A stretch of DNA of 64,000 bases from Xanthomonas hortorum pv. pelargonii. GTDB lineage: Bacteria > Pseudomonadota > Gammaproteobacteria > Xanthomonadales > Xanthomonadaceae. A program made the position numbers and the translations under genes. Positions 1 to 64,000 of this stretch are shown piece after piece. The number at the start of each line of letters is the position of its first letter. Within the stretch, counting starts at the first letter, position 1. The stretch lies in assembly GCF_024499015.1 (NCBI RefSeq), contig NZ_CP098604.1, positions 1-64,000 on the forward strand, read 5' to 3'. The notes under the pieces were generated by a model. It saw only the letters and a list, made by a program, of their open reading frames with translations. It ran no database searches and was not told the DNA's origin.

Positions 1-645
1 GACCATGCCTTGCGGGCATTTATTCTCAGGCTTACACATGCCGTCCTGCTTCACTTGGCCCTCTGGGCAATCAGGTTCAATAGGCTGGCAGACGCCCATG
101 TAGCCGTTCCAGAACGAGCCGGGTGGACACTTCTTCTTATAGTCGGGATCGCACAAGGAACCCGTAGTGCTGCGGGTGCTAGTTTCGTCATCACCGTTCT
201 GCCGGTACTTGACTTCGCAACCATTCCAACACTGGCTAGAGCCATTGAGAGGAAGGAACTGTGTGATTGCTGATGGCGTCGAGGAACACGTCTTGGAAGT
301 GTCGAACATCCAACGTCGGCTATTACGAAAACCGGTCTCAAAATTCTCAGCGTTGTTTCGGCACCGCACCTCAACGCCGTAGCGATTTCCGCCATCCAAA
401 TAAACGCTATAGCTCAACATCACCCAGGAGCCGAATGCAGTGCAATATCGATCAGCGCTAGCATCAGCCGCAGCCAGGGAATACGCCTGACCCTGCGAAC
501 ACAGCGGACTGCTAGTCGGCGTACACGGTGGAATGTCCTGAGCGCGCGCCTGGCCGAGCCCAAACGAGGCGAACATCAATGCGACGATGAGATAGGCCAA
601 GCGCCGAACGACTGCCGATGCAAACACGCGTGCGAGCCAGCGCAT
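1..645 (-). CDS. Minor coat / adsorption protein pIII, 3' part beyond window edge
   Basis: The frame opens with ATG at 645 and stays open for 215 codons to the window edge, so the C-terminus is not seen. The first 35 residues form a signal peptide: arginines, a hydrophobic stretch (residues about 16-30) and a likely cleavage after GQARA. The mature part is rich in cysteine pairs and in Gly, Asn and Ser, as in inovirus adsorption proteins. The ATG overlaps the stop of the preceding 20-aa peptide (TGATG), so the two are translationally coupled. The call rests on position after pVIII and on the secreted Cys-rich character; the gene is otherwise divergent. Confidence 0.72.
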   Translation of the reverse strand, partial: MRWLARVFASAVVRRLAYLIVALMFASFGLGQARAQDIPPCTPTSSPLCSQGQAYSLAAADASADRYCTAFGSWVMLSYSVYLDGGNRYGVEVRCRNNAENFETGFRNSRRWMFDTSKTCSSTPSAITQFLPLNGSSQCWNGCEVKYRQNGDDETSTRSTTGSLCDPDYKKKCPPGSFWNGYMGVCQPIEPDCPEGQVKQDGMCKPENKCPQGMV

Positions 646-707
646 CACATGCCCTCGAATGCGAGCCAAACTGCACCCAAGATTGCCACCAGAATGAAAT
701 AGCCCAT
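645..707 (-). CDS. 20-aa hydrophobic phage peptide (possible minor coat protein)
   Basis: A 20-codon frame, MGYFILVAILGAVWLAFEGM, begins at 707 and is preceded by a GGGGAG ribosome-binding site seven bases upstream. It is almost entirely one transmembrane helix. It sits just after the terminator behind pVIII and is coupled by a one-base stop/start overlap to pIII. Size and position recall the tiny pVII/pIX/pVI-type coat proteins of filamentous phages, but 20 residues is too short to assign by similarity. Confidence 0.5.
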   Translation of the reverse strand: MGYFILVAILGAVWLAFEGM

Positions 708-723
708 AACTCCCCTTTTGCCT

Positions 724-753
724 AAAAAAGGGGCGAACGTTGCCGCGCGCCCC
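724..753 (-). terminator. Rho-independent terminator after pVIII gene
   Basis: Read on the minus strand, a GGGGCG...CGCCCC stem is followed by six T residues. It lies between the major coat gene and the pIII block, where filamentous phages commonly carry a terminator that keeps coat transcripts abundant and limits pIII expression. Confidence 0.75.
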
Positions 754-780
754 TCCCACTTTTTCCCTGGAGCGAAGCGG

Positions 781-1020
781 TTAGCGGGCGCGCTTCACGT
801 AGGCCCAGAGGATGATCGCGCCGAGGATGACGGCGCAGGCACCGATCACCAACATCACATCGCCCTTACCGCTGGCCAACTCGCCAGCAACGGCAGCACC
901 GGGCGAACCCGTACCGGCTGCGAATGCGGCACCCGACGCGAGCAGGGTGGATGCGCCGGCACTGACCTTGGCGCTGGTGGACGAAGCGAAACGACGGGCA
1001 GCATTGACAACGTTCTTCAT
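781..1020 (-). CDS. Major coat protein pVIII precursor
   Basis: The 79-aa product begins MKNVVNAARRF. I chose the ATG at 1020 because a GGAGAG site lies four bases before it; longer in-frame starts at 1032 and 1047 lack one. A signal-like N-terminus (residues 1-33, ending around GAAFAAG) is followed by a short linker, a single membrane helix (VMLVIGACAVILGAIILWAYV, about residues 55-75) and a basic KRAR tail. That is the standard pVIII plan: cleaved leader, membrane helix, and a positive end facing the DNA. Confidence 0.85.
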   Translation of the reverse strand: MKNVVNAARRFASSTSAKVSAGASTLLASGAAFAAGTGSPGAAVAGELASGKGDVMLVIGACAVILGAIILWAYVKRAR

Positions 1021-1033
1021 AAATCTCTCCATT

Positions 1034-1255
1034 TCAGTAGACCCCAAGGCGCGCCGCGCGGAATACGAGACGCGCTTTCAACCCGATAGCCCACGTCGAA
1101 ACGATGGCGAAGGCAATCATGGTTCCATCAGCCAAATCCAGGGGTGGAAGAATTGGCTGGTGGTACGGCACCCACACCGGAACCAAACACGTCCCGTCCT
1201 GCTGCATGTTTTGCGCAGCGCAGCCGATGACGAACAGCGGTTCCGGTGTGGACAT
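1034..1255 (-). CDS. Small phage membrane protein (73 aa)
   Basis: The ATG at 1255 lies three bases after the gV stop codon (1259-1261) and the gene ends 13 bases before the pVIII ATG, so it is part of the phage operon. The 73 residues contain one hydrophobic segment (about 45-62) followed by a basic patch ending ARLGVY, plus two cysteines near the N-terminus. Inoviruses carry small membrane proteins here (pVII/pIX position), but I cannot assign one from the sequence. Confidence 0.65.
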   Translation of the reverse strand: MSTPEPLFVIGCAAQNMQQDGTCLVPVWVPYHQPILPPLDLADGTMIAFAIVSTWAIGLKARLVFRAARLGVY

Positions 1256-1258
1256 GGT

Positions 1259-1554
1259 TTAGCCGACCTTGACGGGCTGCTGTTGCAGCTTGGCAGTCAG
1301 GTCGGGAATCAGACGAATGCGACGGCCGAACTCCAGACCGCCGTATTTATTGTTCTGCAACGACTTGGGATCGATGACGTAGAAGCCATCGCCATACGGA
1401 GGTTGATCCTCATCGAGACCGATGGTAAACGGCAGCGGAAATCGCCTTCGCGCAGCACAGCTGCGGTTTGCTCACGAAAATGCGTGGCAGGCTTGCCATC
1501 GCGCGCAGGGAACGAACGAACCGCGACTGCGGAACTCATGATCTGAACTTTCAT
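1259..1554 (-). pseudogene. Single-stranded DNA-binding protein pV, frameshifted
   Basis: The gene starts at ATG 1554 ([20 protein letters not shown]) and ends at TAA 1261-1259. Its length, 296 bases, is not a multiple of three. Near 1439-1441 the coding signal jumps frame: REGDF is followed, in the neighbouring frame, by [18 protein letters not shown], continuing to LQQQPVKVG. One base is missing after the GAT codon. With it restored, a 98-aa protein of the inovirus ssDNA-binding type results. As sequenced the product is diverted onto another frame after about residue 39. It lies seven bases after rep. Either a true lesion or an assembly indel. Confidence 0.78.
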
Positions 1555-1561
1555 AGTTGGA

Positions 1562-2587
1562 CTACCTTCCAGGCAAATGTCCGGCCGAAAATGAATGTGA
1601 CTTTCCACGGAGACGGCCAGAACTCTCCGGTAAGCCTGTCAAACCATCCGCCCTTTGCTTTGCGGATATCCGCTTCCCCGCCGAGAGCTTCACGCGCGTC
1701 CTTGGGGCTTTCCACCAGCGCAATTCGCGCTTGGATTCGGTGTTGAGTCCACCGCAGCCGTGTGTGCGAAATCCCTTGGGAAAAGCAGCAGCTGTAATGG
1801 CGGTGAACTTGCTTGCGTACTTGGCGAGGTAGCCGACGCAGTTGCGCGCTTTCTCGATTTGGCTACTGCCATGGGGCCACCATCCGCGTTGATCGACCTT
1901 GCCGAAAAACATGCCCTTGGGCACCCACAACATTACGTGGTAGTGGGGGCGGAATCGCTTGGTGAGTTCGCCGACCCATACGTAACGAAAGCTTTCACGG
2001 TCCCAACGTCCTCGCCGAGATTTAGTGCGATTGAAGTGGCCGCGCATCCGTGTAAGTAGTTCCCTAATGTCACAAGGGCTGCTGTCGCGTCCATCAGCGT
2101 AGGTGAGCGTGAGGAAATACCACGCACCACGGAACGAACCTTTCTTGGTTTCCTCGTCATGCAAACGTGCTCCGGTAATCACGGACTTGCGCAGCCGTTG
2201 CGCCCGCGCTTGAAGCGGGTCAATTTCGATAGTGACCGTGCCTTTGCCGGTCTGCGTATGCGTTGTTTTGTAATGGACAAGCCCAAGGGCCAGCGCTGCG
2301 CGCTGGCCCTCTTCGGTCAATGCGATCGGATGGGCAGCGTCGAACTCACGCACGCTTGTACCGACGACGCGCTTGTTCTTTTGGATCTTCTCTGCGGCGA
2401 TTTCAGTGCGGCGCGTAGCGGCCTGCATGACGCCCACAGACGCATCAAACGCGGACAGCTCACGCGATTGCGTCGGCTGTTCCTGCATGCGGATGCGTGC
2501 ATTTTTACCGGTGCACGAAACGCATAGGCCACCGGGGAAAAAGTAGACGGTTGTTTCACCGCAGAAGGAGCAGGTGCCATCAGCCAC
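1562..2587 (-). CDS. Phage rolling-circle replication initiation protein (HUH, pII-like)
   Basis: Of 341 aa if started at GTG 2587, which has GGAG seven bases upstream and overlaps the previous stop codon (GTGGCTGA). Two CxxC pairs (C6/C9 and C22/C25) make an N-terminal zinc ribbon. The HUH metal-binding motif appears as PHYHVMLW around residues 214-221, and candidate nicking tyrosines lie in [10 protein letters not shown] around residues 252-261. The protein should nick the double-stranded phage form at the plus origin to start rolling-circle replication. Longer ATG starts (2656, 2617) exist but lack a site. The coding region also contains an origin-like hairpin repeat (2263-2309). Confidence 0.82.
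2263..2309. repeat. Origin-like repeat, copy A, inside rep
   Basis: A 26-base block (2263-2288, containing TAATGGACAAGCCCAAG) runs into a hairpin with a perfect 10-bp stem, GGGCCAGCGC / GCGCTGGCCC, and a TGC loop (2287-2309). The same 26 bases with one mismatch, followed by a different hairpin, recur at 4703-4755. Some rolling-circle systems (phiX174 for example) keep the plus origin inside the rep gene, so this is a candidate nick or recognition site. Function is inferred. Confidence 0.5.
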
Positions 2588-2756
2588 GATACAACTCCAT
2601 GGCAGCGTCACGCGCATCACAGGCATCGCTGCGCCATGCGAAATAGGACTGCTCAACGACTTTGCCGTTGACAGTGATGGTCAACACGTAGATGTGCTGA
2701 CCGCCATGCACTGGCGCTCTGAAAATCTGCCATGCAACAAAACGAGACTCAGCCAC
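2580..2756 (-). CDS. Small phage protein (58 aa)
   Basis: GTG start at 2756, seven bases after GGAG, overlapping the previous gene's stop codon. The 58 residues are soluble-looking, with a beta-rich middle ([20 protein letters not shown]) and an acidic C-terminus ending MELYRG. It ends in the same GTGGCTGA overlap that starts rep, so its translation is coupled to rep. I do not recognise the family. The coupling suggests a role tied to replication control. Confidence 0.65.
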
Positions 2757-2952
2757 GGCGAAACTCCATGACACGGCAAGCGTTGTCATTGCCGTCAATG
2801 CACTGCTGCTGGATGGTTTCGTCGCGCTGAATCTGGGCTTCGATATTGTCAGCAGTGAACGTGCCGACAAATGCGCCCGCGATAGCGCCGAAGGTGAAAC
2901 CGAAGATCATCGGAAATGGCAAGTCGCGGAGGAAAAGCCAGACGTTACGCAT
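2749..2952 (-). CDS. Small phage membrane protein (67 aa)
   Basis: Starts at ATG 2952, overlapping the end of the preceding gene by eight bases. A glycine-rich membrane helix (about residues 14-34, FPMIFGFTFGAIAGAFVGTF) is followed by a charged C-terminal tail with two cysteines and the ending MEFRRG. The overlap with both neighbours places it in one tightly coupled early transcript. No family recognised. Confidence 0.65.
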   Translation of the reverse strand: MRNVWLFLRDLPFPMIFGFTFGAIAGAFVGTFTADNIEAQIQRDETIQQQCIDGNDNACRVMEFRRG

Positions 2953-3163
2953 GGTCCACCTCGCGCTCGGCAGCGGCACGAACAGAGCGCTTGATCCTTG
3001 CGATGCGAACGTCGTGATTGGCTGAAGCAATCAAATCCTCTTCGCGCAGCTGGCGAAGAATGGCGGCATCGCGGCGATCAAAGATCCAGCCGACCAACCG
3101 AACGACACCCAGGCTGCACACCAAGCAGGCGGCACCAAGAAGCGCGAATGCGATGAGATCCAT
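2945..3163 (-). CDS. First gene of phage early operon: membrane-anchored small protein (72 aa)
   Basis: The ATG at 3163 is five bases after a strong GGAGGGGG site, the best in the operon. Residues 3-25 form one membrane helix (LIAFALLGAACLVCSLGVVRLVG); the rest is a charged, probably helical cytoplasmic tail with many arginines, ending EREVDHA. It is the promoter-proximal gene, divergent from the HTH repressor across a 122-bp control region. Function unknown. Confidence 0.65.
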   Translation of the reverse strand: MDLIAFALLGAACLVCSLGVVRLVGWIFDRRDAAILRQLREEDLIASANHDVRIARIKRSVRAAAEREVDHA

Positions 3164-3285
3164 GAAGCCCCCTCCCTGCCCCTTGACGCGGACCCCGGAG
3201 GGAGCCGGGGGCGCGGTGTCATACGGCGTAGGACACGAGGTGCATGTAACATGACGGAGGACACTTCTGTCAAACGGTATATGAC
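3164..3285. promoter_or_regulatory. Divergent control region between phage early operon and HTH repressor
   Basis: This gap holds two direct copies of TGTCAWACGG (3217-3226 and 3268-3277), 51 bp apart, roughly five helical turns. The second is followed by GGTATATGAC, giving an imperfect inverted copy. These are candidate operators for the adjacent repressor. No firm -35/-10 pair is obvious on either strand. Confidence 0.45.
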
Positions 3286-3762
3286 GTGAACACCATAAAT
3301 AAATTGCTTGACACTGCGCGCAAAGCATGCTCGCGCGACTCAGATAACAGCGTTGCGCTGGCACTGGGTGTGTCGCGGAATTCGGTGTCGGTTTGGCGCA
3401 AGGGTGGAAAAATCACAGACGCGCACTTGATGGCACTGATTGACCTGGCGCAGGCCGATCCTGCCCTAGCGGTGAAAGTGCGCGAAGAGGAAGCAGGCTC
3501 AGTCGTTGAGCGGAAGGCTTGGGGTGCGCTATGGGACAGACTGTCCCCGGTCACTACGGTGATCGGGGCGATGGTCCTGGCCATCGGCATGATGCCGGCG
3601 ACGGCTCAGAAAAAGACCATTGAAATCAATAACTTGAACGCGTCGAGCGCGGATAATCTGTATATTATGTCCGGCCCGGTTCTGTGTCTTCATATGCGTG
3701 CCGCCTCCAACGCGGCCCTGAGTGCTGCCGGTGGTTGCTGCCACCGGCAAGAATTGCCCTGA
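3286..3762 (+). CDS. Phage HTH repressor-like protein, 3' end crosses att
   Basis: GTG start at 3286 (the ATG at 3281 is followed by a stop codon). Residues about 18-40 (SVALALGVSRNSVSVWRKGG) form a helix-turn-helix. A hydrophobic segment lies at about 89-104. The arrangement resembles inovirus repressor-like proteins. Codons from residue 124 on lie in the dif-like repeat, and the last 30 or so (GPVLCLHMRAASN...) read satellite DNA. The true C-terminus in the phage circle is therefore different and not visible here. It is divergent from the phage early operon, consistent with repression of it. Confidence 0.7.
   Translation: MNTINKLLDTARKACSRDSDNSVALALGVSRNSVSVWRKGGKITDAHLMALIDLAQADPALAVKVREEEAGSVVERKAWGALWDRLSPVTTVIGAMVLAIGMMPATAQKKTIEINNLNASSADNLYIMSGPVLCLHMRAASNAALSAAGGCCHRQELP
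3657..3671. repeat. dif-like att site, left copy
   Basis: TCTGTATATTATGTC, identical to 5162-5176. It contains the central TGTATA and the start of a TTATGT XerD-type arm as in bacterial dif. The bases to its left (CGCGGATAATC) resemble a XerC arm. I take it as the junction between the phage and the 1.5-kb segment to its right. Confidence 0.72.
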
Positions 3763-3889
3763 TAGGCATGAAAAAACGGGTCAGCAGTCGGGTTAGCGCC
3801 CGGCCCTGGCCCGCACTCTTGCGCGGCTCCAGCCGCTAAGTGCAGAGCGGCGCATCCATGCGCCATACCCGCAGGGGCGCAGCCCCTGC
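3726..3889. promoter_or_regulatory. Hairpin cluster (candidate packaging signal / minus-strand origin)
   Basis: Four stem-loops occur in 164 bases: TGCCGGTGG / CCACCGGCA (3726-3749), GCGGCT / AGCCGC (3823-3836), GGCGCAT / ATGCGCC (3849-3864) and GCAGGGGC / GCCCCTGC (3871-3889). Filamentous phage intergenic regions carry such hairpins for minus-strand initiation and packaging. Here they would let helper phage proteins replicate and package the satellite circle. Roles are inferred from structure only. A weak open frame (4091-3690, minus) crosses them and is probably not coding. Confidence 0.45.
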
Positions 3890-3945
3890 ACCCCACAAGC
3901 AGCAACACAGCGACTATCGCCGTGCTGACCGCTAAGCGGAAATGG

Positions 3946-4239
3946 TCAACCAACACGAGGGCCGCCATCGGCCCGCGCACGCACCCTCGCTCGGTCGCTC
4001 CGTTGCATGCTCCGTCCGGAGGCGGCCAGGTCATATCGTTCACGATATGCAGCGGATAACCTGCGTTGCGCCTGTGCCAACCAGGTCTCACAGTCCTCTA
4101 CAACAGAGGCCATGGCGATACGCTCAGCGATCGACACGGCACCCTCAGCATTGCGCTCAGCGCGAACGGCATAGGCCGCTGCAACAACCTCCTGCAGTCG
4201 AGTGACCGCCTGACGCAGGTAATCGATATCGGCGCTCAC
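3946..4239 (-). CDS. Small helical protein of satellite (97 aa)
   Basis: GTG start at 4239, overlapping the ATGTGA end of the frame upstream. Residues 5-75 look like two amphipathic helices or a short coiled coil (DIDYLRQAVTRLQEVVAAAY; EDCETWLAQAQRRLSAAYRE). The C-terminal 25 residues are arginine-rich and could bind nucleic acid. It lies 35 bases downstream of the RHH-SEC-C gene and is likely co-transcribed. No family recognised. Confidence 0.5.
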   Translation of the reverse strand: MSADIDYLRQAVTRLQEVVAAAYAVRAERNAEGAVSIAERIAMASVVEDCETWLAQAQRRLSAAYRERYDLAASGRSMQRSDRARVRARADGGPRVG

Positions 4240-5176
4240 ATGCCACCGCCGGCATTTCGTGACGCGTCACGATTTAGGTCCACTCCGGATGGCAGTGCTT
4301 GGCCTTGCGACCACTGCCACATGGGCAATCCTCGTTCCGCCCAACCTTGGCCTGAGGACGCTTCACCGGAGTGACGACAGGAGCGTCCCAGTCGGAAACC
4401 GCCGCCGATGCTGGGCGCGGCTTGGGCTTGGGCTTGGGCGGTGTCACAGGGCCGGAAAGTTCCTTCCGGGTCCGCTTCACCTGTTCCGAGACAGCGAACA
4501 AGATGTAGGCGTTGAGGGACACCCCCAACAGCGCGGCCTGCGCCTTGGCTTCCTCCACTACGTGCATCGGGAGCCTCAAATTTATCTTGTGAATGGCGTC
4601 TGTCATGGGGCCATTGTGGCCCCATTATGGCCCCATGGCAAGCAAGAGGATAAGCGACGCGAAACCCTTGATACAGCTGGGTTTCGCTGGGGCGCGTGTC
4701 ACTTGTTTTATAATGGACAAGCCCAAGGCGCGCCCCGGCTTCGCCGGAACGCGCCTGGATGGCGGCAAGTTGATCGCGGAGAGCATCACGCTCACGCATG
4801 AGCGGCCCCATGCATTCGGCGCGACGGAATAGCAGCGAAAGCCAGTCGAGATCAGTGGCGCGAATCTCACGCCCCTCAGCAGTCACCAAAGCGCCGCGAT
4901 GGTTGATGAAGCAGCTGGACCACTCCGGGTGGATCAGAGAGCCATGGCGGTACACGCGTAGGAGCTTGAAAGCGGCGTAACTCGGCCGAGCCCTACCCGT
5001 CTCCCAGTGGCCGATGGTTCGAACGCTGACATTGAGGAAGCGCGCGGCGTCTTCCCGAGTGAACCCACTGAAGATTCTGGCGTCGCGAAACTGTGTGTTG
5101 CTGATTATAGAACGATGCGCAGATTTGTATAACCACCCTTTGCGGGAAGCCTTTGCTGCGCTCTGTATATTATGTC
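4236..5176 (-). CDS. HTH regulator (phage DUF3653-like), 5' end split off by integration
   Basis: The open frame runs from the att repeat to 4236. It contains an HTH ([20 protein letters not shown]) followed by [18 protein letters not shown] and LIHPEWSSC, the layout of small phage regulators. In the integrated state there is a TGA just upstream of the repeat and no start codon before the HTH; the first in-frame GTG is at 4955, after it. In a circle the frame joins ATG 3693 (MKTQNRAGHNIQ) with a GGAGG site upstream. TATAAT (5109-5104) with TTATAC 17 bases upstream is a possible promoter. The last 120 codons overlap the RHH-SEC-C gene in another frame and look non-coding, so the true end may be nearer 4620. 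Confidence 0.6.
4274..4606 (-). CDS. Ribbon-helix-helix protein fused to SEC-C zinc motif
   Basis: The 110-aa product has an Arc/MetJ-like N-terminus ([20 protein letters not shown], about residues 7-26, then GVSLNAYI) typical of ribbon-helix-helix DNA binders. A Pro/Lys linker (residues 56-65) follows, then a SEC-C motif at 89-107 with C94, C96, C105 and H106 as zinc ligands ([16 protein letters not shown]). RHH repressors usually regulate themselves, and three TGGGGCCA-type boxes lie directly over the start codon. The SEC-C motif mediates zinc and protein or ribosome contacts in SecA. The fusion is uncommon as far as I know. No toxin partner is obvious next to it. Confidence 0.75.
4606..4635. 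promoter_or_regulatory. Three-box operator at the RHH-SEC-C start
   Basis: TGGGGCCA at 4606-4613 and its reverse complement TGGCCCCA at 4617-4624 and 4628-4635 are spaced exactly 11 bp apart, one helical turn. This is the pattern bound by dimers of ribbon-helix-helix repressors. The first box overlaps the ATG, so binding would block transcription and possibly translation of the gene: autoregulation. Confidence 0.6.
4703..4755. repeat. Origin-like repeat, copy B, in satellite
   Basis: Bases 4703-4728 match 2263-2288 in the phage rep gene with one difference (TTTTATAATGG versus TTTTGTAATGG). As in copy A, a strong hairpin follows at once, but with different bases: GGCGCG...CCGGC TTC GCCGG...CGCGCC (4727-4755). 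Conservation of the block and of hairpin structure without hairpin sequence argues for a functional site, such as a nick site for the helper's HUH protein, rather than for a shared protein motif alone. Confidence 0.5.
5162..5176. repeat. dif-like att site, right copy (chromosomal junction)
   Basis: TCTGTATATTATGTC, identical to 3657-3671. Its right edge is 21 bp from the stop codon of the chromosomal membrane-protein gene, so I place the phage/satellite-chromosome boundary here. Confidence 0.7.
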
Positions 5177-5197
5177 AGGAAATGCTCAGCTGACCTT

Positions 5198-6999
5198 CTA
5201 CCTCACAGCCCCGTTGTCCTCCTGCAACTCCCGCTTGAAAGGCACATCCGGCGGCGGTCTTGCGGACGCTGGTTGGTCGTTGAGATTCGGGTCGCTCAGG
5301 CCGCAGCCGCCGCCGAACTGCAGCAGCGACACCACGCAGCTGATCTTGGTGGTCGTTCCCGGGATCGGGATCTCGATCTTCTTCAGGCCGCGGCGCACCC
5401 ATTCCTGTAGCAGCGACTGGTTCGGCATCCAGTACTTGTCCAGCGAAGTCGGCGTATAGCCGTACGGCGGACGTTTGAGCCAGGTGCCGCCCTGGGCGAT
5501 CTGGTCGCGGGTCCAGGTGTCGGTGTCGCTGCCTGGCGGTCCGCGTTCGCCCGCGCCGTTGCCTGTATCACCGGTTCCGGCGGCAACGCGGACGCTGCCA
5601 TCGGCGTTGAACATGCCGTCACGTTGGCCATTGGCGCCGGTCGTTTTCCCGTCACGGTTGCGGTCTGATTTGCTCCAGTCGTCGGCCTTGGTTGCCACAT
5701 CCCAGCCACCGCTGCGGTCTGCCGGCTGCGGGCCGGCGTTGCTATTTGTTGCAGGTTTGCTGGATGAAGATGCCGCTGCCGCGTTGGTAGATTGTTCGGA
5801 TCGCGATTGGGTCGCTTGCGATGGTGTGGACGGCGCAGTGGAAGGCGTCGGCTGCGCCGCAGCGCTAGCGGCCGATGCTGTCGGCGACGGAATGGTCGGG
5901 GTCGATTGGGCAGGCACCGCAGGTGCCGGCTGAAGCTGCGGCGCCGAATCCGGCACGCTCGGCAACTCCGCCGTTCGAACCGCTATTTCCGGCATGCGAA
6001 CCGTCGGCGTGAGCTCGCGATTGCGTACGACTGGCACAACGACCTGAGGTCGATCCGGCACGACGATTTCGCGCTCACGGACCGTTGGCGCATCGGCAGA
6101 TCGCACCGCAACGTTGGTGGCAGGACGCTGCAATTCGCGCACTTGCGGCCGTTCGGTCACCGTCTGAATCTCACGCTGACGCACCTGTATCTGAGGCGTT
6201 GCAGCCTCGATCGGGCGCGGAGCCACGGTGATCGTGGGCGGTGGCGGCACTACGAAGTCGTTGGTGGCTACTGGCGTTTCGGTCACTTGCAGCGGCGATT
6301 CGATCGTCACCGGCGACACCTGCACCCTCACCTGCGGCACATCCGGCGTCGTTGGCTCGCTGAAGGCAGCCACGGGTTCGGGCGCGACCTGCTGCGGTTC
6401 GTCAGCACTGGAGCGATCGACTGAATCCGCTTGCTGCGGCGGCGTTTGCGGCGTTGCTGACGCAGTGGGATTACCACTCGCCGCATTCGCATTCGCCTGC
6501 GACGCTGCAGACGCATCCCCGAGGCCGCCTGCGCAGCAGCAGGTTCCCCTTCGCCACCGCCCTGCTCCGCCGCACCTTCGCCGATGAAGCTCATGCGCAC
6601 GCGCGATTCGTCGCCTTGTTTGGTTTCATCTGGCGCCCAGCGCACGCTGACCACCCAGATCAGCAAGGCGATGAAACCGAGGTGGATCAGAAAACTGCCG
6701 AGCAGCGCCAGCCAGTGCAACGGGCGTTCGTCTTTCCGGCGCGGTTCCCAGTGTTGCCACCACAGGCTGCGAAAGGCCTGAAATGGAGACAGCAACGCAG
6801 CAGTCCGCATGCTGTGCGGTAACGCTGGCCGCGCCAGCAGTACATCGGTCACCTGGCCGCGGTCGAACGGCGCAACCACGCTGTCGCGGTTGCGCATCCA
6901 GGTTGCCCAGCCGTAAGGCAGGCCAGTGCGCCGATCCAGAATGAGCTTGCTCGGCATGCGCGCGCGCAGTGCCTGCAGCAGATCGGCGGCCGTTGTCAC
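5198..6999 (-). pseudogene. Repetitive proline-rich transmembrane protein, frameshifted
   Basis: The coding signal runs from about GTG 6999 (or ATG 6957, MPSKLILDRRTG) to TGA 5198. One N-terminal membrane helix (LALLGSFLIHLGFIALLIWVV) precedes a long Pro/Val/Glu/Arg-rich repetitive region and a compact C-terminal domain with three cysteines. This plan resembles TonB-like or envelope-spanning proteins; similar Xanthomonas proteins are annotated as transmembrane repetitive proteins. Near 6514-6520 the frame changes at a run of four G (minus strand): GEPAAAQAASG is followed in the other frame by DASAASQANANAASGN. One missing G explains it. A homopolymer indel in the assembly is quite possible. 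It follows nfuA by 13 bases. Confidence 0.7.
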
Positions 7000-7012
7000 C
7001 GGTGGTGCGGAA

Positions 7013-7612
7013 TCAGGCCGCGCTGTCGCGCGGAATGTACGGCGCGTCGCCGGTGGCGTGGTCGGTCGCGTCGCGCACCGCAATCACGCCGGGCACGCGT
7101 CCCATCAAGGTCTTCTCGATGCCCTGCTTCAAGGTCACATCGGCCATGCCGCAACCATGGCAACCGCCGCCGAAGCGCAGCAGCACCACACCATCGGCCG
7201 AGACCTCCTGCACTGCCACGCGGCCACCGTGCGAGGCCAGCTGCGGGTTGATCTCGTTCTCCACCACCCAGCGCACACGCTCCACCATCGAGGCGGAATC
7301 TGCCGGCGCTTCGCCCTTGATCTTGGGCGCCTTGATGGTGAGCTGCTGGTTGCCGGTGGACTGGGTGACGTAGTCGATCTCGGCGCCGTCCACCCATGGC
7401 ACGCTGGCGGCGACGATATAAAGCGTGAAGCCGTCGCAGTCGATCGCCCATTCGTCGCCGCTGAGATCGGCCGGTTCGGCGAACTCGAGGCGTGCATCGG
7501 CGCGCGGGGTACCCGCATCCACCGCGCTCAGGCGCACGCCCATGCCGGGCACGCCCTCGCGTTCGATGAGCTTGCGGAAATAGGTCTGGGCTTTGTCGGA
7601 TATCTGGATCAT
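7013..7612 (-). CDS. nfuA: Fe/S biogenesis protein NfuA
   Basis: The 199-aa product begins [20 protein letters not shown]. It has an N-terminal degenerate A-type carrier domain (residues 1-95) and a C-terminal Nfu domain with the cluster-binding pair C151/C154 ([15 protein letters not shown]). This order is that of NfuA, which carries a [4Fe-4S] cluster between two monomers and passes it to target enzymes under stress. The start at 7612 gives the normal family length; longer in-frame starts overlap the divergent phhB. The membrane-protein gene follows 13 bases downstream. Confidence 0.93.
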
Positions 7613-7700
7613 GCGGGTTATTCTACCGCTCAATGCGCCCGCGCTCATGGAACACCGTGATCCCGCTGGGCGCGCTGTCCGCCACCCCTGCGAGACCGTC

Positions 7701-8057
7701 ATGACCGATCTGATTCCCCTGGAGCAGGCCCATTGCCTCCCGCGCAAAGGCAGCGACCACAAGCTTGGCGAAGCGCGCCTGGCCGAGCTGTTCCCGCAGG
7801 TGCCGGGCTGGGAGCTGGCCGAAGCGGGCACGGCGATCACCCGCACGTTCCGCTTTGCCGACTATTACCGCACCCTCGCCTTCGTGAACGCGCTGGCCTG
7901 GATTGCGCACCGTGAGGACCATCACCCCGATCTGGGCGTGCATTACGACCGCGTGGTGGTGCGCTATTCCACCCATGACGTTGGCGGGCTGAGCGAGAAC
8001 GACTTCATCTGCGCGGCCAAGGCTGCGCAGCTCTACGATCAGGGAGCCACTGCATGA
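7701..8057 (+). CDS. phhB: Pterin-4a-carbinolamine dehydratase
   Basis: The 118-aa product starts [17 protein letters not shown]. The signature [31 protein letters not shown] region carries the paired histidines of the active site. The enzyme dehydrates 4a-hydroxytetrahydrobiopterin made by phenylalanine hydroxylase and may act as a dimerisation cofactor-like protein. I chose ATG 7701 for family length; an in-frame ATG at 7593 would overlap nfuA. It overlaps the next gene by ATGA. Confidence 0.92.
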
Positions 8058-8476
8058 CCCGTTACCGCACCGCCCTCGCCTGCCTACTCGTTGCCGTCGG
8101 CATCAGCGGGTGTGGCAAGTCGTCCCAGCAGGCGTCAGCGCCAGCGGTTGCACCGACCGAGCTGGCCGCCTTGAAGACGCCGCCGCCAGAATACTCGCCG
8201 CAACTCGCCTGCGCCGGTGTCGGCGGAACCTCCGTGCTCAGAGTCGTGATTGGTACCGAAGGCACCCCCACCGATGTGTCGCTGGCGCAAAGCAGCGGTC
8301 AACCGGTGCTGGACGAGGCCGCGCAAACGCGCGTGCGCGAATGGAAGTTCAAGCCTGCCACCCGCAACGGGCAGCCGGTGCCGCAGACGATCCAGGTGCC
8401 AGTCGCGTTCAAGCCCCCGGTGCCGCGTCCGGACGAATGCTTCGCCATCGAAGAGCGTGCACGTCGCGGCGGCTGA
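8054..8476 (+). CDS. Lipoprotein with TonB C-terminal-like domain
   Basis: The 140-aa product has a lipoprotein signal ([10 protein letters not shown], lipidated C20). A TonB_C-type fold follows: [47 protein letters not shown] and a final beta strand VPVAFKP. This domain binds TonB boxes in TonB proper, but a lipid-anchored copy without a membrane helix cannot be a classical energy transducer, so the role is open. Coupled to phhB by an ATGA overlap. Confidence 0.75.
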
Positions 8477-8736
8477 GCGTTGATGGAATCTCGCAGGTAG
8501 CGCGTCGCCAGACAGGCGACGCTGGGGAAACGGACAGGCGAACGGCGCATGTCCGTTTCCAGCAGCAGACGCATTCGTTTGTTTGCCCTTAATCGTTCTG
8601 CCCATCGCACCAGGCACCACACGTTCGTCATCCAGGCATGACCATCCTGCAATCGAGGGTGGTCGTGCGCCTATCGCGCAGCAATCGCCACGCTCCCCGC
8701 AGAAGTGCGTTCCATTCCACGAGGTCGTCGCGTCAC

Positions 8737-9555
8737 ATGCTCGAAGTGTCATCACAGAACGTCTGGACTGCGTTTGCGGTCACCCTGGCCGCCGGACTCG
8801 CCACCGGGCTCGGCAGCCTCATGGTGGTGTTCTCCAAGAAGCCCAACCCGCGCCTGCTGGCATTCGGGCTGGCATTCGCCGGGGGCGCGATGGTGTACGT
8901 GTCGCTGTCGGAGATCCTCAACAAGTCGATCGCCTCGTTCTCCAACGCCTATAACGACAAGCTCGGCTTCACCTTCGGCACGCTGGCGTTTTTGGCTGGC
9001 ATGCTGTTGATCATGGTGATCGACCGCCTGGTGCCCAACCCGCACCAGAGCCTGTCCAGCGACGATCCGCTGTTTCGCGACGACAACCGCGCCTACATCC
9101 GTCGGGTTGGCCTGATGACTGCCATTGCGATCACCGCGCATAATTTCCCCGAAGGCCTGGCCACGTTTTTTGCAACGCTGGAAAGCCCCGCAGTCGGCAT
9201 GCCGCTCGCGTTCGCCATCGCCATCCACAACATTCCCGAAGGCATCGCGATTGCGGTGCCGGTGTACTTCGCCACGCGCAACAAGTTCTATGCATTCGGC
9301 GCCAGTCTGTTGAGCGGATTGGCCGAGCCGATCGGTGCCGGCATCGGCTATCTGGCCTTGTCCAATGTACTGTCCGAAGCAGTGTTCGGCACCGTGTTCG
9401 GCCTGATTTCAGGCGTGATGGTGTTTCTGGCGCTGGATGAATTGTTGCCCGCCGCCAAGCGCTATGCGAAAGGCCATGAGACCGTCTACGGCCTGGTGGC
9501 CGGCATGGGCACCTTGGCGATCAGCCTGGTGCTGTTCCGCTTTGCGACGCCGTGA
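8737..9555 (+). CDS. zupT: ZIP-family divalent metal transporter ZupT
   Basis: The 272-aa product begins MLEVSSQNVWTAF and has about eight membrane helices. The two metal-site helices of ZIP transporters are clear: TAHNFPEGLATFF and IHNIPEGIAIAVPVYFA, with the His-Asn-x-Pro-Glu signatures. It should take up zinc and other divalent cations across the inner membrane. ATG 8737 fits the family; upstream in-frame ATGs add an Arg-rich leader unlike any signal. The 260 bases between 8477 and 8736 hold no gene I can support. Confidence 0.92.
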   Translation: MLEVSSQNVWTAFAVTLAAGLATGLGSLMVVFSKKPNPRLLAFGLAFAGGAMVYVSLSEILNKSIASFSNAYNDKLGFTFGTLAFLAGMLLIMVIDRLVPNPHQSLSSDDPLFRDDNRAYIRRVGLMTAIAITAHNFPEGLATFFATLESPAVGMPLAFAIAIHNIPEGIAIAVPVYFATRNKFYAFGASLLSGLAEPIGAGIGYLALSNVLSEAVFGTVFGLISGVMVFLALDELLPAAKRYAKGHETVYGLVAGMGTLAISLVLFRFATP

Positions 9556-9581
9556 GCTGACGTGGCCTGCGGTGATTGCGT

Positions 9582-10568
9582 TCAGCGACCCAGCCGGTCC
9601 AGCGCGTCGGCCAGCTCCGGTGCCAGCGGCGCGTTCAGCACATACGGCGCCTTGCCGGCATCCAGTGCGAACTCAAGCGACGCCGCGTGCAGAAACAACC
9701 GCTTCAGGCCGAGCTGATCGCGCAGACGCTTGTTGACCTCCGCCTCGCCGTACTTGTCGTCGCCGGCCACCGGATGCCCCAGATGCTGGGCATGTACGCG
9801 GATCTGGTGGGTGCGGCCGGTCTCGATGCGGACTTCGCAATACGAGTGCCCGCCGCGTCGCTCGAGCAGCTTGAAGTGGCTCAGCGACGGCTTGCCGATC
9901 GCGTTCACCTGCACATGCCGCTCACCGCCCTGGCGCAAGCCGATATGCAACGGCGCATCCACCGTCATCACCCCGTCCGGCATCCGCCCGACCAACAGGG
10001 TCAGGTAGCGCTTGGTGATACCGCGGCCCTGGACGCGGTCGTCCTCGCGCATCAGTGCCTGCATCTCGGTCAGCGCGGAGCGCTTCTTGGCCACGATCAG
10101 CAAGCCGGAAGTGTCGCGATCGAGCCGATGCACCAGCTCCAAGGTCTGGTTTGGGCGTAACGCGCGCAAGGTTTCGATGGCGCCGAAGCTGATCCCGCTG
10201 CCGCCATGGCTGGCGACGCCCGACGGCTTGTTGAGCGCCAGCAGGCGCGCGTCTTCGAACACGATCGCCGCCTCCAGCCGGGCCATGAACGCCGACGGCG
10301 GCGCTGCCTTGTCGCCCTCCTCATTCACGCGCACGGGCGGGATGCGGACTTCTTCCCCGCCCTCAAGCTTGCGCTCGGCCTTGGCGCGGCCGCCGTTTAC
10401 CCGCACCTGACCGCTGCGCACCAGCTTGTAGATCAGGCTGCGCGGCGCGCCCTTGAGCTGGCCAAGCAGGAAATTGTCCAGCCGCTGCCCGGCACGGTCT
10501 TCCGGAACTTTGAGAATGCGCACGCCTACACGGTCGGCAGGCGGCTGGGGGGACTGGGGGTCGGTCAT
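9582..10568 (-). CDS. rluC: 23S rRNA pseudouridine synthase RluC
   Basis: The 328-aa product has an N-terminal S4 RNA-binding domain (residues about 25-85: QRLDNFLLGQLKGAPRSLIYKLVRSGQVRVN) and an RluA-type catalytic domain with HRLDRDTSGLLIVAKK around residue 147, the Asp being the nucleophile. RluC modifies positions 955, 2504 and 2580 of 23S rRNA in E. coli. It is divergent from rne across about 400 bases, an arrangement seen in many gammaproteobacteria, which supports RluC over other family members. Confidence 0.93.
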   Translation of the reverse strand: MTDPQSPQPPADRVGVRILKVPEDRAGQRLDNFLLGQLKGAPRSLIYKLVRSGQVRVNGGRAKAERKLEGGEEVRIPPVRVNEEGDKAAPPSAFMARLEAAIVFEDARLLALNKPSGVASHGGSGISFGAIETLRALRPNQTLELVHRLDRDTSGLLIVAKKRSALTEMQALMREDDRVQGRGITKRYLTLLVGRMPDGVMTVDAPLHIGLRQGGERHVQVNAIGKPSLSHFKLLERRGGHSYCEVRIETGRTHQIRVHAQHLGHPVAGDDKYGEAEVNKRLRDQLGLKRLFLHAASLEFALDAGKAPYVLNAPLAPELADALDRLGR

Positions 10569-10971
10569 CTGGCTCTTTATTCTGTTACACTCGGCGAGCG
10601 AGATAAGGGTTTGATTTCGTTGGAAGTTGATTGGCCAGAAGCCTGACTTCCGATGATTCCGGCACAGTGCGCGACCACCGCCCCCGGGGCGGCCATGTTA
10701 GCGGCTCACCGGCCTGCCCGGCCATCGCCGTCGGTTTTTGGACCGTCGCGCTGAACATGTCCCGTGCGCTGCCCCGGTTTGTCCGGACGCGGCTGCCGGC
10801 CCTGAAACACCTATAAAACTTAAAGACAAGCGCTCCCGCGGCCTGCCGTGGTGTTGCAGCGCTGGAAACCCTGGTCAGGCCTGTCCGCGCGTTGCGCGAA
10901 GGGCCGACAAGCTGTTCCAGAGGCGAAACGTCACGGCGTTCCGCGCGGTAGAGCGCGTGAGGAACGCAACA
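10569..10971. promoter_or_regulatory. rluC-rne divergent region and long rne leader
   Basis: The 403-bp gap contains no convincing gene. In other gammaproteobacteria rne has a long structured 5' leader through which RNase E controls its own mRNA. GC-rich palindromic stretches (for example GACCACCGCCCCCGGGGCGGCC at 10671-10692) are compatible with such structure. A possible rluC promoter lies near 10570-10610. No clear Shine-Dalgarno sequence precedes ATG 10972. Confidence 0.4.
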
Positions 10972-13900
10972 ATGAAGCGAATGCTGATCAACGCAACGCA
11001 GGCCGAAGAGCTGCGCGTAGCGATTGTGGACGGCCAGACCCTGTACGATATCGACATCGAACAGCCGTCCAAGGAACAAAAGAAGTCCAACATCTACAAG
11101 GGCCGTATCACCCGGCTCGAGCCCTCGCTGGAAGCGGCGTTCGTGGACTATGGCGCCGAGCGTCATGGCTTCCTGCCGCTGAAGGAAATCTCCCGCGATT
11201 ACTTCCAGGCTGGCGTCGACCACAACAAGTCGACCATTCGCGAGCTGTTGCGCGAAGGCCAGGAAATCGTGGTGCAGGTCGACAAGGAAGAGCGCGGCAA
11301 CAAGGGCGCTGCCCTGACTACGTTCATTTCCCTGGCCGGCCGCTACATGGTGCTGATGCCCAATTCGCCGAGTGCCGGTGGCGTCTCGCGCCGGATCGAA
11401 GGCGAAGACCGTGCCGCGCTGAAGGAAGCGCTGGACAAGCTCGATATCCCCGACGACATGGGCGTGATCATCCGCACCGCCGGTGTCGGCCGTGACGCCG
11501 AAGAGCTGCAGTGGGATCTGGATTACCTGCTGCAGACCTGGAAGGCGATTGCCGAGGCTGCGCTGAGCAAGCCGGCGGCGTTCCTGATCTACCAGGAATC
11601 GCGCCTGATCATCCGCGCCCTGCGCGATTACCTGCGCGCCGACATCGGCGAAATCCTGGTCGACACGCCGGAGCTGTATGCCGACGCCCAGGAATTCATG
11701 CAGCAGGTGATGCCGCAGAGCCTGCGCAAGCTCAAGCACTACACCGACGACATCCCGCTGTTCAACCGCTTCCAGATCGAGTCGCAGATCGAAGGCGCCT
11801 ATGAGCGCAACGTGCGGTTGCCCTCGGGCGGCTCGATCGTGGTCGACCAGACCGAAGCGCTGACTGCCGTCGACGTGAACTCCTCGCGCGCCACCAAGGG
11901 CAGCGATATCGAAGAGACCGCGTTCCAGACCAATCTGGAAGCGGCCGAAGAAGTGGCCCGCCAGTTGCGCCTGCGCGACCTGGGCGGCCTGGTGGTGATC
12001 GACTTCATCGACATGGCCTCGACCAAGCACCAGCGCGAAGTCGAAAACAAGCTGCAGAACGCGCTCAAGTACGACCGTGCGCGCGTGCAGCTGGGCCGTA
12101 TCTCGCGCTTCGGCCTGATGGAAATGAGCCGCCAGCGTCTGCGTCCGAGCCTGGGCGAATCCAGCCAGATCGTGTGCCCGCGTTGCGACGGCCATGGCCG
12201 CATGCGCAGCGTCGAGTCGCTGTCGTTGTCGATCATCCGCGTAGCCGAAGAGCACGCGATGAAGGAGAACACCGGACAGGTGCTGGTGCAGGCCCCGGTG
12301 GAGATCGCCAACTACCTGCTCAACGAAAAGCGCAGCGCGCTGCGCGAGATCGAAAATCGCCACGCCTCGCCGATCATCATCGTTGCCGACGAGCAGCTGC
12401 AAACCCCGCATTACGAAGTCACCCGTCTGCGTGAGAACGAGCTGGGCGAAGACAGCGGCAAGCCGAGTTATCAGCGTGGTACGCCGCGCAAGTTGCCGGT
12501 GCATGCGCTGACCAAGGCGCAGTTGAACATCCCGGTTGCGCCGGCAGTGACCTCGATCAAGCCGAGCCAGCCGGCTCCGGTACGTGAGGAAGCCCCTGCC
12601 CCGGTCGCTGCAGCACCTGCGCCGGCTCCGGTCGTCGCACTGCCACTTCCTGCGCCGGTCACCGGCGTGGTCGGTTGGCTGAAGCGGATCTTCGGTGGCG
12701 TCGAGCCAGTGGCTCCGGTCCCCGAGTCGACCCAGCGTCCGCGCCAGAACGATCCAGCCCGTGGCAACCGCAACGAGCGTGGCGATCGTGGTGGTCAGCG
12801 CCGCGATGGCCGTGGTGAAGCGCGTAACGGCGGCAATCAGCAGCGTGGCAATGGTGGTAACGGCGGCAGGCAACGGCAATGGCGCCAACAAGGAGCGTCG
12901 CGATGAGCGTCGCCAGCCTGCCAATGGCCAGAGCGCGCAGAACCCGCAGAATGGTGGTCAGGCGCAGCAGCAGGTGCAGGTCGCCAAGCCGCCGCGCAAC
13001 GAACCGCAGGCGCCCAAGCAACCGCAGCCTGCCCAGCAGCAGCAAAAGCAGAAGCCGCAGAATCAGGCTCCGCGTCCCCCGCGTGCATCAGCACAGCAGG
13101 ACGGCGCGCCGTCCGAGAGGCAGCAACGCCCCGGCCGTCAGGACGAAGGCACGGCTTCCGCACAGACGCTGACCGCAACCGCCGCAACCGCGACGACTGC
13201 CGGTGTGGTTTCGGCAATCGCCGAAACCGCCGCGCCGGTGACGACGCACGTTCCCGCCAATGAAGCCAACCCGGCACACCCGGTCGACGTCATCGTGACC
13301 GAAGCGCATGCCGACCGTGGCACTGACGCCAGTGCAGACGGGCAGGCACCGGATGCAGCAGGCGATGATTCGGCCAATGGCGAAGGCGGCAGCCGTCGTC
13401 GTCGCGGCCGTCGTGGCGGCCGTCGTCGTCGTCGTGGTGCTGGCGCAAATGGTGAAGGTGGTATCGGCGCCGATGGTCTGGAAACGGACGATCTGGATGG
13501 CGATGCCGAAGGCGATCTCGATGGCGACAACGAGAACGAAGGCGACGAAGCCGGCACGCAGACGCATGCCTCCGCTGCACCGCGCGCCGGCCAGCCGGAG
13601 TTCGACTTCGACGATGACGCCGCGCCTGCAGCAGCTGTACGCGCCAAGCCGGAGTCCAGCACTCCAGCAGCAATGAAGCCACGTCCGGTGCCGAAGGAGC
13701 GTTCGGAAAGCCAGGTAGCGGCCGACACCACGTCGACTACTGCACCGGTCTCCAATGCCACGCCGTCCTTCGAACGGCAGGCTGCGGCGGCTCCGGTTGC
13801 AGCTGCAGCCGAGCAGGCGCGTGGCGATGCTTCAGTTGCCTCTGCGGCACCTGTTGCGCAATCGGCACCGGCGGCGACACCTGCTCCGGTTGCAGCTCCG

Positions 13901-14708
13901 ACGCCCGTGCAGACTTCGGTTGCTACTCCGGCTCCAGTTGTGGCTCCGGCTTCGGTCGCCGCCTCGACGCCGGCTGCCACCTCGACCCCCGTTGCAACTC
14001 CTGCCGCGGTCGTGACACCTGCTCCTGCAGCTGCGCCTGTCGAGCGTGCCGCTACGACGACGTCGGCGACTGCGCCGGAGTCGGTTACGCAGCAGAGGCA
14101 GGTGTCGTCGGCATCGACTGACGTTGCAGCACCCGCTGCGGTCAGCCCGGAACGCGCTGCACCCGTCGCGGCCGGCACCAGTGCGAGCGGAGTCGGTGAA
14201 AGCCGAGACAGCTCCGGCTGCTGCTCCAGTGCACACGCAAGCGGCACCTGCGCCTTCGAGCGTCCCGGCTGCCCAGGCAGAAGTGGTCACCGTCAAGCCG
14301 TCGCAAGCAGAGCCGTCCAGCGCTGCAAGCCCGGCTGTGGATGTCGCAGTGACCTCCACCACGACGGTGCCGCAGAGCACTCCGGCTGCCGACGCTGCTC
14401 CAGTGACTCAGGCACGCAAGCCGTACGCACCGGTGCAGACGACGCTGCTCGACGCATTGGCTCCGGCCGATGCCACAGCACCGGCATCGTCGGCCTCGGC
14501 GCCTGCTGAAACGCCGGCACCTTACAAGGCGCCTGAGCAGCCTGCAGCAGTCGCCCCCGTAGCTCCTGCGAACGTGCAGAAGCAGGCAGACGATGAGCAC
14601 AAGCCGACGGTTGTCGTTCCGGAAGCTGTAAAGCCGGTGGCTCCATCGACTGCGACTGAAGCTCAAGAGCAGGAAGACGACACCAACAAGCCACGTAGCG
14701 ATCACTGA
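10972..14708 (+). CDS. rne: Ribonuclease E, two frameshifts in C-terminal scaffold
   Basis: The N-terminal half is intact: S1 RNA-binding domain ([19 protein letters not shown]), DNase I-like catalytic part with the two metal-binding Asp in [13 protein letters not shown] and LVVIDFIDM, and the CPRCDG zinc link for tetramer assembly. The Arg/Pro/Ala-rich scaffold that recruits the degradosome is spread over three frames. Frame 1 ends at 12906; an extra base near 12868 moves the signal to a second frame ([15 protein letters not shown]...) and another near 14174 to a third ([16 protein letters not shown]..., ending NKPRSDH at 14708). Read as it stands, a protein of about 644 aa with a functional catalytic core is made. 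Start ATG 10972 ([15 protein letters not shown]) matches the family. Confidence 0.88.
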
Positions 14709-14763
14709 TCCCTGCATCGCCTGTTTCGACCTTGCCTGACTCATCAGGCAAGGTCGACGTCAA

Positions 14764-14793
14764 ACAAAGCGGCCTTCGGGCCGCTTTGTTTTT
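14764..14793 (+). terminator. rne transcription terminator
   Basis: ACAAAGCGGCC TTCG GGCCGCTTTGT forms an 11-bp stem with a stable UUCG-type loop, followed by TTTTG. It lies 56 bases after the rne stop. The remaining 270 bases to the GacA-type gene contain nothing I can support. Confidence 0.88.
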
Positions 14794-15062
14794 GCTTGCA
14801 AGTTGCGAATAAGACGGCTGCGAGGATGCGCACCAGCGCGTTAGCTGCTCAGTGAGTCGCTGGGTTCTGAGATCTAGCTTGTTAGGAGCTGCTGCTCATT
14901 CATTGTGCTGAAACGATCAGCACCTTGTGTGCATCCACGTTGCATGCATCACGCCTATACATTCGAGACACCGCACTCGCCGCGCAGATCCGACTCGATC
15001 ACCATCTCACCATGCAGCAATCTGGCGGGCTGCATCAGCGAGCCCAATCACCAGCGCATGAC

Positions 15063-15710
15063 CTACATTGTTTGCGCGGGATCGGTCAGACCGTATTGGT
15101 TGGCCAGACGCGCCAGCGCGATGCTGTCCTGGATGCCGACCTTTTCGAACAGGCGCGCCTTGTGCGTGTTGATGGTCTTGGCGCTCAGATTCAGGCGTTT
15201 GGCGATGTCTTCCTGGCGCAGCCCCTGGGTCAACAGCAAGGCGACCTCCAGCTCGCGTGGCGACAACGCATCGAACGGCGAGCCGCCACCTTCAAGATTG
15301 GAGAGCGCAAGGTTCTGCGCGATGGTGTTGCCGAGATAGCGCCGCCCCAGTGCGACTTCACGCACTGCACGCAGCAGTTCCTGCGCATCGCCGCCCTTGC
15401 CGACGTAGCCGGATGCACCGGCTTCGAGCAGACGCTTGGGCAGAGGGCCATCTTCCAGTACCGACACGATGACCACGCGGGTGCCGTAATCGCCCTTGAC
15501 GATGCGCTCGGTAATTTCCAGACCGCTGACGCCGGGCAGATGCAGATCGCACAACACGATCTCGGGCTTGAGCTGGCGGATTTGCGGCAACGCCGACTCC
15601 CCGCTCTCGGCCTCTCCCACCACATCGATGTCCACTTCCTTGGACAGGATCATCTTCATGCCTGTACGCACGAGTGCATGATCGTCAATCAGAAAAACTC
15701 TGATGGTCAT
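15063..15710 (-). CDS. gacA: NarL/LuxR-family response regulator (GacA/UvrY type)
   Basis: The 215-aa protein has a receiver domain with D9/D10, phosphoacceptor D55 (LCDLHLPG) and K105 (GYVGKGG), then a LuxR-type HTH (LSPRELEVALLLTQGLRQEDIAKRLNLSAKTINTHK, about 148-185). Length and domain sequence (FLIDDHALVRTGMKMIL) match GacA/UvrY, the partner of the GacS hybrid kinase that drives small RNAs sequestering RsmA/CsrA. It is monocistronic here; its promoter would lie in 15711-15919. Confidence 0.8.
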   Translation of the reverse strand: MTIRVFLIDDHALVRTGMKMILSKEVDIDVVGEAESGESALPQIRQLKPEIVLCDLHLPGVSGLEITERIVKGDYGTRVVIVSVLEDGPLPKRLLEAGASGYVGKGGDAQELLRAVREVALGRRYLGNTIAQNLALSNLEGGGSPFDALSPRELEVALLLTQGLRQEDIAKRLNLSAKTINTHKARLFEKVGIQDSIALARLANQYGLTDPAQTM

Positions 15711-15919
15711 CCTTGTTGTCCTCGCTATGCGGCTGGCTGGTGCAGCCTATCTCCGTGAATAATTCAGGGCAAGCACGATGCGACGTATTACTTTCAAGTC
15801 AGAGACCAAAGCCTCTCGCCGCGGTGAGGCATGACGCGCATGTGGGGCAACGTTGCGTCGTGTTTGCATGATCCGAACACGCGTAGTGCGCGAATATCGG
15901 GAAATTCACTCGCGCCCGG

Positions 15920-16681
15920 TCAGATTTCCCCGGCCTCGGTGCTGCGCTCGGCATCCACCAGTGGGTGCAATTCGGGATCCAGCGCGACACGCTCGTCGAA
16001 GACGAAGCAGCGGCCGTCATAGCCTTCGCCGCCGACCTCTTCGAAGTAGCCCAGGATCCCGCCTTCGAGCTGCAACACGTTGTCCATGCCATCGGCCTGC
16101 ATCCACAGCGCGGCTTTTTCGCAGCGGATGCCACCGGTGCAGAAGCTCACCACTGTGGCATCCGCAAGCGCAGCGCGATGTGCTTCCAACGCGCCCGGTA
16201 ACTCGGTGAACTTGTCGATCGGCAACGTCAACGCACTCTGGAACGTCCCATATGCCACTTCCTGCGCATTGCGCGTGTCCAGCAGCACCAGCCGGCGACC
16301 GCGATTGTCGTGCCCTTGTCGCATCCATTCGCGCAGCACGCTTGGCGTCACTGCCGGCGCACGTCCCTGCAGCGGCGAGGCATCGTCGCGACGGAAGCTG
16401 ATGATCTCCGGCTTGCGCTTGACCTTGAGCCGCGCGAACGGCTGCTGCGCGCTCAGGCTGTACTTGATGCGCATCTGCGCAAAGCGCGAATCGCTCTGCA
16501 ACCACGCATAGAACGCGCCGACCTGCTCGGCCTCGCCCGCCAGAAACAGATTGATGCCCTCTTCGGCCACCAGCACCGAGCCCTTCAGCGCCTGCCGCTC
16601 GGCGTGGCGAAGCACGCTGTCGGCAAGCTGCTGCGGGTCCTGGATGGCAACGAATTGGTAGGCGGCGGTATTGGTGATCAT
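15920..16681 (-). CDS. trhO: tRNA uridine 5-oxyacetic acid hydroxylase TrhO (rhodanese-like)
   Basis: The 253-aa protein has the N-terminal acylphosphatase-like part of the UPF0176/YceA family (VLVAEEGINLFLAG) and a rhodanese domain (residues about 125-225) with catalytic C181 in SFCTGGIRCEKA. TrhO hydroxylates U34 of some tRNAs in the pathway to mo5U/cmo5U. The ATG at 16681 is the first in frame. It stands alone on the minus strand, downstream of a small membrane protein. Confidence 0.88.
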   Translation of the reverse strand: MITNTAAYQFVAIQDPQQLADSVLRHAERQALKGSVLVAEEGINLFLAGEAEQVGAFYAWLQSDSRFAQMRIKYSLSAQQPFARLKVKRKPEIISFRRDDASPLQGRAPAVTPSVLREWMRQGHDNRGRRLVLLDTRNAQEVAYGTFQSALTLPIDKFTELPGALEAHRAALADATVVSFCTGGIRCEKAALWMQADGMDNVLQLEGGILGYFEEVGGEGYDGRCFVFDERVALDPELHPLVDAERSTEAGEI

Positions 16682-16716
16682 CGGGTCATTTTAAGCCCGA
16701 TGGCGCCGCAATGGGG

Positions 16717-17082
16717 TCAGCCGCGCAACAGCAGAAACGGCAGCAGCACCAGCGAGGCGACCACCAGCATGCCGATCAGTGTGGCGATCACGAACAGCGG
16801 ACGCTTGCGCAGCAACGCAGCGAAGGTTTCGGCGGTGCCCGATGCCAGTGCCTCCTGACGCTGCGCGCGTGCGACCGCCCCGCGTTGGGCCTGATAGGCA
16901 TCCATCGCCGCCTTGGCGCGCGGGTAGTCTGCATCGTCGCTGAGCCAGATGCCACCGGCGGAAATGCCCCAATTGCTCGGCCGCGTTTCGTAGATCTGCA
17001 CCAGATTCTCGCGCATCAGCGCCCGCACCTCGTCGGCTTCGTCATCGGGAACATTGCGCAGATTGAGCAGTAGCTTGGCCAT
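16717..17082 (-). CDS. Small membrane-anchored protein (DUF6164-like)
   Basis: The 121-aa protein starts MAKLLLNLRNVPDDEADEVR. Residues 1-50 resemble a ferredoxin-like signal-transduction fold and contain NWGISAGGIWLSDDADYPRAK. A basic helix leads to a single C-terminal membrane helix (residues about 96-118, FVIATLIGMLVVASLVLLPFLLL). I assign it to a conserved proteobacterial family of unknown function. The start at 17082 was chosen because the upstream in-frame extension crosses the divergent FKBP gene. Confidence 0.72.
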   Translation of the reverse strand: MAKLLLNLRNVPDDEADEVRALMRENLVQIYETRPSNWGISAGGIWLSDDADYPRAKAAMDAYQAQRGAVARAQRQEALASGTAETFAALLRKRPLFVIATLIGMLVVASLVLLPFLLLRG

Positions 17083-17130
17083 GGGCGCGATGATAGCCGG
17101 AGCCAGATGCGATAATGGCGACCTTCCTTC

Positions 17131-17574
17131 ATGGACCATCCCATGCGCCTTCTGTTGACGCTCTGTGTCGCCTTGTTGCTCGCAGGTTGTGCGCCTGCCC
17201 TGCCGCCGTCCGGTGGCACGATTGCTACCTTTGAGCGGATCGACCGCACCGTTGGCACCGGCGCAGTGGCAACGCCCGGCGCGATGGTCACCGTGCATTA
17301 CACCGGCTGGTTGTACGACGAAAAGGCCGCCGACAAGCACGGCAAAAAGTTCGACAGCTCGCTCGATCGCGCCGAGCCATTCCAGTTCGTGTTGGGCGGC
17401 CATCAGGTCATCCGCGGCTGGGACGATGGCGTCGATGGCATGCGCGTGGGTGGCAAGCGCACCTTGATGATTCCGCCCGATTACGGCTATGGCGATAACG
17501 GCGCAGGTGGGGTGATTCCGCCCGGCGCGTCGCTGGTGTTCGATGTCGAATTGCTTGGCGTGCAGCCGCGCTGA
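17131..17574 (+). CDS. FKBP-type peptidyl-prolyl isomerase, lipoprotein
   Basis: The 147-aa protein has a lipoprotein signal ending LLLAGC (C20 from the first ATG; ATG 17143 is an alternative start). One FKBP domain follows: [75 protein letters not shown]. It should isomerise proline bonds in periplasmic or outer-membrane proteins. There is no separate dimerisation domain. The flavoprotein gene starts 12 bases later and is probably co-transcribed. Confidence 0.9.
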
Positions 17575-17585
17575 GTGCCAGAGCA

Positions 17586-18848
17586 ATGACGGAGGTGAGC
17601 AAGCAGCGGCTGGCGGTGATCGGTGGCGGCCCGGCCGGTTTGATGGCTGCGGAAGTGGCATGCGCGGCAGGCCTTGCGGTGGACCTTTACGAGGCCAAGG
17701 GCTCGGTCGGGCGCAAGTTTCTGATTGCCGGCAAGGGCGGTTTGAATCTCACCCATTCGGATCCGATGCCGCTGTTTGCGCAGCGTTATCGCGAGCGTGC
17801 CGAACCGGTGGCTGCCTGGTTGCGGGACTTCGATGCGAACGCGCTACGCGATTGGGCGCGCGGGTTGGGTGTGGACACCTATGTCGGCAGCTCCGGGCGT
17901 GTGTTCCCGATGGATCGCAAGGCGGCGCCGTTGTTGCGTGGCTGGGTGCGCCGACTCAAGGAACAAGGCGTGGTCTTTCATGTGCAGCATCGCTGGCTCG
18001 GGTTGAGCGATGACAGTACGTTGCGCTTCGATACTCCGACCGGTGACATCGAGCGCGTTGCAGACGCGGTGGTATTGGCGCTCGGTGGCGGTAGTTGGCC
18101 GCAGCTTGGCTCGGATGGCCTGTGGCAAGCGCCACTGCAGCAACGCGGCATCGCGGTTGCGCCCTTGGTGCCGGCCAACTGCGGTTTCGACATCGACTGG
18201 AGCGCGCATTTTGTGCAGCGGCATGCCGGTGCGCCGCTCAAACCGGTGGTGGCGCATTGGCATGATCGCCATGGCGTGCAACACGAACTGCAGGGCGAAT
18301 GCGTGGCCACTGCTACCGGCATCGAAGGCAGCCTGATTTATGCGTTGGCTGCAGAGTTGCGAGAGCAGATCGATGCTCATGGCGTGGCCGAACTTGGCCT
18401 GGATCTGGTCCCTGGACGTTCCCTTGAGCGCGTGAGCGCCGAACTGGACAAGCCGCGCAAGGGACGGAGTTTTAGCGAGCATTTACGCCGGCAGGTCGGC
18501 ATCGATGGCATCAAGGCGTTGCTGCTGTACGAACACCTGGGCAAACAGGCCGGCGACGATCTTGTGCAGGTGGCACGCACGCTCAAGCAGTTACCGTTGC
18601 GCTTGCTCAGGCCGCGCCCGCTTGCCGAGGCGATCAGCTCGGCCGGCGGCGTGCGGCTGGAAGCGCTGGACGATAGGCTGATGGCGCTCGCACAGCCTGG
18701 CGTGTTTTGCGCAGGAGAAATGCTCGATTGGGAGGCACCGACCGGCGGCTATCTGCTGACCGCCTGCTTCGCCAGCGGATTACGTGCCGCACATGGCGCG
18801 GTGCACTGGCTGCAGCAGCAAGACGGGTGCGTTACAGACGATCGTTGA
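17586..18848 (+). CDS. HI0933/BaiN-type flavoprotein (NAD(P)/FAD-dependent oxidoreductase)
   Basis: The 420-aa protein has an N-terminal dinucleotide-binding motif (VIGGGPAGLMAAEVA, residues 11-25), the family signature GRKFLIAGKGGLNLTHSDP, and a C-terminal FAD motif (CAGEMLDWEAPTGGYLLTACFASG). These define the HI0933-like flavoproteins, whose substrates are mostly unknown. It overlaps the convergent dehydrogenase gene by 17 bp. Confidence 0.85.
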   Translation: MTEVSKQRLAVIGGGPAGLMAAEVACAAGLAVDLYEAKGSVGRKFLIAGKGGLNLTHSDPMPLFAQRYRERAEPVAAWLRDFDANALRDWARGLGVDTYVGSSGRVFPMDRKAAPLLRGWVRRLKEQGVVFHVQHRWLGLSDDSTLRFDTPTGDIERVADAVVLALGGGSWPQLGSDGLWQAPLQQRGIAVAPLVPANCGFDIDWSAHFVQRHAGAPLKPVVAHWHDRHGVQHELQGECVATATGIEGSLIYALAAELREQIDAHGVAELGLDLVPGRSLERVSAELDKPRKGRSFSEHLRRQVGIDGIKALLLYEHLGKQAGDDLVQVARTLKQLPLRLLRPRPLAEAISSAGGVRLEALDDRLMALAQPGVFCAGEMLDWEAPTGGYLLTACFASGLRAAHGAVHWLQQQDGCVTDDR

Positions 18849-20124
18849 CCGCTTCGCGCGGCCAGACCGATTTGACGTCGTAAATCACCGCGCCCGGTTT
18901 GCCCAACGCGGCGATGCGCTGGGCGTCGTAGTCGCGGTACTGCGCATGCGCCACCGCCAGCACGACCGCGTCGTAGGCACCTTCGTCCACAACCTCGCAC
19001 AGCTGCACGCCGGCATGCTGCAGGGCTTCTGCCGGGTCGGCCCACGGGTCACAGGTATCGACCTGCACGCCCGCAGCTTGCAGCAACTGCACCAGTTCCA
19101 GTGCACGGCTATTGCGTAGATCCGGGCAGTTCTCTTTGAAGGTTGCGCCCAGCACCAGCACCCTCGCCTGCGCGAGCACCACGCCGCGCGTGGCGAGCAT
19201 GCCGCAGACGCGCTCGGCAACGTGCCGGCCGACACGGTTATTGACCTGCCGCGCGGTGTGGATCAGGTCCGGGTGATAGCCCACGCTCTCGGACTTGTGC
19301 ATCAGGTAATACGGATCCACGCCGATGCAGTGGCCGCCGACCAGCCCGGGCCGGAATGGCAGGAAATTCCACTTGGTTCCGGCCGCTTCCAGCACATCCA
19401 GCGTGTCGATGCCGAGCTTGTCGAAGATCAATGCCAGCTCGTTGACCAGTGCGATGTTGACGTCGCGCTGGATGTTTTCGACCACCTTGGCAGCCTCGGC
19501 CACGCGCATCGACGGCGCGCGCCAGGTACCTGCGGTGATGATGCTGGTGTACAGCGCATCGACCGCGTCGGCAGCTTCTGCGGTGGAGCCGGAGGTGATC
19601 TTGCGGATATCGCGCAGACGCCGCTGGCGGTCGCCCGGATTGACGCGTTCGGGGCTGTAGCCGCAGAAAAAATCGTCGTTAAAACGTAGCCCCGATGCGG
19701 CTTCGAGCAATGGCACGCAGACTTCTTCGGTGGTGCCCGGATACACGGTGGATTCGTAGATCACCAGGTCGCCGGGCTTGAGCGCGGCGGCGATCAAGGT
19801 GGTGGCGCTGCGCAGTGGCTCCAGGTCGGGTTGCTCGAAGCTGTCGATCGGCGTCGGCACCGTGACGATGAAGATGCTGCACGTGGCCAGGTCGGCTGCG
19901 TTCGCGGTGTAGCGCAACCGGATAGCGGCAGCCAGTTCGGTGTCGTCCAGTTCCAGCGTGGCGTCGTGGCCATCGCGCAACTGCGCTACCCGCTGCGCAT
20001 CGATGTCGAAGCCCAGCGTGTCGCGCTGCTCGCCAAAGGCAACCGCCAGCGGCAGGCCGACATAGCCCAGCCCGATGACGGCGATACGCGCTTGAAGCGG
20101 TGCGAGAAGCGTGGTGCGGGACAT
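18832..20124 (-). CDS. UDP-N-acetylhexosamine/UDP-sugar 6-dehydrogenase (TviB/WbpA type)
   Basis: The 430-aa protein carries the NAD-binding GxGxxG (IAVIGLGYVGLPLAVAFGE, residues 14-32), the TVPTPID and YESTVYPGTTEE elements, catalytic Cys in GLVGGHCIGVDPYYL (about residues 259-273) and a C-terminal UDP-binding domain (GATFKENCPDLRNS). Such enzymes oxidise C6 of a UDP-sugar to the uronate in two NAD steps. Sequence detail (KWNFLPFRPG) points to the TviB/WbpA branch acting on UDP-GlcNAc/GalNAc. No other polysaccharide gene is adjacent. Confidence 0.85.
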   Translation of the reverse strand: MSRTTLLAPLQARIAVIGLGYVGLPLAVAFGEQRDTLGFDIDAQRVAQLRDGHDATLELDDTELAAAIRLRYTANAADLATCSIFIVTVPTPIDSFEQPDLEPLRSATTLIAAALKPGDLVIYESTVYPGTTEEVCVPLLEAASGLRFNDDFFCGYSPERVNPGDRQRRLRDIRKITSGSTAEAADAVDALYTSIITAGTWRAPSMRVAEAAKVVENIQRDVNIALVNELALIFDKLGIDTLDVLEAAGTKWNFLPFRPGLVGGHCIGVDPYYLMHKSESVGYHPDLIHTARQVNNRVGRHVAERVCGMLATRGVVLAQARVLVLGATFKENCPDLRNSRALELVQLLQAAGVQVDTCDPWADPAEALQHAGVQLCEVVDEGAYDAVVLAVAHAQYRDYDAQRIAALGKPGAVIYDVKSVWPREAVNDRL

Positions 20125-20267
20125 GCGGTTCCTTCGATCGTGCGCGGGCGGTTTTCCGCGCGGCTATACAGCGGCAGGATAGCGCAGGCCGCACAGGCGC
20201 CGGCAGTGCAGCAAGACATACGCACAGAGATTCACAATCGGCGCGCAATCAGGCACGCTATCGCAAT

Positions 20268-20351
20268 GCCCGGGTGGCGAAACTGGTAGACGCAAGGGAC
20301 TTAAAATCCCTCAGCTGCAAGGCTATGCGGGTTCGATTCCCGCCCCGGGCA
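20268..20351 (+). tRNA. tRNA-Leu (TAA)
   Basis: Acceptor GCCCGGG pairs with CCCGGGC at 20344-20350. The D-arm (GGTGGCGAAACTGGTAGACGC), anticodon loop ACTTAAAATC with TAA, a variable arm and the T-loop GGTTCGATTCC are all present. The 3' CCA is not encoded (discriminator A, then CAC), unlike the other tRNA genes here. In E. coli the equivalent gene follows the tRNA-Gly and tRNA-Cys genes downstream of pgsA. Confidence 0.95.
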
Positions 20352-20415
20352 CACTCTTCATCCATCTCCATCTGTCGCGCGCTCGCAGCCGTGCCTGGCA
20401 CGAATACGTTGGCAG

Positions 20416-21282
20416 ATGTCGCTCGGACAGGTAGGCCGGACGAAGTTGAAGGCGTCGATGATGTCCAGCACGCGCGGCGACCAACCCGATGACGGCATGC
20501 AGTTCGTGCTGTTGAGCAGAAACACGCCTCCAGCGAGCGATCCAGGCATCGATTCGATCGAGGCATTGCACGCGCGTTGGCAGTACGCCCTGCCCTGCCT
20601 GGGCGGCGGCAGTTTGATCGTGCAGATCCTGGCATTCGAACTTGCGCAGTTTTCACTGGAAGCATTTGGTCTCTGCAACATCGCATGCCCTGACACGATT
20701 GCGCGTAGCGTCCGCAAACGCCAAGCCGAGTATTTCTTCGGTCGACTGGCTGCGCAACAAGCCTTGCAGCATCAGGTACTGGCCGCCGCCGATATGTGCC
20801 CCGACATCGCCACCGGCAGCTCGCGTGAACCGCTATGGCCGGCGCAGGTGATCGGCAGCATCTCGCACACCAATCGCCTGGCCGCGGCGGCGGTTGCACC
20901 ACTTGGCAGATGGCGCGGTATCGGCATCGATCTGGAGCACGTGGTCGGTGCTGACGCACGCGAGGCGTTGTTGAGCACTGTCGTGGATAGCTCGGAGCTG
21001 GTGTTGCTGCAGTCGATCTGCGCGTCCACCCACGTGCCGCTGGAAGTGTTGCTGACCATCGTCTTCTCTGCCAAGGAGAGTCTGTTCAAGGCGAGTTTTT
21101 CCGCAGTAGGCCGCTACTTCGATTTTTCTTGTGCGCACCTGGTGGCACTGGATCCCATTGCGGGAGTCGTCCGTTTTCAGCTCAGCGAGCAGCTCTGCCC
21201 GGATCTACCGAGCGGGCATCTGTGCGATATCAGTTTCGGTTTTGTCGATTCGCAGACGGTGATCACCTATCGAGTCTGGTGA
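20416..21282 (+). CDS. 4'-phosphopantetheinyl transferase (Sfp/EntD type)
   Basis: The 288-aa frame contains RKRQAEYFFGRLAAQQAL, IGSISHTNRLAAAAV, RWRGIGIDLEHV and VFSAKESLFKASFSAVGRYFDF, the motifs of Sfp/EntD enzymes, with the GIDLE acid pair binding magnesium and the KE pair acting in transfer. It loads CoA-derived phosphopantetheine onto carrier domains. Lying 1.1 kb before the NRPS genes, it is the likely activator of their eight T domains. The start is uncertain: ATG 20416, 20458/20461 or 20497. It is flanked by tRNA-Leu and a terminator. Confidence 0.87.
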   Translation: MSLGQVGRTKLKASMMSSTRGDQPDDGMQFVLLSRNTPPASDPGIDSIEALHARWQYALPCLGGGSLIVQILAFELAQFSLEAFGLCNIACPDTIARSVRKRQAEYFFGRLAAQQALQHQVLAAADMCPDIATGSSREPLWPAQVIGSISHTNRLAAAAVAPLGRWRGIGIDLEHVVGADAREALLSTVVDSSELVLLQSICASTHVPLEVLLTIVFSAKESLFKASFSAVGRYFDFSCAHLVALDPIAGVVRFQLSEQLCPDLPSGHLCDISFGFVDSQTVITYRVW

Positions 21283-21348
21283 GTCTGGCCGAAGAACGTC
21301 GAGCCACGGACGCGGGAACAGAGTGCCTACACAAATCCGACGCAACAA

Positions 21349-21370
21349 AAAAGGGCCGTGAGGCCCTTTT
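21349..21370 (-). terminator. Terminator downstream of tRNA-Cys/tRNA-Gly
   Basis: AAAAGGGCC GTGA GGCCCTTTT. Read on the minus strand it ends in TTTTTT, fitting the end of the tRNA-Cys-tRNA-Gly transcript. It could also stop plus-strand transcription of the transferase gene. Confidence 0.8.
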
Positions 21371-21409
21371 GAGTGATCAACTGAATCATGAGATTCAGTC
21401 GTTCTGATT

Positions 21410-21485
<76 letters not shown>

Positions 21486-21611
21486 GTGGAGCGAAATTGT
21501 ACAGCTTGTCACATCATTACGCTAGCCCTTTCACACCACCAGCTCGCTGTTTCTTGCGGAGCCACCCGCTTGCGAACCGGCACTTAGATGCGACTAGAAC
21601 AGCGTGCGATG

Positions 21612-21685
21612 TGGAGGCCTGGGCCGGAATTGAACCGGCGTACGCGGATTTGCAGTCCGCTGCATAACCACTCTACCACCAGGCC
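21612..21685 (-). tRNA. tRNA-Cys (GCA)
   Basis: Acceptor GGCCTGG pairs with CCAGGCC, anticodon loop CTGCAAA gives GCA, T-arm GCCGGTTCAATTCCGGC, and CCA is encoded. It lies 126 bases upstream of tRNA-Gly, probably in one transcript. Confidence 0.96.
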
Positions 21686-21722
21686 GAACATCGCATTCCA
21701 CAACACTTGCTTTGCAACAACA

Positions 21723-21742
21723 AGGCCCCGCAAACGGGGCCT
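21723..21742. terminator. Hairpin upstream of tRNA-Cys
   Basis: AGGCCCCG CAAA CGGGGCCT forms an eight-bp stem-loop. It has no long T tract on either side, so termination is possible but not certain. Confidence 0.4.
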
Positions 21743-22394
21743 GTTCGTCTCAAGACAGCAACTGCACGCTAGTTGCATGCGTCCAACCTATTGTGTTGCA
21801 ACAGGTTTTTCGCCATCCCTGCCTTGGAACGGACGCCATTGTAGCCTTGTTTGGCGTAGACGCCAAGTAGACGCCACGAGGAGTGATCGAGCACGCCACA
21901 GTGCGCTGGCGCCGCTTACTGCCGGACGCGATGACCACGCGACAGGTCTGACAGCGCATACCTCTGCGAGATCGAGCCTGCCCTGCTGGATCAGGCGCGA
22001 ATGGCTGATCGATGTCTCAAACATCCGCTCCTCATCCACAGCCTAGCAGCCCCATGACGGCACATCTGCAAGGGAGCCATCTCAATTCCCAACCTGTCGT
22101 TTGGCCAGTCGAGGCGCGCCGCGTCAACAACGCCTGCTCCATTCGAGACGACCTGCAAGTTTATGCGATGCAATTCACACACCTAAATCGACCGTATCCA
22201 CATGGCGTAAGGCGCTTGCCATACAACAAAGCGAATGACGCAACACGGATCACATCGGCTTAAAAAAGCACCGGAAGAAATGATTCGTTAAATTAACTTC
22301 ATAACCAAATTAAATAGCGCATTGATAATAGTTAGATTATCCAGCTAAACAATAAATCCGCGCGAATGTAATAAATCCTTCTCGAATCGCGCCT
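21743..22394. promoter_or_regulatory. Gene-free region upstream of NRPS1
   Basis: No gene can be supported in these 652 bases. The last 130 (22262-22394) are strikingly AT-rich for this genome (AACTTCATAACCAAATTAAA; GATAATAGTTAGATTATCC) and probably hold the NRPS promoter. A TAGACGCCA repeat occurs twice near 21860-21875. No strong ribosome-binding site precedes ATG 22395; ATG 22461 is another possible start. Confidence 0.4.
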
Positions 22395-25300
22395 ATGGTG
22401 AGCCGCACACAAGGAGACTCATCCGTCACCCAAGGACGTCCGAACCTCCGCAGTTTTGCGATGGATATCTCGTGTCCAACCTCAGTAGCGCTGTGCTTTG
22501 CGGCTTTCAACGTGACTTCTGACTCCGAAGCAGTATCGAACGGCGCCGCCACTGCTTCATCGCGGCCCGCCATCGAGCCAGGCCTCCCCTACCCTGACAC
22601 TTCGCAGGCGCGATGCTCGCCTGAGGAGACTGCAAGTGCATTTGTCTGGTCACGCTGGCAGGCTTTGCCAAGATCGGCGGAGGCTGAGCGGCTGGAACGT
22701 CTGCTCGCTGCAATGGCGATCTACCTGGCGCGGACCTGCGAGCAAGTGCCGTTGCAGATCAAGCTGCGCTACATAGACCACACACACCAGCTGACATTGC
22801 ATCCACGCGTGCACGACGCCTGCAGTGCGATTTGCGAACAGGTACACGCCGCATTGGATGAATGTGCACTCCGTCCTGTAGGCCAAGATGATGCGCAATC
22901 GAAAAAGGCGCAACGTGGTGACGTTGCACATGCATGGCCGACGCTGATCGAGATCGGTGTAACGAACGACAGTGCAGTGATTGTCGGCGCAACCGCGACA
23001 CCGCAGCTGCAATTGCAGATCTGCAAGTTACGCAAGCGATTTCGTTGCGGATTGCATAGCTCGCATTCGACACGACGGCAGGCCTTGCGTGTCGGTGCAC
23101 GTTTGAGATGTCTGCTGACAACCCTTGAACGTGGCGAGGCACAGCATGGCCCTGTAGCGTTATTGCCGCTCCTGCCAGCGAGCGAGCGCCGTCGCTTGCT
23201 ACAGACATTCAATTGCAGTCACACGCGGTTTCCGCAACGTGGCATGGCAGTGTTGTTTGCCGAGCAGGCCGCGCGCGCGCCGCAGGCGACCGCGATTGTG
23301 TGCGGCGAGACACGTCTGAGTTATGCCGAGCTGGATCTTCAGGCCAATCGTCTTGCGCATCATCTGTGTGCGCTCGGCGTTGGCCCGGATTGTCTGGTTG
23401 CGATCAGTGCGGCACGCAGCCCTGCGTTGGTGATCGGCTTGCTGGCGATACTCAAGGCCGGAGGCGCCTATCTGCCGCTGGATGCCGATGCGCCTTCACA
23501 GCGTTTAAGTGCGTTGCTGGACGATGCGCGTCCATGTGCTGTGCTCGCCGATGCAGATGCGTTGCGTCGTTTGCCGCTGCCCGATACGTTGCCGGTGTGT
23601 CGGCTGGATCAGGTCAATCCCGCGTGGAGCGATTTCCCTGGCACCGCACCCGATGTGCCCGCGCTGCAGCCGCATCATCTGGCCTACGTGCTGTATACCT
23701 CCGGCTCCACCGGCGTGCCCAAGGGCGTGATGGTCGAGCAACGCAACGTCGTGCGCCTGGTGTGTGCGCCCGACTATGTTGATTGCGATGCTTCGCAGCG
23801 TTTCCTGCTTGCCGCGCCGCTGGCCTTCGATGCGTCCACGTTCGAGCTATGGGGGGCGTTGCTCAATGGCGCGCAGTTGGTGCTTGCCCCGCCCGGCGCG
23901 CTGGATCTGGATGCGATCTGTGCGCAGGTGCAGCAGCATCAAGTGACCACGTTATGGCTGACCGCTGGCCTGTTCGAGCTGCTTGATCCTGTGCAGCTGA
24001 GCCAGTTGCACAGCCTGCGCCAGCTATTGGCTGGCGGGGATGTGCTGTCGCGTGCCGCTGTCGAACGTGTCAACCAAGCCTTGCCGCGCTGCCAGTTGAT
24101 CAACGCGTACGGGCCGACCGAGGCGACCACCTTCAGTAGCTGTCATCGCTTCGACAAGGCAGCGGTGACCTCGGTACCGATTGGGCGCCCGATCGCCGGT
24201 ACGCGGATCTATCTCTTGGATGACCAGCGCGAGCTTGTGCCGATCGGTGTGCCTGGCGAGATCTACATCGGTGGCCCGGGCGTGGCCCGTGGTTATCTCA
24301 ATCAGTCGTCATTGACCGCTGAGTGTTTTGGAGAAGATCCGTTTTTGCCAGGTGGCCGGCTATATCGAAGCGGCGATCTGGCGCGGTGGCGCGAGGATGG
24401 CAGCCTGGACTTTCTGGGCCGTGTCGATCAGCAGCTGAAGGTGCGTGGTTTCCGCATCGAGCCTGGCGAGATCGAGGCAGCGTTACGCAGGTGCGCCGGG
24501 GTGGCCGACGCGGTGGTCGTTGCGCGACAGGAAGGTGCGGCGGATAAACAATTGGTGGCATATGTCATCGCTACACCGCAGCCAAGCGACAGCAATGGCA
24601 GCGATATCGACGCACTGGCTCCCGCCACCTTGCGCGCGGCGCTTGCCCAAAAACTGCCCGAGCACATGCTGCCGTCGGCATTTGTGCGGCTACAGCAGTT
24701 ACCGCTGACTGCCAGCGGCAAACTAGATCGACGTGCCTTGCCGGCGCCGGATCGTGCTGCAGTCGCGGCAGCCGGCTATGTGCCGCCGCAAGGCGCAAAC
24801 GAGTGTCTGCTGGCCACAGTGTGGGCCGAGCTACTTGGGTTGCCGCAGGTAGGCCGGCACGATCATTTTTTTGCACTCGGCGGGCATTCGTTGCTGGCCA
24901 TGCGCGTCTGTGGCCGGCTGCAGACCGCACTGATGCGGCAGGTGCCGATGGCGCTGCTGTTTGCGCATCCGGTGTTATGTGAACTAGCAATCGCGTTACA
25001 GGGCAGTGCTGGCGATGCGCTAGGCGCAATCCCGCACCTACCGCGCGACCAGCCGTTGCCGCTGTCTTTCGCACAGCAGCGGCTGTGGTTCCTGGATCAA
25101 CTGGAAGGCCCTAGCGCCACTTACATCATGCCGATGGGCCTGCGTCTGCGCGGTGCGCTGGATCATGGTGCGCTGCGAGCGGCGCTGCATGCGCTTGTTG
25201 CGCGGCACGAAGCCTTGCGCAGTTGCTTCAGGCAACGCCGCTTGCCGCAAGAAAACGGCGATATCGCAAACGCTCCGCTATCCGCTTGTCTGCTGCCCAC

Positions 25301-28300
25301 GTCGTGTCTGGGCGAGCAGGTCCAAGCAGAGAGAGTTCATGGCGAACAGGTGCATATCGAACTACTGCCGCCCGACCAAGCCTTGGTGCTGCACGAGCAA
25401 CTGCTTACAGATCACGCACTCAACAATCACTTCGATCCAGACGCCGAACTACGATGCTGGATCGCGTATGAGGCCAGCACGCCGTTTCAGCTCGATCGCG
25501 ATGCACCGATCCGTTTCCGTCTGCTGCAGCTGTCGCTCGATGAACATGCATTGCTGATCACCCAGCATCACAGTGCCTCGGACGGCTGGTCGGTGGGTGT
25601 GTTGTTGCATGAGCTGTCTGCGCTGTATGCAAGTTGCCTGCGCGGCCAGCCAGACCCGCTGCCGCCGCTACCGATCCAGTATCCCGACTACGCCGCCTGG
25701 CAGCGTCAGTGGCTGGAAGGGCCGCGCCGGCAGCAGCAACTCGATTATTGGCAACGTCAGCTTGCAGGCGCGCCCAGCTTGCTCGATCTGCCGCTGGATC
25801 GCCCACGCCCGCCGCAGCAGGATTTCAGCGGTGCCGAGGTCGCCATCCACTTCGATGCCGATCTCAGCCACGCGCTGGAGACTTTGGCGCGCCGCCATCG
25901 CTGCACCGTGTTCATGACTGTGCTGGCGGCGTGGGGCGCGCTGTTGTCGCGTTTATGTCGCCAGGACTGCGTGCTGGTCGGCATCCCGGTCGCCGGGCGT
26001 ACGCGCGCCGAGCTGGAGCCGCTGATCGGTTTCTTCGTCAACACGCTGGCGATCCGTTTCGATGCCCCCGCAAGCGTGAGTACTGCCGCGCTGTTGGCGC
26101 AGGTGCGCCAGCAAGTGCTCGATGCGCAGGCGCATCAGGATGTGCCGTTCGAGCAGGTGGTGCAAGCCGTACAACCCGTGCGCAGCAGTTCGCATACACC
26201 GTTAGTGCAGACGTTGTTGGCCTGGGAGCAGGACGCAGTGGCTGGCGTGGTTCCACACGTCTCTGGTGCAGATGCTGACCATCCAAAAATCGCGGACGAT
26301 CCATGGGCCGCACTGGATCCGCAACGGCTGCAGATTCCCGCCAATGCCGCCCGCTTCGATCTCACCTTGCAGTTGCGCAGTGGTGCCGAGCCAGTGGGAC
26401 AGCGACGCAGCGGCAATCTCGCCGCATCCTGTGTGCAAGGCACGCTGAGCTATGCCACTGCCGTGTTCGATGCCGCGACTGCCAATCGCATCGTCGGCTA
26501 TCTGCAAAGCTTGCTGCGCGCCATGGCTGCCGACAGCACCGTGCCACTGGACACCGTGGCATTACTGGATGCGCACGAACGCCAGCAGTTGTTGGTCGAC
26601 TTCCAGCCGGCTGCTGTGGTTTATCCCTGCACGTTGTTGCATGAGCTGATCGAGCAGCAAGTCCAGCGCACCCCGCATGCCATCGCGGTGGCCCAGGATC
26701 AACTGCAGTTGGACTATGCCGCGCTGGATGCGCAGGCCAATCAGCTTGCCCACCATCTGCGCCAACTGGGCGTCGGCCCCGATGTACGCGTGGCGATCTG
26801 CGCGCAGCGCAGTCCGATGTTGGTGGTCGGGCTGCTCGCGATTTTGAAAGCCGGCGGCGCCTGTGTGCCGCTGGATCCGGAGTACCCGGCCCAGCGTTTG
26901 GCCGACATGCTCGCCGACAGCCAACCGCTCGCCGTGCTTGTCGATGCGTATGCGGGCGAACACCTCCCGCTACTGGCTAGCGACGCGCTGCAACGCGTCT
27001 CGCTGCTTGATACTGAGCTAGCGGACAGCGTGTTGCTCTGCAAAGGACTGCCGACAACATTGGCGGTTTATCAGCTGGATCAGCCCAATACGCCCTGGGA
27101 CCACCAGCCCACCACCGCCCCGCACGTGCCAGCGCTAGAACACGACCACCTGGCCTACGTGATCTACACCTCAGGCTCCACCGGCACGCCCAAGGGCGCG
27201 ATGAACACGCATCGCGGCGTGGTCAATCGACTGCTGTGGATGCAGGACACCTATGCGCTCACCCCAGACGATGTGGTGCTGCAAAAAACGCCGATCAGCT
27301 TCGATGTCTCGGTGTGGGAATTGTTTTGGCCGCTTTTGAGTGGCGCGCGTTTGCAGCTGGCGCGTCCTGGTGGACACAAGGATCCGGCTTACCTCGGCGC
27401 AACTATCGCCGAGGCTGCAGTGACAACGCTGCACTTCGTGCCTTCGATGCTCGACGCTTTTCTAGCAACCGACGCACCGCAACACTGCAGCGGACTCACC
27501 CGCGTGATTTGCAGCGGCGAAGCTTTGCCCGGGCAACTGGTGCAGCGCTTCCGCACCCAGCTACCCGGCGTGCAACTGCACAATCTTTATGGCCCGACCG
27601 AAGCCGCCATCGACGTCAGCTTCTGGGACTGCACTGCCAGCAACGATACGCCCGACAACACGCCGATCGGCAAGTCGGTTGCCAACACGCAGCTCTATGT
27701 GCTCGATACGCATCTGCAGCCGGTGCCAATCGGTGTGGCGGGAGAGCTGCATATCGGAGGCGTGCAAGTCGCACGCGGCTATCTCGATCGCCCCGAGCTC
27801 AGCGCACAACGTTTCATTCCCGATCCTTTCCGCTCCGCGCCAAACGCACAGCTCTACAAGACTGGCGATCTGGCACGTTGGCGCAGCGATGGCGTCCTCG
27901 AATACCTCGGCCGCAACGACGATCAGGTCAAGATCCGTGGCCTGCGCATTGAACCTGGTGAGATCGCTGCACGACTGGCTACGCACTCCGATGTGCGCGA
28001 CGCAGTAGTGCTTGCACGCGAAGATCAATCCGGCCAGCTGCGCCTGGTCGCTTACTACCTGGCAGCTAAGCTGCTACCAATCGAAACACTGCGAAGCCAT
28101 CTCGCCGCGCAACTCCCCGACTACATGGTGCCAGCGGCTTACGTGCACCTGGAGGCGCTGCCACTGACGCCCAACGGCAAGCTCGATCGCCGCGCCCTGC
28201 CCGCGCCAACCGAAGAGGCCTTGGCAACACGCGACTTCGTGCCTCCGCAAGGACCAACCGAGAACATCATTGCAGCACATTGGTGCGAGCTACTCGGCGT

Positions 28301-31300
28301 ACATCAGGTCGGTCGCGACGATCAGTTCTTCGCTCGCGGCGGACACTCGTTGCTGGCGATCAACCTGATCGAACGCTTGCGCGCCGATGGGCTGCACGCC
28401 GAAGTGCGCAACCTCTTCGCCAGCCCCACCCTGTCCGGTTTTGCCGCAAGCCTGCACAACACGACAACTACCAACACCACGCTAGTCATCCCACCCAACC
28501 GCATCACCCCCGACCTAACCCAACTCACCCCGCAACACCTGCCGCTAGCCGACCTTACCCAGCAAGACATCGACCGCGTGCTGGAACAGGTTCCCGGCGG
28601 CCTCGCCAACGTGCAGGACATCTACGCACTCTCGCCGTTCCAGCATGGCCTGCTGTTCCATCACCTGCTTGCCACCGATGGCGATCCTTACCTGTTACGC
28701 CTGCGGCTGCGCTTCAACGATCGCGCCGGGTTGGACGCCTATCTGACCGCACTGCAAACCGTCATCGACCGCCATGACATCCTGCGCAGTGCGGTGCTGT
28801 GGGAAGGCCTGAGCGAACCGGTACAAGTGGTCTATCGCCGCGCAACGCTCGCGATTGACGCGCTGGATTGCTGCAGCTTCGATCCACGACAACCGTTCGA
28901 AGAGCAACTGGCCACGCGCCCACAACTGCGCCAGTTGGATCTGCGTCGCGCACCGCTGCTGCATGCCAGCGTAGTTGCCGATCCTGATGATCAACGCTGG
29001 CACCTCTTACTACTGCAACACCATCTGATCGGCGATCACACCACGCTGGAAACCATCCAGTCCGAGATCCAGGCGCTGCAAGCCGGACGCGGCGCTGAAC
29101 TCCCGCCGCCGCAACCGTTCCGCAACCTTGTGGCACAAGCGCGTCTGGGATTGCCGCAAGCCGCGCACGAAGCGTTTTTCCGCGAGCGCCTGGGCGATCT
29201 GGATACGCCGTGCGCACCATTCGGCCTGTTACAGGCGGCCGATACCGCACCCGGCGAACACACGATGGTGCTGGATGCTGCATTGGTTGCACGACTGCGC
29301 CAGGCGGCGCAACGCTTGGGTGTCAGTCTTGCAAGCGTGTGCCATCTGGCCTGGGCATTGGTCGTGGCCCGCACCAGCGGCTGCACCGACGCGGTGTTCG
29401 GCAGCGTGCTGTTCGGCCGCATGGGGCAGACCGCAGCCGGAGCACTCGGACCGTTTATCAATACCCTGCCGCTACGCATCGCGCTGGCCGAGCCGATCGG
29501 CGCCGAAGCGGCAGTGCGCCGCACGCATGCCGATCTGGCCGCGTTACTGCGTCACGAACACGCCTCGCTGGCACTGGCGCAGCGTTGCAGCGCGGTGCCG
29601 GCACCGGCGCCGCTGTTCACCGCCTTGTTCAACTACCGGCACAATCGCGACGGCGGCGATACTGCTCTGCGCGGTGGCGAGGAGCGCACGCACTATCCGA
29701 TTCATCTGGCCGTGGAAGACGATGGGCATGGCCTGGCGCTGACTGCGCAAGTCTGTGCAGCGCTGAACCCGCAGCGGTTGTGCAGCTATCTGGCCACTGC
29801 TCTGAGCGGGCTGGTCGATGCGTTGGAGCATGCGCCGCAGACGCCGGTGCAGCGAGTGCCGGTGTTGCCCAAAGCAGAACAGACGCAGGTACTTGAAAGC
29901 TTCAATGCCAGCGTCACCGCGTTTGCCCCCGGCATCTGTCTGCACCAGCTGTTCGAAGCGCAGGTGATGCGCACGCCCGATGCCATCGCGGTGGAACTGG
30001 ATGCGCGCTCGTTGAGTTACGCCGAATTGGAGGCACAGGCCAGCCAGTTGGCCCATCACCTGCGCAGTCTCGGCGTGGGTACGGAATGTCGCGTGGCGCT
30101 ATGTCTGCAGCGCAGCCCTGAGCTGGTGATCGGCCTGCTCGGCATTCTCAAGGCCGGCGCTGCGTATGTGCCATTGGATCCGGAGTATCCGAGCGAGCGA
30201 CTGGCCTACATGCTGGCCGACAGCCAACCGCTGGCGGTGCTCTGCGATGGCTATGGACTGGCAAGAATTCCGCAACTTCCCGAAGTCACTTACTGTCGTC
30301 TGGATGCACCAGCCCTGCCGTGGAACGCGCAGCCCGCTAGCGCACCGCAGCTGCCCGAACTGCATCCCGGCTGCCTGGCTTACGTGATCTACACCTCCGG
30401 CTCCACCGGTCAACCGAAGGGAGTGATGAACGCACATCGTGGTGTGGTCAACCGGCTGCAGTGGCATCAAACCATGTTCCCGCTGGGGCCGCATGATCGG
30501 GCGCTGCAGAAGACGCCGTTCGGTTTCGATATCTCGCTGTGGGAGATCTTCTCGCCGCTGCAGGCCGGCGCACGCCTGGTGCTCGCACGCCCGCAGGGGC
30601 ATCAGGATCCGCAGTATCTGGCCAGGTTGATCGAACAACGCGGCATCACCCAGGCGCATTTCGTTCCGTCGATGCTGCAGCTGTTTCTGGATCAGGCCGA
30701 ACCGCCGCACTGCCCCAGCCTGCGCTGGCTGCTGTGCAGCGGCGAGGCGTTGAGCGATGCCTTGCAGCGGCGCTGTTTGCAGGCGTTGCCGCATGTTGAA
30801 TTGCACAATCTCTATGGCCCCACCGAGGCGGCGATCGAAGTCAGCCATTGGCAGTGCGACCCGCAGCTGCATCGCGGGCTGGTGCCGATCGGCAGGCCGA
30901 TCGCCAATACCCGCTTGTACGTGCTCGATACCCACGGCCAGCCGGTGCCGGTCGGCGTGCCGGGCGAGCTGCAGATCGGTGGTGTGCAGGTGGCGCGCGG
31001 CTACTGGAATCTGCCTGAGCTCAGTGCCGAGCGCTTCGTCGCCGACGATCATTTCGACGTGCACGCCGCATGCCGCTACAAGACCGGCGACCTGGCGCGT
31101 TGGCTGCCCGATGGCAACCTGCAATACCTGGGACGCAACGATCATCAGGTCAAGATTCGCGGCTTGCGCGTTGAGCTGAGCGAGATCGAATCGCGTCTGC
31201 TCGTGGCCCCCGGGGTGCGCGAAGCGGTGGTGCTGGCACGCGAAGACAGCCCTGGCCTGACGCGGTTAGTGGCCTATCTCACCGCGCTGCCCGATCGATG

Positions 31301-31782
31301 CCGATGCCGCGGCTTTACGGCCCGCCACGCTGCGTTCCGCACTCGACCGCGCATTGCCCGAGCACATGCTGCCGTCGGCCTGGGTGGTGCTACCCAAGCT
31401 GCCGCTGACCGCCAACGGCAAGCTCGATCGCAAGGCCCTGCCGGCGCCGGAAGGCCAGGCGTTTGCGCTGCGTCCCTACAGCGCGCCGAGCGGCCCGACC
31501 GAATGCCTGGTGGCCGCGCACTGGTGCCGGCTGCTAGGGCTACCGCAGGTCGGGCGCGACGACGACTTCTTCGCGCTGGGCGGGCAATCGCTGCTGGCGG
31601 TGCGGTTGCTGGCGCAGTTGAGCGAACAGGCGCAGGTGCGGCTGCCGCTGTCGGCGGTGTTCGAGTTCCCGACCCTGGCCGCTTTCAGCCGCAGGCTCGC
31701 GCTGGCACAGCTGCAACGCCTGGCGCCCGACGCGCTGGCGCAACTGAGTGCACTTACGGAGATGGATCATGTCGCACGATAA
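22395..31782 (+). CDS. Non-ribosomal peptide synthetase 1 (three modules, frameshifted near 3' end)
   Basis: Domains: degenerate half-C region (22395-23200); A1 (SGSTGVPKG near 23700); T1 (GGHSLL near 24880); C with HHSASDGW (25566); A2 (SGSTGTPKG near 27175); T2 (28339); dual C/E with tandem HHLLATDGD near 28655 and HHLIGDH near 29020; A3 (30400); T3 (GGQSLL, 31580). Residues lining the A pockets read DAFWLGATFK (Val-like), DVWHISLIDK (Ser) and DIWHLSLIEK (Ser-like). The dual C/E in module 3 implies D-configuration of residue 2. An extra C at about 31296 shifts the frame late in A3; the coding signal continues to TAA 31780 in the next frame. Without correction the protein ends at 31970, losing T3. 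NRPS2 starts inside its last codons. Confidence 0.88.
27237..27624 (+). repeat. Near-identical A-domain segment, copy in A2
   Basis: This stretch of the serine-type A2 domain matches 43723-44110 in A7 with about nine base differences by eye, most at third codon positions. The flanking domains also align (modules 1-2 with modules 6-7) at lower identity. It indicates recent module duplication or gene conversion. Confidence 0.7.
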
Positions 31783-34700
31783 GTCCACCGCGCTGGACGC
31801 TCTGGACACCGACGCACTGGAACGCTTGCTCGCGCTGGCGCAACAACAGCACCTCGCCCCCGCACCGGCGCTGGACACCTTGGTGCCAACCGACCACAGC
31901 GGCCTGCTGCCGGCCTCGTTCGCGCAGCAGCGGTTGTGGTTTCTGGAACAGTTGCACGGCTCCGGCATGAGTTACCTGATGTGCGCCGGGCTACGTCTGA
32001 AGGGCACGCTGGATCGCACCGCACTGATCGAAGCACTGCAGGCATTGCTGGCACGCCATGGACCACTGCGCAGCCGCTTTGTGCCCGACGGCGAGCAGGT
32101 GCGGATGCAATGGTTGCCGGCCGAGCAGGCACTGCAGCTCAGCGAACACGACCTGTCCACGCTTGATGCTGCGCAGGCCGACGCAGCGCTGCAGCACTGG
32201 CTGGACCACGAAGCCAGTACGCCGTTCCAACTCGAACAAGGCCCACTGATTCGTTTCCGCCTGCTAAAGCTGGCAGACGATGCACATGTGCTGCTCAGCA
32301 CGACACATCACAGCGCTTCGGATGCCTGGTCCGAAGCAGTGCTGCAGCGCGAACTGGCTGCGCTTTACAACGCCTTCCACGCACGCCGGCCGAACCCGCT
32401 ACCGGCGCTTGCGATCGACTACGCCGACTACGCCGCCTGGCAAGGCCGGTGGCTTGGCGCGGGCGAAGGCAAACGCCAGGTCGACTACTGGCGCGCGCAG
32501 CTGGCCGACGCACCGACCCTGCTCGACCTGCCAGTGGATCGCCCGCGCCCGCCACTGGCCAACAGCGATGGCGGCGAACTCAGGTTTGCGTTCGACGCTG
32601 AGTTCAGCGATGCGTTGGACACGCTGTCGCGGCGGCACGGCTGCACGCGTTTCATGACTTTGCTGGCTGGCTGGGGCGCGCTGCTGGCGCGGCTGTGCCG
32701 GCAATCCAGCGTATTGATCGGCAGTCCGTTCGCCGGTCGTACGCGTGCCGCACTGGAGCCGCTGGTGGGCTTTTTCGTCAACACCTTGCCGGTGCGCGTG
32801 GACGTGGACCTCACCACCGACACCGCCACGCTACTGGCCCAGGTCCGCCGCAATGTGCTGGCCGCGCAGGACCATCAGGAGCTGCCGTTCGAGCAACTGG
32901 TCGAACGCCTGCAACCGGCACGCGATGCCAGCCACAACCCGCTGGTGCAGGTGATGTTTGCCTGGGAGGAATCACAGGCTGCACCGGAAGAAGGCGCGTG
33001 GGCGGCATTACAACCACAGCCTCTGACGCTCGCCGAACGCAGCGCAAAATTCGATCTGACTCTGACCCTGGCGGCGACCCCGCAAGGGCTGTGCGGACGG
33101 CTCAGCTATGCCACCGCCTTGTTCGATGCATCGACAATCGCGCGGCTGGTGGGCTATTTCGAAGCGCTGCTGCGCGGCATGCTCGATGACGAGCGGCGCG
33201 CACTGGCGACGATCGAGCTGCTGTCGCCCGCCGAGCGCCGACAGTTGCTGCACGATCGTAATCAGACCCACATGACGGTACCGGCCGGCAGTGTGGTGCA
33301 GTGGTTCGCGGCACAAGTTGCAGCTACACCGGATGCACTTGCGTTGGTGCAAGGCGAGCAGCAGCTGAGCTACGCGCAGCTGCAAGCGCAGGCAACACAG
33401 CTCGCACGGCATCTGCGCGCGCTCGGTGTGATGCCGGATGCGCGCGTCGCGGTGTGTTTGCGGCGCAGCCCGCAGCAGGTCGTTGGCCTGCTGGCCAGCC
33501 TGCTGGCCGGCGCGGCGTATGTGCCGCTGGACCCAGAAGATCCAGGCGAGCGCCTGGCATTCCTGCTCGCCGATTGCCGGCCCAGCGTGTTGCTGGCAGA
33601 CAGCGCCACGCTGTCGCATTTGATGCCGCCCATCGATCTGCCGATCTGCCGGATGGATGACGCCGCGCCTGCCTGGGCAGAGGCTTCGATGCTGGACGAA
33701 GCGCTCGCGCTTGCGCAGCCGCAGCATCTGGCCTACGTGATCTACACCTCCGGCTCCACCGGCACACCGAAGGGCGTGATGGTGGAACATCGCGCGCTTG
33801 CGAATCTCGTGCACTGGCATCAGCAGAGCTTCGGCCTGACTGCCGGCCAGCACACTGCAGCCACTGCGGCGATCGGCTTCGACGCCAATGCATGGGAACT
33901 GTGGCCGGCCTTGTGCAGCGGCGCCACCTTGCACCTGCCGCCAGCGACCACCGCGCGCGACCCGCAGGCCTTGCTCGACTGGTGGCGGCAGCAGCCATTG
34001 CACAGCGGTTTTCTGGTCACGCCCATCGCCGAGCTGGCGCTGGAACAAGGCGCGCTGCCGCCGTCATTGCAGCAACTGTTGATCGGTGGCGACCAGCTGC
34101 GGCGGCTGCCGCGGCTGCCGGCCGGCCTGCGCCTGAGCAACAACTACGGGCCCACCGAAACAACGGTCGTGGCCACCTCCGGCCTGCTGGCCGATGGCGA
34201 TTACCCCGCCGACATCGGCCGGCCGATCACCAATACCCGCGTGTACCTGCTGGATGCCTGCAAGCAGCTGGTGCCGCATGGCTGCGTCGGCGAGTTGTAC
34301 ATCGGCGGGCACGGTGTTGCGCGTGGTTATCTGCATCAGCCGGCGCTGAGCGCAGAACGCTTTGTCGACGATCCGTTCGAGCCGGGCGAACGTTGTTACC
34401 GCAGCGGGGATCTGGCGCGCTGGCGAGCCGATGGCCGTCTGGAATTTCGCGGGCGCGCCGACGATCAGGTCAAGATCCGCGGCTTCCGCATCGAGCCCGG
34501 CGAGATCGCCGCGCGTCTGGCCGCCTGCCCTGGCGTGGCCGAAGCCGCAGTGATCGCCACCGGCAGCGGCGCGACAGAAAAACGCTTGGTCGCCTACATC
34601 ACCGCGCAGCCCGATGCTGACGCCGACGCGCTCGCACCGGCCGAGCTGCGCGCCGCACTGGCCGCGCAATTGCCCGACTACATGCTGCCGGCCGCGTACG

Positions 34701-37700
34701 TGCTGCTGGACGCGCTGCCACTGACGCCCAACGGCAAGCTCGATCGCCGCGCCCTGCCCGCCCCCACCGACGACGCCCTGGCCGCGCGTGCGTTCGTCCC
34801 GCCACAGGGACCGACCGAATGCGCCATCGCCGCGCACTGGTGCGCATTGCTCGGTGTGCAGCAAGTAGGCCGCGACGATCAGTTCTTTGCGCTCGGCGGG
34901 CACTCGTTGCTGGCGATCCGCCTGGTCGAACGTCTGCGTGCCGATGGGCTGCATGCGCAGGTGCGGCACCTGTTTACCGCACCCACCCTGGCCGGTTTCG
35001 CCGCCAGCCTGCACGGCGACAACAGCGCCGCGCTGGTGGTGCCACCCAACCGCATCACCCCTGAGCTGACCCAACTCACGCCGCAGCAGTTGCCACTTGC
35101 CGAGCTCACCCAGCGGGACATCGATCGCGTGCTCGAACACGTGCCCGGCGGCCTAGCCAACCTGCAGGATCTGTACGCGCTGTCGCCGCTGCAGGACGGC
35201 CTGCTGTTCCATCACCTGCTCGCGTCCGAAGGCGATCCGTATCTGCTGCGCCTGCGCCTGCGCTTTGCCGATCGCGCCGGGCTGGACGCTTACCTGGCCG
35301 CACTGCAGCGCGTGATCGATCGCCACGACATCCTGCGCAGCGCAGTGCTGTGGGAAGGCCTGAGCGAACCGGTGCAGGCGGTCTATCGCCATGCGTCGTT
35401 GCCGGTCGAGACGCTGGATTGCTCCAGCTTCGATTCACGGCAATCGTTCGAAGAGCAGCTCGCCGCGCACCCGCAGCTGCGCCAGCTGGACCTGCGCCGT
35501 GCACCGCTGCTGCATGCCAGCGTGGTTGCCGACCCGGATGGTCAACGCTGGCATTTGCTGTTGTTGCAACACCATCTGATCGGCGACCACACCACGCTGG
35601 AAACCATCCAGTCCGAAATCCAGTCGCTGCTGACTGGGCGCGGCGATGAATTCCCGCCGCCGCAACCGTTCCGCAATCTGGTCGCACAAGCGCGCCTGGG
35701 ACTACCGCAAGCTGCACACGAAGCCTTTTTCCGCGCGCGTCTAGGCGATCTGGACACGCCATGCGCGCCGTTTGGCCTGCTCGATGCCACTGGTGTGGTG
35801 AGCAGCTGCGAACACGCGTTGCCGCCAGCGCTGAGCGCACGCCTGCGGCAGCTTGCCAGCCAGCACGGCGTCAGTCTGGCCAGCCTGTGCCATCTCGCCT
35901 GGGGATTGGTGGTGGCACGCAGCAGCGGTTGCGCCGAGCCGGTGTTCGGCACCGTGTTGTTCGGCCGCATGGACCAGGCCGATGCCAGCACACTGGGCCT
36001 GTTCATCAACACCTTGCCGTTGCGGCTGCGGCTGCAGCAATACACCGGCGTGGCGGCGGCGCTGCAGCACACCCATGCCGAACTGAGCGCATTACTACGC
36101 CACGAACACGCCTCGCTCGCGCTGGCACAGCGTTGCAGCGCGGTGCCGGCTCCTGCGCCGCTGTTCACCGCGTTGCTCAACTATCGTCACAACGCCGGCT
36201 CCAACGCGGTGGCCGCGCGCCCGCAAGACGGCGCCTTGCTGAGCGCCGAGGAACGCACGCATTACCCGCTGGCGCTGTCGGTGGGAGACGATGGCCGCAC
36301 GCTGGAGCTGAGCGCGCAAAGCGTTGCGCCGCTGGCGCCGGAGCGGCTGTGCGCCTTCATGGAATCTGCATTGCAAGCGCTGGCCGCTGCGCTGGAGCGA
36401 TCGCCGGACACAGCGCTGACCCAGCTCGATGTGCTTCCGCCAGACGAACGCCGGCAGGTGCTGCACAGCTTCAACCAGACCAACGCGCCCTGCCCCGACC
36501 ACACCGCGCTGGCCGCACTGTTCGAACGTCAGGCACGACGCAACCCGGCCGCCATCGCGGTGGTCGATGGCGCGCGCCAGATCGATTACGCCACGCTGGA
36601 CGCGCGCGCAACTGCGCTGGCCCGGCAGTTGCGCGCTGCCGGCGTCGGCCCCGGTGAGCTGGTGGCCATGTGGCTAGCACGCAGTGCGGAACTGGTGCTG
36701 GCGCAGTTGGCCATTCTGAAAGCCGGTGCCGTCTATGTGCCGCTGGATCCGGACGCGCCGTGGACACGCAGCGCCAGCATTCTCGACGACTGCGCAGCGC
36801 GACATCTGCTGCATGCTGCCGGACGCGCGCCGCAAGCACTGGCGGCGACGCTGCAATTGCATGCGGTCGATCTTGATACCGATGCCGCTGCGGTCACCAG
36901 CGTCTCGCCACGTCCGGCAAGCGCCGCAGCACTGGCCTATGTGATGTACACCTCCGGCTCCAGCGGCCGGCCCAAAGGTGTGCAGATCACCCAACGTGCG
37001 GTGATCAACCTGGCCTGCAATCCGGCCTGCGGTAATTTTACCGAGCAGGACCGCGTTGCCTGGGTCGGCAATCCCGCTTTCGACATCAGCACGCTGGAAG
37101 TGTGGGCACCGCTGCTGCATGGCGCGCGCCTGGTGGTGGTCGATCACGCGCAGACCTTGCAGGCCGACGCGCTGGCACAGCTGCTGCGTCGCGAAGCGGT
37201 CAGCGTGTTACATCTCACCGCAGGCCTGTTTCAGCAGCATGCACACACGTTAGGCAATGTCATCGGGCAGCTACGCCTGTTGATGGTAGGCGGCGATGCA
37301 GTGGATTCGAGCGCCATCGATCACGTGCTGCGCCAGCACCCGCCCGGGCAGTTGCTGCACTGCTATGGCCCCACCGAGACCACCACCTTCGCCACCACCT
37401 GCGTGCTGCGCCAGCCGCTAGACGGGCGACGTCCCCCATTGGGGCGGCCGATCGGCAATGCCCGCATCTACCTGCTCGACGGCGAACTGCAGCCGGTGCC
37501 GATCGGTGTGCCGGGCGAGCTGTGCATCGGTGGCATCGGCGTGGCGCACGGTTATCTCAACCGGCCGCAGCTCACTGCCGAGCGCTTCCTCGCCGACCCG
37601 TTCCATCCGGGCGGGCGGATCTACCGCAGCGGCGATCTGGGGCGTTGGCTGGCAGACGGCAGCCTGGAATTTCTCGGCCGTGGCGACCAGCAGGTCAAGA

Positions 37701-40700
37701 TCCGCGGTTTCCGCGTCGAGCCGGGCGAGGTCGAAGCGGCGTTGCGCCAGTGCAGCGGTGTGGCCGAAGCGGCCGTGATCGCACGCGAAGATGGCCCGGC
37801 CGGCAACGGCAAGGTGCTGGTGGCTTATGTCACCGCAACGACGAACGCGAAAGACAGCGAGCTTGTTCCTGCAACGCTGCGCGCGGCGTTGGCAATACGG
37901 CTGCCCGACTATCTGGTACCCGCCGCGTTCGTGCGTCTGCACAGCCTGCCGTTGACGCGCAACGGCAAGCTGGATCGCAACGCGTTGCCGGCACCGGACA
38001 ACAATGCGTTCGCCACCCACGCCTATCGCGCGCCCGAAGGCGCGACCGAAGTCAGCCTTGCCGGCCTGTGGGCCGAGCTGCTGGGGCTGCCACGCATCGG
38101 CCGCGACGACGACTTCTTCGCACTGGGTGGGCACTCGTTGCTGGCGATGCGCTTGAGTGCGCGGGTGCAGGCAAGCTTGGGTCGCCACATGCCGGTGGCG
38201 TTGCTGTTCGCGCATCCGGTGCTGCATGCGCTAGCGCGCGCTCTGGATGCCGGCACCGTGCAGGCGCTGGCACCGATCCAAAGGCATGCACGCAACCAGC
38301 GGCTTCCCTTGTCCTTTGCCCAGCAGCGGCTGTGGTTTCTGGATCAGTTACAGGGGCCTGCTGCCACGTATCTGATGCCGCTAGGTCTTCGCCTGCACGG
38401 CGCACTGGATCGCGCCGCGCTGATCGCGGCACTGCAAATGTTGCTGGCCAGACACGAGGCGCTACGCAGCTGTTTCGTGACCAGTGACGGCGACGCGCAC
38501 GTTGCGCTGCTGGAGCCGGAACACGCGTTGGTGCTGACCGAGCACGCGTTGCACGATCTCAGCGCCGACGCCTCCGCAGCGGCCGTGCAGCAGTGGCTGG
38601 AACAAGAAGCCCAGACTCCGTTTCAGCTGGATCGGGAGGCGCCGATCCGCTTCCGTCTGCTGCAATTGAGCGCAACCGAGCATGTGCTGCTGATCACCCA
38701 GCACCATAGTTGCTCGGACGGCTGGTCGGTGGGCGTGCTACTACAGGAACTGTCCACGCTGTATACCAGCTGCCGCCACGGCCAACCCGATCCATTGCCG
38801 CCGCTGCCGATCCAGTATCCGGACTACGCCGCCTGGCAGCGCGAGTGGTTGCAGGGGCCAAGCCGCCAGCAGCAACTCGACTATTGGCAGGGCCAGCTCG
38901 CCGACGCACCGACGCTGCTCGATCTACCGCTGGACCGCCAGCGTCCATCGCAGCAGGACGGCATCGGCGCAGAAGTCCGCTTCGAACTGGATGCCGAGCT
39001 GACGCGTGATCTTGAAGCGTTGTCGCGCAGCCATGGCTGCACCTTGTTCATGACCTTGCTCGCGGCCTGGGGCGCATTGTTGTCGCGGCTGTGTCGCCAG
39101 GACTGCGTGCTGGTCGGCATCCCGGTGGCCGGACGCACACGGGTGGAACTGGAACCGCTGATCGGGTTCTTCGTCAACACCCTGGCAATCCGCTTCGACG
39201 CACCTGGCAGCCTGGATGCGACCGCATTGCTGGCACAGATCCGCCAGGCCGTGCTGGACGCGCAGGCGCATCAGGACCTGCCGTTCGAGCAGGTGGTCGA
39301 AGCGCTGCGGCCGCTGCGCAGCACTGCGTATCCACCTCTGGTGCAGACGATTTTTTCTTGGGAAGACACGCCGGCAATGACGCAGTGGGATGGACTCACG
39401 ATCGAGCCGATGCCGGTGGCCAATACCACCGCCAAGTTCGAGCTTGGCCTGACCGTGGGGCCAGCAGGCGACGGCTTGGTCGGCCAGCTCAACTACGCCA
39501 CCGCGTTGTTCAATGTGCGGAGTGCGCAACGTTTCGCCACACATTTTCAAGACGTATTGCGTGCGATGACCGTGCAGCCGGCTGCCATCGTGGGCCAGGC
39601 GCAACTGCTGAAAAGCGGTGAGCGCGATCGCTTGCTGCAAACGTTCAACTGCAGCCACACGCAGTTTCCGCAACGTGGCATGGCAACGTTGTTCGCCGAG
39701 CAGGCCGCACGCGCGCCGCAGGCGACTGCGCTGGTGTGCGGAGATACACAGTTGAGTTACGGCGAGTTGGATCTGCAGGCCAATCGTCTGGCACATCATC
39801 TGCGTGCACTGGGCGTTGGCCCCGATTGTCTGGTTGCGATCAGCGCCGTGCGTAGCCCTGCGTTGGTGATCGGCTTGCTCGCCATTCTCAAAGCAGGCGG
39901 TGCTTATTTGCCGTTGGATGCTGAGGCACCGCCGCAGCGACTGCGCGCGTTGCTGGACGATGCTCGCCCGGTGGCTGTGCTTGCAGATGCTCAGTCATTG
40001 CATCGCTTGCCGCTGCCCGATGCGTTGGCGGTCTGTCAGCTGGATCAGATCGATCCTGCCTGGGCCACGTTGCCCACCACTGCACCTGCTGTGCCTGAGC
40101 TACAGCCGCATCACCTGGCCTACGTGCTCTATACCTCCGGCTCTACCGGCACGCCTAAGGGCGTGATGGTCGAGCAACGCAATGTGGTGCGACTGGTGTG
40201 CGCGCCTGACTACGCCCACTGCGATGCCTCGCAGTGCTTCCTCCTCGCAGCACCGCTGGCTTTCGATGCTTCAACGTTCGAGCTGTGGGGTGCGCTGCTC
40301 AATGGTGCGCGATTGGTGCTTGCACCGCCCGGTGCGCTGAACCTGGACGTGATCTGTGCGCAGGTCCAACAGCATCAGGTCAGCACGTTGTGGCTGACCG
40401 CTGGGCTGTTCGAACTGCTTGGTCCTGCGCAACTGGCGCAGTTGCGCAGTCTGCGGCAGCTGTTGGCCGGCGGCGATGTGCTGTCGCATGCGGCTATCGA
40501 GCGTGTAAATCAAGCGTTGCCGCACTGCCAGTTGAGCAACGCGTACGGGCCGACCGAGGCAACCACCTTCAGCACCTGTCATCGCTTTGCCAAGGCACCG
40601 GTAACTGCAGTGCCGATCGGGCGCCCGATCGCCAGCACGCGGATTTATCTATTGGACGATCAACGCCAATTGGTGCCGATCGGTGTGCCTGGCGAGCTCT

Positions 40701-43700
40701 ACATCGGCGGGCCCGGCGTGGCACGCGGTTATCTCAATCAGCCGGTCCTCACGGAAGAACGCTTTAGCGAAGATCCGTTCGTGCCCGGTGGTCGGTTGTA
40801 TCGAAGCGGCGATCTGGTGCGTTGGCGCGAAGACGGCAGCCTGGACTTCCTGGGTCGCTGCGATCAGCAGCTGAAAGTACGCGGCTTCCGCATCGAACCC
40901 GGCGAGATTGAAATGGCACTGCGCGGCTGCGCTGGAGTGGCCGACGCGGTGGTGATCGCGCGTCAGCAAAGCGCGGCCGACAAGCAGTTGGTGGCGTATG
41001 TCGTTGCAGCGACGAAGCCACAGGCGAGCAGTGACAATGGCATCGACCACGCGTTGGATCCGGCAATGCTGCGTGAGGCGCTAGCCAAGCACCTGCCCGA
41101 GCACATGCTGCCATCGGCGTTCGTGCGCTTGCAGTGCCTGCCACTCACCGCCAGCGGAAAAGTCGACCGTCGCGCGTTGCCTGCGCCCGATCGCGCTGCA
41201 GTCGCTGCGGCCGGCTATGCAACGCCGCAAGGCCCAAATGAATGTCTGCTGGTCGCGTTATGGAGTGAGCTACTCGGGCTGCCGCATGTTGGCCGGCATG
41301 ATCACTTCTTCGAACTCGGCGGCCACTCGTTACTGGCCATGCGCGTGTGCGCCCGCCTGCAGACCGCGCTTGCACGGCACGTACCGGTAGCGCTGTTGTT
41401 TTCCCACCCGGTGCTATGCGACCTGGCGCTCGCGCTACAAGACGCTGAGGAGGATATATCTACACCGATCCCACGCCTGCCGCGCGATCAGCCATTGCCG
41501 CTGTCCTTCGCCCAGCAGCGGCTGTGGTTTCTGGATCAGTTGGAAGGCCCCAGCGCGACGTACATCATGCCAATGGGTTTGCGTCTGCACGGCGCGTTGG
41601 ATCGCGGTGTCCTGCGTGCGGCGCTGCAGGCGCTGGTCGCACGGCATGAGGCGTTGCGCAGTTGTTTTCGGCAGAGCCGCGTACCGCACCAAAGCAGCGA
41701 TATCGCCGATGCCGCGCTAACCAGTAGTCTGGTTCCGGCGCCGCGTTCTGCCGAGCAAGCGCATGTCGAAAAGGTGCGTGGCGAACAGGTGCATGTCGCG
41801 TTACTACCGCTCGAACACGCCTTGGTACTGCACGAGCACCTGCTCACTGACGGCACGCTCACAGATCACGCTGACGCAGACGCCGCGCTGCAGCAGTGGA
41901 TCGCGCTTGAGGCCAACACGCCGTTCCAGCTCGATCGCGATGCCCCGATCCGTTTTCGTCTGCTGCAATTGTCGGCCGATGAACATGCGCTGCTGATCAC
42001 TCAGCATCACAGCGCCTCGGATGGTTGGTCGGTCGGTGTGCTGCTGCACGAACTGGCAGTCCTGTACGTCAGTTGCCTAGGTGGCCTGCCAAACCCTTTA
42101 CCACCGCTGCCGATCCAATATCCCGACTACGCGGCCTGGCAGCGCCAGTGGCTGCAAGGAGCGCGCCGTCAGCAGCAAGTCGAGTACTGGCAACGCCAGC
42201 TCGCCGGCGTACCCACCCTGCTTGATCTGCCGCTGGATCGTCCGCGTCCGCCCCAGCAGGATTTCAGCGGCGCTGAAGTTCCTGTTGCCTTCGACGCCGA
42301 CCTTGGCCAGGCACTGGAAATGCTGGCGCGCCGCCATGGCTGCACGGTGTTCATGACCGTACTGGCGGCATGGGGGGCGCTGTTATCGCGATTGTGCCGG
42401 CAGGATTGTGTGTTGGTCGGCATCCCGGTCGCCGGGCGTACGAGCGCCGAGCTGGAGCCGCTGATCGGTTTCTTCGTCAACACGCTGGCGATCCGTTTCG
42501 ATACCCCAGCAAGCTTGAGCACTGCTGCGCTGTTGGCGCATGTAAAACAGCACGTACTCGCTGCGCAAGCGCATCAGGATCTGCCATTCGAGCAGGTAGT
42601 CCAGGCCGTGCAGCCCGTACGCAGCAGTGCGCATACGCCGCTGGTGCAGACGCTGATGGCATGGGAGCAAGACGCGATTGCTGGCGTGTGGCCCACTGCT
42701 GTCGACGAGCATGCCAATCATCCGGAAACCACTGACGAACCTGGTGATTCGTCAGAGATGACAAACGACCCTTGGTTCGCGCTGAATCCGCAATCGCTGC
42801 AGATTCCGGCCAATGCCGCGCGTTTCGATCTCACCTTGCAATTGCACAGTGGCGGCACTTCAGTCGGGCAGCTCGCCGATGGCGGCCAGGGCGTCAGCAT
42901 CCACGGCACGCTGAGCTATGCCACCGCAGTCTTCGACGCCGCCACTGCCACCCGCATCGTCGGCTATCTGCACACGCTCCTGCGCGCCATGGTCGCCGAC
43001 GGTGAAGCGCCACTGGACACCGTCGCATTGCTCGCTCCACGCGAGCGCCAACAAGTACTGGTCGAGTTCCAGCCCGCGCCGGTGGTCTACCCCGCCACGC
43101 TCTTGCACGAGGTGATTGCACAGCAGGTGCAGCGCACTCCACACGCAATCGCCGTCGCTCAAGACACCCAGCAACTTGACTACGCTGCGCTCGAAGCACA
43201 GGCCAATCAGCTTGCCCATCACCTGCGTCAGCTCGGCGTCGGCCCCGATGTCTGCGTGGCGATCTGCGCCCAGCGCAGCCCGGCGCTGGTGGTCGGCTTG
43301 CTCGCCATCCTCAAGGCCGGCGGCGCCTACGTTCCGCTGGATCCGGACTACCCCGCCCAGCGCCTGGCCGACATGCTCGCCGACAGCCAGCCGCTTGCCC
43401 TGCTCGTCGATGCCCATGCACGCGATCACGTACCGCTGTTTACCACCGATGCACTGGGTTGCGTGTCGCTGCTAAACCCCAACGCAGCGGAGCGCCTGCC
43501 ACCACTCGATACCAATGCGCTGGACAGCATGCAGCGTCTCGCAGGACTGCCCATCTGCGTTCTGGACCACGCCAGCCCACCGTGGGCAACGTTGCCCACC
43601 ACCGCCCCGCACGTGCCCGAATTACAACCGCATCACCTGGCCTACGTGATCTACACCTCCGGCTCCACCGGCACGCCAAAGGGCGCGATGAACACCCATC

Positions 43701-46700
43701 GCGGCGTGGTCAATCGGCTGCTGTGGATGCAGGAGGCCTATGCGCTCACCCCAGACGATGTGGTGCTGCAAAAAACGCCGATCAGCTTCGATGTCTCGGT
43801 GTGGGAATTGTTTTGGCCGCTGTTGAGTGGCGCGCGTTTGCAGCTGGCGCGTCCTGGTGGACACAAGGATCCGGCTTACCTCGGCGCAACCATCGCCGAG
43901 GCTGCAGTGACAACGCTGCACTTCGTGCCTTCGATGCTCGACGCCTTTCTGGCAACCGACGCACCGCAGCACTGCAGCGGACTCACCCGCGTGATTTGCA
44001 GCGGCGAAGCTTTGCCTGGGCAACTGGTGCAGCGCTTCCGCACCCAGCTACCCGGCGTGCAACTGCACAATCTTTATGGCCCGACCGAAGCCGCCATCGA
44101 CGTCAGCTTCTGGGATTGCAACGCTAATCCCGATATCCCCGACAACACGCCGATCGGCACGCCTGTCGCCAACACGCAGCTCCATGTGCTCGATACGCAT
44201 CTGCAGCCAGTGCCAATCGGTGTGGCGGGAGAGCTGCATATCGGCGGTGTGCAAGTCGCACGTGGCTATCTCGATCGTCCTGAGCTCACTGCCCAGCGTT
44301 TCATTCCCGATCCCTTCCGCTCCGCCCCAGACGCGCAGCTCTACAAGACTGGTGATCTAGCACGTTGGCGCAGCGATGGCGTCCTCGAATACCTTGGCCG
44401 CAACGACGATCAGGTCAAGATCCGTGGCCTGCGCATTGAACCTGGTGAGATCGCTGCACGACTGGCAACCCATCCGCAGGTACGTGATGCAGTGCTGCTG
44501 GCCCGTACCGATCAACCCGGACAGCTCCGATTGGTGGCCTATTACCTCGCCACCACGGCGCTACCAATCGAAATACTGCGAAGCCATCTGGCCGCGCAAC
44601 TCCCCGACTACATGGTGCCCGCCGCTTATGTGCATTTGGACGCGCTGCCACTGACTTCCAACGGCAAGCTCGATCGCCGCGCCCTGCCCGCGCCAACCGA
44701 AGAGGCCTTGGCAACACGCGACTTCGTGCCTCCGCAAGGACCAACCGAGAACATCATTGCAGCACATTGGTGTGAGCTGCTCGGCGTACATCAGGTCGGT
44801 CGCGACGATCAGTTCTTCACCCTCGGCGGGCACTCGTTACTGGCGATCCACCTGATCGAACGCTTGCGCGCCGATAGGCTCCATGCGGAAGTCCGCAACC
44901 TCTTTGCCAGCCCCACCCTGTCGGGTTTTGCCGCAAGCCTGCACAACACGACAAATACCACCACCACGCTAATCGTCCCGCCCAACCGCATCACACCCGA
45001 CCTAACCCAACTCACCCCGCAACACCTGCCGCTAGCCGACCTCACCCAACAAGACATCGACCGCGTGCTTGAGCAAGTCCCCGGCGGCCTCGCCAACGTC
45101 CAGGACATCTACGCACTCTCGCCCTTCCAGCACGGCCTGCTCTTCCATCATCTGCTGGCAAGCACAGGCGATCCCTACATCCTCAGTGCGCAATGGGCCT
45201 TCGCCGATCGCCTAGCAGCGCAGCGTTATCTGGCGGCACTGCAGGCTGTGATCGACCGCCACGACATCCTGCGCAGCGCGGTGGTGTGGGAGGGCCTGAG
45301 CGAACCGGTGCAAGTGGTTCTGCGGCATGCGCCACTGCAGGTGAACGTGTTGGACGCTGCCACCCTGGAACCCAACGATCAGACCAGCGCACGGCTGGCC
45401 GACCTCATCACCCCGCTGCACCATCGCCTAGACCTGCGTCAGGCACCGCTGATGCATGCCACCTTGGTACAGGACGCCCACGCGCAACGCTGGTTACTTG
45501 CGCTGCGCTGGCACCACATGGTCGGCGACCACGCCACGCTGGATCTGCTGATGGGCGAGATCCAGCAGCATCTGGACGAACACGCGGCGCAGCTGCCGCC
45601 GCCCTCGCCGTTTCGCGCGTTGGTGGCGCATACCCGCCAACCCGAAGCGGCCGTGCAGCAACAACACTTCTTCCGTCGCCTACTCGGCGATGTGGACACC
45701 GCCACCGCACCGTTCGGCCTGGTCGGCCTGCATCCGGATGGCGCACCGGTCGAGGAACATCACCTGCCACTGGATCCGGCGCTGAGCGAGCGCCTGCGCA
45801 CCCAGGCCAAGGCCGCCGGGGCTAGCCTGGCCAGCCTGTGCCATCTGGCCTGGGGCCTGGTGGTGGCGCGCGCCGCCGGCGCCGACGATGCCGTGTTCGG
45901 CACCGTGTTGCTGGGGCGCATGGGGCAGGCCGACGCGCAGTTGATGGGCCCATGCATCAACGTGCTGCCAGTGCGCGTACGCAGCAACAGCGGCGGTGCA
46001 CGCAAAGCACTGCAGCAACTGCACGCACAGCTGGCCGAACTGCTGCTGCACGAACATGCCTCTCTCAGCATGGTGCAACGCTGCAGCGGTGTGCCTGCGC
46101 CCGCACCGTTGTTCAACAGCTTGATCAACTACCGCCACCAGTCACCGGCACGTGCACAGCACACGCTCGGTGGCGCGCAACTGCTGCATGCGCGCGAACG
46201 CAGTCCGTTGCCGTTGGTGATCTCGGTGGAAGATTTCGGCACTGCATTGGGCCTCACCGCGCAGGCCTTGCCCGAGATCGGCGCAGCCCGCGTGTGCCGC
46301 TTCATGCAGAGCGCGTTGCTGCAGCTGGTACAGGCACTGGAACAGGCTCCCGACACCCCATTGCATGACATCGACTTATTGCCTGCAGAAGAAGCCGCGC
46401 GGCTTCGCAACCGCTGCAGCAACGCACGGCCAATCGACGAACATGCTCTACACCGGTGGTTCGAAATCCAGGCGCAACGCACTCCCGAGGCCCTTGCAGT
46501 GGAATGCGGCGAGCAGCGGCTGAGCTATGCCGAACTCGATCTGCAGGCCAACCGCCTCGCGCACTATCTGCACACCGCGGGTTTGGCGCCGGAGCGATTG
46601 GTTGCAGTCATCGCCACACCCGGCCCGCAGGCGATGACGGCGATTCTGGCCACACTCAAGGCCGGCGGCGCCTATCTGGCGCTCGACCCACGCCTGCCCA

Positions 46701-48730
46701 CGGCGCGACTGATGCAACTGCTCGCCGACAGTGCACCGCTGCTGGTGCTGGCTGACAGCGCGGGCGTGCAGCAACTGGGCGCGGCGCATGACCTGAAGGT
46801 CTGCGCGCTGGACGATCCCGCGCCAGCCTGGAAGAACCTGGCAACCACAGCGCCAGCGCTACCTGACCTGAGTCCGCACCATCTGGCCTACGTCGTCTAT
46901 ACCTCCGGCTCCAGCGGTGCCCCGAAAGCAGTGCTGGTCGAACATCACAGCACTGCCAACTTGGTTCCCGCGCAGCTGGCAGCCTTCGGCGCAGGGCCCG
47001 GCGACCACGTGGCCCAGCTGGCACCTCACGGCGTGGATGCGCATGTGTTCGAGTGGTTGCTGGCACTTGCCAGCGGCGCCAGCCTGCATGTGCCACCGGC
47101 CACACAGGCGCGCAGCGGCGAGTCGCTGCATCAATGGCTCGCGCAATCGCAGATCACCCACGCAGTGCTGCCGCCGGCCGTGCTGCAGTCGCTGCCGCAC
47201 ACACCGCTGCCACGCCTGCAGACCCTGATTGCCGCTGGCGACGTCCTGCCCGCCGCACTGGCACAGCAGTGGGCACCGGGCCGCCGCCTGTTCAACGCCT
47301 ATGGCCCCAGCGAAGCCACCGTGTGGAGTACGCTGCACCAGTGCTACGCAGAAGAACACACGCCGCCAGCGATCGGCCTGCCCATCGCCAATACCCACAT
47401 CTATCTGCTCGATGCCGCTGGACGCTTGGTGCCGGATGGCACGCCCGGCGAGATCTGCATCGCCGGCTGCAACGTCGCACGCGGCTATCTCGGGCATGCC
47501 GACTTGAATGCGGCTGCATTCGTGGCCGACCCCTTCCACGCCGGCGAGCGCATGTATCGCAGCGGCGATCTGGGCCGTTGGCGCAGCGACGGCACGCTGG
47601 AGTTCCTCGGCCGGCGTGATAGGCAGTTCAAGCGCAACGGTTACCGGGTCGAACCAGGCGAAATCGAGGCTGCGTTGCGGGAAGGGTGCAGCGAGCTTGC
47701 CGAGGTCGTGGTCACCTTGCACAAAACCGATCAGGCCGAGCCATTGCTGGTGGCGTATCTGGTCGCACGCACCGAAACAGATTGTCAGTCGCTGTCTCCG
47801 GCAGCACTGCGCACGATGCTGGCGGCCCGCCTGCCCGCCCACATGGTTCCAGCGGCCTATGTGCAGTTGGATGCATTGCCATTGCGCGCTAACGGCAAGC
47901 ATGACCTGCGCGCCTTACCGGCACCACGCGCAAGCGACCGCGCCATCGCCGCCTTCAGTGCTCCGCGCGGCGTCATCGAGACCCGGATCGCCACGCTCTG
48001 GGCAGACCTGTTCGCGCTGCAGCAGGTCGGCCGCGACGATCCGTTCTTCGCCATCGGCGGCGATTCAATGCGCGCCATCGCTTTCCTGCAGCAGGCATCA
48101 CAGCAGGGCTTGGCACTGAATCTGCGCCAGCTCTACCAGGCACCCACCCCGGCCGGTCTGGCCGCGCTGTTGCAGACCGACACCGACGCAAACGCGCCCC
48201 ACGTCGGTACCCCGACCGACCTTCCCCTGCCCCACCGCACTACGCCCGGAGTTCCGCATGACCGCCTCGCCACTGCAACACACCGATCCGACCCCGCGCT
48301 ACAACAGCATCGACCACATCGCTCTGGCCGTGCAGGACCTGGAAGCAGCGGTCGACTTCTTTCAGCACCGCCTGGGTTTCGAGTTGATCGGACGCCGGCA
48401 GATCGCCGGCAAGCGCACCGGCATGATTTCGGCGGAGATGCGCCAAGGCGAGATCACCTTCGTGCTGTGCCAGGGCACCGAGCCGGAATCGCAGGTATCG
48501 CGGTTGATCGAGCATCACGGCGTCGGCGTGGCCCATATCGCCTTGCGCGTGGACGACGTACACGCCACCACCGGCCAGCTGCGCGAGCGCGGGCTCGGTT
48601 TCGACACCAGCGTGATCGAAGGAAGTGGCTTGAAACAGGCTTTTTCCAGCCGCGACAGCACGACCGGCCTGTGCTTCGAACTGATCGAACGCCATGGCGA
48701 AAGCGGATTCCAGGACGCCTCGGTCAATGA
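31769..48730 (+). CDS. Non-ribosomal peptide synthetase 2 (five modules, no thioesterase)
   Basis: Start ATG 31769 (MSHDKSTALDALDTD) has GGAG eight bases upstream and overlaps NRPS1 by 14 bases. Domains: C (HHSASDAW, 32303)-A4-T4; dual C/E (HHLLASEGD, 35211)-A5-T5; C (HHSCSDGW, 38702)-A6-T6; C (HHSASDGW, 42004)-A7-T7; dual C/E (HHLLASTGD, 45147)-A8-T8 (IGGDSMRA, 48055). Pocket residues: A4 DAWFLGNVVK (Leu); A5 DILHMGCTFK (Hpg-like start); A6 DAFWLGATFK (Val-like); A7 DVWHISLIDK (Ser); A8 DAFVIAAVWK (unknown). D residues are expected at positions 4 and 7. T8 ends near 48180; the last 180 codons run through the dioxygenase gene in another frame, so a base is probably lost or gained between 48180 and 48258. 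No TE or reductase domain follows. Confidence 0.9.
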   Translation: MSHDKSTALDALDTDALERLLALAQQQHLAPAPALDTLVPTDHSGLLPASFAQQRLWFLEQLHGSGMSYLMCAGLRLKGTLDRTALIEALQALLARHGPLRSRFVPDGEQVRMQWLPAEQALQLSEHDLSTLDAAQADAALQHWLDHEASTPFQLEQGPLIRFRLLKLADDAHVLLSTTHHSASDAWSEAVLQRELAALYNAFHARRPNPLPALAIDYADYAAWQGRWLGAGEGKRQVDYWRAQLADAPTLLDLPVDRPRPPLANSDGGELRFAFDAEFSDALDTLSRRHGCTRFMTLLAGWGALLARLCRQSSVLIGSPFAGRTRAALEPLVGFFVNTLPVRVDVDLTTDTATLLAQVRRNVLAAQDHQELPFEQLVERLQPARDASHNPLVQVMFAWEESQAAPEEGAWAALQPQPLTLAERSAKFDLTLTLAATPQGLCGRLSYATALFDASTIARLVGYFEALLRGMLDDERRALATIELLSPAERRQLLHDRNQTHMTVPAGSVVQWFAAQVAATPDALALVQGEQQLSYAQLQAQATQLARHLRALGVMPDARVAVCLRRSPQQVVGLLASLLAGAAYVPLDPEDPGERLAFLLADCRPSVLLADSATLSHLMPPIDLPICRMDDAAPAWAEASMLDEALALAQPQHLAYVIYTSGSTGTPKGVMVEHRALANLVHWHQQSFGLTAGQHTAATAAIGFDANAWELWPALCSGATLHLPPATTARDPQALLDWWRQQPLHSGFLVTPIAELALEQGALPPSLQQLLIGGDQLRRLPRLPAGLRLSNNYGPTETTVVATSGLLADGDYPADIGRPITNTRVYLLDACKQLVPHGCVGELYIGGHGVARGYLHQPALSAERFVDDPFEPGERCYRSGDLARWRADGRLEFRGRADDQVKIRGFRIEPGEIAARLAACPGVAEAAVIATGSGATEKRLVAYITAQPDADADALAPAELRAALAAQLPDYMLPAAYVLLDALPLTPNGKLDRRALPAPTDDALAARAFVPPQGPTECAIAAHWCALLGVQQVGRDDQFFALGGHSLLAIRLVERLRADGLHAQVRHLFTAPTLAGFAASLHGDNSAALVVPPNRITPELTQLTPQQLPLAELTQRDIDRVLEHVPGGLANLQDLYALSPLQDGLLFHHLLASEGDPYLLRLRLRFADRAGLDAYLAALQRVIDRHDILRSAVLWEGLSEPVQAVYRHASLPVETLDCSSFDSRQSFEEQLAAHPQLRQLDLRRAPLLHASVVADPDGQRWHLLLLQHHLIGDHTTLETIQSEIQSLLTGRGDEFPPPQPFRNLVAQARLGLPQAAHEAFFRARLGDLDTPCAPFGLLDATGVVSSCEHALPPALSARLRQLASQHGVSLASLCHLAWGLVVARSSGCAEPVFGTVLFGRMDQADASTLGLFINTLPLRLRLQQYTGVAAALQHTHAELSALLRHEHASLALAQRCSAVPAPAPLFTALLNYRHNAGSNAVAARPQDGALLSAEERTHYPLALSVGDDGRTLELSAQSVAPLAPERLCAFMESALQALAAALERSPDTALTQLDVLPPDERRQVLHSFNQTNAPCPDHTALAALFERQARRNPAAIAVVDGARQIDYATLDARATALARQLRAAGVGPGELVAMWLARSAELVLAQLAILKAGAVYVPLDPDAPWTRSASILDDCAARHLLHAAGRAPQALAATLQLHAVDLDTDAAAVTSVSPRPASAAALAYVMYTSGSSGRPKGVQITQRAVINLACNPACGNFTEQDRVAWVGNPAFDISTLEVWAPLLHGARLVVVDHAQTLQADALAQLLRREAVSVLHLTAGLFQQHAHTLGNVIGQLRLLMVGGDAVDSSAIDHVLRQHPPGQLLHCYGPTETTTFATTCVLRQPLDGRRPPLGRPIGNARIYLLDGELQPVPIGVPGELCIGGIGVAHGYLNRPQLTAERFLADPFHPGGRIYRSGDLGRWLADGSLEFLGRGDQQVKIRGFRVEPGEVEAALRQCSGVAEAAVIAREDGPAGNGKVLVAYVTATTNAKDSELVPATLRAALAIRLPDYLVPAAFVRLHSLPLTRNGKLDRNALPAPDNNAFATHAYRAPEGATEVSLAGLWAELLGLPRIGRDDDFFALGGHSLLAMRLSARVQASLGRHMPVALLFAHPVLHALARALDAGTVQALAPIQRHARNQRLPLSFAQQRLWFLDQLQGPAATYLMPLGLRLHGALDRAALIAALQMLLARHEALRSCFVTSDGDAHVALLEPEHALVLTEHALHDLSADASAAAVQQWLEQEAQTPFQLDREAPIRFRLLQLSATEHVLLITQHHSCSDGWSVGVLLQELSTLYTSCRHGQPDPLPPLPIQYPDYAAWQREWLQGPSRQQQLDYWQGQLADAPTLLDLPLDRQRPSQQDGIGAEVRFELDAELTRDLEALSRSHGCTLFMTLLAAWGALLSRLCRQDCVLVGIPVAGRTRVELEPLIGFFVNTLAIRFDAPGSLDATALLAQIRQAVLDAQAHQDLPFEQVVEALRPLRSTAYPPLVQTIFSWEDTPAMTQWDGLTIEPMPVANTTAKFELGLTVGPAGDGLVGQLNYATALFNVRSAQRFATHFQDVLRAMTVQPAAIVGQAQLLKSGERDRLLQTFNCSHTQFPQRGMATLFAEQAARAPQATALVCGDTQLSYGELDLQANRLAHHLRALGVGPDCLVAISAVRSPALVIGLLAILKAGGAYLPLDAEAPPQRLRALLDDARPVAVLADAQSLHRLPLPDALAVCQLDQIDPAWATLPTTAPAVPELQPHHLAYVLYTSGSTGTPKGVMVEQRNVVRLVCAPDYAHCDASQCFLLAAPLAFDASTFELWGALLNGARLVLAPPGALNLDVICAQVQQHQVSTLWLTAGLFELLGPAQLAQLRSLRQLLAGGDVLSHAAIERVNQALPHCQLSNAYGPTEATTFSTCHRFAKAPVTAVPIGRPIASTRIYLLDDQRQLVPIGVPGELYIGGPGVARGYLNQPVLTEERFSEDPFVPGGRLYRSGDLVRWREDGSLDFLGRCDQQLKVRGFRIEPGEIEMALRGCAGVADAVVIARQQSAADKQLVAYVVAATKPQASSDNGIDHALDPAMLREALAKHLPEHMLPSAFVRLQCLPLTASGKVDRRALPAPDRAAVAAAGYATPQGPNECLLVALWSELLGLPHVGRHDHFFELGGHSLLAMRVCARLQTALARHVPVALLFSHPVLCDLALALQDAEEDISTPIPRLPRDQPLPLSFAQQRLWFLDQLEGPSATYIMPMGLRLHGALDRGVLRAALQALVARHEALRSCFRQSRVPHQSSDIADAALTSSLVPAPRSAEQAHVEKVRGEQVHVALLPLEHALVLHEHLLTDGTLTDHADADAALQQWIALEANTPFQLDRDAPIRFRLLQLSADEHALLITQHHSASDGWSVGVLLHELAVLYVSCLGGLPNPLPPLPIQYPDYAAWQRQWLQGARRQQQVEYWQRQLAGVPTLLDLPLDRPRPPQQDFSGAEVPVAFDADLGQALEMLARRHGCTVFMTVLAAWGALLSRLCRQDCVLVGIPVAGRTSAELEPLIGFFVNTLAIRFDTPASLSTAALLAHVKQHVLAAQAHQDLPFEQVVQAVQPVRSSAHTPLVQTLMAWEQDAIAGVWPTAVDEHANHPETTDEPGDSSEMTNDPWFALNPQSLQIPANAARFDLTLQLHSGGTSVGQLADGGQGVSIHGTLSYATAVFDAATATRIVGYLHTLLRAMVADGEAPLDTVALLAPRERQQVLVEFQPAPVVYPATLLHEVIAQQVQRTPHAIAVAQDTQQLDYAALEAQANQLAHHLRQLGVGPDVCVAICAQRSPALVVGLLAILKAGGAYVPLDPDYPAQRLADMLADSQPLALLVDAHARDHVPLFTTDALGCVSLLNPNAAERLPPLDTNALDSMQRLAGLPICVLDHASPPWATLPTTAPHVPELQPHHLAYVIYTSGSTGTPKGAMNTHRGVVNRLLWMQEAYALTPDDVVLQKTPISFDVSVWELFWPLLSGARLQLARPGGHKDPAYLGATIAEAAVTTLHFVPSMLDAFLATDAPQHCSGLTRVICSGEALPGQLVQRFRTQLPGVQLHNLYGPTEAAIDVSFWDCNANPDIPDNTPIGTPVANTQLHVLDTHLQPVPIGVAGELHIGGVQVARGYLDRPELTAQRFIPDPFRSAPDAQLYKTGDLARWRSDGVLEYLGRNDDQVKIRGLRIEPGEIAARLATHPQVRDAVLLARTDQPGQLRLVAYYLATTALPIEILRSHLAAQLPDYMVPAAYVHLDALPLTSNGKLDRRALPAPTEEALATRDFVPPQGPTENIIAAHWCELLGVHQVGRDDQFFTLGGHSLLAIHLIERLRADRLHAEVRNLFASPTLSGFAASLHNTTNTTTTLIVPPNRITPDLTQLTPQHLPLADLTQQDIDRVLEQVPGGLANVQDIYALSPFQHGLLFHHLLASTGDPYILSAQWAFADRLAAQRYLAALQAVIDRHDILRSAVVWEGLSEPVQVVLRHAPLQVNVLDAATLEPNDQTSARLADLITPLHHRLDLRQAPLMHATLVQDAHAQRWLLALRWHHMVGDHATLDLLMGEIQQHLDEHAAQLPPPSPFRALVAHTRQPEAAVQQQHFFRRLLGDVDTATAPFGLVGLHPDGAPVEEHHLPLDPALSERLRTQAKAAGASLASLCHLAWGLVVARAAGADDAVFGTVLLGRMGQADAQLMGPCINVLPVRVRSNSGGARKALQQLHAQLAELLLHEHASLSMVQRCSGVPAPAPLFNSLINYRHQSPARAQHTLGGAQLLHARERSPLPLVISVEDFGTALGLTAQALPEIGAARVCRFMQSALLQLVQALEQAPDTPLHDIDLLPAEEAARLRNRCSNARPIDEHALHRWFEIQAQRTPEALAVECGEQRLSYAELDLQANRLAHYLHTAGLAPERLVAVIATPGPQAMTAILATLKAGGAYLALDPRLPTARLMQLLADSAPLLVLADSAGVQQLGAAHDLKVCALDDPAPAWKNLATTAPALPDLSPHHLAYVVYTSGSSGAPKAVLVEHHSTANLVPAQLAAFGAGPGDHVAQLAPHGVDAHVFEWLLALASGASLHVPPATQARSGESLHQWLAQSQITHAVLPPAVLQSLPHTPLPRLQTLIAAGDVLPAALAQQWAPGRRLFNAYGPSEATVWSTLHQCYAEEHTPPAIGLPIANTHIYLLDAAGRLVPDGTPGEICIAGCNVARGYLGHADLNAAAFVADPFHAGERMYRSGDLGRWRSDGTLEFLGRRDRQFKRNGYRVEPGEIEAALREGCSELAEVVVTLHKTDQAEPLLVAYLVARTETDCQSLSPAALRTMLAARLPAHMVPAAYVQLDALPLRANGKHDLRALPAPRASDRAIAAFSAPRGVIETRIATLWADLFALQQVGRDDPFFAIGGDSMRAIAFLQQASQQGLALNLRQLYQAPTPAGLAALLQTDTDANAPHVGTPTDLPLPHRTTPGVPHDRLATATHRSDPALQQHRPHRSGRAGPGSSGRLLSAPPGFRVDRTPADRRQAHRHDFGGDAPRRDHLRAVPGHRAGIAGIAVDRASRRRRGPYRLARGRRTRHHRPAARARARFRHQRDRRKWLETGFFQPRQHDRPVLRTDRTPWRKRIPGRLGQ
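43723..44110 (+). repeat. Near-identical A-domain segment, copy in A7
   Basis: Partner of 27237-27624; the same Ser-type pocket residues are encoded. Such long matches can also mislead short-read assembly, so module count should be confirmed with long reads. Confidence 0.7.
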
Positions 48731-48767
48731 ACTGTTCGCACAACTCGAACGCAGCGGTGCGTATTGA
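48258..48767 (+). CDS. One-lobe HPPD/hydroxymandelate-synthase-like dioxygenase
   Basis: The 169-aa protein is a single vicinal-oxygen-chelate unit. Three iron ligands of the 4-hydroxyphenylpyruvate dioxygenase family are visible: H20 (NSIDHIALAVQDL), H93 (GVGVAHIALRVDDV) and E141 (CFELIERHGESGF). The C-terminus resembles the HPPD end (ELIERHGESGFQDASVNELF). Full-length HPPD and HmaS are about 350 aa; the non-catalytic N-terminal lobe is absent here. Given the HpgT-like and hydroxyacid-oxidase neighbours, I infer formation of 4-hydroxymandelate from 4-hydroxyphenylpyruvate. A different VOC reaction remains possible. It overlaps the next gene by four bases (TTGA). Confidence 0.7.
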   Translation: MTASPLQHTDPTPRYNSIDHIALAVQDLEAAVDFFQHRLGFELIGRRQIAGKRTGMISAEMRQGEITFVLCQGTEPESQVSRLIEHHGVGVAHIALRVDDVHATTGQLRERGLGFDTSVIEGSGLKQAFSSRDSTTGLCFELIERHGESGFQDASVNELFAQLERSGAY

Positions 48768-50116
48768 GCGCCGCGCCTGCGATGCAGCTGCCACCGCCGA
48801 CTACCATCGCAACCGCTGGCGATCGCCTGGAGGTGATGAACTTCCTCAACGAAGTCTCCGCGCGCTATCCGCAGGCGATCTCGTTCGCCTCCGGCCGCCC
48901 CAGCGATAGCGGCTTCGACCTGCAGGCCTGGCTGCATACACTGCCGCGCTTTGCCAGCTATTTTGCGCAGCGCCACGGCCTTGCACCGCAACGCGCACTG
49001 GAGTTGATCGCCCAGTACGGACGCACCCAGGGCATCCTCGACGAACTGATCGCCGCGCAGCTGCGGCGTGACGAACAGGTCCCGGCCACGCCCGAGCGCA
49101 TCATCGTCACCGCCGGTTGCCAGGAAGCCTTGCTGTTGTGCGTGACCGAACTGTGCCAGGCCCACGGCGATGTGATTCTGGCGCGCAATCCCAGCTATAT
49201 CGGCATCACCGGCGTGGCCGACACGCACGGCATCGAGATTGTCGCTTTCAATCAGCACGCATGCAGCGACGCACACACCGATGCCAGCGCGTTGCAGCAC
49301 ACGCTGCTGCAGCTACAGGCGGCCGGCAAGCGCGCACGCCTGCTCTATCTGGTGCCGGATTTCGACAACCCTACCGGCACACAGCTCTCACGCACGGCGC
49401 GCGAGGCCATCGTGCAGGTATGTGCCGAGCACGGCATCGTGATTCTGGAAGACAACCCGTACGGCATGTTCGGATTCGAGGCCGAGCGTGTCGCGCCGAT
49501 GGCAGCACTGGATCGGCACGGCTGCGTGATCTATCTGGGCACGTATTCCAAGACGCTGTGCCCAGCGTTGCGGGTGGGCTTTGCAGTGCTGCCTGCACAG
49601 TTGTTCGGCGATGCCGACGCCGCGACTGCATTGAAAGAGCGGTTATTGCGTCGCAAGAGTTTCTGCAGCTTGAACACCAGCCAGATCGGCCAAGCCATCG
49701 TCGGCGGCGTACTACTCGAACATGGCGGCAGCCTGCAAAGCCTGATTGCCGCGCCGCGTGCGCTGTATCGGCACAACCGCGATCGCATGCTCGATTGCCT
49801 GCAGCACGAACTCGGCCAGTGCGCAGCACAGGTGTGCTGGAATACGCCGGCCGGCGGTTTCTTTCTGGTGGTGACGTTGCCGTTCGCCTTCACTGCCGAG
49901 GACGCGGAAATCTGCGCGCGGCAGTACGGCGTGCTGGTGATGCCGCTGTCGTTCTTCGCCATCGATGGTGGCTGCGCTAAGCAGGTGCGGTTGGCCTACA
50001 GCAACGTCGCAAGCCAGGACATCGCGCACGGCATTGCGCAGTTCGCCGCGTTCGTTCGCATGCGTCTGGAAGCGGGAGCGGTGAACACAGCGGCAATCGA
50101 CGAAGGCCGCATATGA
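48764..50116 (+). CDS. PLP-dependent aminotransferase, HpgT-like
   Basis: The frame from TTG 48764 (overlapping the previous stop) gives 450 aa; ATG 48782 is an alternative. Fold-type I motifs: VTAGCQEALLLCVTEL, PDFDNPTGTQLS, EDNPYGMFGFE and YLGTYSKTLCPALRVGFA with PLP-binding K263. The N-terminal MNFLNEVSARYPQAISFASG recalls 4-hydroxyphenylglycine aminotransferase HpgT, which converts 4-hydroxybenzoylformate to Hpg with tyrosine as donor, regenerating 4-hydroxyphenylpyruvate. The plain alternative is a 2-aminoadipate/valine-pyruvate-type transaminase. It is last in the NRPS operon. Confidence 0.75.
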   Translation: MSAAPAMQLPPPTTIATAGDRLEVMNFLNEVSARYPQAISFASGRPSDSGFDLQAWLHTLPRFASYFAQRHGLAPQRALELIAQYGRTQGILDELIAAQLRRDEQVPATPERIIVTAGCQEALLLCVTELCQAHGDVILARNPSYIGITGVADTHGIEIVAFNQHACSDAHTDASALQHTLLQLQAAGKRARLLYLVPDFDNPTGTQLSRTAREAIVQVCAEHGIVILEDNPYGMFGFEAERVAPMAALDRHGCVIYLGTYSKTLCPALRVGFAVLPAQLFGDADAATALKERLLRRKSFCSLNTSQIGQAIVGGVLLEHGGSLQSLIAAPRALYRHNRDRMLDCLQHELGQCAAQVCWNTPAGGFFLVVTLPFAFTAEDAEICARQYGVLVMPLSFFAIDGGCAKQVRLAYSNVASQDIAHGIAQFAAFVRMRLEAGAVNTAAIDEGRI

Positions 50117-50139
50117 CACAGCAGCAACTCAGGGCCAAG

Positions 50140-50280
50140 AGCGGCTAACAAAACTACTGCGCTCACTACCAGGTGGGCACGGCCGATGCTCGGAATCGGC
50201 ATGTACCACTCGTACACTCCGCTTCCTCCGCGCCATCCACGCCCCACCTGACGGCTGCTCGCTACGCTTTGTTAGCCGCT
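50140..50280. repeat. 141-bp imperfect palindrome between convergent genes
   Basis: Perfect 13-bp terminal inverted repeats (AGCGGCTAACAAA / TTTGTTAGCCGCT) enclose an inner pair (CCAGGTGGG / CCCCACCTG). The right end supplies the oxidase stop codon. It could be a non-autonomous MITE-like element or a large bidirectional terminator. No target-site duplication is evident. Confidence 0.6.
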
Positions 50281-51417
50281 CCGAGGAAGCAGCACGCTGG
50301 CGTCGATATCGGCAATCTGCGGCCTGCCGCACAGCCCCATGCTCAGCTCCAGCTCGCGCTGGATCAGCCACAGTACCTCGGTCACACCGGCCTGGCCCGA
50401 TGCGGCCAGCCCATACAGCCAGGCACGCCCGATGTAAGCGCCGCGCGCGCCAAGCGCCAGCGCCTTCAGCACGTCCTGGCCGCAACGGATACCGCTGTCC
50501 AGATGGATTTCCACATCGCCACCGACCGCAGCGACGATTGCCGGCAGCATGCGGATGCTGGACGCCGCCCCATCGAGTTGGCGCCCGCCGTGATTGCTCA
50601 CCACCAGCGCGTCCGCGCCTGCAGCGACTGCCTGCCGCGCATCGTCCACATCCAGGATGCCCTTGACGATCAGCGGGCCACGCCAGCGCGCCCGCACCCA
50701 CGCCACATCGTCCCAGGTCAGCGCGGCATCGAACTGACTGGCGGTCCATGCTGCCAGCGAGGCCAGATCACCCTGGCCACCCACCTGCCCGGCAAGATTG
50801 CCGAACCCACGCTGACGGCTGCCGAGCATGCGCAGACACCAACGCGGATGTGTCGCGAAATCGCGCAGCGTCGCCAGGCTCACACGCGGCGGCACGCTCA
50901 ACCCATTGCGTAGATCGGCATGCCGCTGCCCCATGAACGGCACATCCAGCGTCAGCATCAAGGCGCCGCAGCCGGCCGCTTGCGCGCGCGCGATCAACGC
51001 GGCAGAGAATCCGCGGTCGCGCATCAGATAGAGCTGAAACCAGCATGGCGTCTGCACGCTGGCGCAGACCTGCTCCAGCGAACAGATGCTCATCGTCGAC
51101 AGCACAAACGGCACCCCGAATGCCTCGGCCGCGCGTGCGGCCAGCACCTCGCCATCCGGATACAACAGGCCGGCCAAGCCGGTCGGCGCCAATGCCAATG
51201 GCATCGCTACCGGCACGCCCAGCAGCGTGCTGGCGGTACTGCGCCGCGCCACATCGATGGCAACGCGCTGGCGCAGCCGCAACGCATCCAGATCGCAGCG
51301 ATTGGCCTGCCGCGTGGTCTGGCTCCAGCTGCCAGCGGCAACGTAGTCGTAGAACATGCGCGGCAAACGGCGCTGTGCCAAGGCCTGGACATCGTCGACA
51401 CATGCAATCGCACTCAT
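50272..51417 (-). CDS. FMN-dependent 2-hydroxyacid oxidase/dehydrogenase (LldD/HmO family)
   Basis: The 381-aa protein from ATG 51417 (MSAIACVDDVQALAQRRLP) shows the whole family pattern: LALAPTGLAGLLYPDGE, FVLSTMSICSLEQV, WFQLYLMRDRGF, the catalytic His in ALVVSNHGGRQLDG, and FMN phosphate-binding HLDSGIRCGQDVLKALALGA and YIGRAWLYGL. It oxidises a 2-hydroxyacid to a 2-oxoacid. By family it could be an L-lactate dehydrogenase (lldD), but next to the HmaS-like and HpgT-like genes a 4-hydroxymandelate oxidase role fits better. It is convergent with the NRPS operon and divergent from the GNAT gene. Confidence 0.8.
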   Translation of the reverse strand: MSAIACVDDVQALAQRRLPRMFYDYVAAGSWSQTTRQANRCDLDALRLRQRVAIDVARRSTASTLLGVPVAMPLALAPTGLAGLLYPDGEVLAARAAEAFGVPFVLSTMSICSLEQVCASVQTPCWFQLYLMRDRGFSAALIARAQAAGCGALMLTLDVPFMGQRHADLRNGLSVPPRVSLATLRDFATHPRWCLRMLGSRQRGFGNLAGQVGGQGDLASLAAWTASQFDAALTWDDVAWVRARWRGPLIVKGILDVDDARQAVAAGADALVVSNHGGRQLDGAASSIRMLPAIVAAVGGDVEIHLDSGIRCGQDVLKALALGARGAYIGRAWLYGLAASGQAGVTEVLWLIQRELELSMGLCGRPQIADIDASVLLPRSG

Positions 51418-51538
51418 CCGCACAGGCTAGCGGCGGCCTGTGACAGTTCGGCAGGTGTCGCGTGTCGCGTCCCGGTCATCGCAGCATCATGAGTCTGCGC
51501 GAGCATCTGCCTTCCGCAGTGCAAACGAGTCCGCATCG

Positions 51539-52081
51539 ATGCAGCACGACATCCAGATCGAACGTGCATGCGAGCAGCATGCCGACGGCGTGTGCGCGCT
51601 CTACAACGCCCCCGAGGTGGCGCGACAACTGCTGGAGCTGCCGTATCGCGGGGTCGAGCAATGGCGCCGGCAATTGCTGCACGAAGACGAGCGGCAGCTG
51701 GCATTGGTTGCGTTGCACGGCGCGCAAGTCGTCGGTGTCGGCAGTCTGGGCAGCCAGGCACGGGTACGTCGTGCGCACGTCGGCGGCATCGCGCTGGCGG
51801 TCCGGCCGGACTGGCATGGCCGGGGTGTCGGCACGCGCCTGCTGAGCGCGTTGCTCGACGTCGCCGACCGCTGGATGCAACTGCACCGGCTCGAACTCAC
51901 CGTCTATGCGGACAACACCGCAGCAGTGGCGCTGTACCAGCGTCATGGCTTCGAGGTGGAAGGCGAACTGCGCGACTACGCCATGCGCGATGGCGGTTTC
52001 GTCAGCGCTTACAGCATGGCGCGGCTACGTCAGGCAGGCATCGCGCTCAATGCACCGGACGGCATCGCCATGGATGCGTGA
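51539..52081 (+). CDS. GNAT-family N-acetyltransferase
   Basis: The 180-aa protein (MQHDIQIERACEQHADGVC) has the acetyl-CoA-binding loop VRPDWHGRGVGTRLLSALLDVAD and the C-terminal NTAAVALYQRHGFEVEGELRDYAMRDG of the RimI/phosphinothricin-type branch. It may acetylate a small amine or protein N-terminus; N-acylation of the peptide product is a guess. It lies divergent from the oxidase, with a promoter region in the 121-bp gap. Confidence 0.85.
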   Translation: MQHDIQIERACEQHADGVCALYNAPEVARQLLELPYRGVEQWRRQLLHEDERQLALVALHGAQVVGVGSLGSQARVRRAHVGGIALAVRPDWHGRGVGTRLLSALLDVADRWMQLHRLELTVYADNTAAVALYQRHGFEVEGELRDYAMRDGGFVSAYSMARLRQAGIALNAPDGIAMDA

Positions 52082-52147
52082 GACCAGGTCAACCAAGCCC
52101 GCCTTACGCGACTGGCACAAATCGCCGGGCAGACAACTCGACAGCAT

Positions 52148-53179
52148 CTATAGCGGCGCGTAACCCAAGCGCTCCAGCATCGGATTCGCCCGCCGCCCCA
52201 GGCTACGCAGCAGTTCCGGCGGCCAGGCATGCCAACTCGGTACACGCGCGCCAGCATCGATCGCAAGCCCGCGCTGCGCGGTCAGGTTGTCGCCCATAAA
52301 CGGCCGGATGCGTTGTTGCGCCATGCGCGGCAGCACCTGCTCAGACCATGGCTCGCCAAGAAACTCGAACACGCGCGCCCCGACCACTTCTGGCGTACGC
52401 GAAAGTTCGTCATAACCCAGTTGCAAGCAGCGATCGCCCGCACGTTCGGCAAAATCCAGCGCCGCTTCGTTGGTGGCGACCCACTCGTCGAGATACTGCA
52501 TCAGATACAAGCCGGAACGCGGATTGCCCGGCAAGCCATCACGACGTACGAAGCGCTGAAAGCACGACAACGCCACATCCAACCCATGACGATGCAGAAA
52601 CAGAAACTTGCCGCGAAAATCGAACATCGCATCGATCACATCGAGCCGGCTGGACGAAAACAATTCCTTGGCGATCCAGCGCTGCCGCCCGAAGCGCTGC
52701 GCGTACTCGCAATGCAACTCATCGATCATGCGCCCCAAGCGCGGATATAACCCGCTCTGCGGCATGCCCAGATGCGGCAACACCATACTGCCAAGCCGCA
52801 GCAAGCTGTCGCACTTGGCCAGCTCCCCGCACAACATGTTTTCCGGCAGGCTGCAGATCGTCTCGCTGGCATTGACCAGATACGCCAGCAACGTGGTGCC
52901 AGAGCGACGATTGCCGATGATGAAATGCGCGCGATCGCCGAACGGATTATCCGCAAGGCGACTGGTCTTGTGCAGATCTGACATCAGATCGTAGGCCAAC
53001 GCAGGCGACGTCCCTTCCTGCACCAACGCAGCCCGTGTCTGCCCCAGGCTGCGCTCCAGCAATGCGTCCACCCCACCCAACTGCGGCGCCAGCGCAGGCG
53101 CTGCTACACGCACACGCTGCAGTTCTTCCGGCAGGCTGGACAAGGTCGCGAGCAGGTCGCTCAGGTCGGCTTCGTTCAT
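52148..53179 (-). CDS. PAPS-dependent sulfotransferase
   Basis: The 343-aa protein has the 5'-phosphosulfate loop FIIGNRRSGTTLLAYLVN (residues 86-103) and a 3'-phosphate-binding element FLHRHGLDVALSCFQRFVRR with the Ser and Arg that hold PAPS. The C-terminal W-H-A-W-P-P segment is typical of the sulfotransferase family. It would transfer sulfate to a hydroxyl or phenol. In this setting the likely acceptor is the peptide product (Ser or Hpg hydroxyl), though a cell-surface sugar is possible. It ends convergent with the GNAT. Confidence 0.8.
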   Translation of the reverse strand: MNEADLSDLLATLSSLPEELQRVRVAAPALAPQLGGVDALLERSLGQTRAALVQEGTSPALAYDLMSDLHKTSRLADNPFGDRAHFIIGNRRSGTTLLAYLVNASETICSLPENMLCGELAKCDSLLRLGSMVLPHLGMPQSGLYPRLGRMIDELHCEYAQRFGRQRWIAKELFSSSRLDVIDAMFDFRGKFLFLHRHGLDVALSCFQRFVRRDGLPGNPRSGLYLMQYLDEWVATNEAALDFAERAGDRCLQLGYDELSRTPEVVGARVFEFLGEPWSEQVLPRMAQQRIRPFMGDNLTAQRGLAIDAGARVPSWHAWPPELLRSLGRRANPMLERLGYAPL

Positions 53180-53343
53180 GGGTCAGTGGTCCCTACAGGC
53201 AGGTACCGCGATGGGCAAATGCACCGATGCATGACCGGCCAAACAAGCATCGGCACGCACCAGCACAAACCGAAGCCAGTCGCGCTCGGTTGCCGAAATG
53301 CTAGGCAACGCGTGCGACCTGTGTGTGACAACAAGGCCGCTGA

Positions 53344-53661
53344 AAACCACTGAAACGGTTCAAAAGCTACGATGACGGCAGTTATCTCGCTAGCTGCAAT
53401 GAGCCTGGCAACACCTTCAATGACACGATCGCTCCTCCCTGCGAGAGCGTTATCCGCAGGCACTGTCCGAACGGGTTTACCGTTGCGAGCGTGGGCGCCA
53501 CTGACAACCATAATCCCCGCAACTTTACTGAGAAGTATCGGGTAACGGCCCTGGGGTACTGCAATGAGTCGCAAGGCATGCAGTGTGTCGATGCTGCGAT
53601 CTGTAACAGCGTGCTCTGGCGGCCAAGCTTCAGGCTCTGGGCACGCAGATCCATTTTATAG
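53344..53661 (+). pseudogene. Orphan cysteine-rich coding remnant
   Basis: After a TGA at 53341 a frame stays open for 105 codons without a usual start before the protein-like part. It contains SYDDGSYLASCNEPGNTFND, CESVIRRHCPNGFTV, KYRVTALGYCNESQGMQC and AAICNS: six or more spaced cysteines and Asn/Gly-rich text unlike a random GC-rich frame. It looks like the 3' part of a secreted Cys-rich protein left by a deletion. Nothing else is evident in 53180-53773. Confidence 0.4.
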
Positions 53662-53773
53662 AACTACGTGGCTCGGAATGGATTTCAGCAGAATTGGCTA
53701 GATGCTCCACAGGCAAAACCCACTGTGTGATCGAACCGCGATGGACTTCAGCAGAAGTCCGAACATCAAGACC

Positions 53774-53849
<76 letters not shown>

Positions 53850-53885
53850 TTGGGAGGCGAGATTCTACAGCGAACAGCAGGGCTG

Positions 53886-54518
53886 TCAACCATTGCCTTC
53901 GACTTTTTTTGGCTTGCTGGTGATTGCGGCTTTTTCGTCGGCACGCAGGCTCGGCCATGCCGCATGCAGGTACTGAAATCCCGACCACAACGTCAGCAGT
54001 GCGGCGATCGCCAACGTCCAGTAACCGGCGCGGAAGATCAGGTTGCCGAACCAGATTTCGTGCGTGGGCATCTGCCCCGGCGTGACCGAATACAGCAGGC
54101 ACAACAGCGCGACCATCTGCGCGGTGGTCTTGATCTTGCCGATCGCCGCCACACGCACCTTGGCGCGCTGGCCGATCTCGGCCATCCACTCGCGCAGCGC
54201 AGAGACGGCGATTTCGCGGCCCACAATCACCGCCGCCCAGAACGCCATCCACGGCGTCGGGTGGCCCTGCACGATCAGGAACAGCGCCACGGCGACCATC
54301 AGCTTGTCGGCCACCGGGTCCAGAAACGCGCCGAAGGCGGAATACTGGTGATACCGCCGTGCGACCCAGCCATCCAGCCAGTCGGTGATGGCAGCCAGCC
54401 CGAACACGCCGGCAGACGCGAAATTGGTCCACGTGTACGGCAGGTAGAACACCACGACCAACACCGGGATCATCAAGATCCTCAGCAGTGTCAGCCACGT
54501 GGGGATGGTCAACTTCAT
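53886..54518 (-). CDS. pgsA: CDP-diacylglycerol-glycerol-3-phosphate 3-phosphatidyltransferase
   Basis: The 210-aa membrane protein carries the CDP-alcohol phosphotransferase signature DWLDGWVARRYHQYSAFGAFLDPVADK (residues about 46-72) with its four catalytic Asp. It has about five membrane helices. It makes phosphatidylglycerol phosphate, the committed step to PG and cardiolipin. Its ATG shares one base with the uvrC stop (TAATG). tRNA-Gly follows. Confidence 0.94.
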   Translation of the reverse strand: MKLTIPTWLTLLRILMIPVLVVVFYLPYTWTNFASAGVFGLAAITDWLDGWVARRYHQYSAFGAFLDPVADKLMVAVALFLIVQGHPTPWMAFWAAVIVGREIAVSALREWMAEIGQRAKVRVAAIGKIKTTAQMVALLCLLYSVTPGQMPTHEIWFGNLIFRAGYWTLAIAALLTLWSGFQYLHAAWPSLRADEKAAITSKPKKVEGNG

Positions 54519-56374
54519 TACGGACTCGACTCGCCTGCCGCATCGGGGAGCGCCAGCCCATGCAGGTTAGCGTAGATTCGCGCGGCGAGTGCGGCATTGA
54601 CCCCTTCCACGCGTGCAATCTCGGCCTCGCCGGCGGCTTTGAGCCCGACCAGACCGCCGAAATGCTTGAGCAGGCTCGCGCGACGGCGCGGGCCGATGCC
54701 GGGGATATCCTCGAGCTTGCTGGTCATGCGCGCCTTCTGGCGGCGACCGCGGTGACCGGTGATCGCAAAGCGATGCGCTTCGTCGCGCACCTGCTGGATG
54801 AACTGCAGCGCCGGCGATGCCGCACCCGGGCGCAGCTCGCGGCCGTCGGCCATGACCAGCGCCTCGTGCCCTGCCCTGCGCTCCTCGCCCTTGGCCACGC
54901 CGACCAGCAGCACGTTCTCGATGCCCAGATCGGCCAGCGCGCCCTTTGCCTGCGCCAGCTGGCCGGCGCCGCCGTCGATCAGCAACACATCCGGCAGCAC
55001 ACCGTTCTCTTCCACCGCGCGTCGAAAGCGCCGCTCGATGGCCTGGCGCATCGCGGCGTAGTCGTCGCCCGGCGTGATCCCGGAAATATTGAAGCGCCGG
55101 TATTGCCCGCGCACCGGGCCGCTGGCATCGAACACCACGCACGAGGCCACCGTCGCCTCACCCATGGTGTGACTGATATCGAAGCACTCCACCCGCTTGA
55201 CCTGCTCGGCAAGCCCCAGCATTTCGCGCAGCGCTTCGCTGCGTGCGTATTGCGCGCTCTGGCTGGTGAGTTCGGTGACCAGGGTCAGCTGTGCGTTGCG
55301 CGTGGCCAGCAGCAGATAGCCGGCACGCTCGCCGCGCACGTTCCACTTCAACGTCACCTTGTACTCGGCAGCGGTGCTGAGCGCGGCTTCGATCAACTCG
55401 GACTCGGGAATTTCGCGATCGAGCAGGATCTCGCGCGGCGGCGAATGTTCGGCGTAGTACTGCGACACGAACGCGCCCAGGATTTCGTCGGCGCTGTCTT
55501 CGCCATTGGTCTTGGGAAAGAACGAACGCGTGCCCAGATTGCGGCCGTCGCGAAAACTCAACAGCAGCACACAGGCCTGGCTGGCTTGCGTGGCGCAGGC
55601 CAGCACGTCCAGGTCGGCCGCGCGGCCGTCCACATACTGGCGGTTCTGCATGCTGCGCAAGGACGACAGCAGATCGCGCAGACGTGCGGCGCGCTCGAAC
55701 TCCAGCGCTTCGCTGGCCTGCTGCATCGACTGCATGATCTCTTCACCGAGCTGGTCGCTCTTGCCTTCGAGAAACATCGTGGCGCGGCGTACCGATTCTG
55801 CGTAGTCGGGCGCTGCGACAAGATCCACGCACGGCGCGCTGCAGCGGCCGATCTGATACTGCAGACACGGCCGCGAGCGATTACGGAACACGCTGTCTTC
55901 GCAACTGCGCAGCTTGAACAGCTTGTGCATCAGGCTCAAGGTTTCGCGCACGCCGGTCACGCCGGTGTACGGGCCGAAATAGCGCCCCTGCACCGCGCGC
56001 GGGCCACGGTGCAGCGCGATGCGCGGCCAGTCTTCGCGCGTCAGCAACACATACGGGTAACTCTTGTCGTCGCGCAGCGAGACGTTGTAGCGCGGCGACA
56101 GCGACTTGATCAGCTGGTTTTCCAGCAGCAGCGCCTCGGCTTCGCTGCGGGTCACGGTGACATCCATGCGCGCCACCTGCGACAGCATCGAGGTCAGCCG
56201 CGCGTTCTTCGGCGTGCCGTTGAAATAGCTGCCCACGCGCTTGCGCAACGCACCGGCCTTGCCCACGTACAGCAGCGTGTCGTCGCCCGCATACATGCGG
56301 TAGACGCCGGGCGCGGTGCTCAGTTGGGCAGCAAACGCCTTTCCATCGAAATCAGCTTGGGGCCTTGCGCTCAT
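54518..56374 (-). CDS. uvrC: Excinuclease ABC subunit C
   Basis: The 618-aa protein has an N-terminal GIY-YIG nuclease domain (GVYRMYAGDDTLLYVGKAGALRKRV, residues about 23-47) for the 3' incision, a Cys-rich stretch (SRPCLQYQIGRCSAPC), a UVR motif for UvrB contact (residues about 205-240), an RNase H-like domain for the 5' incision (VECFDISHTMGEATVAS; LLIDGGAGQL) and C-terminal helix-hairpin-helices (LEDIPGIGPRRRASLLKHFG). Start ATG 56374 gives normal length and overlaps the upstream gene by four bases. Confidence 0.95.
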   Translation of the reverse strand: MSARPQADFDGKAFAAQLSTAPGVYRMYAGDDTLLYVGKAGALRKRVGSYFNGTPKNARLTSMLSQVARMDVTVTRSEAEALLLENQLIKSLSPRYNVSLRDDKSYPYVLLTREDWPRIALHRGPRAVQGRYFGPYTGVTGVRETLSLMHKLFKLRSCEDSVFRNRSRPCLQYQIGRCSAPCVDLVAAPDYAESVRRATMFLEGKSDQLGEEIMQSMQQASEALEFERAARLRDLLSSLRSMQNRQYVDGRAADLDVLACATQASQACVLLLSFRDGRNLGTRSFFPKTNGEDSADEILGAFVSQYYAEHSPPREILLDREIPESELIEAALSTAAEYKVTLKWNVRGERAGYLLLATRNAQLTLVTELTSQSAQYARSEALREMLGLAEQVKRVECFDISHTMGEATVASCVVFDASGPVRGQYRRFNISGITPGDDYAAMRQAIERRFRRAVEENGVLPDVLLIDGGAGQLAQAKGALADLGIENVLLVGVAKGEERRAGHEALVMADGRELRPGAASPALQFIQQVRDEAHRFAITGHRGRRQKARMTSKLEDIPGIGPRRRASLLKHFGGLVGLKAAGEAEIARVEGVNAALAARIYANLHGLALPDAAGESSP

Positions 56375-57789
56375 TCTGCTATCGAAACATCGCTCAGTTC
56401 GCCGCTTGCAAGGTCGTAACGCAAGACGGCATGGGCATCGGTCTCGGCAATCCAGACCGCACCTGCGGCAACCGCCAGCCCGGCCGGGCCATGCAGACGG
56501 CGCGGCAGCTCGACCGTGGTCAGTTCGCCACCGCCCAGGCGCAGGCAACGCAGACGGCCGTTGCCGGTGTCGGCGATCCACAGCAGCGGCGAATCGGCGG
56601 CCAAAGCAATCGCTTGCGGAAACTGCAGGCGGGCGGTGCCGCGTGGGCCATCCTCGTCGCCGAACAGCCAGGTGCCCTGCCCGCCGACCAGGGTCTGCAC
56701 CAGATCGCCGCGCAATTGCATGGTGCGGATCGACGAACCCAACCCGTCGCAGACGTAGGCCACCTGCTGCACCGCGGCCAATCCGGCCGGTTGCGCGAAC
56801 GCGGCCAAATGGCCGCTGCCATCGCGGATTTCGAGCGAGCCGGTGCCTGCGCGCGCGGTCAATGCGGCGCTACCCAGGTGATAGCTCCAGATGCGGTTGT
56901 CGCCAGCCATGGCGATCAACACCTGGTTGTCGGCGATGGCCAGACCTTGCGGGTAATTCAGCGCAGATGCGCTGGAGGACGCCAGCGGGCCTTCGACCGG
57001 CTCGCCGGAGCGGCCGGTGCCGCACAAGGTGTCGACCTGCCCGCTGCGCAGGTTGATGCGGCGCAGGGCGTGATTGCCGGTGTCGGCGACATAGAGCTGG
57101 TCGCGTTCCAGCGCCAGGCCTTGCGGACGTCGAAACGCCGCTTCGCCGACGCCACCGTCGATCAGATCGGCATTGCCATGGCCGAACTGGCGCAACACCC
57201 GCCCGCCATGCGTGCATTCGAGCACGCGGTGGTGGCCGGTGTCGGCGATATACAGGCGGTCTTCGGTGGCGGCCAGTCCGGTCGGAAATTGCAGTTCCAG
57301 GCGCGGTTCGGCTTCGCGTTCGGCCACGCCATGCAGGTCGATGTCCGACGGCGGTTGCTGGCCTTCGCACAGCGCCACCAATGCCTTGTCCAGATCGCCG
57401 GTCACGCCGACCAGACGCTGGCGCTCGCGGCCGTAGGCGTCGAGCAGCACCAGCGTGGGCCAGGATTCGATACCGAAGCGGCGCCAGGTTTCCCAGTCCT
57501 TGTCGAGCAGGATCGGCGCACTCACACCATGCCCGCGCAGTTGCTTGAGCGAGCGTTGCGGTAAGCGCTCGCTATCGAAACGCGGCACCTGCACCACGAT
57601 CACCTGCAACCGCCCCGGGCTGCGCGCCTGCCAATGGGCCAGCTCGGCCAGGCGCTCGGCGCACCACACCGAGCTGGCATTGACGAACGCCAGCACCAGC
57701 GCGCGTCCACGATGCTCCTGCAAGGTGGATGGCCTGGCGTTGAGCCAGGTAGGGAATTCCGGCAGTTCCTGAGTGAGCTGGGCAGTCAT
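56371..57789 (-). CDS. Thioredoxin-like/NHL-repeat protein
   Basis: The 472-aa protein (MTAQLTQELPEFPTWLNARP) has an N-terminal thioredoxin-fold part (residues about 25-145) with a single Cys where thioredoxins carry CxxC (SSVWCAERL), then at least five NHL beta-propeller repeats (FPTGLAATEDRLYIADTGHH; PQGLALERDQLYVADTGNHA). This resembles the bacterial NHLRC2-like family. No export signal is visible. Function unknown; it is coupled to uvrC by an ATGA overlap. Confidence 0.8.
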   Translation of the reverse strand: MTAQLTQELPEFPTWLNARPSTLQEHRGRALVLAFVNASSVWCAERLAELAHWQARSPGRLQVIVVQVPRFDSERLPQRSLKQLRGHGVSAPILLDKDWETWRRFGIESWPTLVLLDAYGRERQRLVGVTGDLDKALVALCEGQQPPSDIDLHGVAEREAEPRLELQFPTGLAATEDRLYIADTGHHRVLECTHGGRVLRQFGHGNADLIDGGVGEAAFRRPQGLALERDQLYVADTGNHALRRINLRSGQVDTLCGTGRSGEPVEGPLASSSASALNYPQGLAIADNQVLIAMAGDNRIWSYHLGSAALTARAGTGSLEIRDGSGHLAAFAQPAGLAAVQQVAYVCDGLGSSIRTMQLRGDLVQTLVGGQGTWLFGDEDGPRGTARLQFPQAIALAADSPLLWIADTGNGRLRCLRLGGGELTTVELPRRLHGPAGLAVAAGAVWIAETDAHAVLRYDLASGELSDVSIAE

Positions 57790-57812
57790 CCGGTAATTAT
57801 GCCCAAGCCCGA

Positions 57813-58277
57813 TTAGCTGCGGGTGAGCCTGGCCACGGTCTGGCTTGCAGCGGTATCGACCAGCTGCCAGGCATGCTCGAAATCGTCCATGCCGCCGGTG
57901 TAGGGGTCGGGGATCTCGTCGCGCTCTGCAACGCCCGCCCATGGCAGCCAGAGTGCGACCTTGTCGCGCAGCGCCGCCGGGGCAAGCCGCTGCAAATCGC
58001 GCAGATTGCTGTTGTCGGCACACAGCACCCAATCGAAGTGTTCGAAGTCCGCTGCACGCACCTGACGGGCGCGCAATCCGGAAATATCCACGCCATGACC
58101 GCGTGCGCAGCGAATGGCGCGCGGGTCGGGTGGCTCGCCGGCATGCCAGTCGCCGGTGCCGGCCGAATCGACCTCGACACGCCGCGACAACCGCGCTTCG
58201 TCCAGCCGCGCACGCAAGGCGCCCTCGCCCATCGGCGAGCGGCAGATGTTGCCCAGACATACGATCAAGACCTTCAT
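57813..58277 (-). CDS. Low-molecular-weight protein-tyrosine phosphatase
   Basis: The 154-aa protein begins [20 protein letters not shown]: the C(x)5RS loop with catalytic Cys7 and Arg13 is at the usual place, and the general acid Asp lies in IPDPYTGG near the C-terminus. Such phosphatases often control tyrosine kinases of exopolysaccharide export, but none is adjacent. It overlaps kdsB by four bases, so the two are co-expressed. Confidence 0.92.
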
Positions 58278-59053
58278 GCCGACGCCACCCGCGTTTGCGC
58301 ACGCGCCAGATCGTCCGGCGTATCGATGCCGGGCGGAAACTGCTCCGGCGTCAACGCCACCGCGATGCGGTAGCCTGCCTCCATCACGCGCAATTGTTCC
58401 AGCGATTCGATGCGCTCCAGCAGGCCGGGCGGCATCGCCGCAAAACGCTGCAGAAATCCGGCGCTGTACGCGTAGATACCGATATGGCGCAGCCACTGAC
58501 CGTCATCGGGCAAGCTCTCACGCTGATTAGCGAAGCTGTCGCGATGCCAGGGAATCGGCGCGCGGCTGAAGTACAGCGCATCGCCGTGCGCCGTGCGCAC
58601 CAGCTTGACCACATTCGGATCGAACAGCTCGTGCGCGCTATCCACCTGCGCGGCAAGCGTGGCCATTTCAGTGCCGGAGCGCAGCAGCAGCTCGGCGACT
58701 GCGCGGATACCGGCAGCAGGCGCAAACGGTTCGTCACCCTGCAGATTCACCACACAGGTCTCGGCCTCCCAGCCGGCGATCCGTGCACATTCGGCAAGCC
58801 GGTCGGTCCCGGACATGTGCTCGCTGCCGGTCATCGCCACATGCACGCCGGCCAGGCCTTCGATCGCCTCGGCAATGCGCGCATCGTCGGTGGCCACCCA
58901 GACCTCGCGCGCACCTGCGAGCAGCGCCCGCTCGGCCACATGTTGGATCATCGGGCGATCGCCGATCAGTTGCAGCGGCTTGCCCGGCAACCGCGTGGAG
59001 GCATAGCGCGCGGGAATGGCGACGACGAAATCTGCAGGCGTTGTGGTGGTCAT
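58274..59053 (-). CDS. kdsB: 3-deoxy-manno-octulosonate cytidylyltransferase
   Basis: The 259-aa protein has the nucleotidyltransferase start [17 protein letters not shown], the Kdo-site motifs [16 protein letters not shown] and [11 protein letters not shown], and [15 protein letters not shown]. It activates Kdo with CTP for lipopolysaccharide inner-core synthesis. It lies downstream of lpxK and msbA on the same strand, forming an LPS block interrupted by a 320-bp gap with a large palindrome. Confidence 0.95.
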
Positions 59054-59223
59054 GCGTACGCGCTCTGGGAGCCAGGAAGATTTGGAGAAACGAGATAACC
59101 GAATAGCATGATGTATCTATGTGATTGAGCGAAATAGCGGTATTCGGTTGGAGCAGCGATGCGCTACATCACTAGGACGCCGCTGCATACACTGCTCGCA
59201 CATGCACACCGACCATCTCGACT

Positions 59224-59331
59224 GGTCCTTGCCCGCCCACCGTCGCGGGACCTTACGCGGCATGGATGCCGCGTAAGAGCCTACAGGGACGTACTTGCGG
59301 CGTGTCCCGCGACGGTGGGCGGGCAAGGACC
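59224..59331. repeat. Long perfect inverted repeat with inner hairpin
   Basis: Bases 59224-59251 are perfectly repeated in inverse at 59304-59331 (28 bp each). Between them a second hairpin, CTTACGCGGCAT GG ATGCCGCGTAAG (59252-59277), has a 12-bp stem. The nested structure sits between lpxK (end 59373) and kdsB (start 59053). It may be a terminator-attenuator or a dispersed intergenic palindromic element. The rest of 59054-59372 holds no gene. Confidence 0.75.
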
Positions 59332-59372
59332 CTGCAGCCGAACCAAGATCACCATTGCCAGAAAAACCGCAC

Positions 59373-60410
59373 TCACACACCCTGCCGACTCGCCAACTTG
59401 TCCAGACGATCCAGCAGACTCACCCAGAACGCGGCCGGCAACTCCGCCTTGAGCGGCACGCTGTACAACCACTCGTCGGCAAACGGCCTGCACTTCACTG
59501 CGTCCTTTTCGGTCATCAGCACCGGCAAGCGGCTGCCGAAACTGAAATCCGCAGCGCGATACACGTGATGATCGGGGAAGGCATGCGGCACCACGCCAAT
59601 GCCGCGCGCGCGCAGCATCGCAAAGAAGCGTTCCGGATGCGCGATCCCGGCCACCGCGTGCACACGTTGCCCGGCAAGCATGCTCAACGGCTGCACACGC
59701 TTGCCATCCATCGGTTGCACGCTGTCGATGCTCAGGCGCATCTGCCACTCGCCGAAACCGGCGTCTTCAGCTGTCTGCGGTGTCGCCGCAGCGCTGCCCT
59801 GCCCCAGATTGACCACACGGAAATCGCAATCGCGCGCACGCGCTGCAGGTTCGCGTAGCGGCCCGGCCGGCAGCAGGCGCCCGTTGCCGTAGCGGCGTTG
59901 ACCATCGACCACTTCGATTTCCACATCGCGCGCAAGCCGGTAATGCTGCAACCCGTCGTCGCAGACGACGATGTCGCAACCTGCTTCGACCAAGGCACGC
60001 GCCGCGGCCGGACGATCGCTATCCACGCGCACGCGCGCGCCGGTTTTCCAGGCGATCAATACCGGCTCGTCACCGCCGAGCGCCACAGGCGTGTCCGCTT
60101 CGACCCAACGCGCCGTGCCCGATTCGTCACGGCCATAGCCACGACTGGCAACGCCCGGCGTCCAACCGGCTTCCTGCAATTTGGTCACCAAGGCGATCGT
60201 CAGCGGCGTCTTGCCGGTGCCGCCGGCAGTGACGTTACCCACCACGATCACCGGCACCGGTACGCCGTGGCGCTTGCGCCAGCCGCGGCGATACAGCGCG
60301 CGTCGCAGCGCGATGGCGGCACCGTAGACCGGCGCAAGCATGCGCGCCGATAGCGGAATCGGCGCATTGTCGTACCAATAGCCCGGCGTGCGGGCGCCGC
60401 GCTTGCTCAT
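59373..60410 (-). CDS. lpxK: Tetraacyldisaccharide 4'-kinase
   Basis: The 345-aa protein has an N-terminal membrane-associated helix and the Walker A motif [19 protein letters not shown] (about residues 56-74), plus [21 protein letters not shown] and [10 protein letters not shown] of the family. It phosphorylates the 4' position of the lipid A disaccharide at the inner membrane. It overlaps msbA by four bases. Confidence 0.94.
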
Positions 60411-62176
60411 GCCTGCCGTTCGCGGAACTGCATGCCGTGCAGGTGCGAATACAGCCCGCCCTGCGCCAGCAATTCACTGTGCGTACCACGCTCCACGATG
60501 CGGCCCTGATCCATCACCAGTACCTGATCGGCATGTTCGATGGTGGACAGGCGGTGCGCGATCACCAGCGTTGTGCGGTCCGGCATCAGCTTGTGCAAGG
60601 CATCCTGCACCAGCCGCTCGGACTCGTTGTCCAGCGCGGCGGTGGCTTCGTCCAGAATCAGGATCGGCGCATCCTTGAGCATCGCGCGCGCGATCGCCAA
60701 GCGCTGGCGCTGCCCGCCGGACAGACGCCCGCCCTTGGTGCCCACGTGCGATTGCAAACCGTCCGGCAACTGCGCGACGAACTCCATCGCATTGGCACCC
60801 AGAATCGCGCGCTCCAACTGGCTCGCATCTGCGCTGCGCATTTCGCCATAGGCCACGTTGTCGGCGATGCTGCCGTCGAACAACATCACCTGTTGGCCGA
60901 CCAGCGCGATCTGCCGGCGCAGATCGGCCAACGAGTACGCCTGCACCGGATGACCGTCGAGCAGGATCTGCCCGGCCTCGGCCTCGTAGAAGCGCGGAAT
61001 CAGCTTGATCAGGCTGGATTTGCCGCTGCCCGAGCGCCCGACAATCGCCGTCACCGTGCCCGGCTGCGCAACAAAACTCACCCCCGCCAGCGCCGGATTC
61101 ACCTGACCCGGATAGCGCGCGGTGACATCGCGGAATTCGATCAAGCCCTTCGCACGCTTGAGCGGGATGGCGCCTTGGTCCGGCTCGTCGGGGCTGTCGA
61201 GCACCGAGAACAAGCGCTCGGCCGACGCCAGGCCGCGTTGCACCATGTTCTGCACATTGGTCAGCTGCTTGAGGCCAGGAATGATTGTCAGCATCGAGGT
61301 CATCAGCACCACGAAGTCGCCTGCGGTCAGCCGCCCCGCCAGTGCCTGCGCACCGGCCACGAACAACAGCGCCGACAAACCGATCGCACCGATCATCTGC
61401 ACCGTGGCAGTGGAAATGCCACGCGTGGATTCGACCTTCATCGCCAGACGCAGATTGCGGTCGGCCAGCGCGCCGTAGCGCTCCATTTCGGTCTGTTGCG
61501 CGCCGTAGATTTTGACCTCCTGATGGCTGGACAAGGTCTGATCGGCTGCCTGCAACAGATGCGCGCCGCTCTCCTGGATGCTGTGGCTGATGCGGCGATA
61601 CCGCCGCGCCACCTTGTCCATCACCCAGGCCAGCACCGGTGCCAGCACCAGAATGGTCAGCGTGACCTGCCAGCTATGCCACAGCATCAGTGCCAACGCA
61701 CCGATCACCTGCAACGACTGCTGGATCATCACCTTGACCGCATCCACCGCCGCCTGCGCCACTTGGTCCGAGTCCGAGCCCAGACGGATCAGCATCGACG
61801 GCACCGGTTCGGAATCGAACCGCGATCCCGGCAGGCGCAGATATTTGGACATCACCTTGACACGCAGATCGCGCGCGATGCTGCGTGCGGACTTGCCCAT
61901 CGCCATATCGGTGATGTAACCGGCAATGCCGCGCACCACGAACAACAGGATGATCTGCACCGGCAGCCAGCGACTGACTTCGGCGTTCTTGTAGATGAAG
62001 GTTTCGTCGGTGATCGGCTTCATCAACGCCAGAAAGCCGGTGGTGCCCGCCGCTTCGACCAGCGCGGCAATCAGCGCGGCGATCAGCAACAGACGGTACG
62101 GCTTGGCGAAGGCCAGCAGGCGACGGTACGTGCGCCAGGACGAGACTGGCGCCGGGCGGTCGTTGGAGATGTTCAC
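60407..62176 (-). CDS. msbA: Lipid A export ATP-binding/permease protein
   Basis: The 589-aa half-transporter has six N-terminal membrane helices (residues about 20-320) and an ABC domain with Walker [14 protein letters not shown], signature [14 protein letters not shown], Walker [13 protein letters not shown] and switch His in [13 protein letters not shown]. It flips lipid A-core across the inner membrane. The neighbour lpxK confirms the identity. It is coupled to exbD (ATGA overlap). Confidence 0.95.
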
Positions 62177-62637
62177 TGGCGGGTTCCGTGCTTGCTTGTC
62201 GTGCCGGTAGTACCGGAAGTGCCGGTTTCGGGCGCAGTCGCAATCGCGATGCGCCGAAAGCCGAGTTGCCCCAGGGCATCCTGCGCGGTGACGACGGCCT
62301 GGTATGGCGTACGCGCATCGGCGCGCATCAGCACCGTCTGCTCACGGTCATCGCCGGCGATCTGCGCGATGGTCTGCTTGAGCGAATCGACATCCGAGCG
62401 CAGCACTTCCTGGTCGTTGATGAAGTAATGCCCATCGGCATTGACAAGTACGCTCAACGCACGTGGCGGCGCACTGGTGTGTTGGTCGCTGGCAGTCGGC
62501 AGCTGCAATTGCAGCGTGGAGCGTGCGTCGAAAGTCGTGGTCACCACGAAGAAGATGATGAGGACAAGAATGACGTCAATCAATGGCACCAGGTCGATAT
62601 GCGGCTCGTCCTGGCTTCGGTCACTGCCGATGCGCAT
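62173..62637 (-). CDS. exbD: ExbD/TolR-family biopolymer transport protein
   Basis: The 154-aa protein has a single N-terminal membrane helix (IDLVPLIDVILVLIIFFVV, residues 14-32) with the proton-path D21, then a periplasmic domain ending in a Gly/Thr-rich tail. With the ExbB-like partner three bases upstream it forms a proton-driven stator. TonB energising is the usual role; here no tonB gene adjoins. Confidence 0.88.
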   Translation of the reverse strand: MRIGSDRSQDEPHIDLVPLIDVILVLIIFFVVTTTFDARSTLQLQLPTASDQHTSAPPRALSVLVNADGHYFINDQEVLRSDVDSLKQTIAQIAGDDREQTVLMRADARTPYQAVVTAQDALGQLGFRRIAIATAPETGTSGTTGTTSKHGTRQ

Positions 62638-62640
62638 CCG

Positions 62641-63303
62641 TCAGCCCTTTGCCATGACGGGCTTGGTACCCGCCGCAACCGGTGCCGCAGCGACCGGCAT
62701 CGCACGTCCATCCATCGTATCCAGCAACAACGTGGCTTCCTGCTCCATCTCGATGATGTAGCCGGCGATGCGGCCCTTGAAGAAGCGATGCGCCATCAAT
62801 GCGGGCACTGCGATGATCATGCCGGTGGCCGTGCACACCAAGGCCTTGCCGATGCCGCCAGCCAGTTGGTTCACATCGCCAACACCATGATCGAGGATGC
62901 CCATGAACATCTGGATCATGCCAACCACGGTCCCCAGCAGACCCAGCAACGGCCCAGCCGAGGCAATCGTGCCCAAGGCATTCAGATAGCGCTCCATGCG
63001 ATGCACCACATGTCGGCCGGTGTCTTCGATACGTTCGCGGATCAACTCGCGCGGGCGGCCACGCACGTCCAACGCGGCGGCGAGCAAGGCGCCCAGCGGC
63101 GAATTGCGACGCAGCGACTCGATATGGCCGGGATCCAGCTTGCCGCGCGCGGCCCAGTTGCGGACCTCTTCGCCCAGACCTGGCGGAGTCACCTCGTTGC
63201 GGCGCAGGCTCCACAGACGCTCCAGCACGATCGCCAGGGCGATCACGCCCAGCAACAGCAACGGCACCATCGGCCAACCGCCCGCCTTGACCAGCTCCAA
63301 CAC
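62641..63303 (-). CDS. exbB: ExbB/TolQ-family proton channel protein
   Basis: The 220-aa protein starts at GTG 63303, six bases after a GGAGGA site. Three membrane helices are seen (about residues 10-28, 116-138 and 150-172), with the MotA/TolQ/ExbB signature GLLGTVVGMIQMF and LVCTATGMIIAVPALMAH. It pairs with ExbD. The comEC gene ends 28 bases upstream. Confidence 0.9.
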   Translation of the reverse strand: MLELVKAGGWPMVPLLLLGVIALAIVLERLWSLRRNEVTPPGLGEEVRNWAARGKLDPGHIESLRRNSPLGALLAAALDVRGRPRELIRERIEDTGRHVVHRMERYLNALGTIASAGPLLGLLGTVVGMIQMFMGILDHGVGDVNQLAGGIGKALVCTATGMIIAVPALMAHRFFKGRIAGYIIEMEQEATLLLDTMDGRAMPVAAAPVAAGTKPVMAKG

Positions 63304-63331
63304 GATTCGATTCCTCCGGCAACGCGGCCGC

Positions 63332-64000
63332 CTATTCGCTGGCCGATAGGATAGCAGCCGACCGCCGCCGTTCTGCAGCATCCCACAGCCGCGGCTGCCA
63401 GCGCCGTCGCTCGCGGACCTGCAGGCCGTCGGCGCCCAGCCAGACCCGGATCGCGCCGGCCTGCGCAGTGTCGAGCAGCTCGGCGCCATTGCCCTGCCAG
63501 CGCTGCACCACCTCCGCACGCGGATGACCGAAGCGATTGCCGTGCCCGGAGGACACCAACGCCAGCCGCGCGCCGGTCGCGGCAATGAACCCGGCATGCG
63601 AGCCGTCGGCGCTGCCATGGTGCGGAACGATCACCAGATCGGCGCGTAGCTCGGACAGATGCCCATGCAGCAATCGACGTTCGACGATCTCGCCGATGTC
63701 GCCCGGCAGCAGCGCGCTTGCATACCGCGTCTCCACCCGCAGCACGCAGCTGGACTGATTGCGCAGATACGGAAAACCGGCACTCGGATGCAGGAAGCGA
63801 AAGCGCACGCCGTCCCATTCCCACTGTTGGCCGGCATGGCAGCGCGTGCTGACGTCCAGCGGTGCATCCGGCGGCGCAGTGGTCATGGCAACCGGCAATC
63901 CCGCACGTACCGCCGCGTAGCCGCCGGCATGATCGGCATCGGCATGACTGAGCACGATCGCATCCAGGCGGCGCAGGCCAAGCGCACGCAATGCCGGCAG
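63332..64000 (-). CDS. comEC: DNA uptake protein ComEC/Rec2, C-terminal part
   Basis: The frame enters from the right window edge and ends at 63332. The visible 222 codons are the end of a metallo-beta-lactamase domain: VLSHADADHAGGYAAVRAG, LLPGDIGEIVERRLL, DLVIVPHHGSADGSHAGF and SSGHGNRFGHP. This is the C-terminal domain of ComEC, which processes or channels incoming single-stranded DNA in competence. The membrane part lies outside the window. The position beside exbB-exbD-msbA-lpxK supports the call. Confidence 0.88.
   Translation of the reverse strand: MPALRALGLRRLDAIVLSHADADHAGGYAAVRAGLPVAMTTAPPDAPLDVSTRCHAGQQWEWDGVRFRFLHPSAGFPYLRNQSSCVLRVETRYASALLPGDIGEIVERRLLHGHLSELRADLVIVPHHGSADGSHAGFIAATGARLALVSSGHGNRFGHPRAEVVQRWQGNGAELLDTAQAGAIRVWLGADGLQVRERRRWQPRLWDAAERRRSAAILSASE

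Follow-up and report, generated by a model that had tools for sequence, protein, structure and literature searches.

A 1.5-kb satellite-like element integrated at dif beside an inovirus prophage of Xanthomonas hortorum pv. pelargonii

The window analysed here (64,000 nucleotides, positions 1 to 64,000 of contig NZ_CP098604.1 of Xanthomonas hortorum pv. pelargonii) contains a discrete dif-integrating satellite-like element, element C, lying directly to the right of an inovirus prophage, prophage B (Table 1). This assignment is well supported, as it draws on independent intact copies, tandem arrays, empty sites, purifying selection, two inovirus cis signals and the absence of phage genes among the open reading frames tested. 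Judged from its sequence, element C is probably (at a probability of about 0.78) the integrated form of a minimal satellite that depends on filamentous phages, much like a phagemid occurring in nature; that it forms a free circle which is replicated and packaged is what we infer from these features.

Table 1. Positions of element C, its signals and the adjoining prophage in the window
Feature	Position	Strand	Remarks
Inovirus prophage B, right half	1..3656	.	left half at the end of the contig, from about 5210961
rep (pII) of prophage B	1562..2656	-	phrog_2969 2e-181, PF23343; internal origin-like site 2263-2288
DUF3693-type regulator of prophage B	3286..3762	+	frame crosses left junction
Left half-dif junction	3657..3671	+	centre TGTATA between XerC-side arm (phage B) and XerD arm (element C)
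Satellite-like element C	3672..5176	.	one integrated copy, 1,505 bp
Predicted xafT start, circular or tandem form	3691..3708	-	ATG 3693-3691, GGAGG 3708-3704, by eye
Palindrome GGCGCATCCATGCGCC	3849..3864	+	beside hairpin TACCCGCAGGGGCGCAGCCCCTGCACCCC
Hairpin TACCCGCAGGGGCGCAGCCCCTGCACCCC	3866..3894	+	candidate packaging signal, also in inoviruses
97-aa ORF	3946..4239	-	also in X. populi
110-aa regulator	4274..4606	-	HicB/Arc-like RHH domain and SEC-C zinc motif
GGCCCCATT-type repeats	4607..4638	.	candidate operator at regulator start, inferred from sequence
Origin-like site, 36 bp	4693..4728	+	97.2% identical to site inside rep of phiLf, Cf1c and phiXv2
xafT core	4716..5120	-	HTH and VC1465-family Xer recombination activation factor; NF040522, 76.7 bits
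Hairpin directly 3' of origin-like site	4727..4755	+	sequence unlike hairpin in rep
Right half-dif junction	5162..5176	+	XerC-side arm degenerate, from element C; remainder (centre, XerD arm) from chromosomal dif

The preliminary description had noted two identical 15-bp dif-like repeats 1,505 bp apart, and these copies of TCTGTATATTATGTC proved to be the only two in the 5.3-Mb genome when up to one mismatch was allowed; the reversed-pattern control gave no match, which rules out a chance origin of the repeat. Its sequence is most aptly read as the centre of dif together with the XerD arm (TGTATATTATGTC), which element C has kept while its XerC side has diverged. A perfect dif site, TTCGCATAATGTATATTATGT, was matched once in the genome (contig position 5210950, with up to three mismatches searched), 7,137 bp to the left when the contig is taken to be circular; circularity is itself inferred, as the contig ends appear by visual comparison with prophage A to meet inside the same phage gene. 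This makes the neighbour, prophage B, a complete inovirus of about 7.1 kb, which begins at the genome's only perfect dif. Prophages A and B account for the Zot matches of this genome. The DUF3693-type regulator of prophage B reads across the left junction, and in the phiLf record the Xer site is likewise annotated inside the DUF3693 gene.

A canonical dif was present in all 35 genomes of the genus, and the chromosome 3' of position 5176 corresponds to the flank found directly after dif in G021 (384 of 400 positions identical), a genome that is 98% identical to ours over the rne region. The same flank lies directly at dif in G022 and G031, as judged by eye. The element is present at dif in some relatives and absent in others. 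Both half-dif sites of element C are direct repeats at this chromosomal site, whereas the pdif modules of Acinetobacter plasmids consist of genes between inversely oriented Xer sites. A reading of element C as an Xer-flanked module of that kind, or as a domesticated cassette that regulates dif, would account for genes between Xer half-sites and for an XafT acting on Xer recombination; however, the direct repeats, the presence or absence among relatives and the inovirus cis signals inside the element make it very improbable.

The gene nearest the right end scored above the curated NCBI cut-off of 70 bits for VC1465 Xer recombination activation factors (Table 1). In the integrated copy its frame runs on to the junction at 5176, where there is an in-frame TGA, and no ATG, GTG or TTG start lies upstream of the HTH. 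At the natural tandem junctions of two relatives, L135 and L133, the start arrangement listed in Table 1 is contiguous with the gene. Integration separates xafT from its predicted start codon, and tandem junctions restore the gene. The coding sequence is under purifying selection (dN/dS 0.02-0.10 across ten pairs, many of the dS values being near saturation). Among 72,556 plasmid records there were six matches to xafT, all of them weak hits to Acinetobacter HTH proteins. The preliminary description would have been overturned by full-length phages carrying these genes as ordinary parts; for xafT no match was seen among 50,697 phage records at E<=1e-3, which rules it out as an ordinary gene of the phages in that set. 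Proteins of weak similarity (tblastn 8e-6 or weaker) are present in 39 IMG/VR contigs.

Four intact relatives of 1,494-1,629 bp with the same ends as the window element were recovered from IMG/VR: L132 (1,494 bp), L133 (1,509 bp, followed by the start of a second copy), L134 (1,629 bp) and L135 (1,530 bp), the last being a tandem of two identical copies with a third truncated where the contig stops (identical at 1,509 of its 1,510 bases). A fifth locus, L136, is incomplete. These five were the strong loci among 44 found in IMG/VR with alignment A1, the other 39 being weak (tblastn 8e-6 or weaker), and the scan of genome contigs with the same alignment gave two loci. A copy lacking its far end was found beside dif in X. 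populi. The X. populi copy is 97% identical to element C over 683 bp; as this is little above the 95% identity of rne, recent horizontal transfer between the two is not proven.

Short pieces of the element adjoin dif in G008, G027 and G028, so decay does happen, and the resident phages also seem damaged. Both observations would fit a decayed, immobile remnant left by deletion from a larger inovirus or IMEX. We consider this unlikely given five copies that are intact, measure 1,494-1,629 bp and agree in their ends, the tandem arrays, dN/dS values below 0.2, the interchangeable origins described below and the absence of xafT from the phage records.

As first described, the segment encodes regulators but no Rep, coat or assembly gene: searches of its ORFs with Pfam and PHROGs identified an HTH protein and a HicB/Arc-like plus SEC-C protein, placed one further ORF in no family credibly, and found no rep, coat or Zot gene between the repeats. 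The RHH/SEC-C regulator of the window gave dN/dS values of 0.10-0.14 against three relatives and 0.10-0.17 over all six pairs, with many dS values near saturation; it matches six of the 50,697 phage records, over the C-terminal SEC-C part only. At the position of the 97-aa ORF, L132 to L135 have a different ORF of 88-90 aa.

The origin-like repeat that the segment was said to share with the phage rep gene is real, positions 4702-4728 being 96% identical over 26 bp to the site inside rep of prophage B. Element C is closer to the other Xanthomonas phages listed in Table 1 (36 bp, 97.2%) than to prophage B, and the site is also present in XacF1 and Cf1t. When the whole element and flanks of about 30 bp were compared with the 50,697 phage records, nine matched, only over these 36 bp; the match falls in an annotated gene in eight of the nine, five of which are named replication initiation protein. 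The frame of the window element over the match reads LGLVHYKT, the same as Rep, but in L133 and L135 these bases are read in another frame. It is therefore the DNA that is conserved, and protein-level conservation can be ruled out as the source of the match. A pattern search of 395 genomes of the family gave 14 sites and none in the control; nine were inside Rep reading frames and five beside XafT.

L134 has the backbone of the window element without the phiLf-type site and contains instead a 37-bp stretch (97.3%) that matches seven phage records, those of PSH1, SMA7, phiSHP2 and fSU1, with a replication gene annotated in five of the seven. The X. populi element has the same PSH1-type stretch, and this second origin type was seen only in these two of the listed elements. 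Other observations on the origin count against the satellite reading. L132 and L136 carry a GAAGAAT form of the origin, as in genus g28, on a Xanthomonas backbone, and thus the origin form does not strictly track the host. In L132 and L133 the adjoining phage has a PSH1-type Rep and the satellite a phiLf-type origin. In the elements of G149, G286, G098, G158 and G034 no origin of either type could be recognised; the G034 element gave one weak match to SMA7, in a gene named hypothetical, and the left element of X. populi gave no match to phages.

The hairpin cluster noted earlier was also confirmed, as palindrome and hairpin TACCCGCAGGGGCGCAGCCCCTGCACCCC at 3849-3894. Hairpins of this type are present in all five phages examined, in the gap downstream of zot or the equivalent ORF; in the three phages that have an origin-like site, hairpin and site share one strand. 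In 11 of the 14 Zot-bearing genomes of the genus, 437-521 bp separate the hairpin from dif, and in element C its distance to the element end is about 215 bp. Across the 395 genomes the hairpin co-occurs with Zot (odds ratio 7.6, p=5e-11), and it is also found in 30 of 322 genomes without Zot. Of 17 element intervals, 9 contained a match to its pattern, two of these being poor. The last two counts speak against a packaging signal, and the hairpin could serve minus-strand initiation rather than packaging.

A search for XafT in the 395 genomes gave 66 matches in 58 genomes, of which 21 in 19 genomes were strong (E<=4.2e-10); the 45 weaker ones are left out of the counts. Fifteen of the 21 lie in segments of about 1-2 kb bounded by dif or half-dif sites. 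Twelve of these are bounded on both sides at 1.17-1.77 kb (G000, G149, G244, G232, G366, G286, G034, G270, G225, G098, G158 and G370), and three more emerged when sites were searched on both strands (G303, 0.96 kb; one of two in G107, 1.92 kb; G033, 2.02 kb). Five others are flanked by such a site on a single side (G029 twice, G040, G089 and the other G107 match), and for that of G374 no dif or half-dif site was found on either side.

Zot was found in 4 of the 19 genomes with strong XafT and in 69 of the 376 others (Fisher p=0.76), a rate close to background that gives no sign of enrichment. A resident helper is thus not required for persistence, and because inoviruses are not enriched, the co-resident phage is unproven as helper. 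The proposal that element C is a satellite of that phage holds in part: the discrete dif-integrating satellite-like element, with its recurring ends and size, tandems and empty sites, is well supported, and its replication and packaging by the co-resident phage are putative. The lack of enrichment would also suit an autonomous mini-IMEX that relies on XafT-driven Xer recombination together with transformation or vesicles, without phage packaging. The sequence features of XafT-encoding IMEX, half-dif sites and a XafT homologue, are present in element C and could suffice for integration. However, this leaves unexplained why all 14 pattern sites lie in inovirus rep or beside XafT, the swap to a PSH1-type site and the common, strand-concordant hairpin, and we regard it as quite unlikely.

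If element C is a satellite of filamentous phages, its cycle may be pictured as follows. In the circular form xafT would be expressed from the start codon beyond the junction and its product would activate XerD without FtsK, allowing host XerCD to insert the circle at dif; insertion would remove the xafT start and place an in-frame stop, so that the integrated state is stabilised. Once an inovirus with a matching Rep becomes active, this protein would nick the origin-like site, the nicked satellite would replicate by rolling circle, and by way of the hairpin the proteins of the phage would pack it into filamentous particles of short length. There is perhaps an even chance that this extends to a family-wide class of natural phagemids of about 1-2 kb at dif, in which origins of different inovirus helpers are captured and exchanged at one fixed place between xafT and the RHH regulator, and in which the self-splitting activator gene is cut from its start by integration, turning the reaction off, and restored by a tandem copy.

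Satellites of filamentous phages are few to our knowledge, and most of them come from Vibrio cholerae. A satellite this small would show how little suffices to parasitise an inovirus (borrowed signals and no recognised phage gene), and would offer a tractable helper-satellite system for Xanthomonas and its relatives, a candidate packaging signal for these phages and a direct test of whether helpers are switched by capturing origins. It would also mean that DNA next to dif in this family, which is readily taken for chromosome, can belong to a satellite.

Like element C, the Xanthomonas inoviruses phiLf, Cf1c and XacF1 integrate by XerCD at dif and share the origin-like site and hairpin; unlike it, they are 6-7.3 kb, have rep, coat and assembly genes and gave no xafT match. 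Laboratory phagemids, too, are small and circular, combine the origin of a phage with a packaging signal and depend on a helper, whereas element C is natural, integrative and has its own recombination activator. RS1, the satellite of CTXphi, uses helper packaging, is often in tandem near dif and carries its own rstR, rstA, rstB and rstC; in element C only repressor-like proteins were found. TLCphi of V. cholerae, which is reportedly a XafT-encoding satellite, resembles element C in its VC1465/XafT-family activator, in being found beside inovirus prophages and in inserting at dif through host XerCD. TLCphi is about 5 kb with its own replication initiator; element C is 1.5 kb with no Rep match. 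The attP of TLCphi is conserved on its XerC side and diverges on its XerD side, the opposite of element C; the XerC-side-keeping type does exist among relatives of the element in other genera and in Xanthomonas G034.

The preliminary description placed two identical 15-bp dif-like repeats around the 1,505-bp segment that adjoins inovirus B (element C). Both were recovered, and they are the sole copies in the 5.3-Mb genome when up to one mismatch is allowed. Perfect dif has a single match in the genome, at position 5210950 of contig C1, 3.5 kb short of the end of this 5,214,437-bp contig, the first 64 kb of which make up the window. We infer that C1 is circular, as its ends appear, by eye against the second inovirus (A), to join within one phage gene; the order would then be dif, inovirus B (7,137 bp), a first half-dif (dif centre plus one Xer arm), element C, a second half-dif and the chromosome. 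Inovirus A lies to the left of dif in the opposite orientation to B, and a half-site, TTCGCATAATGTATA, is found on its side 7,991 bp from dif, so that elements flank dif on both sides. Right-hand elements retain the centre and the XerD arm, and left-hand elements the XerC arm and the centre. All 35 Xanthomonas genomes searched have dif. In one of them, G021, which is 98% identical to the window genome in the rne region, dif is joined straight to the sequence following window position 5176 (384/400 bases identical), and by eye G022 and G031 have the same empty-site layout. We conclude from this adjacency that B and C are insertions at dif in the window genome or losses in these three.

The HTH protein encoded by the minus-strand gene xafT scored 76.7 bits, against a curated cut-off of 70, for the NCBI VC1465 family of Xer recombination activation factors, and NCBI gives the same name to five homologues of this protein. 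PMC9765430, citing Midonet et al. 2019, describes the XafT of a Vibrio IMEX as XerD-activating. After xafT come a RHH plus SEC-C protein and a 97-aa ORF with no credible family match; replication, coat and assembly proteins were looked for in element C and, as first proposed, none was found. Values of dN/dS were 0.02-0.10 for xafT (10 pairs) and 0.10-0.17 for the RHH plus SEC-C regulator (6 pairs), and both of these coding regions are under purifying selection; dS was close to saturation in many of the comparisons. The comparisons left out the regulator of locus L134 and the third ORF.

Bounding repeats of element C and related elements with the same ends in IMG/VR
Sequence	Coordinates	Length	Description
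Window	3657-3671	15 bp	first repeat
Window	3672-5176	1,505 bp	element C
Window	5162-5176	15 bp	second repeat
L132		1,494 bp	intact element
L133		1,509 bp	intact element, then start of another copy
L134		1,629 bp	intact element
L135		1,530 bp	two identical copies and a third truncated by the contig end, 1,509/1,510 bases matching
L136			fifth locus, element incomplete

It can be seen that relatives with the same ends occur elsewhere. X. populi CFBP1817 also carries a dif-adjacent copy, without the far end. In G008, G027 and G028 the blastn matches beside dif cover no more than the element's initial 163, 222 and 36 bp, respectively, and are followed by other sequence. The xafT frame meets TGA precisely at the right junction in the window copy and in L132 and L134. 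Where copies stand in tandem, as in L133 and L135, the frame crosses the junction and reaches an ATG belonging to the following copy, and the equivalent ATG of the window element, found by eye at 3693-3691 behind GGAGG, lies across the predicted circle junction. Integration thus parts xafT from its start codon, and this may act as a switch.

Strong XafT matches (E<=4.2e-10) numbered 21, in 19 of 395 family genomes. Twelve sit between dif or half-dif sites, on segments of 1.17-1.77 kb, one of them in Lysobacter aestuarii, and half of these segments encode a SEC-C motif; three more lie in bounded segments of 0.96-2.02 kb, five are flanked by a site on a single side and for one none was found. 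Ten of the 12 are left-hand, as is the Vibrio satellite TLCphi, whereas those of the window and G232 are right-hand. XafT-encoding Xer elements are said, in the XafT paper, to be widespread, plant pathogens included, and xafT in such hosts is therefore probably not new. We also noted that xafT starts straight after the half-dif in four left-hand elements (L189, L190, L192 and L194), its ATG apparently forming part of the core of dif (CATAATG, inspected by eye in L190 alone). XafT was looked for and not found in an adjoining dif-bounded segment of 1,288 bp (L196 4743-6031, genome G098), and mini-elements without an activator may exist. The contigs that carry half of the XafT homologues (16/32) measure just 0.65-2.31 kb and might represent free circles, or simply fragments of assemblies. 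Primer P4, used for attR in the XacF1 study, matches 27/28 bases of X. populi (L034 1569-1596) in a XafT-like gene left of dif, and the X. citri flank taken there as chromosome may itself be a satellite.

When element C, together with some 30 bp of flanking sequence at either end, was searched against 50,697 phage records, nine matched, in every case across one common 36-bp stretch (97.2%). The feature there is named replication initiation protein in five, hypothetical (XacF1, two records) or an integration ORF (Cf1t) in three, and one record is unannotated; the XacF1 paper compares XacF1 ORF1 with pII. A 23-bp pattern of this origin-like site (up to one mismatch) gave 14 sites in 12 of the 395 genomes and none for the control. 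Nine of the sites are contained in reading frames with homology to prophage B Rep, and the other five neighbour XafT at distances of at most about 220 bp. Most of the 14 are followed by a hairpin, the sequence of which is different in the satellites. The window satellite has the form TTGTTTTATAATGGAC and Xanthomonas phages TTGTTTTGTAATGGAC. In g28, another genus of the family, satellite and phages agree in form, the G244 satellite having TTGTTGAAGAATAGAC and the phages of G205 and G378 having TTGTTGAAGAATGGAC and TTGTTGAAGAAGGGAC. The agreement is not strict, since L132 and L136 have the GAAGAAT form on a Xanthomonas backbone. L134, on the same backbone, lacks the phiLf-type site and instead has a 37-bp stretch, also found in X. 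populi, that closely matches the PSH1/SMA7/phiSHP2/fSU1 group, with a replication gene annotated in 5/7 matching records (an eighth matches elsewhere, 84%). The inovirus region of G034 has the PSH1 form with no mismatch. The likeliest reading of these sequences is that satellites exchange one helper type's origin for another's.

A hairpin, TA-CCG(T/C)AGGGGC-NNN-GCCCCT(A/G)CACCCC, lies in the intergenic gap downstream of zot in phiLf, PSH1, fSU1 and Cf1c, and of the equivalent ORF in XacF1 (5/5 phages fetched), on the strand of the origin-like site in all three that have this site. Dif and this hairpin are 437-521 bp apart in 11 of 14 Zot-bearing Xanthomonas genomes and also in three without Zot (G005, G010 and G027); in window-type elements the hairpin is about 215 bp from the element end. 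The pattern occurred in 62/395 genomes (a control matched 2, counted by eye) and was associated with Zot (32/73 Zot genomes vs 30/322 others, p=5e-11). Its position suggests a packaging signal, and a role in minus-strand initiation is possible. The inovirus hairpin is also on second contigs (G000:C2:73503-73523, the window genome, and G027:C2:37900-37920), possibly in plasmid-borne inovirus or satellite pieces.

Zot was not enriched in genomes with XafT (4/19 vs 69/376, p=0.76). An inovirus Zot is near the element in L132-L135, with none in the stretch of L136 examined, IMG/VR being selected for viruses. In L132 and L133 the neighbouring Rep is PSH1-type and the satellite origin phiLf-type, so the adjacent phage is not necessarily the helper. 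We conclude that element C is, to judge from its sequence, probably a minimal, phagemid-like dif satellite. It would work like TLCphi but differs in attP polarity and in missing an initiator, and we therefore do not class it as a member. In the literature searched, PMC9765430, PMC7307601, PMC5357621, PMC4076744 and PMC2605562 included, we found no account of this kind of element from Xanthomonas, nor of the minimal architecture, captured origins or shared hairpin.

The two oppositely oriented inoviruses around dif (C1:5203657-5210950 and window 1-3656) each retain a different dif half, with one perfect dif between them. By eye, the gene V-like frame of B (window 1309-1608) seems shifted relative to A, and both Zot frames have 280 codons vs about 400-450 in many relatives; on these grounds the resident prophages may be defective.
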